Assembly: GCA_021463845.1 (NCBI GenBank)
Contig: JAJTXV010000010.1
Location: 1-39,468 of the forward strand
Reading direction: 5' to 3'
From: Anaerolineales bacterium
Lineage (GTDB): Bacteria > Chloroflexota > Anaerolineae > Anaerolineales > UBA11579
Length of the DNA: 39,468 nucleotides
The notes below the pieces were generated by a model. The model did no database searches. It was not told the DNA's origin and worked only from the letters and a program-made list of their open reading frames with translations. Below, in pieces: positions 1-39,468 of this stretch; position 1 is the stretch's first letter; the number at the start of each line of letters is the position of its first letter. The position numbers and the translations under genes were made by a program.

Positions 1-69
1 GCGCGAGGTAACAGGGCTGACACTGTGGCGTTGGCCGCAGTACATCCACTATCCCATAAGGAGGTTGTG

Positions 70-246
70 ATGAACGAGCAAGACAAGGGGCGACACGACG
101 AGGAGCAGTCGGTGCGCCCGCCGATCGATGGGGATGAAAACCTGCCGGATGGCGCCATCCACCGCACGCCCGAGCGCGATCCCCGTGAAGGCGCACAGCG
201 CCGCACGGAAGAGCCTGACCAGGAGAACAAAGAAACGCCCAACTAA
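70..246 (+). CDS. Small hydrophilic protein, unknown function
   Basis: A 58-residue, strongly charged protein rich in Glu, Asp, Arg and Pro, with no cysteine, membrane segment or known motif. The start at 70 is chosen because a full Shine-Dalgarno, AAGGAGG at 58-64, lies 5 nt upstream; the upstream in-frame start at 25 has no such site. It ends just before a strong hairpin terminator at 266-295. The composition suggests an intrinsically disordered protein. The ribosome site and terminator make it likely a real gene, but its function cannot be read from the sequence. Confidence 0.65.
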   Translation: MNEQDKGRHDEEQSVRPPIDGDENLPDGAIHRTPERDPREGAQRRTEEPDQENKETPN

Positions 247-265
247 GTGGGCGTTTGGTGAAACC

Positions 266-295
266 AAAAGAGCGGGGCATTTGCCCCGCTCTTTT
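266..295. terminator. Bidirectional intrinsic terminator
   Basis: A perfect 13-bp stem (arms 266-278 and 283-295) with a 4-nt loop. The A/T-rich stem ends give a T run on either strand. It lies between the converging genes ending at 246 (+) and 320 (-), so it can serve both. Confidence 0.85.
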
Positions 296-319
296 GTATA
301 AATGCGAAGCAATGAAACG

Positions 320-667
320 TTAGGGCATCACCCACTCGTAGACGACGCGGAGCAGAGCGCCAGCCGCGGCTGCACCAGCAGCCCAGGCCGCACCACCCAA
401 CACGCCGGCCACCAGGCCGCCCAGCATCGGCACAAACATGTCACCACCGGCCGAGGAGAACGCAACCAGGGCCAGAGCGGCCACAAAGAAGCCAGTGCGA
501 TCCTTCATCGTGCCAATGTACAGGACGCCGCCCAGGAATGCAGCGACAGCCGAAATGGTCGCCAGAATTTCAGGCAGAGCCATTCCCAGCCCGGAGGCCA
601 AGCCCCAAATGAGACCAAGCGCGAGACCAACGATCCAAAGCCACTTACCGATGTTTCCAGTATCCAT
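320..667 (-). CDS. Small integral membrane protein, unknown function
   Basis: A 115-residue protein with about four hydrophobic segments, roughly residues 6-28, 30-50, 58-75 and 80-105; the last is very rich in Ala and Gly. Charged residues are nearly confined to the ends and one loop (KDRTG). The start at 667 is preferred over the more upstream ATG at 700 because an AAGGAGAG ribosome site sits about 6 nt before it. It converges on the gene at 70-246 and shares its terminator. No family is recognised; glycine-zipper-like packing is possible but unproven. Confidence 0.7.
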   Translation of the reverse strand: MDTGNIGKWLWIVGLALGLIWGLASGLGMALPEILATISAVAAFLGGVLYIGTMKDRTGFFVAALALVAFSSAGGDMFVPMLGGLVAGVLGGAAWAAGAAAAGALLRVVYEWVMP

Positions 668-854
668 CTGTTCTCTCCTTGAGATAGATGTTTGCGACAA
701 CCGCCGCTCACCTAATACAACCCCTGCACAGGTGTGCAGGTTGCACCTTTTTTGCTATTGTGAAATAGGGAGCATATGCTCTTTGGCGGGCATTTATCCA
801 TCCCCGGCGCAAGTGGCATGATGGCGATACAATGACTTAACAAGGACTTGAGTC

Positions 855-1526
855 ATGAAAATACAACACCTTTTGCCCTTCATTCTGCTGTTGGCCTGTA
901 GCACGCCGGACGGCGGCTATCCTGGCACCTACCAGGCCAATCCTGTAGATGAGCCTGCGGTCATTCTCTCCCTTGAACGCAATGGGGCCGCCGCACTGAT
1001 GCAGGATGTCAATGGCCCTCTGCCGTACGCGGATGAAGGCAACTGGCTGGGCAGCGAAGACTCGCTGGATGTGACCTTTGACGGCGGGGCGGTGCTCACC
1101 TTTGGCCGCGGCGATGACGACTCGCTGACCCTGGTAGACGACCTGACCGGCATGGCCCCAGCCGGGCTGGTGCTGTATCCCACCACGCCGCTCATCGGCA
1201 CCTGGGTCTGGCTGCAGACCACCGCCAACGGCCAGGTGACCGTGCCCAGCACCGCCGAAGCCTTCACCCTGACTTTCAACCCGCAGGGTCACGCCAGCAT
1301 GGGCACGGATTGCAATTCCGGTACCGGCGCCTTCCTGGTAGGGCCGCAGCGCCAGCTCAGCATGCCGCTGATCGCCACGACGCGCATGTTCTGCGAGGGC
1401 TCGAACGAAGGCGACTACTACGCCCAGCTGGGCCTGGTGGAGAGCTACAGCATCACTGCCGACGGTGTGCTGGAGCTGCACCTGGGCGGCGATGGCGGCA
1501 CGATGGAATTCTCGCCCGAGGCCTAG
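855..1526 (+). CDS. META-domain (HslJ-like) lipoprotein
   Basis: A 223-residue secreted lipoprotein: the signal peptide ends in LLLAC with the lipid-modified Cys at residue 15. The C-terminal half (about 110-220) has META/DUF306 hallmarks: an LIGTWVWL opening, a TDCNSGTGAF turn and the ATTRMFCEG segment with paired Cys. The N-terminal half (about 20-90) is a beta-rich region of the GTYQ...ILSLERNG type, vaguely like NlpE N-domains, but this is weak. An AAGGA site lies about 10 nt before the ATG. META proteins are envelope proteins linked to heat or novobiocin tolerance in some species; the role here is unknown. Confidence 0.8.
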   Translation: MKIQHLLPFILLLACSTPDGGYPGTYQANPVDEPAVILSLERNGAAALMQDVNGPLPYADEGNWLGSEDSLDVTFDGGAVLTFGRGDDDSLTLVDDLTGMAPAGLVLYPTTPLIGTWVWLQTTANGQVTVPSTAEAFTLTFNPQGHASMGTDCNSGTGAFLVGPQRQLSMPLIATTRMFCEGSNEGDYYAQLGLVESYSITADGVLELHLGGDGGTMEFSPEA

Positions 1527-1531
1527 CCGCA

Positions 1532-1780
1532 ATGCTGCAACTACGCCCCAACTGTGAATGCTGCAATGCAGACCTGGCGCCGGACGCGGCCGCCTACATC
1601 TGCTCGTTTGAATGCACCTTCTGCGCGGACTGCGCGCAGGCCAAACTGAAGCTTGTGTGCCCGAACTGCGGCGGCGGGCTGGTGCGCCGGCCAGTGCGCC
1701 CGGCGGAGAAGCTTGCCAAGTATCCAGCCTCCACCCAGCGGGTCTACAAGCCAGATGGCTGCGCGGCCGAAGCCGCCTAA
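1532..1780 (+). CDS. DUF1272 zinc-ribbon-like protein
   Basis: An 82-residue cysteine-rich protein. It opens with LRPNCECCNADLAPDA, followed by ICSFECTFCADCA and VCPNCGGGLVRRPVRPA, the characteristic DUF1272 pattern. Nine cysteines in CxxC-type pairs suggest one or two zinc sites (inference). It starts 5 nt after the META lipoprotein stop, so the two are probably co-transcribed; the start at 1532 matches the usual family N terminus. The family is widespread but uncharacterised. The family call is confident, the function open. Confidence 0.85.
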   Translation: MLQLRPNCECCNADLAPDAAAYICSFECTFCADCAQAKLKLVCPNCGGGLVRRPVRPAEKLAKYPASTQRVYKPDGCAAEAA

Positions 1781-1813
1781 GCATTTCCCCCTTCTTTTTC
1801 CTGGAGTAAAAAC

Positions 1814-2698
1814 GTGGGTAACACGCTTCTGTATGTAATTCCTGTCGTGATCTGGGGTTCCACCTGGCTGGCAATTAAATCTCAGCTGGGGATCGTGCCG
1901 CCCGAGCTTTCAGTGGCATATCGCTTTCTGCTCGGTGCGCTGGTCCTGTTCGTGTATGCCAAGTGGCGCGGGCTCAACTTGCGCTTTGCCCGCCGTGAGC
2001 ATGCCTTCATGGCCTTGCAGGGTCTGCTGCTGTTCTCGCTCAACTATGTGATGGTGTATTTCTCTGAGCTGTATGTCACCAGCGGTTTGGTGGCGGTGCT
2101 GTTTTCAGCTCTGATCATTTTGAATGTCCTATTCGGTGCGCTGTTCCTGCGCACTCCGGTGCGTGCCCAGGTCTTGCTGGGCGCATTGGTCGGCGTGGTC
2201 GGCGTAGCCCTGATCTTCTGGCCGGAGGTCGCCGGACTGCAGATGGAGGGCGATCGCCTGCTTGGGATCACCCTCGGCATTTTGGCGGCCCTCTCGGCTT
2301 CGTTGGGCAATATTGTGTCGGCCCGCAACCAGCGCGCCAAGCTGCCGGTCATCCAGACCAATGCCTACGGCATGCTGTACGGCTCATTGGTTACATTTCT
2401 GTTCGCAGGGCTGCGCGGGGCCGAGTTCACCTTTGACCCATCTGTAGGCTATGTAGGCTCGCTTCTGTACCTGGCGATCTTTGGCTCGGTGATTGCCTTC
2501 GGCAGTTACCTGACCCTGCTGGGCCGCATTGGCGCCGACCGGGCCGCGTATGTCAACGTCATGGTTCCCATGATCGCCCTGGCGCTCTCGGTGGTGTTCG
2601 AAGGCTTGCAGTTGGGCGCGATCGAATTCGCCGGCGTAGCCCTGGTGTTGTTGGGGAATGTGATCGTGGTTTGGCGACGCCAGCAGGCTAGCGCCTGA
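1814..2698 (+). CDS. EamA/DMT-family transporter
   Basis: A 294-residue membrane protein with ten hydrophobic segments in two repeats of five, the layout of two EamA domains. The opening VIWGSTWLAIK is typical of drug/metabolite transporters (RhaT/YdcZ-type exporters). It starts with GTG; GGAG at 1803-1806 lies 7 nt before it, which fixes the start. The substrate is unknown; relatives export amino acids or other small metabolites. Its 3' end overlaps the convergent ICMT-like gene by 11 nt, with no room for a terminator between them. Confidence 0.85.
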   Translation: MGNTLLYVIPVVIWGSTWLAIKSQLGIVPPELSVAYRFLLGALVLFVYAKWRGLNLRFARREHAFMALQGLLLFSLNYVMVYFSELYVTSGLVAVLFSALIILNVLFGALFLRTPVRAQVLLGALVGVVGVALIFWPEVAGLQMEGDRLLGITLGILAALSASLGNIVSARNQRAKLPVIQTNAYGMLYGSLVTFLFAGLRGAEFTFDPSVGYVGSLLYLAIFGSVIAFGSYLTLLGRIGADRAAYVNVMVPMIALALSVVFEGLQLGAIEFAGVALVLLGNVIVVWRRQQASA

Positions 2699-3155
2699 GC
2701 CGCGGCAGCCAGCGCGGCACGGCCGCCTTGTACTCACGATAGCTCTGGCCGAAGCGTTGCTCCAGCCCCGGCTCCTCTGAGAGTACAAAGTACACATGGT
2801 TAATGGTCACGAAGGCGACCAGCCAGACTAGCAACGCGGCTGAGCCAAAGTACAGTGTTTCTGCCAGCAGAATGCCCGCCACGCCACTGATCATCGGATT
2901 GCGCACATAGCGGTACGGCCTCACCGCCACCAGCGCGGTGGTCGGGTCCCACGGCGCCAGCGTGCCGCGGCCCACGCGCACGAACAGCGCTACGCACCAG
3001 GCGAACAAGCCGAATCCGGCCGCGAACACCAGCACGCCGGCGGCCTGCTGCCACAGCGCGGGCTGGCCCGCACCAAACTGGCTTAGCAAAAGTGCGGGCA
3101 CGAGCACAGTGACCACAAAGGGCAGCAGCAGTACGGCCAGCAAATGACGCAGCAT
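2688..3155 (-). CDS. ICMT/PEMT-like membrane methyltransferase
   Basis: A 155-residue protein with about four membrane segments. The conserved motif VRPYRYVRNPMISG followed by a hydrophobic stretch and EEPGLEQRFG..YREYK is typical of the isoprenylcysteine carboxyl methyltransferase / phospholipid methyltransferase (PEMT) superfamily; the RNPM and EE...Y elements form the SAM pocket in relatives. The start at 3155 lies 2 nt after the upstream permease stop, so it is the last gene of the ABC operon by translational coupling. The longer frame upstream is the wrong frame of that permease. The substrate is unknown, and a functional link to the importer is not evident. Confidence 0.8.
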   Translation of the reverse strand: MLRHLLAVLLLPFVVTVLVPALLLSQFGAGQPALWQQAAGVLVFAAGFGLFAWCVALFVRVGRGTLAPWDPTTALVAVRPYRYVRNPMISGVAGILLAETLYFGSAALLVWLVAFVTINHVYFVLSEEPGLEQRFGQSYREYKAAVPRWLPRLRR

Positions 3156-3157
3156 AG

Positions 3158-4153
3158 CTATTGCTCGTCCAGCGGCTGGCCCAGCGCGGCGGGTGGGGCG
3201 GCCTGCAACAGGCCGCGCAGTGTGCGCCGCCAGGCCGCCGGCGCCCGCCGCCAAGTGGCCGGCGCTCGCGCCAGCAGTGGGGCGGCCAGCTTGCCGCTCA
3301 CCAGCAGCAGCACGACGATCATCAGCAGCCACGGCACGGCGTTGAAGGCCACCAGCGCCACCTGCGGAAAGCTGCGCTGCAGTACCGTGGCCAGCGCCTT
3401 GGTGGCGCCGAACAGCACCGCGCCGAGGGCGCCGCGCACGGGCGACCAGCCGCCGAAGATCACGATCGCCAATGCGATCCAGCCCATGCCACGCGTGTGC
3501 CCTTCGGCCCAGCCGATCTTGACATCCAGCGAATAGGCCGCGCCGGCGATGCCCACCAGCGCGCCACCCAGCACCGCATAGAGGTAGCGCAGCTTGCGCA
3601 CCGCCACGCCGCGGGTGAAGGCGGCCTCCGGCCGCTCACCCGCGCTGCGCAGCTCCAGTCCGGCCCGGGTGCGGAACAAGAACCACCAGGTGACCGCCAC
3701 CAGGAGCAGGGCGAAATACACCACCGCATCCTGGCGGAAAAAGATCGGGCCGAGCACCGGAATGTCTTTGAGTACAGGGATGTGCCAAGCCGGCACGCTG
3801 GGGCCGGGCATGCGAGTGTAGCTCTGGCCCAGGAAGGCGCTCAGGCTATCGCCCAGCATGGCCAGCACAAAGCCGATCGCCACCTGGTTCTGGCGCAGGT
3901 GCAGGCTGCCGAAGGCGACGATGAGCGCGAACACTGCGCCCACGGCGGCGGCGGCCACGAAGCCCAGCAGCAGGCTGCCGCTGAGCAGCGCCGCCACGAA
4001 GCCGGCCAGCGCGGAGAGCAGCAGGCTGCCATCCATCGAAAGATTGATGACGCCGGCCCGCTCGCTGATCGTCTCGCCGCATACGGCAATGATCAGTGGG
4101 GCCGACTGCAGCAGAATGCTGCCAAAAATGGCAATGAGTTGGGTGCTATCCAT
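3158..4153 (-). CDS. BMP-type ABC importer permease, second subunit
   Basis: A 331-residue permease with 8-10 membrane segments. The pattern APLIIAVCGETISERAGVIN near the N terminus and SLDVKIGWAEGHTRGMGWI further on is typical of the BPD_transp_2 permease that pairs with BMP/PnrA-type binding proteins (nucleoside uptake; RbsC-like fold). The start at 4153 is chosen because AGGAGCT lies about 8 nt upstream; the in-frame ATG at 4183 lacks a site and lies deeper in the preceding gene. It overlaps the first permease by 8 nt. It forms the heteromeric channel with the gene at 4146-5189. Confidence 0.87.
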   Translation of the reverse strand: MDSTQLIAIFGSILLQSAPLIIAVCGETISERAGVINLSMDGSLLLSALAGFVAALLSGSLLLGFVAAAAVGAVFALIVAFGSLHLRQNQVAIGFVLAMLGDSLSAFLGQSYTRMPGPSVPAWHIPVLKDIPVLGPIFFRQDAVVYFALLLVAVTWWFLFRTRAGLELRSAGERPEAAFTRGVAVRKLRYLYAVLGGALVGIAGAAYSLDVKIGWAEGHTRGMGWIALAIVIFGGWSPVRGALGAVLFGATKALATVLQRSFPQVALVAFNAVPWLLMIVVLLLVSGKLAAPLLARAPATWRRAPAAWRRTLRGLLQAAPPAALGQPLDEQ

Positions 4154-5189
4154 TTTCGGAGCTCCTGTTTCGCCTGAAGGCACGGCGCACGCGGGCGTAG
4201 TTGCCGAACAGCAGCACCAGCAGCACCAGTACGCCGGTCAATATGTCGCCCAGGGCCGAGTGCAGTTGGGTGCGGAGTTGCAATGTAATACTGCCATTGA
4301 GCACGGCGGAGAAGAAAAAGGCCACCAACGGCGTCAGCGCCAGGCGGAAGCCCGCCAGCAGCACCACCATCAGCGCCAGATACCCGATGCCGCCGGAGAT
4401 GCTCTGGCGCAGGCTGTCGAACCAGCTCAGCACCCGCACGCCGCCGCCCAGCCCGGCCAGCGCGCCGCACAGCGCCATCGCCAGCAGCAATTCACGATCG
4501 CTGGAGACGCCGAGTAGAAAAGCCGAGCGGGCATTCTGGCCCAGCGCCTTGAGGCGTAAGCCCCAATGGCTGTTGGTCAGCAGCAAGGCCACACCCGCGA
4601 ATGCCAACACTGCCAACACCAGCGAGAGCAGGCTGAGGCGTGAGTTCTCGAACAGGGGCAGCAAGGCGTGCGCGCCGAATGGCTGCGTGCCGCGGAAGCT
4701 GCCGCCCTCGGGCGGCTGCCAGGGCCCGGCGATCAAATAATTGGTGAACAGGATCGCAAGATTATTGAGCGCCAGCCCGCCAAAGATCTCGTGCACGCCG
4801 CCGCGCGTTTTCAATAACCCAGCCAGCGCCGCCCACAGGGCGCCGCCGGCCATGGCGGCCGCTAACTCCATCGGAATTTGCAGTCCGGCCGGCAGCTCGA
4901 CCCGCAGTGCCACCCAGCTGGCGGCGATGGCGCCCATGATGATCTGGCCCTCAATGCCAATGTTCCACAGCCCGGCTTTGAAGGTGAGCAGCAGCCCGCT
5001 GGCCGCCAGCAGCAGCGGCACTAGGAAGGCAAGCACACTATAAACACGCGCACTGGTGCCGAATGCGCCCTGCCACATGGCGCCATACGCATCAATGGGC
5101 GATGTGCCCATCGCCAGCAACAGCAGGGTGGTAACCAGCAGGGCGGCCAGCCCAGGCAGCAGCGGCCAGATGCGCTCCAGCCGGCTCAC
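4146..5189 (-). CDS. BMP-type ABC importer permease, first subunit
   Basis: A 347-residue inner-membrane permease of the BPD_transp_2 class. Diagnostic stretches are FKAGLWNIGIEGQIIMGA and GGVHEIFGGLALNNLA, as in nucleoside/sugar permeases paired with BMP lipoproteins. The start is GTG at 5189: its GTGA overlaps the ATPase stop codon (4-nt overlap), a coupled junction. The much longer upstream frame is a shadow of the ATPase. About eight to ten membrane helices are visible. The substrate cannot be read from the sequence; purine nucleosides are the commonest known for this type. Confidence 0.87.
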   Translation of the reverse strand: MSRLERIWPLLPGLAALLVTTLLLLAMGTSPIDAYGAMWQGAFGTSARVYSVLAFLVPLLLAASGLLLTFKAGLWNIGIEGQIIMGAIAASWVALRVELPAGLQIPMELAAAMAGGALWAALAGLLKTRGGVHEIFGGLALNNLAILFTNYLIAGPWQPPEGGSFRGTQPFGAHALLPLFENSRLSLLSLVLAVLAFAGVALLLTNSHWGLRLKALGQNARSAFLLGVSSDRELLLAMALCGALAGLGGGVRVLSWFDSLRQSISGGIGYLALMVVLLAGFRLALTPLVAFFFSAVLNGSITLQLRTQLHSALGDILTGVLVLLVLLFGNYARVRRAFRRNRSSENG

Positions 5190-6646
5190 AGTGCACCGCC
5201 GATCAGGTGGCCCAGCTCGTCGGCGCTGGTCTCGGCGGCGGGCAGGCTGCGCAGCAGCCGCCCGCCGGAAAACACCGCGATCTGGTCGCTGCGCGCCGCG
5301 ATCTCGTCCAGGTCGGCCGAGACGAACAGGATCGCCGTGCCCTGGGCGCGGCGTTGGTCCAGCTGTTCCCAGATCCAATCCGTCGAGCGAATATCCAGCC
5401 CACGGGTGGGGTGCTCCATCAGGATCAGTTTCAGGTTCTGCGGCAGCATGGCGAACAGAAAGCGCTGCTGGTTGCCGCCGGACAGATTCTCAATGTACGA
5501 CTCAGGCTGGCCGACCACTTGGTAGGTGCTGATGTGTTGCTCGGCCAGTTTGCGGTTCTGCGGCCAGTCCACCAGCAGCCCGTGGGTATGGCTTACCAGC
5601 GCCATATGCTCGGTCAGGGTCAGGCCGGCCACCAAGCCCTCTTCGAGGCGGCCGGCGGCCAGGTAGGCCACGCCGTGTTGGCGCGCCAGCGGGTAGTTCC
5701 AATCGGGCTGGCTTTCGCCGCCCAATAGCAGGCTGCCGCCGCTCAGCGGCAGCAGCCCGGCGCAGGCGCGTAGCAGCAGCTCCTGCCCGCTGCCTTCCAG
5801 GCCGGCCAGGCCGAGCACCTGCCCGGCTTGCAGTTGCAAGCTGACCGGCTCCAGTTCAAGCCGGCCCGTGTGCACCTGCACCGACTGCAAACTGAGTGCT
5901 GGCGCGTGCTGGCCCAGCTGGCGGCGAGCGGGCCGCGGCGCCAGCTCGTCAAACATCAGGCTCACCAGTTGCTGGTTGGGGCAGGGCAGCGGCAGGCCAC
6001 CCACCAGGCGGCCCTTGCGCAATACGAAGGCATAGTCGCACAGCTCTTGCACTTCATCCAGTTTGTGCGACACGAGGATCAGCGTTTTGCCTTCTTCGCG
6101 CGCCAGGGTGCGCATGGAGGCGAACAGGATGTCCTTCTGTTCAGCGCTGATGCCGGTGGTTGGCTCGTCCAATATCAGCACTTGGGCGCCGCCAGCCAAC
6201 AGGCGCAGCAGCTCCAGCTGCTGGCGCTCACCCATGCTCAATTCACTCGTATGCTCGTGGGGGTCAATATCGAAGCCGTAGCGCTGTGCCAGCGCCTCCA
6301 GCGCTCGGGCCGCTTGCCGCGGGCTTTCGCCGCCGGCGGCGCGGCCTAGCAGGTAATTCTCCAGCACGGTGAAGACCGGCACATCCAACGGCTCCTGATA
6401 CAGCATGCCGACGCCAGCCGCCAGCGCCTGGCGCGGCGAGGCGAAATGCTGGGGTGCTCCGCCCAGCAGGATCTCGCCGCGGTCCGGCCGCTGGTAGCCA
6501 GACAGGATCTTCATCAGCGTGCTCTTGCCCGCGCCATTCTCGCCCAGCAGGCCGTAAATGCGCCCGGGCTCGAACAGCACAGAAATTTCATCGTTGGCAA
6601 CCAGGCTGCCAAACTGTTTGTGGATCGTGTTAAGTTGTACCTGCAT
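5186..6646 (-). CDS. BMP-type ABC importer ATPase, duplicated
   Basis: A 486-residue protein with two fused nucleotide-binding domains, like RbsA or NupA. The first has Walker A GENGAGKST (about residue 34), signature LSMGERQQ, Walker B VLILDEPTTGIS and switch VSHKLDEV. The second has the usual degenerate P-loop GLEGSGQELL, signature LSGGNQQRF and LILMEHPTRGLDI, where the catalytic Glu position is not canonical, as is normal for this half. The ATG at 6646 has no clear Shine-Dalgarno; it is chosen because family members begin shortly before the first beta strand. It is separated from the binding-protein gene by a terminator hairpin (6671-6713). Confidence 0.88.
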   Translation of the reverse strand: MQVQLNTIHKQFGSLVANDEISVLFEPGRIYGLLGENGAGKSTLMKILSGYQRPDRGEILLGGAPQHFASPRQALAAGVGMLYQEPLDVPVFTVLENYLLGRAAGGESPRQAARALEALAQRYGFDIDPHEHTSELSMGERQQLELLRLLAGGAQVLILDEPTTGISAEQKDILFASMRTLAREEGKTLILVSHKLDEVQELCDYAFVLRKGRLVGGLPLPCPNQQLVSLMFDELAPRPARRQLGQHAPALSLQSVQVHTGRLELEPVSLQLQAGQVLGLAGLEGSGQELLLRACAGLLPLSGGSLLLGGESQPDWNYPLARQHGVAYLAAGRLEEGLVAGLTLTEHMALVSHTHGLLVDWPQNRKLAEQHISTYQVVGQPESYIENLSGGNQQRFLFAMLPQNLKLILMEHPTRGLDIRSTDWIWEQLDQRRAQGTAILFVSADLDEIAARSDQIAVFSGGRLLRSLPAAETSADELGHLIGGAL

Positions 6647-6670
6647 GATGATGTTCGCCAAGTAGACCAG

Positions 6671-6713
6671 AAAAAAATCTGTGCTGGCTGCCGCATGCGC
6701 GGCAGCCAGCACA
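6671..6713 (-). terminator. Intra-operon hairpin terminator after the binding-protein gene
   Basis: A 15-bp perfect stem (6680-6694 with 6699-6713, 4-nt loop) lies 14 nt past the binding-protein stop on the minus strand. It is followed by seven U in the RNA (A run at 6671-6677), the form of an intrinsic terminator. It probably lets only part of transcription continue into the ATPase and permeases, giving excess binding protein, a common arrangement in ABC importers. Confidence 0.85.
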
Positions 6714-6726
6714 GTGGTCCTTGTGC

Positions 6727-7902
6727 TTACTGGCTGGGTCCGTTCATGCCTTCGAGCAGTTGGGGCAGGTACCAGATCTCTTCGTCGGTGCCTACTGCGC
6801 CTGCGGCGATGTAGGACGAACCATCCTGCAGGTTGATGGGGCCAGCCCACACGGCCACTTCGCCGCTGGCCAGCTTGCTGATGTAGTCGGCCAGGTTGGC
6901 GGCGGCTTCCTCGCTGAGGCCGGGGCCGTTCAGCCAACCAACCGAGCTGCTGTCCAGATCGCTCAGGTCATCCCAGTTCGGGCCGTTCCACAACCAGCTC
7001 TGGCTCCACTCACCTTCGATGACGGCGGTGGCGACTGCCAGATAGTCGGGGCCCCAGTTGAAGAAGGGCACACCCAGGCAGATCTCCGGCGCATTGTCGC
7101 AGGCGCCCAGGTAGTCGTACGGCACGGCCCACACAGCGTCACCCGCTGCGGCGCGCTGGCCGGCCACGTTGATGGCTTCGGTGGTATCGATCCCGCTCAG
7201 CACCACGTCAACACCGGTGTCGAGGAAGTTGGTGGTCACCTCGGTCGGGTCGCTGGTGACGCCGGGGATGTTGAACCAGAAGCCGATCCAGCTTACCGTG
7301 AATTCCAGGTCATCCGGGTTCTCGCCGCGGTAGGTCTCGTAGCAGTGGCGGGCGCCCAGGTAGGCCGAAGCCGTCAGGCGCAGTGTCTCGTGGTTGATCA
7401 GCGGGCCAACATAGCCCAGCTGGCCGGTCTGCGTGGTCAGCGCTGCGGCGCAACCAGCCACGGCCTTCATCTCTTCCATGCGGCCCATGACGTTGCTCAG
7501 GTTGGCCGGGCCTTCTCCGGTGAGGGCGTCATCACCGGAGATATTGACGAAGACCACATCCGGGTACTTGGCGGCCACAGTGGTGGTATCTTCTTCGAAC
7601 TCATCGGAGGTGGTGAAGATGAGCGTAGCGCCTTGCGCCACCATCTCGTCCACCACGCCTTCCAGCGTGGCTTCCGGCTTGTCAGCCGGATTGAGCAGAT
7701 CGAACACGATCATTTCGGCGCCGGGCAGGTGCTCCACAACATACTGCCCGCCCTCGAAGTGCGCCTGGCTCCAGCCGTGGTCATTCTGCGGGCCGACCAG
7801 GATCATGCCAAAAGTGAAGCCTTCACCGCTGGCGCTGCTGCCGCCACAGGCGGCCAGCAGCAGGGCGGCCAGGGCGAGAAATAAAAGTGCTTTTTTATGC
7901 AT
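6727..7902 (-). CDS. BMP-family ABC substrate-binding lipoprotein
   Basis: A 391-residue lipoprotein; the signal peptide ends LLLAAC with Cys at residue 19 and a GGSSASGE spacer. FGMILVGPQNDHGWSQAH is the typical N-terminal strand of BMP/PnrA-like proteins, and GQLGYVGPL and DVVLSGIDTTEAI continue that fold. It captures the substrate outside the cell for the permeases downstream. A GAGGAG site about 8 nt before the ATG fixes the start. Relatives bind purine nucleosides, but BMP-like proteins for other ligands exist, so the substrate stays open. The long structured leader (7903-8145) suggests control by attenuation or a riboswitch. Confidence 0.9.
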   Translation of the reverse strand: MHKKALLFLALAALLLAACGGSSASGEGFTFGMILVGPQNDHGWSQAHFEGGQYVVEHLPGAEMIVFDLLNPADKPEATLEGVVDEMVAQGATLIFTTSDEFEEDTTTVAAKYPDVVFVNISGDDALTGEGPANLSNVMGRMEEMKAVAGCAAALTTQTGQLGYVGPLINHETLRLTASAYLGARHCYETYRGENPDDLEFTVSWIGFWFNIPGVTSDPTEVTTNFLDTGVDVVLSGIDTTEAINVAGQRAAAGDAVWAVPYDYLGACDNAPEICLGVPFFNWGPDYLAVATAVIEGEWSQSWLWNGPNWDDLSDLDSSSVGWLNGPGLSEEAAANLADYISKLASGEVAVWAGPINLQDGSSYIAAGAVGTDEEIWYLPQLLEGMNGPSQ

Positions 7903-7928
7903 CAGTCTCTCCTCAAATAAAGGTTGGT

Positions 7929-7985
7929 CAAAAAGACAAAAAGCTGAGGGTGGTGAACTCGCTCTCGGGTCACCTCCTCAGCTTT
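7929..7985 (-). terminator. Leader terminator hairpin proximal to the binding-protein gene
   Basis: In the RNA, AAAGCUGAGG (7985-7976) pairs with CCUCAGCUUU (7949-7940). An inner GGUGA/UCACC stem lies inside, and UUUGUCUUUUUG follows. It sits within the predicted leader, about 27 nt before the start codon, so it would act as a regulatory terminator rather than a gene-end terminator. Confidence 0.6.
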
Positions 7986-8000
7986 GGCGTAGATTATGAG

Positions 8001-8032
8001 AAAACAAACGTCCCATCAGGATGATGGGACGT
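8001..8032 (-). terminator. Leader hairpin with U-rich tail, distal
   Basis: An 11-bp perfect stem, ACGTCCCATCA (8008-8018 on the plus strand) with its complement at 8022-8032 and a 3-nt loop, is followed on the minus strand by TTGTTTTCTC. It lies upstream of the second leader hairpin, giving tandem terminator-like structures in one leader. Confidence 0.5.
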
Positions 8033-8151
8033 GATTTCGGCTGTGGCTTACACTCCTCCCCTTGTGGTTTCCAGGCCTGGGGAGCGTAGAAACCGTGCAT
8101 GCGTCCTTATGGTGTGGGCGTATACATGGCGGGTGAGGGTGATAAGGCCCC

Positions 8152-8180
8152 AATATACAGGCAAAATATGGCCGAGTCAA
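8152..8180 (-). promoter_or_regulatory. Sigma-70-type promoter of the BMP importer operon
   Basis: On the minus strand, -35 TTGACT (8180-8175) and -10 TATATT (8157-8152) are separated by exactly 17 nt, the best promoter seen in the window. The start of transcription is expected near 8145. Confidence 0.75.
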
Positions 8181-8183
8181 GCT

Positions 8184-8205
8184 TTTGGTGCAAACTGGTA
8201 CCAAA
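8184..8205. promoter_or_regulatory. Operator-like dyad between divergent promoters
   Basis: TTTGGT (8184-8189) and ACCAAA (8200-8205) form a 22-bp dyad. It lies 4 nt beyond the -35 box of the BMP promoter and just ahead of the -10-like hexamer of the D-amino-acid oxidase gene. The placement suits a repressor or activator acting on both genes. No regulator gene for it is evident in the window. Confidence 0.35.
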
Positions 8206-8212
8206 GAGGGTC

Positions 8213-8218
8213 TAGAAT
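8213..8218 (+). promoter_or_regulatory. -10 hexamer of a probable leaderless promoter (D-amino-acid oxidase)
   Basis: TAGAAT ends exactly 6 nt before the ATG at 8225, and no Shine-Dalgarno precedes that ATG. Transcription starting 7 nt past the hexamer would begin at the start codon. No good -35 box is visible. Confidence 0.45.
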
Positions 8219-8224
8219 GAGCGC

Positions 8225-9175
8225 ATGACCTCACGATCTGTGCTCGTCCTCGGCTGTGGCGTCTCCGGCCTGAGCAGCAGCATTCTGCTGCTGCAGGCCG
8301 GGCACGCCGTCACCATCTGGGCCCGCGAGCTGCCGCCGCACACCACCTCCAACCAGGCCGCCGCGCTGTGGTTTCCGTATCTGGCGCATCCCATCGAGCG
8401 GGTTGGCCCGTGGGCCAGCCGCACGCTGGCCTATTTCAGCCAGCACTTGCTGCCTGACCCGGCCAGCGGCTGCCGCCCGACCCTGGTGCAGGACCTGTAT
8501 ACTCACCCAGTCGAGACGCCCTGGTGGGCCGGCGCGGTGGCCGGCTACCGTCGCCTGGCGGCCAGCGAGCTGCCCGCCGGTTATGTGGATGGCTTTGAGA
8601 CTGAGTCGGTCGTGATCGATACCAGCGTGTACATGGATTACCTAGTGGATTGGTTCCGCAAGCTCGGCGGCGTCATCGTGCAGCGTGAGGTAGCCAGCAT
8701 CGAGGAGGCCACCTTAGAAAGCAAGCTGGTGGTGAATTGCACCGGCCTCGGCTCGCGCCAGCTGTTCGGCGACGAGAGCCTGTACCCGGTGCGCGGCCAG
8801 ACGGTGAAAGTGCGCCCGAATGGGGTGGTGCACAGCATCCTGGATGACGAAGGGCCGAACGGGCTGGGTTACATCATCCCGCGCAGCGCCGACATTGTGC
8901 TGGGCGGCACGGCCCAGGCCAATGACTCGGACACCAACGTGCGCGCCGCAGACCAGGCCGACATTCTGCGCAAGGTCGCCAACCTGCACCCCGCTTTCGG
9001 CGAGGTGCAGGTGCTCTCGGCCGGCGTGGGCCTGCGCCCCGTGCGCCACGAAGTGCGCCTGGAGGCCGAGCGCATCGGCGAGGCCACCGTGGTGCACAAC
9101 TACGGCCACGGCGGGGCCGGCTTTACGCTCAGCTGGGGCTGCGCGGAGGAGGCAAGGATGAAGGCGGAAGGATGA
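8225..9175 (+). CDS. FAD-dependent D-amino-acid oxidase family protein
   Basis: A 316-residue flavoprotein of the DAO family. It has the N-terminal dinucleotide-binding motif LGCGVSGLSSSILL, the middle PVRGQTVKV segment, GLRPVRHEVRLE with the substrate Arg expected in D-amino-acid oxidases, and the C-terminal VHNYGHGGAGFTLSWGCA loop that closes over FAD. It would oxidise D-amino acids to keto acids with H2O2 release. The ATG is the only fitting start and appears leaderless. The last residues (ARMKAEG) and the stop codon come from the inverted-repeat arm of the neighbouring cassette, so the native C terminus was probably replaced. It diverges from the BMP importer and may be co-regulated. Confidence 0.88.
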   Translation: MTSRSVLVLGCGVSGLSSSILLLQAGHAVTIWARELPPHTTSNQAAALWFPYLAHPIERVGPWASRTLAYFSQHLLPDPASGCRPTLVQDLYTHPVETPWWAGAVAGYRRLAASELPAGYVDGFETESVVIDTSVYMDYLVDWFRKLGGVIVQREVASIEEATLESKLVVNCTGLGSRQLFGDESLYPVRGQTVKVRPNGVVHSILDDEGPNGLGYIIPRSADIVLGGTAQANDSDTNVRAADQADILRKVANLHPAFGEVQVLSAGVGLRPVRHEVRLEAERIGEATVVHNYGHGGAGFTLSWGCAEEARMKAEG

Positions 9176-9251
9176 GGAGCATAACGCAAGGATGAAATGA
9201 AAGTGATAGGAAGCCGGCGATAAGCTGGTTCAGAGGGAGAGGTATATAAGA

Positions 9252-9619
9252 ATGCGGGATGAGAATAGCAATCCGCCAGACCTAAGCAACGCACGCGAAC
9301 TTTTGCTATCAGAATTATTAGATTGTATGCGAGCTTGCCCAAAAATACGGAAGCACAGGTGCTTGGTAAGCAACTACTCAGAGCAGGAACATCTGTTGGG
9401 GCGCAATATGCAGAGGCTCAACGCGCCAAATCCGATAAAGATTTGATTACAAAAATCGAAGGCTCTCTTCAAGAGCTGGAGGAAGTGCTGTATTGGATAG
9501 ACTTGCTAACCGAGATGAAACTGAGCAATCCAGAGACACTTGCGGCTCTGAACAAGGAAACAAATGAACTCCTTGCCATCTTCGTTACCATTGTCAGGCG
9601 AGTCAAGACCCGACGCTAG
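9252..9619 (+). pseudogene. Four-helix-bundle (S23/IVS-type) protein, frameshifted
   Basis: The start reads MRDENSNPPDL in the first frame, after a GGGAGAGG site. The rest, RTFAIRIIRLYASLPKN then GKQLLRAGTSVGAQYAEAQ, KIEGSLQELEEVLYWIDLL and a basic end, is in the next frame and matches the S23-like four-helix-bundle family encoded in 23S rRNA intervening sequences and in dispersed loci. One base appears lost near 9283-9286 (CTAAGCAA, expected CTAAAGCAA). The second frame has a TAG at 9266 and no ATG before the homologous part; only a TTG at 9323 could start a shortened product. It is either a true pseudogene or a homopolymer sequencing error. Confidence 0.75.
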
Positions 9620-9620
9620 A

Positions 9621-9659
9621 GTAAAGAAAAAGGCGGAAGGAATTCATCCTTCCGCCTTT
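9621..9659 (-). terminator. Terminator of pckA
   Basis: A 13-bp stem, AAAGGCGGAAGGA (9629-9641) with its complement at 9647-9659 and a 5-nt loop, lies 5 nt past the pckA stop. It is followed on the minus strand by TTCTTTAC. The stem is built from the cassette arm, so the inserted element also supplies the terminator. It can also fold in the plus-strand transcript. Confidence 0.65.
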
Positions 9660-9664
9660 ATCCT

Positions 9665-11311
<1,647 letters not shown>

Positions 11312-11401
11312 TCAATCTCCTCGGGGGGTCGGGGTCGTTGATAGCTCCAAAAATTGTATCAGCAATCCCGTTGGCATTAAAATCGCTGCTGCGAGGGCAC
11401 T

Positions 11402-12796
11402 ATGAAACGTCAGATGAATGAAAAGAAACGCGCCAAGAGCGCACTCATCAACACCGAGCAGCTGGAGCAAAACATTCGCGAGGCCCTGCAGCGCCGCCAG
11501 AACACGGCGCTCAAAGCGGCCCTGGAGCACCAGCACCAGGCCAACATTGCGGATGTGATGGAGCGCCTGAACACCGGCCAACGCCGCCGCGTCTTCGGCG
11601 CCCTGGAGCTCGAGCGCCAGGCCGACGTGCTCGGCGAGCTGCCGCCCAACCTCGTGCGCCAGGTGGCCGGCCCGCTGAAGGTGGGCCAGATCGCCGCCAT
11701 CGTGGACCAGATGCCGATGGACGAGGCCGCCCAGGTGGTGCCGCTGTTCCCGCGCCGCCGCTCGGTGATCCTCGAGGCGATGGATCCCCAGCACGCCCTC
11801 GACATCCAGCGCCTGCTGCAATACCCCATCCACAGCGCCGGCCGCATGATGACCGAGAAGTTCGTACGCGTCCACAAAGACTGGCGCGCCGCAGAGACTC
11901 TCGTGCGCCTGCGCCGCATGAACGCCGCCGTCGAGACCCTCACCAATCTCTATGTAGTGGATGACGAGGACCGTCTGGAAGGCGTGGTCTCGCTGCGCGA
12001 AGTGGTGGTGGCCCCGGCCCGCAAGAAGCTGGGCGAGCTGATGAACACGCAGGTCGTCAGCGTCACCCCCGAAACCGACCGTGAAGAAGTGGCCAACCTG
12101 CTCTCGCACTACGATTATCTGGCCATGCCGGTGTTGGATGTGACCGGGCGCATGCTCGGCATCATCCCGGTCGATGATGTGATCGACGTGCTGGCCGCTG
12201 AAAGCACCGAGGACATTCTGCGCTTCGGTGGTGTGGACAGCGGCCCGGTGGACCAGCCCTACTTCACCATCCCCATCCGCACTGCCATCTCGCGGCGCAT
12301 CGGCTGGCTGCTGCTGCTCTTTGTGGCCGAGACGCTGACCGGCATAGTGCTGCGCCATTTTGAGAGCGAGCTGGCCGCGGTGGTGGCGCTCTCGTTCTTC
12401 ATCCCGCTGCTCATCGGCACCGGCGGCAACACCGGCGCCCAAACCGTCTCGACCCTGATCCGCGGCCTGGCCCTGGGGGAGGTGACCCCGCGCGACAGCT
12501 TCAAGGTCATCGGCCGCGAGCTGTTCAGCGGCCTGCTCATCGGCCTGCTGCTCGGCTCGGTCTCTTACATGCGCGCCAAGTTCTGGGGCTCCAGTGATGC
12601 GCTGGCCCTCACCGTCTCGCTCTCGGTGCTGGTCATCTGCACCTGGGCCAACACCATCGGCTCGCTGATCCCGCTGCTGGCCCAGCGCCTCAAGATCGAC
12701 CCGGCCGCGGTCAGCGCCCCGCTCATCACCACGCTGGTTGACGCGACCGGGCTGGCTATTTACCTGTACATTGCTAAGGCTGTGATGGGGTTGTAG
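11402..12796 (+). CDS. mgtE: MgtE-family magnesium transporter
   Basis: A 464-residue protein with the MgtE order: an N-terminal helical domain (about 20-145), two CBS domains (about 150-270) that sense Mg2+, and a five-helix membrane domain (about 300-464) with the pore motif LIGTGGNTGAQ (337-347). It imports Mg2+ through a dimeric channel gated by the cytosolic domains. The ATG at 11402 has only a weak GAGGG site; a second ATG 12 nt on is possible. The 90-nt gap to the divergent pckA is too short for an M-box riboswitch, and none is seen. Confidence 0.95.
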   Translation: MKRQMNEKKRAKSALINTEQLEQNIREALQRRQNTALKAALEHQHQANIADVMERLNTGQRRRVFGALELERQADVLGELPPNLVRQVAGPLKVGQIAAIVDQMPMDEAAQVVPLFPRRRSVILEAMDPQHALDIQRLLQYPIHSAGRMMTEKFVRVHKDWRAAETLVRLRRMNAAVETLTNLYVVDDEDRLEGVVSLREVVVAPARKKLGELMNTQVVSVTPETDREEVANLLSHYDYLAMPVLDVTGRMLGIIPVDDVIDVLAAESTEDILRFGGVDSGPVDQPYFTIPIRTAISRRIGWLLLLFVAETLTGIVLRHFESELAAVVALSFFIPLLIGTGGNTGAQTVSTLIRGLALGEVTPRDSFKVIGRELFSGLLIGLLLGSVSYMRAKFWGSSDALALTVSLSVLVICTWANTIGSLIPLLAQRLKIDPAAVSAPLITTLVDATGLAIYLYIAKAVMGL

Positions 12797-12806
12797 GGAT
12801 AGCTTG

Positions 12807-12812
12807 TATAAT
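12807..12812 (+). promoter_or_regulatory. -10 hexamer ahead of the 12836 lipoprotein gene
   Basis: A perfect TATAAT, preceded directly by TTG, lies 23 nt before the ATG with a strong AGGAGGA ribosome site between. No convincing -35 box is seen at the right distance. Confidence 0.4.
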
Positions 12813-12835
12813 CGTTGCAAGCTAGGAGGAAATAA

Positions 12836-13366
12836 ATGAATAGTAAGCAGCTATGTGGAATTTTTCTTTTACTCTCTATTGTTCTTTCAGCTTGTAAAGC
12901 AATACCCGAAGTTGTTGCGACTGAAACCGCTGAGCCTAGGACTATTCATCTGAAGGATATAGCGATTGTAGACGGCGATTTACCTGGCAATTATGTTCTA
13001 GGAGTTGAGCTTGTAGAAATTCCAATCCAGCATCTTGAGGAAGGACTGCCAACTCCAGAGAATTTTTATATTAGGTATGGACAACGAGATACTTATCAGG
13101 CCGAGATTTATTTGTACTCGTATGAGACTTCGGAACAAGCTAGCCTTGCATTTGTTCTTCTTTCAAAGGAAATACCGGAAATCTCAAGCGACTTCGGTGA
13201 GTTTGCTAGGATTGGTTCCCAAAGCTTTCTTAGTGCCGTTTTTTCAAAAGCCAGCTTTGTTCGTTGCAACATTGCTGTACTGCTTGTGTTGCCTTCAGAG
13301 CAGGCACTAGTGCGCAACTATGCAATTCGGTTGGACCAGAGGATTCAAGAAGCTTATTGCGAGTAG
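12836..13366 (+). CDS. Hypothetical lipoprotein, AT-rich
   Basis: A 176-residue protein with a lipoprotein signal peptide (lipid-modified Cys at residue 20, VLSAC). The mature part is a soluble domain with no recognised motif: residues 40-60 (HLKDIAIVDGDLPGNYVL) look like a beta hairpin, and the LYSYETSEQASLAFVLL stretch resembles extracytoplasmic substrate-quality domains only loosely. AGGAGGA at 12824-12830 fixes the start. Base composition is clearly AT-richer than the flanking mgtE, and codons such as TTA, AGG and TTT are common, a sign of recent acquisition. The gene ends 11 nt from the 3' end of a tRNA gene, a usual integration site. Confidence 0.75.
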   Translation: MNSKQLCGIFLLLSIVLSACKAIPEVVATETAEPRTIHLKDIAIVDGDLPGNYVLGVELVEIPIQHLEEGLPTPENFYIRYGQRDTYQAEIYLYSYETSEQASLAFVLLSKEIPEISSDFGEFARIGSQSFLSAVFSKASFVRCNIAVLLVLPSEQALVRNYAIRLDQRIQEAYCE

Positions 13367-13377
13367 TTAAAGGCTAG

Positions 13378-13451
13378 CGCGCCCAGCAGGAGTCGAACCC
13401 ACAACCTACTGATCCGAAGTCAGTCGCTCTATCCAGTTGAGCTATGGGCGC
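13378..13451 (-). tRNA. tRNA-Arg(UCG)
   Basis: A full cloverleaf can be folded: acceptor GCGCCCA/TGGGCGC, D arm GCTC-AACTGGATA-GAGC, anticodon stem ACTGA/TCAGT with loop CTTCGGA (anticodon TCG), 5-nt variable loop, and T arm with TTCGACT. The discriminator base is G and CCA is not encoded. A TATAAT on the same strand (13465-13460) lies 8 nt upstream and is a probable promoter element. Confidence 0.95.
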
Positions 13452-13459
13452 TTACGTCT

Positions 13460-13465
13460 ATTATA
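13460..13465 (-). promoter_or_regulatory. -10 hexamer of the tRNA-Arg gene
   Basis: TATAAT on the minus strand, ending 8 nt before the tRNA 5' end, as expected for a tRNA promoter. A matching -35 box is not clear. Confidence 0.5.
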
Positions 13466-13573
13466 ACAATCCGATGCCAGTTGACTGCATCGAACAAATC
13501 TTGGCTCTACTCCTGCTGACAGATTTCAACCAGTCCAGCGTATCTCGCAGCAGCGTCAGGACTTAGGGGACAA

Positions 13574-14320
13574 TCAGCCCAATAGCCGTCGTATCCAGTT
13601 TTTGGGTTTTCCAAAATCGTAGACCTGTGTGTATTTGAGAATGGCAGTACTCCCGCCTTCTATGCGCTCTTCTACATAGCTGAAGTGCTCGGGGCGCTGC
13701 GTTATCCAATCGTGCTGGAACCGGAAGCTTGCGTCATCTTTCTTTTGAAAATACCAGTAATCCATTAGCACCAGGATCGTTTCGCCCGGCACCCAGTGCG
13801 GGCCAAACGTGTGCAGCATGTGACGAAAAGTATGCGCTTTCTTGGCAGCATCATCGATGTACAGGCCGATCTGCTGTTGCTCCGGCCAGCGGGCGTTGAT
13901 GATATTGCCTTTGTGGAAATGAATAGGCACAGCCGAAAAAGGCTCAAGGTAACGCTTTACGATAGGCAGCGTGTCCTGTCCTGCCTCAATATTCAAAGCG
14001 CCGTTGCTCTTCTCGTGCGCTTTCTGGGTTTCAACTTTAGTTGCCCGCCAGTTGTCATAACAGTGAATACTTATCTGCTTATTGCTTTCGAGCACGCCTA
14101 AAGCCAATTGAGCAGTTCCTGCTCCTAGCCATGTGCCTACTTCGACTATACAGGTATGGTCTGGCAGGGATGCAATGATCTTGCGCAACCGTGGGCCAAG
14201 TTTGGTTCCGCCCATTGAAGGGATGGTTGCAGCGTAAGCTTCTAGTTCCTGTATATTCATACTGCGCTGAATTGTACTCGGGTGCGCTTGTCTTGAATTT
14301 GCTGTATTGGTATAGTCCAT
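13574..14320 (-). CDS. Class I SAM-dependent methyltransferase-like protein
   Basis: A 248-residue protein. IVEVGTWLGAGTAQLA (about residues 58-73) is SAM-binding motif I, ISIHCYDNW the following acidic strand, and IGLYIDDAAKKAHTF the region equivalent to the HIDGDHSY stretch of Methyltransf_24 proteins. The C-terminal part has several Trp/Phe residues and ends in a basic IRRLLG. The start at 14320 has GGAAG only 3 nt upstream; an internal ATG at 14260 is an alternative. Such proteins often modify sugars or surface glycans; the substrate here is unknown. AT content is above that of the neighbours, like the lipoprotein across the tRNA. Confidence 0.75.
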   Translation of the reverse strand: MDYTNTANSRQAHPSTIQRSMNIQELEAYAATIPSMGGTKLGPRLRKIIASLPDHTCIVEVGTWLGAGTAQLALGVLESNKQISIHCYDNWRATKVETQKAHEKSNGALNIEAGQDTLPIVKRYLEPFSAVPIHFHKGNIINARWPEQQQIGLYIDDAAKKAHTFRHMLHTFGPHWVPGETILVLMDYWYFQKKDDASFRFQHDWITQRPEHFSYVEERIEGGSTAILKYTQVYDFGKPKNWIRRLLG

Positions 14321-14369
14321 AAACTTCCGTCACTGATTTTCTGGCAATCCTACTTTAGGGAACAACTCT

Positions 14370-15371
14370 ATGAGCCAACACACCACCTGGGGCTTCGTCG
14401 CCGCCGGCAAGATGGCCGCCGCCATGGCGCGTGACTTGCGAACCGCAGGTTCGCACCACGCACCCGGCAACCGCGTTGGCGGCGTGGTCTCACGCACGCC
14501 TGAGTCCGCCGCCGCCTTCGTGCGCCAGTTCGGCGGCCAGGCGTACGGTTCCCTGGCGGCCCTGTTGGCCGATCCAGGCATCGATGTCGTCTATGTATCC
14601 TCGCCCAACAACCTGCACTACGAGCAGGCCAAAGCCGCCTTGCTGGCCGGCAAGCCCGTGCTGTGCGAGAAGACCTTCACCCTCAACGCAGCCCAGCTGG
14701 CGGAGCTGATCGAGATCGCCCGCAGCCGCAAACTCTTTTTGATGGAGGCGATGTGGGTGCGGTGGCTCCCGCTGGTCATCGGCCTGCGCCAGCTGCTCGC
14801 CTCCCGCGCCATCGGCCAACCCCTGCATCTCAGCGCCGCCTTCCACTCACAGCCGCCCTTGGCCGACGACAATCGCTTCTATAACCCGGCCCTCGGCGGC
14901 GGGGCGCTGCTCGACCTCGGCATCTACCCGATCTCCTTTGCCAGCCTGGTCTTCGGCGCCCAGCCGCAAGAGATCGTATCCAAGGCCCAGCTGGCGCCCA
15001 CCGGGGTCGACAAGCGTTTTTCGGCCATCTTAGGCTACGCCAGCGGCGCCACGGCCCAGCTGGCCGCCGGCTTTGACGGCCGCATGCGCCACGACATCAT
15101 GCTGCTGGGCAGCGAAGGCAATATTCGTATCGAGATGGATCGCGGCGGCTGGAAGATGCGCCGCCTGCACCTCGAGCAAGGCGGGGGCACGCGCACGCTC
15201 ACCGCGCCCTACAAGGGCAATGGCTACGGCTACCAGGCCGCCGAGGTGCGCCGTTGCCTGCAAGCTGGCTTACTTGAAAGCGAAGCCATGCCGCTCGACG
15301 AGTCGCTCGCCATCCTGCACACGCTCGACACCCTGCGGGCGCAATGGGGCATGCGCTTCCCCGGCGAATGA
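14370..15371 (+). CDS. Gfo/Idh/MocA-family NAD(P)-dependent oxidoreductase
   Basis: A 333-residue protein with an N-terminal Rossmann fold (WGFVAAGKMAAAMA), the SSPNNLHYEQA strand, the catalytic EKTFTLNAAQ Lys motif (EKP/EKT) and a C-terminal domain with GGGALLDLGIYPI. LMEAMWVRWLP places it near the dihydrodiol dehydrogenase-like branch. It probably oxidises or reduces a sugar or cyclic diol. Ribosome binding is weak (AGGGA about 10 nt before the ATG). An 8-bp hairpin of TGCGAACC/GGTTCGCA (14437-14455) interrupts the normal RALR...VVSR stretch and adds about 8 residues (TAGSHHAP), as if a small repeat was inserted in frame. Confidence 0.87.
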   Translation: MSQHTTWGFVAAGKMAAAMARDLRTAGSHHAPGNRVGGVVSRTPESAAAFVRQFGGQAYGSLAALLADPGIDVVYVSSPNNLHYEQAKAALLAGKPVLCEKTFTLNAAQLAELIEIARSRKLFLMEAMWVRWLPLVIGLRQLLASRAIGQPLHLSAAFHSQPPLADDNRFYNPALGGGALLDLGIYPISFASLVFGAQPQEIVSKAQLAPTGVDKRFSAILGYASGATAQLAAGFDGRMRHDIMLLGSEGNIRIEMDRGGWKMRRLHLEQGGGTRTLTAPYKGNGYGYQAAEVRRCLQAGLLESEAMPLDESLAILHTLDTLRAQWGMRFPGE

Positions 15372-15754
15372 GCTGGAAGAGTTTTTGTGCAATCCATTCT
15401 ATGACTTGCAGTGACCTAAAGGTTCCCTCCTCGCCGCTCCGCGGCTCGTTAGGGATGACAAACAAACACAAAGTCATTCCGACGTATGCAAGTGCACACT
15501 GGACGCACTGCGTACAAATAGGAACGCTCTAGATCAGCGAGTAATCAGAAAGCTTGAATGTTTAGAGGTCTAGCGAAGTTCTATCAGTTATTCTGCACAG
15601 TTTCTTAATCAAACGACGTGGGTTTCACTGAAACCAAGTAATGGTTGCATATTCACGCATACAGTCTGAGGGGGTTCTTAGGGGGAACTAGCAGTTCCCC
15701 CTAAGCGGGGTCAGGGGCAGAGCCCCTGAAAAGGAAAAAATTAATTAACGTCCT
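15372..15754. repeat. 383-nt gene-free region with palindromic repeats
   Basis: No plausible ORF. Three structures stand out. At 15408-15461, GACCTAAAGGTTCCCTCC - CGCCGCTCCGCGGC - AGGGATGACA is a palindromic repeat remnant. At 15677-15705, CTTAGGGGGAACT pairs with AGTTCCCCCTAAG around a 3-nt loop (13 bp). At 15711-15729, TCAGGGGC pairs with GCCCCTGA. The last two, with a T-rich run on the minus strand (15732-15740), lie just past the ferrochelatase stop and could terminate it. Confidence 0.65.
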
Positions 15755-16804
15755 TTATTGTGACATTCCTGCTAGGACTACTTCACCGCTCTGCTCAAAC
15801 GCCTCCACCCATCCTGCCAGCGCATCGATCCAGGCCGGATGATCGTTGATGCACGGGATCAGTTCAAACTCCTCGCCGCCCGCCTTCAAAAACACCTCTT
15901 TGCCGCGGATACCGATCTCTTCCAGCGTTTCCACGCAGTCAGCCACAAACGCCGGGCAGATCACCGTAAGCTTGCGCACGCCACGCTGGGCTAGTTCCAC
16001 CAGCTTGTCCTCGGTGGAGGGTTGCAGCCATTTGTCGCGCCCCAGGCGTGATTGGTACGCCACCGAATATTTTTCGGCAGGGATGTGGAACTCGTTCACC
16101 AGCGCCTCAGTCGTGCGCAGCACCTGGTGGCGGTAGCAGGTGCCGTGGGCCGCGCTGGGCACATCGCAGCAATCCGCGCTGCGCAGGCAGTGCGCCCCGG
16201 TCGGGTCGCTCTTGCGGATTTGGCGCTCCGGCAGGCCGTGATTGCTGAACAACAGGTGCTCAAAGTCCTGCAGGTAGGGGCGGGCGGTCTCTACCAGGGC
16301 CTTGATGTAGCCCGGCTCGTCGTAGTAGGGCGGCTGGATGTGCAGCCTGGCCTCAGGATCCAGCGCGTGCAGCTCCTCTTGCGTTTTCACTACCGCGCTT
16401 TCAATAGTGGACATGGCGTAATGAGGGAACAGCGGAATTGCCAGAATGTCGCGCACCCCGGCTGCCAGCAGCGCTTGCAGCGCCTGCCGCGCGCTGGGCT
16501 TGCCGTAGCGCATGCCCAGCTCCACCGGCAGGCCGGTGCGCGCCTGCAGCGCCTGCTGCGTGCGCTGGCTGATCACCACCAGCGGCGAACCCTCCGGCCA
16601 CCAGATCGAGCCATACGCCTCCGCCGAGCTGGCCGGCCGCTTGGGCAGGACGAACTGCTTCACCACGATGCTGCGGATGGGGCGCGGATAGTCCAGCACG
16701 CGCTCGTCCATCAAGAATTCTTCCAAATACACGCGCAGCGCGCCCTCTTCTGGCGCGTCTGGCGAGCCAAGATTCAATAGCAAAACACCTTTGGCATCTG
16801 ACAC
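15755..16804 (-). CDS. hemH: Ferrochelatase
   Basis: A 349-residue enzyme that inserts Fe2+ into protoporphyrin (or coproporphyrin) to make heme. It opens with KGVLLLNLGSPD, carries the catalytic His in LFSNHGLPERQIRKSDP and the acidic FVADCVETLEEI helix, both hallmarks. Between them lies a Cys cluster, HCLRSADCCDVP then GTCY, which in some ferrochelatases binds a 2Fe-2S cluster; four Cys are present here. GTG at 16804 is chosen because GAGG lies 9 nt upstream and family proteins begin just before KGVLL; GTG 15 nt earlier lacks a site. It diverges from the siderophore-uptake operon. Confidence 0.93.
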   Translation of the reverse strand: MSDAKGVLLLNLGSPDAPEEGALRVYLEEFLMDERVLDYPRPIRSIVVKQFVLPKRPASSAEAYGSIWWPEGSPLVVISQRTQQALQARTGLPVELGMRYGKPSARQALQALLAAGVRDILAIPLFPHYAMSTIESAVVKTQEELHALDPEARLHIQPPYYDEPGYIKALVETARPYLQDFEHLLFSNHGLPERQIRKSDPTGAHCLRSADCCDVPSAAHGTCYRHQVLRTTEALVNEFHIPAEKYSVAYQSRLGRDKWLQPSTEDKLVELAQRGVRKLTVICPAFVADCVETLEEIGIRGKEVFLKAGGEEFELIPCINDHPAWIDALAGWVEAFEQSGEVVLAGMSQ

Positions 16805-16998
16805 TACGCTCAACCTCACTTAATTGGGCAACTTTTCACAAATAGACCACTACCGATCTCAAAAATCTACCACTTACGAGAAATCTTTCCTAAACCACAT
16901 TGCAAATTTCGCTCACCAAAGCGAAAGTGAAGGTTAATACAAACGCCTAGATATTATGCCTTGCGCTGCGTACACTCGCTAGATACCAAGGAGTGCTT

Positions 16999-17964
16999 GT
17001 GCGCAAATTTCTCACTTTCATCATGGTGGCTGCCGTTCTGGCAGCTTGTTCCCCCCGCATCCAATCCACCCGCCAGCCGGTTGACCCCAACCAGGCCGGC
17101 GCCATCACCATCCCGCACAAAATGGGCGAGGCCGTCCTGCCCGGGCCGGCCCTGCGCGTCGTGGCGCTGGAATGGACCTATGTCGAGAACCTGCTGGCCC
17201 TCGGCATCCAGCCCGTCGGCGTGGCCGACATCGAGGGCTTCAACACCTGGGTCAATGTGCCCGTTGAACTTTCTGCCGACGTGGTGGATGTTGGCATGCG
17301 CGGCGAACCCGATTTTGAAACGTTGGCCGCTCTGCAGCCTGACCTCATCATCGATACCCAAATCACCGCTACCGAGTACTACGAGCAATTGAATGCAATT
17401 GCTCCAACTCTGATACTCAATCCATATCCTGATGACCCGGCCATCTCCACTTTCCAGGAGATGCAAGACAGCTTCCGCCTGCTGGGCCAGGCCACCGGGC
17501 GGAGCGATGTGGCCGAGCAAATCCTGGCTGATCTCGACGCCAGGATTGCTGATGGCCGCGCCGCCATTGCGGCCAGCGGCCACGCCGGCGAAGGCTTTGT
17601 ACTTTCGCAGATGTACTCGTGGCTTACCATGACCACGGCCCGCTTGTTCCTCGATAACGGCATGGCTACCAACATCATCGAGCAGCTAGGCTTGGAGAAT
17701 GCCTGGCAACCCGAGTTTGCCCAGTATGGCTTTACTGAGGTCGGCACCGAAGCGCTGACCGAGCTTGGCGATGTGCACTTCTTCTATGTCCTTCAGGAAG
17801 ATGATGGGCTCAACACTTCAGGTTCCTTCCAGAAGCTGTGGGACACCTTGCCCTTCGTGCAGTCTGGCAAAGCTCACCCCATTGGCGGCGACACCTGGCT
17901 GTTCGGCGGGCCGCTCTCGGCCGGCGTTCTGATTGACCGCGTAGTGGAAGCCGTCACTGAATAA
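16999..17964 (+). CDS. Ferric-siderophore ABC substrate-binding lipoprotein
   Basis: A 321-residue lipoprotein (VLAAC, Cys at residue 17) of the FecB/FhuD type III binding-protein fold. LRVVALEWTYVENLLALGIQ, QPDLIIDTQ and the FQEMQDSFRLLGQATGR helix are typical of iron-siderophore binders. It delivers ferric chelate to the permeases at 18815-20901. The GTG at 16999 is selected because AAGGAG lies 5 nt before it; another GTG 6 nt earlier would overlap that site. Its stop TAA shares a base with the ATG of the FhuF-like gene. The siderophore class cannot be told from sequence. Confidence 0.9.
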   Translation: MRKFLTFIMVAAVLAACSPRIQSTRQPVDPNQAGAITIPHKMGEAVLPGPALRVVALEWTYVENLLALGIQPVGVADIEGFNTWVNVPVELSADVVDVGMRGEPDFETLAALQPDLIIDTQITATEYYEQLNAIAPTLILNPYPDDPAISTFQEMQDSFRLLGQATGRSDVAEQILADLDARIADGRAAIAASGHAGEGFVLSQMYSWLTMTTARLFLDNGMATNIIEQLGLENAWQPEFAQYGFTEVGTEALTELGDVHFFYVLQEDDGLNTSGSFQKLWDTLPFVQSGKAHPIGGDTWLFGGPLSAGVLIDRVVEAVTE

Positions 17965-18815
17965 TGTCTGACCATCCCATCGCCCAGACCCTCGCCTTCC
18001 TGGCAGCTGCGAACGAAGACTATCGTTCGCAGCTGCTGGCTGCGCGTGATGAGCAGCCTGGCTGGCTGAGCGCCAGCCAGCTGCAAGAGTCTGCCCACCT
18101 GGCGTCGCTGCTGCAGGCCAACGGCGCCCACCACAAGGCCAGCGACCAGCAGTCGCCGGCGGCTCTGTGGTTCGGCCACTACGTATTCAATATCATGGCC
18201 GTGGCGGTCAGCTGCTACCTGGCCGCCGGCCGCGTGCCCGACCTGCGCCCCGCCTCGGTTGCTCTGCGCTTTGACGAAGATGGCGAGCCGCAGGCCATCG
18301 CCTGGGAGGGGCGCCAGTTCGCCGCCCTGGCAGGCGACCCGGCCGCGCAACACCCGGACTGCACGCCCATGCCGGATGCAGACGCGCTGCGCCTGCATCT
18401 CACCCGCCAGCTTGAGGCGCATTGCGAAGCCATCATCCTCAGCCTGCGCCAGAACTCGCGCATCGGCGTCTCGGGCTTGTGGCTGCTGGCGCGCGACTAT
18501 TACGGCTCGGCCTTCAACTGGATCGGCGAGCTGCTCGGCGATCAGGCCCGCGCGCTGCAAGAGGCGCGGGCCGCCGCGGCCCTGCCCACCCAGCTGGCCC
18601 GCCAGCGCGACTTTGTGCACATTGAGCATGTCGGGCTTAGCTACCATCTGATCGATCGCGTATCGTGCTGCCTGTACTACAAGACGGGCGAGGGGCACTA
18701 TTGCTCCAACTGCCCGCACCGCCCCATGCCAGAACGCATTGAACGCATCAAGAACTGGCTGGGTGAGCGTGCTGCGGCTGAGGCCGCGCGAACCGCCGAA
18801 ACCAGTTCGAGCTAA
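17964..18815 (+). CDS. fhuF: FhuF-like 2Fe-2S ferric-siderophore reductase
   Basis: A 283-residue cytosolic protein. The C-terminal Cys pattern C235-C236-x10-C247-x2-C250 (CCLYYK...HYCSNC) is the unusual 2Fe-2S ligand set of FhuF. The middle holds an FhuF/FcrX-like domain ([13 protein letters not shown]... and [19 protein letters not shown]). It would release iron by reducing the imported chelate. It overlaps the binding-protein stop by one base (TAATG) and has no ribosome site, so it is coupled. A 13-bp inverted repeat at 18004-18035 lies about 40 nt inside the gene and could affect coupling. Confidence 0.88.
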
Positions 18816-19855
18816 TGGCAAGCTCATTGTCTCGCCCTCGCCTCGTGCAGCCCGCCGAGCGCGCCAATACACTTCGCCTGCTGGCCTTTCCTCTCATGGC
18901 TGGGCTGCTCTTGCTGGTCATGGTGGCTAGCACCGCCTTCGGCGCTGCTGACATCGAGCCGCGCGTGGTGGCGCAATCTGTCACCGACTTTGACGAGACC
19001 AACACCAGCCACTTGGTCATCCGCAGCCTGCGTATGCCCCGCGCCATCACCGCCGCCCTCGTCGGCGCTTCGCTGGCCGCCGCCGGCGCCATCATGCAAG
19101 GCCTCACCCGCAACCCCCTGGCCGACTCTGGCCTGCTGGGCATCGAGGCCGGCGCCGCCCTGGCAGTGATGGTGGCGGTGCTGTATCTTGGCATCCAATC
19201 TTTGTCCGGCTTTGCCCTGTTCGCCTTTGTCGGCGCAGGCGTCAGCGGGGCCGTCGTGTACGCCATCGGTTCGGTCGGGCGCGGCGGGCCAACGCCGATC
19301 AAGCTCACCATCGCCGGCGCGGCCTTGGGCGCCACGCTGGCTTCGCTCACTGGCCTGCTGGCCATCATGCACCCGCTCAGCTACGACCAGGTGCGTTTTT
19401 GGATGGCGGGCAGCGTGGCCGGCCGCGAGATGGAGCTCATCGCGCAGGCCGCGGTGTACATCGTCTTCGGCCTCAGCCTTGCCATCCTGCTGGGCCGCCA
19501 GATCACCACCCTCTCCCTGGGCGACGATATTGCCCGCAGCCTGGGCCTTAGCGTCATCTGGATCAAGCTGGCCTCCGCCCTGGCAGTGGTGGTGCTGGCG
19601 GGTACTTCGGTGGCGCTGGCCGGGCCAATTGGCTTTGTGGGCCTTGTCGCTCCGCACGCGGTGCGCTTCTTCACCGGGCCGGATTACCGCTGGGTCATCC
19701 CGTATGCGGCGCTGCTGGGCGCCATCTTCATGGTCATCGCCGATGTGGTCGGCCGCGTGATCCTACGCCCGATGGAGCTGCCGGTCGGGCTGATGACCGC
19801 CGCCATCGGCGGGCCGATCTTCATCTACTTAGTGCGTGCCAAGGTGAAGCGCTGA
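18815..19855 (+). CDS. FecCD-family siderophore permease, first subunit
   Basis: A 346-residue BtuC/FecCD permease with about ten membrane helices. Family stretches are [46 protein letters not shown] and [14 protein letters not shown] (the coupling helix that contacts the ATPase). It overlaps the fhuF stop by one base (TAATG). It forms a heterodimer with the next gene. Assignment to ferric-siderophore transport rests on the operon and on similarity to FecC/FepD; cobalamin permeases share the fold, but FhuF argues for iron. Confidence 0.9.
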
Positions 19856-20901
19856 TGGCGCCTTGGATCGTGCTGCGCTCGCGCCGCTGGCCCTTTTCGC
19901 TGCGCCTGGATGGCCGCCTGCCGCTGGTGGCGCTCGGTGTGCTGCTGGTGACCCTGGCGGCTATGGTGCTCAACATGGGCATCGGTGAATTCAAAATTGC
20001 CCCGCTGGATGTGCTGCGCACTTTGCTGGGTTTCGACACTGGCAACCCGCAGCATGTCTTCGTGGTGCTCAATCTGCGCCTGCCGCGCATGCTGCTGGCC
20101 TGGCTGGTGGGTGCGGCCCTGGCCGTGTCGGGCAACATCGTGCAGGGCATTACGCGCAATCCGCTCGCCTCGCCTGACCTTACCGGGGTGACTGCCGGCG
20201 CCAGCCTGGCGGCGGTGTTTTTTATTGTTGTGATGCCCGGCTTGCCGCGCAACCTGCTGCCGATCGCCGCCTTTCTGGGAGCGCTGGCGGTGGCAGTGCT
20301 GCTCTACATTCTCGCCTGGCGCAATGGCGATTCGCCCATGCGCTTCATCCTCGTCGGCATCGGCCTCGAGGCCGCCCTCAGCGCCCTTATCGGCTTTGAG
20401 CTCACCTTCGGCCGCATCGATCTGGTGACCCAGGCCATGATGTGGCTGGCCGGCACGGTCTACGCCACCACCTGGACCGAGGTCTACGCTGTGCTGCCGT
20501 GGATCGGCACGGGCCTGCTGATCGCCGTACTGCTGGCGCGCCACCTGAATGCGCTCAACCTGGGCGAAGAAGTCGCCACCGGTTTGGGCGCGCCGGTCAC
20601 GCTGCAGCGCGCCATCCTGCTGCTGGTGGCGGTGGCCTTGGCGGGCGTTACGGTCACCGTGGCCGGCACGATCGGCTTCGTGGGCCTGGTGGCCCCGCAT
20701 TTAGCGCGCCGCCTGGTTGGCCCCATGCACGAGGGTTCGCAGGTCATCGCCGCCTTGGTGGGCGGCATGCTGGTCATCGTCGCCGATCTGGTGGGCCGCA
20801 CCGTCATCGCCCCCGCTGAGATTCCGTGCGGAATCATTATTGCCCTCATTGGGGCGCCTTTCTTCCTTTACTTGATCTGGAAAAACCGCGAGAGGTTCTA
20901 G
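19855..20901 (+). CDS. FecCD-family siderophore permease, second subunit
   Basis: A 348-residue permease paralogous to the preceding one: [48 protein letters not shown] and [14 protein letters not shown]. About ten membrane helices. The ATG shares a base with the previous stop (TGATG), so translation is coupled. Having two different permease genes side by side matches FecCD, FepDG and YfiZ/YfhA systems, in which both subunits are required. Confidence 0.9.
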
Positions 20902-20902
20902 C

Positions 20903-21685
20903 ATGAACACATTCCTGGCAGAAAAGCTCAGCCTGGCCTACACCAGCGAGCGCATCATTGATGCGCTCGACTTGGAGATCCCGGTGGGGCAGGTGACCGC
21001 CCTGGTTGGTCCCAATGGCTGCGGCAAGTCCACCCTGTTGCGCGGCTTGGCGCGCTTGCTCAAGCCACAGGGCGGCAGCGTGCTGCTGGATGGCGCCGCC
21101 ATCCACAGCCTGCCCACTAAACAGCTGGCGCGTGAGATTGGCATCCTGCCGCAGTCTCCAGTGGCGCCGGAGGGTCTAGCGGTGCGCGAGCTGGTGGCCC
21201 AGGGCCGCTACCCGCACCAGCACTGGTTCCAGCAGTGGAGCGCCGAGGACGAGCAGGCCTTGCAGCAGGCGCTGCAGCTCACCAAGCTGCAGCCGCTGGC
21301 CGAGCGCGGCGTGGATACGCTTTCCGGCGGCCAGCGCCAGCGGGCCTGGATCGCCATGACCCTGGCGCAGGAGACCAACACCATCCTGCTCGACGAGCCG
21401 ACCACCTTCCTTGACCTGGCTCATCAGCTGGAAGTGCTGGATTTAGTTCATAATCTCAACCAGCAGGGCAAGACCATCATCCTGGTCTTGCATGACCTCA
21501 ATCATGCCGCCCGTTGCGCCGATCACATCGTGGCGTTGCACAATGGGGCGGTGGTGGCGCAGGGCACGCCCCATGAAGTCATAGTGGCGGATGTGGTCCA
21601 GCGCGTCTTTGGCGTGGAAAGTCACATTATGCACAACCCGGTCACCGGCCAGCCCATGTGCCTGCCGGTGCGGTTGGCTGGCTAA
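20903..21685 (+). CDS. Siderophore ABC transporter ATPase
   Basis: A 260-residue FecE/FepC-type ATPase with Walker [10 protein letters not shown] (about residue 37), signature [10 protein letters not shown], Walker [14 protein letters not shown] and switch [18 protein letters not shown] is a family-typical insertion of iron-siderophore ATPases. A GAGAGG site precedes the ATG, which starts 1 nt after the permease stop. It energises the FecCD pair and is the last gene of the operon; a palindromic repeat (21692-21744) follows directly. Confidence 0.93.
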
Positions 21686-21691
21686 GAATCA

Positions 21692-21744
21692 GTCATTGCG
21701 AGTAGCATTCCAGCGCGCAGCGCTGGAAACGGACGAAGCAATCT
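21692..21744. repeat. Palindromic GTCATTGCGAG - CGAAGCAATCT repeat, copy 1
   Basis: GTCATTGCGAGTAG and GACGAAGCAATCT flank an 8-bp stem, TTCCAGCG/CGCTGGAA (21708-21715 with 21721-21728). It lies between converging genes. The same ends recur in three copies at 34574-34774. Confidence 0.8.
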
Positions 21745-21822
21745 GGGGCCTAGTCAATCACTTCCGCAACAAGGGCAGGTCAAGCTGCTGGACAGAACTG
21801 GATTCAGGCTGGGGTCACAGAG

Positions 21823-23328
21823 CTACTCATCCCGCGAGGGCAGGGTGTAGTAGTTGTAGACCGCTTCGCTGATGTCAGAGAATATGACGGAGATGGGGTC
21901 AAAGACCAGCTGCACCGGCTGGTAGAAAGTGATCACCAGCACATAGTCGCCGTTGGGGGTGAACACAATGCCGGCATCACTCATGACGTTGATGACTTGC
22001 GTATTGGGGTTGGTGACCCAGCCGTGTTTGTTGGCCACGCGGGTGCCTTCGGGCACGCCGGCCTGGATCAGAATGCCGATGCGGTTCTGGCTCAAGATCT
22101 CCAGCATGTCCTGGCATTCGCCCTGGGTGATCTGGTCGGGGAACACGGCCCGCAGCGCCCCGCCGCCTTCGTCGGCGCACTGGTAGATGTCTGAAAGCAG
22201 CATGCCCATGTCAGTGGGCGTGGTCTGGTTGTAGGGGTCAGGGTCCGTATTGATGTCGCTGCGCTGGCTGGCTGGCGTGCTGAAACGCTCCAGCAGCGGG
22301 GCGCCCAGGTAGAAGTAGCCGGCCAGGAAGGTGTTTTGCAGCCCCAGCTGGCGCATGTCCTCGGTGACCGTGATGGGGGCGCGCGGCCCGCCGATCACTT
22401 CGCTCATCAGGGCGTCGGTGGCCTCGTTGAGCGACTGGGCGATCATCTCGCGGAACAGCTCCTGCACCCGCGCGTCGGGCTCGGTGTCCATCGCCTTGAA
22501 GGTCGAGACCATCACCGGGATCTTCATCAGGCTGGCGGCCGTGAACGAAATGTCCGGCTGGGTGGGCAGGTTGCTGCCCAGCCTATATATAAAATGCATC
22601 TCCTGGCCGCTGGCCAGGTCTTGAAAGTAGATGTCAGCGATGCCGTCGTACCCGGCCACTTCCATGATCTGCTGCAGCTGCACTTGCAGGTTTTGCAGAT
22701 TGGGGCGGGCGGTGGCCGATTGCTGGATGGTGAGGTTGACCGTCCGCCGGGTGGGGGAAAACAGGGCGGTCTCGATCTGGCTGACCGCGCTGTCCACGTT
22801 GATGCTGGTGCCCGGTTCGCCCAGGCGGAATTGGGTGGTGCCGGCGATCGGCTGGGCCGGGCTGGGCGCCTTGTCGTAGCGCGCCGAGATCTCTTCGTTC
22901 AAATAGCGCAGCAGCAAGCCTTCAGAAAAGCTGGCGTCCAGCGGCACTTCCACGGGGTTGGACACGTTGCCCCACAAATAATCCCAGAAGCCGCCCCAAA
23001 ACGGCGAGCTGGTGCGCTGCTGGTCGGCGGCGGCGATCATGCCTTCCAGGTTCAGGCGGAACTCGGCCACGGCCGGGTCCATGTGAATGATGCTGTCGCC
23101 GTAGCGCAGCTCCACCGGCAGGTTGTAGATGCGCAGCAGGCGCTCAGCCGCCTGCTGGCGGCTGATGCCGCCCATGGGGATGCCGGCCACCACCAGGCCG
23201 GCCGGGAAGTTGGCGCGGTCACGGCTGTACAGGATGAGCTGAACGATGAGGAGAACGAGGGTGCTGATCAGCAGAAAGCTGGCAGCCAGGCGCATGAATG
23301 AAGAGCGCGGGCGAACGTAGAAACTCAT
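21823..23328 (-). CDS. Membrane-anchored beta-lactamase-like serine hydrolase
   Basis: A 501-residue protein: one N-terminal membrane helix (about 13-34), a PG_binding_4-like region starting VAGIPMGGISRQQAAERL, and a C-terminal class A beta-lactamase-like domain with catalytic SLMK (Ser266, Lys269), SLN (299-301) and KHG (434-436) in place of SxxK, SDN and KTG. Such proteins are usually D,D-peptidases or uncharacterised hydrolases rather than resistance enzymes. The start at 23328 is preferred to the ATG at 23355 because a -10-like TATACT lies between them on this strand; neither has a Shine-Dalgarno. It diverges from the proline dehydrogenase gene. Confidence 0.8.
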   Translation of the reverse strand: MSFYVRPRSSFMRLAASFLLISTLVLLIVQLILYSRDRANFPAGLVVAGIPMGGISRQQAAERLLRIYNLPVELRYGDSIIHMDPAVAEFRLNLEGMIAAADQQRTSSPFWGGFWDYLWGNVSNPVEVPLDASFSEGLLLRYLNEEISARYDKAPSPAQPIAGTTQFRLGEPGTSINVDSAVSQIETALFSPTRRTVNLTIQQSATARPNLQNLQVQLQQIMEVAGYDGIADIYFQDLASGQEMHFIYRLGSNLPTQPDISFTAASLMKIPVMVSTFKAMDTEPDARVQELFREMIAQSLNEATDALMSEVIGGPRAPITVTEDMRQLGLQNTFLAGYFYLGAPLLERFSTPASQRSDINTDPDPYNQTTPTDMGMLLSDIYQCADEGGGALRAVFPDQITQGECQDMLEILSQNRIGILIQAGVPEGTRVANKHGWVTNPNTQVINVMSDAGIVFTPNGDYVLVITFYQPVQLVFDPISVIFSDISEAVYNYYTLPSRDE

Positions 23329-23393
23329 AAGACGTGGCGAGTATATCGCATCCACCTGTGCGTGTTAGAATCCCGCGTATTAGGGTTGTATGA

Positions 23394-24389
23394 ATGCAGC
23401 CCTCCCTCCAAAAACACAACTCACATACACTCATGCTACGTAGCTTCCTTATATATCTCTCACAAGCTGATTGGGCCCGCCGTCTCATCATGAGCCTGGG
23501 TGTCTCGCGGCGCATGGCGCGCCGCTTCGTCGCCGGCGACGAGCTCTCCGACGCCCTGCATGCCGTGCGCAAGCTCAACAATGACGGCATGCTCGCCACG
23601 CTGGACCTGCTCGGCGAGCACACCGCCGATGCGGCCGCCGCCAGCGCCTCCACGGCCCGCATCATTGAGGCGGTGCAGCAGATCGCTGAAAGTGGCGTGC
23701 GCTCCGGCGTGTCCATCAAGCTGACCCAGCTGGGCCTCAAGCTCGATCTGGCCCTGGTGGAAGGCAACCTGCGCCAGATCTTGCAGGCCGCCAAGGGGCG
23801 CCAGGTCTTTGTGCGCATTGATATGGAAGATTCGCCCTGGGTGGATACCACCCTGGCGCTGTATCGCAAAATGCGCGCCGAGGGGTTTGATAATGTCGGC
23901 GTGGTGATCCAGTCTTACTTATATAGAAGCGAGGCGGATGTACTCGGCCTGATCGCCGAAGGCGCCCGCATCCGGGTCGTCAAAGGCGCCTACATGGAGC
24001 CGCCCGACCGCGCCTTCCCCGATAAGGCCGATGTGGATGCGGCCTACGACCGCCTGGCTGATTTACTCTTGCACACCGGCCACAGCCTGCCTGCCGCCGA
24101 GGGAGCAGGCGGCCCCTGGCCGCCCATGCTGGCCGTAGCCAGCCAGGACGCCGAGCGCATTGAGTTCGCCAAGCGCCATGCTGCCGAGCTCGGCATCCCC
24201 AAGGAGCAGGTCGAGTTCCAGATGCTGTTCGGCATTCGCCGTGACCTGCAGCAGTCCCTGGCCGCCGAGGGGTACCCAGTGCGCATCTACGTACCGTATG
24301 GCCGCGAGTGGTATCCCTACTTCATGCGCCGCCTGGCCGAGCGCCCGGCCAATCTGTGGTTCTTCCTGACGAATTTGGTGAGACGCTGA
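23394..24389 (+). CDS. Proline dehydrogenase
   Basis: A 331-residue FAD enzyme of the PutA/PRODH barrel family that oxidises proline to pyrroline-5-carboxylate and passes electrons to quinone. Motifs: GVSIKLTQLGLKLD, FVRIDMEDS, VGVVIQSYLYRS, RVVKGAYMEP, EFQMLFGIR and the substrate-binding YGREWYPYFMRRLAERPAN end. The start at 23394 has AGGG 8 nt upstream and a TAGAAT at 23366; however, homology begins at the in-frame ATG at 23433, which is an alternative. No P5C dehydrogenase gene is nearby. Its stop overlaps the next ATG by one base (TGATG). Confidence 0.9.
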   Translation: MQPSLQKHNSHTLMLRSFLIYLSQADWARRLIMSLGVSRRMARRFVAGDELSDALHAVRKLNNDGMLATLDLLGEHTADAAAASASTARIIEAVQQIAESGVRSGVSIKLTQLGLKLDLALVEGNLRQILQAAKGRQVFVRIDMEDSPWVDTTLALYRKMRAEGFDNVGVVIQSYLYRSEADVLGLIAEGARIRVVKGAYMEPPDRAFPDKADVDAAYDRLADLLLHTGHSLPAAEGAGGPWPPMLAVASQDAERIEFAKRHAAELGIPKEQVEFQMLFGIRRDLQQSLAAEGYPVRIYVPYGREWYPYFMRRLAERPANLWFFLTNLVRR

Positions 24390-24871
24390 TGTCTGAACTT
24401 GCCCACGAACTGGCAACCTCGCTGCGCAAGGAAGGCGAGAAGACCGTCGCTTTCTTCCGCCAGCTTTCGCCTGAGCAAATGCAGACCCGCATCTACGAAG
24501 ATGGTCTGGCCTGGAACACGCATGACCTGCTGGCCCACTTTGTGGAGGTCGAGGGCTCACTCGGCCGCATCATCCGCCGCATCGCCGAAACGGGGGAGGG
24601 AGTGCCGGCTGACTTTGACATCAACCGCTGGAACGCCCGCCATGCCACCGAGATGAGTGAGCAGCACGATGACGCCTGGCTGCTGGACGAATTCGCCCGC
24701 CGCCGCGGCGCCAACGCCGAGTGGGCGCGCAGCCTGAGCGATGAAGAGCTCGAGCGCCGCGGCCGCCACCCGGCCCTGGGTGAGACCGAGATCAAGCATA
24801 TGCTCAAACTGCTCTATATCCACTTGCTCGGCCACCAGCGCGATATCAAGCGCGCCCTCGACCTGTCATGA
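24389..24871 (+). CDS. DinB / maleylpyruvate-isomerase-like domain protein
   Basis: A 160-residue, mostly helical protein. WNTHDLLAHFVEVEGSLGRII and the C-terminal KLLYIHLLGHQRDI give spaced His residues typical of the metal-binding four-helix bundle of the DinB/MDMPI_N superfamily, whose members are thiol-dependent transferases or uncharacterised. The ATG at 24389 shares a base with the proline dehydrogenase stop, so the long N-terminal extension in the same frame is not part of the protein. It overlaps the following cupin-like gene by 4 nt (ATGA). The reaction is unknown. Confidence 0.75.
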   Translation: MSELAHELATSLRKEGEKTVAFFRQLSPEQMQTRIYEDGLAWNTHDLLAHFVEVEGSLGRIIRRIAETGEGVPADFDINRWNARHATEMSEQHDDAWLLDEFARRRGANAEWARSLSDEELERRGRHPALGETEIKHMLKLLYIHLLGHQRDIKRALDLS

Positions 24872-25296
24872 GCAGCCAGCCGCCCATCTCGGATATGCAC
24901 CTGCTGCCGCTGCAGGCCGCGCCCGACGGCGTGGTGCTGCTGCGCGAGAGTGACCATGTGCTGCGCCGCTTTGGCGAACTGGGCCTGCACAGCCTGGCGG
25001 CCGGCAGCCAGAGCGCCTACAGCCTGCGCGCCGAAGCGGACCGCGTGCTGTTCGTGATCGACGGTGCAGTTGAAGCGCGATTGCTAGACCTGCGCCCGCA
25101 GTCGCCCAGCCACGGCGTGCACGCCCGCATCAGCCTCAGCGCCAATGCGCAGGCCATGTTGGTGCCCTTCGGCGTGGCCTGCAGCCTGGCCGCCACAGAC
25201 GCGGCCCGCGTGCTGTGGCTCAGCACGCACAGCGCCGCCCACGCCGGCGATCGTGACGCCACGCCAGACGAACTTGCCCAGTTCGCCGCCAGCTGA
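24868..25296 (+). CDS. Cupin-like protein, unknown function
   Basis: A 142-residue protein whose pattern of alternating hydrophobic strands, a VLFVIDGAVEARLLDLRP turn and an ISLSANAQAMLVPFGVACSL stretch resembles a single-domain cupin (RmlC-like jelly roll). The usual cupin metal ligands (HxH...E...H) are not visible, so it may be a non-catalytic or sugar-epimerase-like member. It starts within the DinB-like gene (ATGA overlap) and ends 4 nt before the prenyltransferase GTG, so all are translated together. The function is not known. Confidence 0.6.
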   Translation: MSSQPPISDMHLLPLQAAPDGVVLLRESDHVLRRFGELGLHSLAAGSQSAYSLRAEADRVLFVIDGAVEARLLDLRPQSPSHGVHARISLSANAQAMLVPFGVACSLAATDAARVLWLSTHSAAHAGDRDATPDELAQFAAS

Positions 25297-25300
25297 GCTC

Positions 25301-26218
25301 GTGAACAAGAACCCACTGCTCTTATTCCTGCGCCTCTCCCGCCCCTGGTTTCTCCTGGGCGGCTTTCTCTTTTATTTTCTCGGTGCCGGCATTGCCCGCT
25401 ACCTTGGGCACGAATTGGATTGGAACGTGGTGCTGGCCGGCCAGATCTGGGTCAGCGCCATGCAGCTGTGCGTGCACTATCTCAACGAATACTTTGACCA
25501 CCCCAACGATGCCAACCACGTCAGCCGCACGCTGTTCAGCGGCGGCAGCGGCGCGCTGGGGCAGGGCGAGGGCCAGCTGCGCCCGCAGGTGGCCCTGGTG
25601 GCGGCCGGCACCGCGCTGGCCCTGGTGGCGGCCGCTACCAATGTGCTGGCCCGCGCCGGCAGCCTCAACAGTATGGTGCTGCTGATCATGGCCCTCATCT
25701 TCTTCGGCGCCTTCTTTTACTCTGTGCCGCCCGTGCGCCTGGCCACCAGCGGCTACGGCGAGTTGAGCACCGCCATTGTGCTGGCCGCCCTGGTGCCGGC
25801 CCTCGGCTTCAGCCTGCAGAGCAGTGCCATGCACCGTCTGCTGGCCATGAGCACCTTCCCGCTGGTCGTGCTCACCATGGCCTCAATGCTCTCGCTGGAG
25901 TTTGCCGACTATGCGCAGGACCTGCGCACCCGCAAGCTGACCCTGTTCGTACGCGTGGGCTGGGAGCAGGCGCTGCGCCTGCATCACATCCTGGTGACGG
26001 CCGGGTACGCGCTCATGCTGGGCGCCCTGGCCGCCGGGCTGCCGGCCGCCATCGGCGTCCCGCCGCTGTTCAGCCTGCCGCTGGCCGGGCTGCAGGTCTG
26101 GTACATGCAACGCATCGGCCAGGGGCTCAAGCCCAACTGGCTGGCCGTCACCTTCAATGGCATGGCCTTCACCTTCCTCAGCGCGTATCTGTTGGCGCAA
26201 GGGTTCTGGACGAGATGA
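25301..26218 (+). CDS. UbiA-type prenyltransferase
   Basis: A 305-residue membrane protein with eight to nine helices. The first Asp-rich motif is N62-EYFD-HPND (residues 62-70) and the second is DYAQDLRTRK, the two Mg-diphosphate sites of UbiA enzymes such as MenA, UbiA and chlorophyll synthase. It would attach a prenyl chain to an aromatic acceptor; MenA-like menaquinone synthesis is plausible, since proline dehydrogenase and cytochrome oxidase both use or connect to quinones, but no other men gene is here. GTG at 25301 is taken as start, 4 nt after the cupin-like gene; upstream in-frame sequence is a shadow of that gene. Confidence 0.8.
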   Translation: MNKNPLLLFLRLSRPWFLLGGFLFYFLGAGIARYLGHELDWNVVLAGQIWVSAMQLCVHYLNEYFDHPNDANHVSRTLFSGGSGALGQGEGQLRPQVALVAAGTALALVAAATNVLARAGSLNSMVLLIMALIFFGAFFYSVPPVRLATSGYGELSTAIVLAALVPALGFSLQSSAMHRLLAMSTFPLVVLTMASMLSLEFADYAQDLRTRKLTLFVRVGWEQALRLHHILVTAGYALMLGALAAGLPAAIGVPPLFSLPLAGLQVWYMQRIGQGLKPNWLAVTFNGMAFTFLSAYLLAQGFWTR

Positions 26219-26233
26219 AAAACATAGAGACTA

Positions 26234-26290
26234 GAGAGTGGAGATTGGTAGCAAGTAATCTCTAATCTCTCCTCTCCAATCTCCACTCTC
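26234..26290. repeat. 15-bp perfect inverted repeat upstream of bcp
   Basis: GAGAGTGGAGATTGG (26234-26248) pairs with its exact complement at 26276-26290 around 27 nt of TCTCTAATCTCT-like sequence. It is AT-rich compared with the flanks and is probably a small dispersed element. TATAAT at 26297-26302, right after it, may be the bcp promoter -10. Confidence 0.7.
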
Positions 26291-26320
26291 AATCACTATA
26301 ATTCCCCCAAGGAGATAACC

Positions 26321-26791
26321 ATGGAACTCAAAGTTGGCCAAAAGGCCCCTGATTTCAAGCTGCCCGACGAGAACGGCAAGCTGCACAAACTTTCAGACTA
26401 CAAGGGCAAGACCGTGGTGCTGTACTTCTACCCGGCCGATGACACCCCCGGCTGCACCCTGGAGGCCTGCAACTTCCGTGACGACTACCTAAAGTACAAG
26501 GCCGCCGGCGCCGTCATTCTGGGCGTCAGCCCTGACGACGAGCAGTCTCACGAGAAGTTCAAGGCCAAGTTCAACCTGCCCTTCCCGCTGCTGGCGGATG
26601 TGGGCCACAAGGTCTGCGAGCAATACGGCGTCTGGGCCGAGAAGACCATGTTTGGCAAGAAATACATGGGCGTGGTGCGCTCCACCTTCCTGATCGGGCC
26701 AGACGGCAAGATCGCCGAGGTCTACAGCAAGGTCAGCGTGCCCAAGCACAGTGAGAAGGTGCTCAAAGCGGTTGAAGAGCTTCAAGCCTGA
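26321..26791 (+). CDS. bcp: Bcp-type thioredoxin-dependent peroxiredoxin
   Basis: A 156-residue AhpC/TSA-fold peroxidase. The motif FYPADDTPGCTLEACNFRD holds the peroxidatic Cys45 and the resolving Cys50 (Cys-x4-Cys, the Bcp/PrxQ pattern). It reduces H2O2 and organic hydroperoxides with thioredoxin in the cytosol. A clear AAGGAG site lies 6-7 nt before the ATG. TATAAT is 18 nt upstream of the ATG. A terminator follows, placed immediately before the oxidase operon. Its length is that of the family. Confidence 0.95.
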   Translation: MELKVGQKAPDFKLPDENGKLHKLSDYKGKTVVLYFYPADDTPGCTLEACNFRDDYLKYKAAGAVILGVSPDDEQSHEKFKAKFNLPFPLLADVGHKVCEQYGVWAEKTMFGKKYMGVVRSTFLIGPDGKIAEVYSKVSVPKHSEKVLKAVEELQA

Positions 26792-26827
26792 GGTTCAAAC
26801 TCGAATCAGTGATATACTGACTTCGTA

Positions 26828-26862
26828 CCTTTCGGCACAATAACAACACGAAAGGCTTTTTT
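26828..26862 (+). terminator. Terminator between bcp and the oxidase operon
   Basis: CCTTTCG (26828-26834) pairs with CGAAAGG (26849-26855), followed by C and six T. It ends 13 nt before the coxB ATG, directly abutting its CGGAGGAC ribosome site. A TATACT (26813-26818) lies upstream of it, so if that is the coxB promoter the hairpin would be at the very 5' end of the oxidase mRNA. Confidence 0.7.
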
Positions 26863-26875
26863 CGGAGGACAACGG

Positions 26876-27913
26876 ATGATTCATCTCCTCATTGTTGGTG
26901 TGCTTGTGGTGGTGGCGACCCTCGGTTTGGGTTTGCTGCTCACCCAGACCGGCATTTTGCCGGCGCAGGCAAGCCAACAAGCCATCACCATTGACTGGCT
27001 CTTCAACATTCACTTCTGGTTCATTGCTTTCTTCGTTGCGCTGATCTGTGTTGTGATCGTGTACAGCCTCATCGTCTTCCGCCGCAAAGCAGGCGAGAAG
27101 GGCGATGGCGTGTACATGCACGGCAACCAGCGCCTGGAGATCCTCTGGACTGTGGTGCCGATCGGCATCGTGCTGTGGATGGCCGTCATTGGTGGCCAGA
27201 CGCTCTCAGACGTAGAGCGCCGTGACCCCCAGGCCATCACGGTGGATGTGTTCGCCGCTCAGTGGAGCTGGCGCTTCCAATATGAAGTCACCACCGAGGA
27301 GGGCGTCCGCACCGCGGTCGCCTCAGATGTGCTCGTGTTGCCGCGCAACCAGCAAGCCTTGCTGCGCCTGCACTCGCAGGATGTCATCCATTCCTTCTAT
27401 GTCCCTGAATTCCGCGTCAAGCAAGACATCTTGCCTGGCGGCGAAGAATACGTACGTGAGCTGCGCATCACCCCCAACACCAACGGCACCTACACCGTGC
27501 AGTGCGCTGAGATCTGTGGCCAGGGCCACTACAGCATGCTGGCACAGGTGCAAGTGGTGGACGGCTCTGAGTTCACCGCCTGGCTCACCGAGCAGGCCGC
27601 TGACTGCAATTTGAGCGATGTGGAGTGCGGCCAGCGCTGGGCCGAGACCTTCGGCTGCCTGGGCTGCCACACCACGGACGGCACCGTCAAGATCGGCCCC
27701 ACCTGGCTCGGCCTGGCCGGCCACGCCGTGGAGCTGACCGATGGCAGCACCGTCACCGCCGACACCAACTATCTGCTGACCGCTATCGTGGACCCGAATG
27801 CCCAGATCGTGGCCGGTTTCCAACCCAATGTCATGCCGCAGAACTTTGATGAGCTCCTCAGCCAGGAGCAGATCAACCAGATCGTGGCCTTCATTGAGAG
27901 CCTGGGCAACTAA
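26876..27913 (+). CDS. coxB: Cytochrome c oxidase subunit II fused to cytochrome c (caa3 type)
   Basis: A 345-residue membrane protein. Two membrane helices (about 4-24 and 45-67) are followed by an external cupredoxin domain with the CuA ligands His172, Cys210, Cys214, His218 and Met221 (CAEICGQGHYSM), then a cytochrome c domain with CLGCH at 261-265 and Met320 (NVMPQNF) as axial ligand. It takes electrons from a donor through heme c to CuA and subunit I. The fused heme domain defines a caa3-type oxidase. GGAGG lies 7-8 nt upstream of the ATG. It is the first gene of the operon. Confidence 0.96.
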   Translation: MIHLLIVGVLVVVATLGLGLLLTQTGILPAQASQQAITIDWLFNIHFWFIAFFVALICVVIVYSLIVFRRKAGEKGDGVYMHGNQRLEILWTVVPIGIVLWMAVIGGQTLSDVERRDPQAITVDVFAAQWSWRFQYEVTTEEGVRTAVASDVLVLPRNQQALLRLHSQDVIHSFYVPEFRVKQDILPGGEEYVRELRITPNTNGTYTVQCAEICGQGHYSMLAQVQVVDGSEFTAWLTEQAADCNLSDVECGQRWAETFGCLGCHTTDGTVKIGPTWLGLAGHAVELTDGSTVTADTNYLLTAIVDPNAQIVAGFQPNVMPQNFDELLSQEQINQIVAFIESLGN

Positions 27914-27940
27914 CTTGCCGACAAGTTGAGGAGTTAGAGG

Positions 27941-29860
<1,920 letters not shown>

Positions 29861-29882
29861 ACGGTTTTAGGAGTGGACTGTA

Positions 29883-30098
29883 ATGGCTGATAATACGGAA
29901 AGCCGCCGAGCGGCACTGAACCGGGGAGTGTGGGTGGCCCTCATGCTTGCCGTGCTCACCTTTGGTGAGTTCCTGGTCGGCGTCATTGCGCCGCCCTGGG
30001 GCACCCTGCTGCTGGTGGTGGCCGCCTTCAAAGCCTTCTTCGTGATCACGGAGTACATGCACATTGGGCGCCTGTTCTCCTCGGATGAGGAGCACTAA
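29883..30098 (+). CDS. Small cytochrome c oxidase subunit IV-like protein
   Basis: A 71-residue protein with two membrane helices (about 16-36 and 40-58). Bacterial subunit IV (COX4_pro/CtaF-like) proteins are similarly short and lie between subunits I and III. The middle VIAPPWGTLLLVVAAFKAFFVITEYMH with a single Glu and His in the second helix fits that family. An AGGAGT site lies about 9 nt before the ATG. Its stop directly abuts the subunit III ATG. Its role is structural and probably helps assembly. Confidence 0.8.
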   Translation: MADNTESRRAALNRGVWVALMLAVLTFGEFLVGVIAPPWGTLLLVVAAFKAFFVITEYMHIGRLFSSDEEH

Positions 30099-30662
30099 AT
30101 GTCTGCTGTAGAAAGCTACGCAACCAAACTCGTCCGCAACCGCATGGGGTTGTGGCTCTTCGTCATCTCAGACGCCTTCGTCTTCGTGGGCCTGTTCATT
30201 GCCCGCATGGTGCTGCTGGGCGACACCCGCCCGCACCTGGACCAGGGGCTGGGCCTCGGCGTCACCATCATGCTCCTCATCAGCAGCTTCTTCATGAACC
30301 GCGCTGAAGTCGAGATGGCTCACGGCAACCGCCCGGCCTTCCTGCGCAACATCTTCATCACCATGGCGCTGGGTGTCATCTTCCTGGTTGGCGTGGTGGG
30401 TGTGGAGTGGCAGATCGCCCACTTCGGCCCGGCGGACGGCCAGCAGGGCGCGGTGTTCTATGCCATGACCGGCTTCCACGCCTTCCATGTGCTCACCGGC
30501 GTGATCTTCCTGTTCATTGTGTGGAACAACGGCCGCCGCGGCCACTACAGCGCTGAGAAGCACTGGGCCGTTGAAGCCTGTGCCATCTACTGGCATTTTG
30601 TAGACGTGGTGTGGATGTTCTTCTATGTAGGTTTGTACCTGCTGGGAACGCCGATCGTCTAA
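30099..30662 (+). CDS. ctaE: Cytochrome c oxidase subunit III
   Basis: A 187-residue protein with five membrane helices, the short bacterial form (two N-terminal helices fewer than the mitochondrial protein). MGLWLFVISDAFVFVGLF, MTGFHAFHVLTGVIFL and the C-terminal CAIYWHFVDVVWMFFYVGLY signature with its His-Glu pattern are diagnostic. It stabilises subunit I and its proton intake. The start codon follows the subunit IV stop without a gap; GAGGAG within the end of that gene is its ribosome site. Confidence 0.95.
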   Translation: MSAVESYATKLVRNRMGLWLFVISDAFVFVGLFIARMVLLGDTRPHLDQGLGLGVTIMLLISSFFMNRAEVEMAHGNRPAFLRNIFITMALGVIFLVGVVGVEWQIAHFGPADGQQGAVFYAMTGFHAFHVLTGVIFLFIVWNNGRRGHYSAEKHWAVEACAIYWHFVDVVWMFFYVGLYLLGTPIV

Positions 30663-30693
30663 ATTCGTTCTAGCACGCTATCGGGTATAACAG

Positions 30694-30752
30694 AAGCGGG
30701 CTGTGCTGGCCCTGCAAGCGCCGAAGTTGGCGCAGCAGTCAGCCACCCGCTT
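30694..30752 (+). promoter_or_regulatory. Branched hairpin between coxC and sco
   Basis: AAGCGGG (30694-30700) pairs with CCCGCTT (30746-30752) and encloses a GCGCC/GGCGC hairpin (30718-30722 with 30729-30733). TTGTGTTTG follows. It may be a partial terminator that separates structural genes from assembly genes, or an mRNA processing site; 18 nt later the sco ATG begins. Confidence 0.5.
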
Positions 30753-30770
30753 TTGTGTTTGAAAGAGAAG

Positions 30771-31382
30771 ATGAAGAACAAACGCATTCTTGCAACCGCA
30801 CTTGGCCTCGTAGCCCTGGCCGCTCTCGGCGTGACTGCTTTCCAGATCTGGGAGAAGCAGAACGCCTTCCGCGGCTCGGAGATCGTTCCGGCCCAGGCCG
30901 CTGCGCCCATTGCGCTGCAGCGTCTGGATGGCTCCACCTATGACCTGGCCGCCCAGCGCGGCCGCGTGGCCGTGCTGTACTTTGGCTTCACCCACTGCCC
31001 GGATTATTGCCCAGGTACCCTGGCCAAGTTCCAGCAGATCGTCACCCGTATGGGCGACGCTGCCAGCCAGGTTGACTTTGTTTTCATCACGGCTGACCCT
31101 GAGCGTGACACGGCCGAAGTGGCCGACACCTATGCCCGCCATTTCAACCCGGCTTTCATCGGCCTCTCCGGCAGCGAGGACGAGCTGACCCCCATCTGGC
31201 AGGCCTACTACGTTGGCCGCCTGATCGTGCCCATGCCGGAGAGCGCGCTGGCCTACACTGTGCAGCACTCCACCCGCGCCTATGTCATTGATAAGCAGGG
31301 CAACCTGCGCCTGACCTTCCCCTTCGAGATGCAGGCCGCAGACATGGCCCATGATCTGCAATTGTTGTTGGCGGAAGAATGA
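30771..31382 (+). CDS. SCO-family copper chaperone
   Basis: A 203-residue membrane-anchored protein: one N-terminal helix (about 5-24), then a thioredoxin fold facing outward. FGFTHCPDYCPGTL has the Cu ligands Cys76 and Cys80 (CxxxC), and VQHSTRAYVID gives His166; all three ligands are present. It matures the CuA site of CoxB. The start at 30771 is chosen over the GTG at 30753 because the signal anchor begins MKNKRILA, though the ribosome site (AGAG) is poor. It overlaps the next gene by 4 nt (ATGA). Confidence 0.92.
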   Translation: MKNKRILATALGLVALAALGVTAFQIWEKQNAFRGSEIVPAQAAAPIALQRLDGSTYDLAAQRGRVAVLYFGFTHCPDYCPGTLAKFQQIVTRMGDAASQVDFVFITADPERDTAEVADTYARHFNPAFIGLSGSEDELTPIWQAYYVGRLIVPMPESALAYTVQHSTRAYVIDKQGNLRLTFPFEMQAADMAHDLQLLLAEE

Positions 31383-31891
31383 AAATTGACCCCGTAAAAA
31401 CCCCTCTGTACATGAATCGTTTCGTGCTGGTGCTGGCCGTATCCATCCTGGCCGCCTGGGCCATCAGCGAGGCCGGCCTGTTCCTGCAGCAGGACCGCAA
31501 CACCGCTCGCCCTCCGCAGCAGGTCGAGCTGATCATCCCCGCCGGCACCGCCGCCAAGGTGGCCGCCGGCGAGCCGGCTCCCGGCATCCCCGACGAAATG
31601 ACCTTCGTGCTGGGCGATGTGCTGGTGGTGCGCAACGAGGACTCCGAGACCCACACCCTGGGCCCGCTGCTGGTGCCGGCCGGCGCCAGCGCCAGCCTGC
31701 CCCTTAACGAAGAAGACAACTTCTCCATGACCTGCAGCTTCAACGCCAGCAGCTATATGGGCCTCACCGTGCGCCCGCCCACAACCCTGCGCACCCGCCT
31801 GGTGGGCATCGCCTTCGCTGCCATCCCCACCGCCGCCATGCTGTTCGTCTACAGCCTGGCCGTCTTCCCGGTCAAACCCAAGGCCGCCTGA
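31379..31891 (+). CDS. Membrane-anchored cupredoxin-like protein of the oxidase operon
   Basis: A 170-residue protein: N-terminal helix (about 13-34), an outward domain of about 100 residues, and a second helix (about 138-162). The domain has the cupredoxin look: PDEMTFVLGDVLVVRNEDSE leading to His92 (ETHTLGP), then SMTCSFNASSYMGLTV with Cys119 and Met127. The second His expected five residues after the Cys in type 1 copper proteins is missing (Ser124). It lies between sco and surf1 and is coupled to sco by ATGA. A role in copper delivery or assembly is inferred from context; no named family is recognised. Confidence 0.7.
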   Translation: MKIDPVKTPLYMNRFVLVLAVSILAAWAISEAGLFLQQDRNTARPPQQVELIIPAGTAAKVAAGEPAPGIPDEMTFVLGDVLVVRNEDSETHTLGPLLVPAGASASLPLNEEDNFSMTCSFNASSYMGLTVRPPTTLRTRLVGIAFAAIPTAAMLFVYSLAVFPVKPKAA

Positions 31892-31894
31892 CCC

Positions 31895-32656
31895 ATGCTG
31901 GCCCGTTTGTTCAGCCGCCGCTGGCTGCTGGCTACCGTTCTGGTGCTGGCCGCCGCTGCGGTCATGGTTCGCCTGGGTGTCTGGCAGCTGGACCGCCTGG
32001 AGTGGCGCCGCGCCTTCAACGCCCGCGTGATCGAGCAGGCCAACCTGGCGCCCATGCAGCTGGGGGCGGCCGACACCAATTTGGATTTATACTCAATGGA
32101 ATATCGCCAGGTGCAAATCACTGGTGAGTACCTTGCAAACGATGCAGTTGCCCTGCGCAATCAGGTCTGGGTGACCGTCTACGGCAACCAGCTTGGCTAC
32201 AAGCTGCTCATGCCGCTGCGCATTGAGGGCAGCGACACGGCCATTCTGGTCGACCGCGGCTGGATCCCGGCCGAGCAGCCGCTGGACCTGGCGCAGTACG
32301 CCGAGCCCGGCCCGGTCACCATCACCGGCCAGCTGCGCCGTGCCGAGATCGACGTGCAGCTGGCCTTCAATGCTGACCCCACGCTGCAGCCCGGCGAGCA
32401 GCGTTTGGAGCTGTGGAACTATCTGGACCTGCCGCGCTTGGCGCAGCAGATGCAGACCCCGCTGCTCACCAGCGGCTACGTGCAGATCGTGCCGCAGGGT
32501 GAGCAGACCCAGCCGCCGTTCGCCAACCCGCCTGAGCTTGACCTGAGCGAGGGGTCGCACTTTGGCTACGCGGTGCAATGGTTCACCTTTGCCACTATTT
32601 TGCTGGCGGGCTATCCCTTCTTTGCCCGCCGCCAGGATCTGAGAAACGAGAAATGA
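31895..32656 (+). CDS. SURF1-family oxidase assembly protein
   Basis: A 253-residue protein with membrane helices at both ends (about 8-26 and 230-247) and an outward loop domain, the SURF1 layout. Typical segments are VRLGVWQLDRLEWRRAFNA, VWVTVYGNQLGYKLLMPL, ILVDRGWIPAEQP and SHFGYAVQWFTFATILLAGY. SURF1 helps insert heme a3 into subunit I. The ATG is 3 nt after the cupredoxin-like gene and its last codons overlap the ctaA-ctaB ATG (ATGA). Confidence 0.93.
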   Translation: MLARLFSRRWLLATVLVLAAAAVMVRLGVWQLDRLEWRRAFNARVIEQANLAPMQLGAADTNLDLYSMEYRQVQITGEYLANDAVALRNQVWVTVYGNQLGYKLLMPLRIEGSDTAILVDRGWIPAEQPLDLAQYAEPGPVTITGQLRRAEIDVQLAFNADPTLQPGEQRLELWNYLDLPRLAQQMQTPLLTSGYVQIVPQGEQTQPPFANPPELDLSEGSHFGYAVQWFTFATILLAGYPFFARRQDLRNEK

Positions 32657-34509
32657 GCCCAACCAAAAAGAAAGCAACAAAGAAAACAGCTGTCCGCAAG
32701 GCTGCCCCCAAGCTGGCGGTCGGCAACTTCCGCTACCTGGTGCTGGCCGCGGCCGTCTCCACCTTCCTGCTGATCGTGATCGGCGGCATCGTGCGCGTCA
32801 CCGGCTCCGGCCTGGGCTGCCCTGACTGGCCCACCTGCTTTGGCCGTATCCTGCCGCCTCCGCAGATCGAAGCGCAGATCGAGTTCAGCCACCGCTTCTG
32901 GGCCTCGGCCATCACCTCGCCGCTCATTCTGCTCTCGGCCTTTTTCGCTTGGCGCCGTTTCCGCAGCGTGCGTCTCATTTGGCAGCCGCTGTTCTGGTCG
33001 CTGCCCATCCTGGCCATTCAGGGCGCCTTGGGCGCCATCGTCGTTTTGCAGGAGCTGCCGCCGTATATCGTAGCCGTCCACCTCGGCACCGCCTTCCTGC
33101 TGCTGGCCCTGCTCATTCTTGCGACGGTCACCTCGTTCCGTTTGCACCAGAACCCCAAGCAGACCGACGCGTTGGTATACCGCAGCCGCTTTGCGCGCTT
33201 GGCGCGCGGCGGCCTGATCGGCCTGTTCATCGTGCTGGTCAGCGGCGCATTCACCGCCGCCGAAGGCGCCACCTATGCCTGCTCCGGCTGGCCGTTGTGC
33301 AACGGGGAGCTGATCCCCAGCCACCCGCTCGGCTGGCTGCATATGTTCCACCGTTTGATGGTGGCCCTGCTGACCGTGCATATCGTCATGCTGCTGCGCG
33401 CCGCTTGGCGCACGCAGCGCTCCGAGCGCGGCATCCTGTCGGCCGCCACGCTGACCGTGGTGCTGTACTTCGCCCAGGTGTTGGTGGGCGCCCTCAAGGT
33501 CAGCATGCAGTTCCCCATTTATCTGCTCGGCCTGCATGTGGCCACCGCCGCGGCGGTGTGGGCCATGATGGTCGTGCTGGTGGTCTTGGTCGGCCTGGCC
33601 GGCCGCACGACCCAGGACGAGGAGCGTGAGGCCGCCAAGCCGGTCAATCGCAAACAGCGCCTGACCGATTTTCTCTTGCTCACCAAGCCCATCATCGTAG
33701 CCTTACTGCTGGTGACCACCTATGCGGGCATGGTGGTGGCGGGCAAGGCCCTGCCCTCGCTCTCGCTCACCTTCTGGACCCTGCTGGGCGGTGCGCTGGC
33801 GGCCGGCGGCAGCGGCGCCATCAACCAATACATTGACCGCGAGATCGACCAGCACATGACCCGTACGGCCCGCCGGCCCATCGCCGCCGGCCGCTTGACC
33901 CCCGCCGAGGGCTATGCCTTTGGCCTGGGCGCGCTGGTGGTGTCGTTCTACATCATGGCTGGCTTCGTCAACCTGTTGGCCGCGCTGCTGACCCTGGCAG
34001 GCATGCTGTACTACATCGTGCTGTACAGCCTGTGGCTCAAGCACGCCACCGTACAGAACATCGTCATCGGCGGCGGGGCGGGGGCCATCCCGCCGCTGGT
34101 CGGCTGGGCCGCCGTCACCGGCGACCTGAGCATCCCGGCCCTGTTCCTGTTCGCGATCGTCTTCATGTGGACTCCGCCGCATTTCTGGGCGCTGGCCCTG
34201 GTCAAGCAGAACGACTATGCCCGCGCCGGTGTGCCCATGCTGCCCGTGGTGCGCGGCGAGAAGAACACCCGCTGGCAGATCTGGTTGTACACCCTGCAGC
34301 TGGTGGCGCTTACCCTTCTGATGCCTATTCTCGGTATGGCCGGCGGTGTGTATGCGGTGTGCGCCGTGCTATTGGGCGCCTGGCTCATCTACTGGGCCTG
34401 GAAAGTGTGGAAGGTGGGCAGCAACAAGATCGCCTGGAGCATGTACCGCTACTCCAGCATGTACCTGGCCTTCCTGTTCGTGGCCCTGGTGGTCGACGCA
34501 CTGGTGTGA
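32653..34509 (+). CDS. Fused heme A synthase - heme O synthase (CtaA-CtaB)
   Basis: A 618-residue membrane protein with two enzymes in one chain. Residues about 28-320: CtaA/COX15 with GGIVRVTGSGLGCPDWP, His pairs EFSHRF, VHLGTA, MFHRLM, LHVATA and CSGWPLC. Residues about 335-618: CtaB/COX10 with TKPIIVALLLVTTYAG, the NQYIDREIDQHMTRTARRP prenyl-diphosphate site and FMWTPPHFWALAL. CtaB farnesylates heme B to heme O; CtaA oxidises it to heme A. The first 20 residues are Lys-rich. The start overlaps the surf1 stop by 4 nt. Similar fusions are known in Thermus and other Chloroflexota. Confidence 0.95.
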   Translation: MSPTKKKATKKTAVRKAAPKLAVGNFRYLVLAAAVSTFLLIVIGGIVRVTGSGLGCPDWPTCFGRILPPPQIEAQIEFSHRFWASAITSPLILLSAFFAWRRFRSVRLIWQPLFWSLPILAIQGALGAIVVLQELPPYIVAVHLGTAFLLLALLILATVTSFRLHQNPKQTDALVYRSRFARLARGGLIGLFIVLVSGAFTAAEGATYACSGWPLCNGELIPSHPLGWLHMFHRLMVALLTVHIVMLLRAAWRTQRSERGILSAATLTVVLYFAQVLVGALKVSMQFPIYLLGLHVATAAAVWAMMVVLVVLVGLAGRTTQDEEREAAKPVNRKQRLTDFLLLTKPIIVALLLVTTYAGMVVAGKALPSLSLTFWTLLGGALAAGGSGAINQYIDREIDQHMTRTARRPIAAGRLTPAEGYAFGLGALVVSFYIMAGFVNLLAALLTLAGMLYYIVLYSLWLKHATVQNIVIGGGAGAIPPLVGWAAVTGDLSIPALFLFAIVFMWTPPHFWALALVKQNDYARAGVPMLPVVRGEKNTRWQIWLYTLQLVALTLLMPILGMAGGVYAVCAVLLGAWLIYWAWKVWKVGSNKIAWSMYRYSSMYLAFLFVALVVDALV

Positions 34510-34535
34510 TCCCAGCTAGCTTACGCTGCAAACAA

Positions 34536-34570
34536 AAAACGGGCGCACATTGTGCGCCCGTTTTATTTTT
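34536..34570 (+). terminator. Terminator of the oxidase operon
   Basis: A 13-bp perfect stem, AAAACGGGCGCAC with its complement (34536-34548 with 34552-34564), is followed by ATTTTT, 27 nt past the ctaA-ctaB stop. The A-rich 5' side means it also works from the opposite strand, where a PCu(A)C gene converges. Confidence 0.88.
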
Positions 34571-34573
34571 GAC

Positions 34574-34634
34574 GTCATTGCGAGGAGTGCTGAAAGTTGC
34601 ATGTTCATGCAACTTTCAGCCGACGAAGCAATCT
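34574..34634. repeat. GTCATTGCGAGG - CGAAGCAATCT repeat, copy 2
   Basis: GTCATTGCGAGGAG and CGACGAAGCAATCT flank a 14-bp perfect stem (34589-34602 with 34607-34620). It directly follows the oxidase operon terminator. Confidence 0.85.
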
Positions 34635-34659
34635 GGGTTTAAGTTTGAAGCGTAAGGCG

Positions 34660-34712
34660 AGATTGCTTCGTCCGTTGCCGCTTGCTACGCAGCGGCTACT
34701 CCTCGCAATGAC
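34660..34712. repeat. GTCATTGCGAGG - CGAAGCAATCT repeat, copy 3, inverted
   Basis: AGATTGCTTCGTCCG and ACTCCTCGCAATGAC, the reverse of copy 2, enclose GCCGCT/AGCGGC. Together copies 2 and 3 form a larger inverted pair. Confidence 0.85.
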
Positions 34713-34739
34713 GGTGTTTACTGATGCATCCTAAGCTGT

Positions 34740-34774
34740 CTTTGCGAGCGAGTGAAACGAGCGAAGCAATCCCC
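34740..34774. repeat. GTCATTGCGAG-type repeat, copy 4, degenerate
   Basis: CTTTGCGAGCGAG then CGAGCGAAGCAATCCCC keeps the two ends of the family with a short core (TGAAA). It abuts the stop of the PCu(A)C gene. Confidence 0.65.
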
Positions 34775-34782
34775 AGGATAGG

Positions 34783-35334
34783 CTACGGAGCGACCACCTT
34801 GACTTCCATCGTCAGGTCCTCGGCATGCTCAAAGTGCAGGGTCAACTCGAACGTATCGCCGGCCACCAGCTCGCCCTGCAGGTTGATCAGCATGATGTGA
34901 TAGCCGCCCGGCTCAAAGGCGATCTCGTGCCCGGCGGCCAGCTCCACCCGCTCCACCTTCACCATCGTGCCGATGCTGCCCATGTCGTGCATTTCGGCTT
35001 CGCCCATCGGGTGCTCACCTTCAGCGTGCCCGCCCTCACCGTGTCCGCCTTCGCCTCCGTGCCCGTGGTCGGCCTCCTGGCCGCTGGCGGCTTCGCCTGC
35101 GGCCACCATGCCGCTCAGGTGCATCTCGACGGTTTCGGCCACATCCGACGACGCGCCGATAAGGGCGTCATCGGTCTCGGTGGCGTTGTGCAGCAGGAAG
35201 TAGGCCGCCCCGGTGCTGCCCGCCAGGGCAGGGCGGCTGAAGGCTTCGTGGGTGTGCCACTGGCCGCCGGCATTGCTGCACGCGGCCAGAGCCGCGGCAA
35301 GCACAACAAGAACAGCAATACTATGCTTCTTCAA
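34783..35334 (-). CDS. PCu(A)C-type copper chaperone lipoprotein with His-rich insert
   Basis: A 183-residue lipoprotein (AALAAC, Cys19). The C-terminal part has the PCu(A)C ligand set: Met124, then 21 residues, then His146-x-Met148 (GGYHIML), with His116 and Met118 nearby. Between the first VEMHLSGM (69-76) and EMHDMG lies an insert of about 40 residues full of His, Gly and Glu (for example HGHGGEGGHGEGGH), probably an extra metal-binding segment. It would hand Cu+ to CoxB or Sco outside the cell. TTG at 35334 is chosen as start since AGAGGA lies about 5 nt upstream. It converges on the oxidase operon. Confidence 0.87.
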   Translation of the reverse strand: MKKHSIAVLVVLAAALAACSNAGGQWHTHEAFSRPALAGSTGAAYFLLHNATETDDALIGASSDVAETVEMHLSGMVAAGEAASGQEADHGHGGEGGHGEGGHAEGEHPMGEAEMHDMGSIGTMVKVERVELAAGHEIAFEPGGYHIMLINLQGELVAGDTFELTLHFEHAEDLTMEVKVVAP

Positions 35335-35384
35335 AACGATCCTCTTTTGCAAACTAGTGAATGAGTGAGTTAAGTATACGCCCG

Positions 35385-36434
35385 CTAGCGGACGACGACG
35401 CGGGTGCCGTTGCCTACGCTCTGCACCTGGCCGTAGCGGCTCTCAGGCATCAGCCAGCGGAACAGCCACTTGGCCTCGTGCGGCTTCATGTTGACGCAGC
35501 CGTGGCTCATTTCGTTGCCGTAGTTGTCGTGCCAGTAGGTGCCGTGGAAGGCCACGCCCCACTCGTGGAAGTACGATACCCACGGCACTCCCGGCAGCTC
35601 GTAGGCTTCCACGTCGGCGGTGATATAGCCGTCGCCCATGTGGCGCACTGGCATCTTGGAGAACACGGTGAAGCTGCCAGTCGGCGTTGCCGTGGGGATA
35701 CCGTTGGTGCTCACCAGATACGGAATCCCGGTGGAGATCTTGGTGTCCATCAGCAGCGCGCCTTCTTCATAGGCCCATAGACGCTGCTCGGGGATGCTGA
35801 CCTCGACATGCTTCTGGTGCAAGGGGATGTGGGCGTTGACCGGGGTTAGCTCGCTGGCCGGCACTTTGCGCATGTGCTCGGCCAATACATGGTACGTGAT
35901 CTTGAGCAGCTCATCGGTGATCTCGTACCAAAGCCCGCCATCCGGCCCTTCGGTGATGGCGGTCACCCAGTGGGTGGAGAGATAGTACAGGCGGTACAGC
36001 TTCTCCCAACCGCGGGCGCGGGTGAAGCGGTACGACTGGGTGAGCGGCACAGTGATCTCGAACAGCTCGCCGGCCGGGTTGATCTGCACTTGCGGCGTGT
36101 TGAGCTTGGTCTCGACCGGTTGCAGGTAGGCGGTGTGGGCGAAGCCCTCGTCTACGCGGTACCAGCGCGGGTTGAAATCCGGCCCCAGGTCTGATTCGAA
36201 TTCTTCGAAGGTGTAGAGCAGTTGGTCACGCGAGCGGGTGGCGACGACATCGCTCTGATAGGACGGCTCGCTGTACAGGCGCAGCTCCTTGACCGCCACG
36301 CGCACCAGGCCGGTGGCTTCGTTAGGCTTGCTGGCGGCGTGGGCGCCGGCAGCCGAAAACGGCTGCAGCGCCAGGCCGCCGAGGGCCAGGCCGCCCAGCT
36401 GCAAGAATTCCTTGCGGGAGAGCTGGTCAGTCAT
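35385..36434 (-). CDS. L,D-transpeptidase (YkuD family)
   Basis: A 349-residue exported protein. The N terminus SRKEFLQLGGLALGGLAL resembles a Tat signal with one Arg replaced by Lys. Residues about 40-105 look like an SH3-type cell-wall domain. The C-terminal catalytic domain has FHGTYWHDNYGNEMSHGCVNM with His297 and nucleophile Cys313 (HxxH...SHGC). Such enzymes cross-link peptidoglycan stems or attach proteins to the wall. TAGAAT lies exactly 6 nt before the ATG with no Shine-Dalgarno, so the mRNA is probably leaderless. Confidence 0.9.
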   Translation of the reverse strand: MTDQLSRKEFLQLGGLALGGLALQPFSAAGAHAASKPNEATGLVRVAVKELRLYSEPSYQSDVVATRSRDQLLYTFEEFESDLGPDFNPRWYRVDEGFAHTAYLQPVETKLNTPQVQINPAGELFEITVPLTQSYRFTRARGWEKLYRLYYLSTHWVTAITEGPDGGLWYEITDELLKITYHVLAEHMRKVPASELTPVNAHIPLHQKHVEVSIPEQRLWAYEEGALLMDTKISTGIPYLVSTNGIPTATPTGSFTVFSKMPVRHMGDGYITADVEAYELPGVPWVSYFHEWGVAFHGTYWHDNYGNEMSHGCVNMKPHEAKWLFRWLMPESRYGQVQSVGNGTRVVVR

Positions 36435-36440
36435 GTAACT

Positions 36441-36446
36441 ATTCTA
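36441..36446 (-). promoter_or_regulatory. -10 hexamer of a probable leaderless promoter (L,D-transpeptidase)
   Basis: TAGAAT on the minus strand with a 6-nt gap (36440-36435) to the ATG at 36434. No Shine-Dalgarno and no clear -35 box. Confidence 0.45.
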
Positions 36447-36516
36447 ACAAGGCAGCCCCACTGCGACTCCTGAGCAGGATATGAGAATGGTATACGCAGC
36501 CGTGCAGTCGGCCGCG

Positions 36517-36522
36517 TATAAT
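36517..36522 (+). promoter_or_regulatory. -10 hexamer of a probable leaderless promoter (36529 gene)
   Basis: A perfect TATAAT, 6 nt before the GTG at 36529, with no Shine-Dalgarno. This makes the GTG, not the upstream ATG at 36481, the likely start. Confidence 0.5.
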
Positions 36523-36528
36523 CTCGCC

Positions 36529-37428
36529 GTGCCTGCATTCACGCTGGATATACAGAGTTTTGTTCGCGCCGCCACCCTCGTGCTGCTGTTCTTTGGCGTG
36601 TATGCTCTGTGGGCTGGGCGCGGCTCCATCCAATCTTCGCATGATGTGCCGTTCTACCGGGTGCGCCAGCAGCGCGTCTTCGCCGGCTGGCGTAGCATCC
36701 TGTTCGGCGGGCTGCTGCTGGCGGCCGCGGCCTGGGTGGGTTTCAATGGCGAGCGCACTGCGTATGCCGTCTTCCCCGTCACCGCCACGCCCACGCTGAG
36801 CCCAACGCCTTCGCTCACCTTCACCCCCTCGCTGACACCATCCGAAACGCTGACGCCCAGCGAGACGCCGACCCTGCAGTTCTCGCTGACCCCGTCGCCC
36901 TCGGCCATCCCAATCATGCCGGGCGAGATCGCCGCTGAGTTCACTTCCCAGGTCACGCCCAGCGGCGCGGCAGTGTTCAGCCCCTTCGTGTTCGCCCGCA
37001 ATATCAACCTCAGCACCTACGCTCCGGTGGGGGCGGCGGTGGTGTTCGAGAACCCGGTGACGGGCATCTACGCATTGTTCAGTTATGACCAGATGCAGCC
37101 GGATGTGCAGTGGACCGCGCTGTGGTACCGCGACGGCCAACTGGTGCACTACGAAAGCAAGCCGTGGGACGGCGGCACCGGCGGCTACGGCTACACCGAG
37201 TGGCTGGCCCCGGCCGAGGACTGGCTGCCGGGCCGCTACCAGGTGGAGATGTATGTGGGCATGGATGTGAAACTGGTGGGCAACTTTGATGTGGTCGGCC
37301 AGCCCTCGACCAGCACGCCGACGCCATCGGTCACGCCGACCTTTACGCCCAGCCCGACGCGCACGCCGACACCACTACCCAGCCCAACTCATACGCGCCA
37401 GCCAACGGCGACCGCGCCATCCAACTAG
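36529..37428 (+). CDS. Membrane protein with Thr/Pro-rich linkers, unknown function
   Basis: A 299-residue protein (from GTG 36529) with two membrane helices (about 12-30 and 57-75), then a Thr/Pro/Ser linker (TATPTLSPTPSLTFTPSL and onward), a folded outward domain of about 120 residues (FVFARNINLSTYAPVGAAVV to YQVEMYVGMDVKLVGNF), and a second TPTPSVTPTFTPSPTR tail. Such linkers are typical of surface proteins in Anaerolineae. The domain has Trp and Tyr residues and an RYQVEMYVG beta pattern similar to Ig-like or carbohydrate-binding folds, but no family is assigned. The start is set by TATAAT 6 nt before it. Confidence 0.7.
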   Translation: MPAFTLDIQSFVRAATLVLLFFGVYALWAGRGSIQSSHDVPFYRVRQQRVFAGWRSILFGGLLLAAAAWVGFNGERTAYAVFPVTATPTLSPTPSLTFTPSLTPSETLTPSETPTLQFSLTPSPSAIPIMPGEIAAEFTSQVTPSGAAVFSPFVFARNINLSTYAPVGAAVVFENPVTGIYALFSYDQMQPDVQWTALWYRDGQLVHYESKPWDGGTGGYGYTEWLAPAEDWLPGRYQVEMYVGMDVKLVGNFDVVGQPSTSTPTPSVTPTFTPSPTRTPTPLPSPTHTRQPTATAPSN

Positions 37429-37440
37429 ATTTTCAGTACG

Positions 37441-37500
37441 AACCACAAAGACACAAAGAAAATATCAAAAAAACTTTGTGTTCTTTGTGTCTTTGTGGTT
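37441..37500. terminator. 20-bp perfect hairpin between converging genes
   Basis: AACCACAAAGACACAAAGAA (37441-37460) pairs perfectly with 37481-37500 around a 20-nt loop. It lies between the genes ending at 37428 (+) and 37547 (-). It lacks a clean U run directly after the stem, so it may be a dispersed repeat serving as a weak terminator. Confidence 0.5.
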
Positions 37501-37513
37501 AAGCTGTTTGCAG

Positions 37514-37545
37514 TTGACTAGTCGACCAGTTAACTAGCCGACTGA
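37514..37545. repeat. Four 8-mer tandem units, TTGACTAG-like
   Basis: TTGACTAG, TCGACCAG, TTAACTAG and CCGACTGA follow one another without spacing, directly before the psuG stop. It is a degenerate short tandem repeat. Confidence 0.5.
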
Positions 37546-37546
37546 C

Positions 37547-38470
37547 TTATATCTGGCTTGTTCTCTCTGCAGCCAATTCTTTCGCCACGCCCGCCGCGAT
37601 GCGGGCATTGTTCTTGAGCAGCGCCAGGTTGGCCTGCAGGCTGCGCCCGCCGCTGAGCTGGGCCACGCGGGCCAGCAGGAACGGCGAAACCGCCTGGCCG
37701 CGCACGCCCTGCGCGTCGGCCTCGGCCTGGGCTTGCGCGATCCAGGCTTCCACTTCGTCGCGCGGGATGGCGGTCTCGGTTGGCGGGGGCGCGGCCAGCA
37801 GCACGCCGCCGCCGCCCAGCTGCCAGTGGGTGCGCGCCAGGGCAGCAGCCCCGGCGGCGTCCTCCACGCGGTCGCTGGTGGGCAGGCCGCTCTCCACCGA
37901 ATAGAAGGCTGGGTAGGCGTTGGTGCCGTAGCCCACCACGGGCACGCCGAGGGTCTCGAACTGCTCCAGAGTGGCGGGCAGATCCAGAATGGCTTTGGCC
38001 CCGGCGCACACCAGCACCAGCGGTTGGCGGGCCAGCTCGGGCAGGTCGGCCGAGACGTCCCAGTGGCTGCCGCGGTGCACACCGCCGATGCCGCCGGTGG
38101 CGAAGACGCGAATGCGGGCGCTGGCGGCGATGCGCAGCGTGGCCGCTACGGTGGTGCCGCCGCTGGCCTTTTGGGCTACAGCGGCGGCGAGGTCACGGCT
38201 GCTGAGCTTGCGCACGTCAGGCGCGTTGGCCAACGCTTCCAGCTGAGCCGCATCCAGCCCCACGCACAGCTGGCCGTCAATGACGGCGATGGTGGCGGGG
38301 ATGGCGCCCTCGGCCCGCACAATGGCTTCGAGGGCCTGGGCCAGCTCCAGGTTCTGCGGGCGAGGCAGGCCGTGCGTGATCACGGTTGATTCAAGGGCGA
38401 CCACGGGCTGGCCGTTGAGGATGGCCTGGCTTACTTCGAGCGAGAGTCTGAACATTCCGGGTAGTTTCAT
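37547..38470 (-). CDS. psuG: Pseudouridine-5'-phosphate glycosidase
   Basis: A 307-residue enzyme of the Indigoidine_A (PsuG/YeiN) family. PVVALESTVITHGLPRPQN near the N terminus, KASGGTTVAATLRIA, FATGGIGGVHRGSHWDVSADL and VVGYGTNAYPAFYSVESGLP are family blocks. It splits pseudouridine 5'-phosphate to uracil and ribose 5-phosphate (reversible). The ATG at 38470 is chosen because the protein family begins just before this point; the much longer frame upstream contains unrelated repeat sequence. No PsuK kinase gene lies next to it. A TAGAAT on this strand 16 nt before the ATG may be its -10 box. Confidence 0.93.
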   Translation of the reverse strand: MKLPGMFRLSLEVSQAILNGQPVVALESTVITHGLPRPQNLELAQALEAIVRAEGAIPATIAVIDGQLCVGLDAAQLEALANAPDVRKLSSRDLAAAVAQKASGGTTVAATLRIAASARIRVFATGGIGGVHRGSHWDVSADLPELARQPLVLVCAGAKAILDLPATLEQFETLGVPVVGYGTNAYPAFYSVESGLPTSDRVEDAAGAAALARTHWQLGGGGVLLAAPPPTETAIPRDEVEAWIAQAQAEADAQGVRGQAVSPFLLARVAQLSGGRSLQANLALLKNNARIAAGVAKELAAERTSQI

Positions 38471-38510
38471 AGTTTCACCGCTGGGGATTCTAAAGCATGT
38501 ATCCTCCTGT

Positions 38511-38575
38511 GTCATTCTGACCGGGTCTTGATATGGACACCAGATCGCCGAACCCGGTCCAGGGAAGAATCCTTG
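38511..38575. repeat. GTCATTCTGA - GAAGAATCC palindromic repeat
   Basis: GTCATTCTGA at 38511 and GGGAAGAATCCTT near 38563 flank an ACCGGGT/ACCCGGT stem (38520-38526 with 38552-38558). It is a second repeat family, distinct from the GTCATTGCGAG elements but with the same design. Confidence 0.6.
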
Positions 38576-38661
38576 CTGGCAGGTCTTCTGTATATGGCTT
38601 GAGTTATTCCTACGCGTAGTGAGGATCCCTCGCTGCGCTCGGGATGCACGGTGAATGTGGT

Positions 38662-38691
38662 GTAGGGGGCGTAGCATGCTACGCCCCCTAC
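38662..38691. repeat. 30-nt perfect palindrome
   Basis: GTAGGGGGCGTAGCA at 38662-38676 is followed directly by its exact complement at 38677-38691, with no loop. It lies 34 nt upstream of the PHP-domain start. It could be a dispersed repeat or an operator site. Confidence 0.85.
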
Positions 38692-38712
38692 GTGTGGCGG
38701 GTGATGGCCAGT

Positions 38713-38718
38713 TACAAT
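38713..38718 (+). promoter_or_regulatory. -10 hexamer of a probable leaderless promoter (PHP gene)
   Basis: TACAAT, 6 nt before the ATG at 38725, no Shine-Dalgarno between them. Confidence 0.45.
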
Positions 38719-38724
38719 CCCACC

Positions 38725-39366
38725 ATGCTCAATATTGAGACCCACTGCCACACCGACGCCAGCCACGATTGCCGCGTGCGGGTCGAAGACCTCGTCAAGA
38801 CCGCCCGCCGGCGCGGGCTGGACCGCCTGGTGGTGACCGACCACAACACCATCAGCGGGGCGGTGCGCGCCCAGCAGATGGACCCGGAGCTCATCATCGT
38901 AGGGCAGGAGATCATGACCGAGCAGGGCGAGCTGCTGGCCTTCTTCGTCAGCGAGGAGGTGCCGCGCGACCTGCCGCCGATGGAGGCGATCCGCCTGCTG
39001 CGTGCGCAGGACGCCTACATCAGCGTCTCGCACCCGTTTGACCCGCGCCGCGGCTGGGAGCTGCGGGCGCTGGAAGCCATCGCCCCGCATGTGGACGCGG
39101 TGGAGATCTTCAATGCGCGCAACATTCTGCCCGTCTACAACGAGGCCGCTGAGCGCTTTGCCGCCCGCTTTCAGCTGGGCGGCACGGCCGGCTCCGACGC
39201 CCATACCTTGATCGAGGTGGGGCGGGCCGGCATGCGGCTGCCGGCCTTCAAGGATGCGGCCAGCCTGCGGGCAGCCATGCCGCAGGCGCAGTACACCAAG
39301 CGGGCCAGCGGGCCGCTGATCCGCCTGGCCTCGCGCTATGCGGCGATCCTCAATAAGCTGCGCTAG
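38725..39366 (+). CDS. PHP-domain metal-dependent phosphoesterase
   Basis: A 213-residue protein of the PHP superfamily. Metal ligands are visible in order: ETHCHTDASHD (His7, His9), VVTDHN (Asp39, His40), ISVSHPFD (His103) and GSDAH (156-160). These motifs match TrpH/YciV-like phosphoesterases, which act on short nucleotides or phosphate esters. The ATG at 38725 is selected because the metal-binding motif begins at residue 5, as in the family, and because TACAAT lies 6 nt upstream; in-frame sequence further upstream is repeat DNA. The substrate is unknown. Confidence 0.88.
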   Translation: MLNIETHCHTDASHDCRVRVEDLVKTARRRGLDRLVVTDHNTISGAVRAQQMDPELIIVGQEIMTEQGELLAFFVSEEVPRDLPPMEAIRLLRAQDAYISVSHPFDPRRGWELRALEAIAPHVDAVEIFNARNILPVYNEAAERFAARFQLGGTAGSDAHTLIEVGRAGMRLPAFKDAASLRAAMPQAQYTKRASGPLIRLASRYAAILNKLR

Positions 39367-39421
39367 CAGCCCTTTGGGGTTGGCAGTCTGCTAAAATAGC
39401 CCGCTGCGTGAGTGCGCACAC

Positions 39422-39468
39422 GGCTCGGTGGCGGAACTGGCAGACGCAGGGGACTTAAAATCCTCCGA
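39422..39468 (+). tRNA. tRNA-Leu(UAA), 5' part
   Basis: GGCTCGG acceptor, TG, then GCGGAACTGGCAGACGC D arm and anticodon arm GGGGA-CTTAAAA-TCCTC (anticodon TAA). The gene runs off the window end. TAAAAT at 39392-39397 is a possible -10 element 24 nt upstream. Confidence 0.88.

Follow-up and report, generated by a model that had tools for sequence, protein, structure and literature searches.

Most of the known translation-coupled attenuators come from enterobacteria and bacilli. In the pyrBI operon of Escherichia coli, this form of control makes use of NTP-sensitive pausing of RNA polymerase in a base run. The pyrBI terminator itself lies within a 135-bp leader peptide gene, and an adjacent ribosome suppresses termination there (PMC4824070). 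In the mgtCBR operon of Salmonella, the peptide encoded by the leader ORF mgtM is not conserved, whereas an adenine run within that ORF is (PMC3641672). Here we describe the leader of an importer operon in a 39,468-nt stretch of DNA (contig JAJTXV010000010.1; hereafter the window) from an Anaerolineales bacterium of the Chloroflexota with a genome of 2.3 Mb. Based on sequence comparison, we interpret this leader, with a probability of roughly 0.6, as a translation-coupled transcription attenuator of the pyrBI/mgtCBR kind.

The importer operon, its promoter and its phyletic spread

The leader (8152-7903, minus strand) is located between a divergent gene for a DAO/ThiO-like oxidoreductase and the regulated gene bmp (6730..7902, minus; ATG at 7902), which codes for a PnrA-like substrate-binding lipoprotein (Pfam Bmp, E=8e-14). 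Downstream of bmp lie the genes of an ABC importer (3161..6640, minus), namely one for the ATPase (5189 to about 6640) and two for permeases (4149-5378 and 3161-4183), to which the Pfam domains ABC_tran and BPD_transp_2 were assigned. The closest relatives of the BMP protein in the PDB are 3s99 (E=7e-30) and AtzT (6pi5, E=3.5e-18); AtzT binds guanine with a KD of 0.11 uM and adenine with one of 2.5 uM, and adenine has been modelled in 3s99 (PMC6834077). Because these relatives bind purines, and because the BMP protein, in our reading of the alignment, seems to retain both the stacking Trp and the Glu found in the AtzT site, its substrate is likely of the purine type.

The surroundings of bmp show several further features. 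The divergent DAO/ThiO-like FAD oxidoreductase gene (8225-9172, plus) is placed beside the bmp promoter in near congeners and elsewhere in L059, and a small ORF (9323-9619, plus) bears, as judged by eye only, a likeness to four-helix-bundle (S23-type) proteins. Directly 3' of bmp, before the ATPase gene, there is an inverted repeat (6679-6714) whose 16-bp arms match perfectly around a loop of 4 nt and which has no clear T tract; hairpins resembling it occupy the same position in orthologues. It may protect the 3' end of the bmp mRNA, thereby providing for an excess of the binding protein.

The leader is headed by a sigma-70-type promoter, TTGACT-17-TATATT (8152..8180, minus), which is the better of the two promoter-like sites found, against 0.5 expected. 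The comparison set consists of ten leaders only, from about four independent lineages and mostly from metagenome assemblies, with the start codons of the bmp orthologues picked by rule. Across it the promoter is conserved: TTGAC[TAC]-17-TATATT is present in 10/10 congeneric bmp leaders, with both the 17-nt spacer and the -10 TATATT invariant. From its position, transcription is predicted to start at about 8145-8143, which gives a leader of ~240 nt up to the bmp ATG. The leader folds at -83.9 kcal/mol (z -4.8), a value that beats all 200 of 200 shuffles and is due mostly to two hairpins.

In a DNA search of 61 genomes, 5 congeners yielded the leader, with identities of 78-89%, and four further congeners, reached via their bmp orthologues, share its layout in a very different sequence. 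The same architecture, in one copy per genome, thus precedes bmp in 10/10 congeneric genomes with a clear bmp orthologue; the element is absent from the one (incomplete) congener without a clear one. All ten leaders have TATATT, then after exactly 22 nt CCATNTAT, then GGGGAGGAGTGT starting 68-88 nt further downstream, and then a terminator. The 14-base string GGGGAGGAGTGTMA occurs as a single copy in each of the ten genomes, always in the bmp leader, and in 0/13 genomes of other genera in the family, while a gapped pattern of the leader gave no further match in 396 genomes of the class. The first-pass annotation had named a lack of conservation among orthologues as the observation that would speak against its proposal: such a lack is seen beyond the genus, where the leader is absent, but not within it.

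Two leader ORFs, a purine run and a covarying terminator

The first of the leader ORFs, uORF1 (8107..8127, minus), begins ~18 nt into the predicted transcript, with a very short 5' UTR and without a Shine-Dalgarno (SD) site, and reads ATG TAT ACG CCC ACA CCA TAA (MYTPTP). A homologous uORF1 in frame 0 is present in 10/10 congeners; the position of its start varies (nt 10, 13, 16 or 25 past the -10 box) but its frame does not. The other peptides, with codons counted from the -10 box, are MYTPNP and, each up to its stop, MTFTPIYDTFFVRPPAE, MSTPIYGVHWLRPPAD and MTPIYGVTPRTAKK. The motif CCAUNUAU, constantly 22 nt after the -10 box, is readable as uORF1 codons, P-[IM]-Y or A-M-Y occurs in frame, and the sole variable base (N) of CCATNTAT is the third position of an Ile/Met codon (ATA, ATC, ATG). 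Two lineages share a terminal RPPA[DE] with third-base changes only, and the last six uORF1 codons of L017 and L021 differ at third positions only. Changes at codon positions 1, 2 and 3 number 0, 2 and 3 in group 1, and 3, 5 and 9 among L017, L019 and L021. An open frame-0 ATG of this kind arises in 7-10% of shuffles per lineage. Each of these lines is modest; combined, they make it likely that uORF1 is a real short ORF, and the comparison fixes its frame. In L017, L019 and L021, no more than 10-13 nt separate the -10 box from the start of uORF1, which has no SD there either and would be nearly leaderless. The lack of an SD and the short 5' UTR speak against its translation, as leaderless genes, found in only a few Chloroflexi genomes, were put at just 4-6% in these (PMC3160421).

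The second, ORF2 (7978..8100, minus), has 40 codons. Its start lies 6 nt past the uORF1 stop; from there it crosses the first terminator (T1) and reaches its TGA in the 5' arm of the second hairpin. This anatomy recurs in every lineage: the ATG lies 3-9 nt past the uORF1 stop, and 40-46 codons run across T1 to a TGA at the GGAGGTG sequence that we term box B. In 3-4% of shuffles per lineage, an ATG likewise falls no more than 10 nt past the uORF1 stop and has a frame open to box B. Among the members of each group, ORF2 differs in net length by multiples of 3. SD-like sites stand before it in the divergent leaders (GGAG-7-ATG, GGA-7-ATG and AGAGGA-5-ATG); for the group to which the window belongs, the SD (AAGGA) is only 3 nt before the ATG. 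Across the ten leaders, neither a conserved peptide nor a synonymous bias indicative of codon-level constraint was found in ORF2. We rejected the idea that it encodes a conserved small protein, as the frame of the purine run varies by lineage and the changes are mostly non-synonymous.

This purine run, GGGGAGGAGTGT (8050..8061, minus), precedes T1 by 11-17 nt and is identical in 10/10 congeners, single-copy in each genome and absent in the family's other genera. Since it falls in three different ORF2 frames, being read as GEEC, RGGVS and GRSV in the peptides of three groups, sequence comparison indicates that it is conserved as nucleic acid. It may act as a pause for RNA polymerase, as an internal SD-like site, or as both: it matches the elemental pause pattern G-10 Y-1 G+1 (as scored with ad hoc weights), and its duplex with the anti-SD has an energy of -10.4 kcal/mol, compared with -8.6 to -10.2 for the bmp SD. 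A pyrimidine segment (8082..8092, minus) is able to pair with it; such pairings are individually weak, with energies matched by 2-90% of shuffles. In all congeners, the distance from the uORF1 stop to the start of the run's best upstream partner is 16-24 nt. As an antiterminator, a helix between the 5' arm of T1 and the purine run was discarded, being weak and different from lineage to lineage, and no conserved antiterminator pairing was found across the leaders.

T1 (8008..8032, minus), detected by a terminator scan, is an 11-bp hairpin followed by the T tract TTTGTTTT. In the gap-free alignment of its stem, eight pairs are changed on both sides between lineages with pairing retained, and a T-rich tract lies 3' of it in all lineages; by this measure T1 is maintained by compensatory base-pair changes across the genus. 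It lies within ORF2 in every lineage, and thus, as in pyrBI, an ORF with predicted translation spans the terminator. Hairpin 2 (7940..7985, minus), which overlaps the ORF2 stop, is terminator-like: the stem's own T run is followed by TTGTCTTTTTG, and with its bulges and longer loop it was missed by a simple scan. It folds at -16 to -26 kcal/mol in congeners, with a T tract that is strong in six of them and weak in the remaining ones. T1 is therefore a kept terminator hairpin with a U tract between promoter and gene, as is expected of an attenuator; because a terminator kept by selection sits between a promoter and its own gene, the leader would be either an attenuator or a small RNA ending at T1. 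The first-pass annotation had anticipated several of these elements: its promoter with a leader of about 240 nt and its two terminator-like hairpins ahead of the binding-protein gene are confirmed, and its suggestion of an attenuator of a BMP-type importer is supported by the conserved promoter, the covarying T1 and the layout common to 10/10 congeners.

Proposed mode of control and competing explanations

From this layout we infer the following mode of control. Transcription would start just upstream of uORF1, and both ORFs would be translated. T1 would form by default, such that transcription terminates after ~145 nt whenever no ribosome is close behind RNA polymerase in ORF2. A ribosome closely trailing the polymerase in ORF2 would instead keep T1, and likewise the 5' arm of hairpin 2, from folding, allowing the importer operon to be transcribed; the ORF2 stop codon would position this ribosome over that 5' arm. 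The purine run would most likely pause RNA polymerase so that the ribosome catches up, or, serving as an SD-like site, work via the ribosome. Conceivable alternatives are that the run makes ribosomes pause through its SD-like character, or that uORF1 acts as the sensor. For the signal, our favoured guess is purine or nucleotide supply, by analogy with the purine-binding relatives of the gene product. Because the BMP protein resembles purine-binding proteins, the run might even be an NTP-sensitive polymerase pause. The leader would then be a purine mirror of pyrBI, in which a shortage of GTP/ATP stalls the polymerase in GGGGAGGAGTGT, the ribosome suppresses T1 and the importer is made, with neither an aptamer nor a regulator protein being needed; we regard this specific version as a tentative suggestion that may well be wrong.

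The first-pass annotation had considered a riboswitch, either new or a diverged purine-type element. Under such an explanation, helices P2 and P3 and a CUCCCC/GGGGAG pseudoknot before T1 would bind a purine or nucleoside and thereby control T1. A metabolite-importer gene, a terminator and an invariant 12-nt block would suit it, as would a pseudoknot-capable layout in six congeners with one compensatory pair; indeed, the GGUUUC/GAAACC and CUCCCC/GGGGAG helices that the annotation had pointed out are both present and could co-form as a pseudoknot. Its observation that the leader resembles no known class also agrees with our searches: at the gathering score, Rfam yielded no riboswitch or leader class in the whole window and matched only a tRNA, and even at E<=10 the region 7700-8400 gave nothing beyond eukaryotic families and a chrB-a fragment, itself unrelated, with the purine riboswitch and T-box among the models that found nothing. 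The folding of the region before T1 is, however, modest and inconsistent: z lies between -1.6 and -2.7 for six leaders, but is -0.2 in L021 and +1.8, poorer than the shuffles, in L022; these two most divergent leaders fold weakly or not at all. RNAalifold found no convincing common structure in all ten leaders, their consensus amounting to only -9 kcal/mol. The covariation among orthologous leaders that the annotation had looked to is seen for T1, with its eight compensatory pairs; of the putative aptamer helices, GGUUUC/GAAACC has a single compensatory change in group 1, and 89/500 shuffles reach as many.

Two candidate structures of this kind were tried and rejected. Helix P1, joining the 5' end to the purine run in the minimum-energy fold, has its outer part at or before the predicted transcription start and is not retained in divergent lineages; the pseudoknot of P3 with the pyrimidine:purine helix is possible in six congeners, with one compensatory pair that is not above shuffles. 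Further, the element is confined to one genus and one locus, and CCAUNUAU varies only at a codon third position. The conserved blocks are better explained by a leader ORF and a frame-indifferent run, and we consider a riboswitch unlikely. There is a more general caution in this, namely that the leader of an importer gene, when it is structured and carries both a terminator and an invariant block, can easily be mistaken for a riboswitch until reading frames are compared.

Two invariant blocks, one of them at a fixed distance from the promoter, together with a single-locus, genus-restricted distribution, might alternatively point to a protein-controlled attenuator or operator, in which CCATNTAT and GGGGAGGAGTGT bind a regulator on the DNA or the nascent RNA; the block at fixed distance, however, consists of codons in one frame with variation at the wobble position only, which renders such a regulator distinctly improbable. 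Less probable still is a small RNA ending at T1, whose 145-nt product acts in trans while bmp is served by readthrough: the strong conserved terminator after ~145 nt and stretches rich in purines or pyrimidines, potentially able to base-pair with further RNAs, would be in keeping with it, but the element is always immediately 5' of bmp, is missing in the incomplete congener lacking a clear bmp orthologue, and its ORFs would be left unexplained. Finally, a classical amino-acid attenuator, in which stalling at Pro/Tyr codons of uORF1 decides between pyrimidine:purine-run pairing and T1, can claim the proline codons (TPTP, RPPA) and a pairing segment 16-24 nt past the uORF1 stop, a spacing compatible with control by ribosome position, but we give it hardly any credence, as uORF1 has few codons, with never more than two Pro or Phe codons in a row and no longer run to serve as regulatory codons, the pairing is not above chance in most sequences and no amino-acid genes lie downstream.

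Box B and comparison with described systems

Box B (GGAGGTG; 7971..7977, minus), which lies 75 nt before bmp, complements the anti-SD perfectly and lacks a start codon, is distributed more widely than the attenuator, and in the attenuator genus hairpin 2 is built around it. It occurs 70-142 nt 5' of bmp in 32/62 non-redundant orthologous leaders (shuffle mean 0.5, maximum 3), as opposed to 1/63 in the upstream control region; its carriers include L020, L023-L031, L054 and L064-L079. Within the consensus A-GGAGGTG-A-T, the GGAGGTG is an exact complement of the 16S 3' end, which is readable at L132 in the genome, and beyond this consensus no conserved positions were found around box B among the orthologous bmp leaders. 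In the leaders folded it is mostly predicted to be paired. A role as the SD of an additional leader ORF was rejected, with start codons at the usual distance (4-11 nt) not enriched and seen in only 5/32; so was a general genome feature, the pattern not being enriched over a reversed control. Start-less intergenic copies among the loci read are found mainly before bmp. Box B thus has the SD-like character without a start codon that is typical of STAB-SD, and by analogy it may be a 30S-binding stabiliser of that type (PMC4113751). Unlike STAB-SD of Bacillus thuringiensis cry3A, this candidate stabiliser stands 70-142 nt 5' of a substrate-binding-protein gene in Anaerolineae and, in the genus of the congeners, sits in a hairpin.

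With the purine riboswitch (RF00167) the leader shares the eight-base J2/3-like string UUUCUACG and a possible purine link via the gene product. The string had been noted in the first-pass annotation and is indeed present, but it is accompanied by no other purine-riboswitch feature: there is neither a covariance-model match nor a three-helix architecture. Another parallel is offered by mgtCBR, where a long leader with two short ORFs (mgtM and mgtP) and a conserved nucleotide run likewise precedes a transporter operon. In mgtCBR, however, clear intrinsic terminators are wanting and the ORFs are separate attenuators, whereas here T1 is clear and lies inside ORF2. It is this placement of an intrinsic terminator inside a leader ORF that recalls pyrBI with its PyrL of about 44 codons. 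The differences are that the run is of purines rather than of U, that an extra short ORF stands in front and a second hairpin at the ORF2 stop, and that the operon codes for an importer rather than a biosynthetic enzyme. If our interpretation is correct, an attenuator of two tandem mini-ORFs in Anaerolineae would mean that close coupling of transcription and translation is used for control in Chloroflexota; and if the purine run were the sensor, the textbook pyrBI switch would have a counterpart for purines in this leader.
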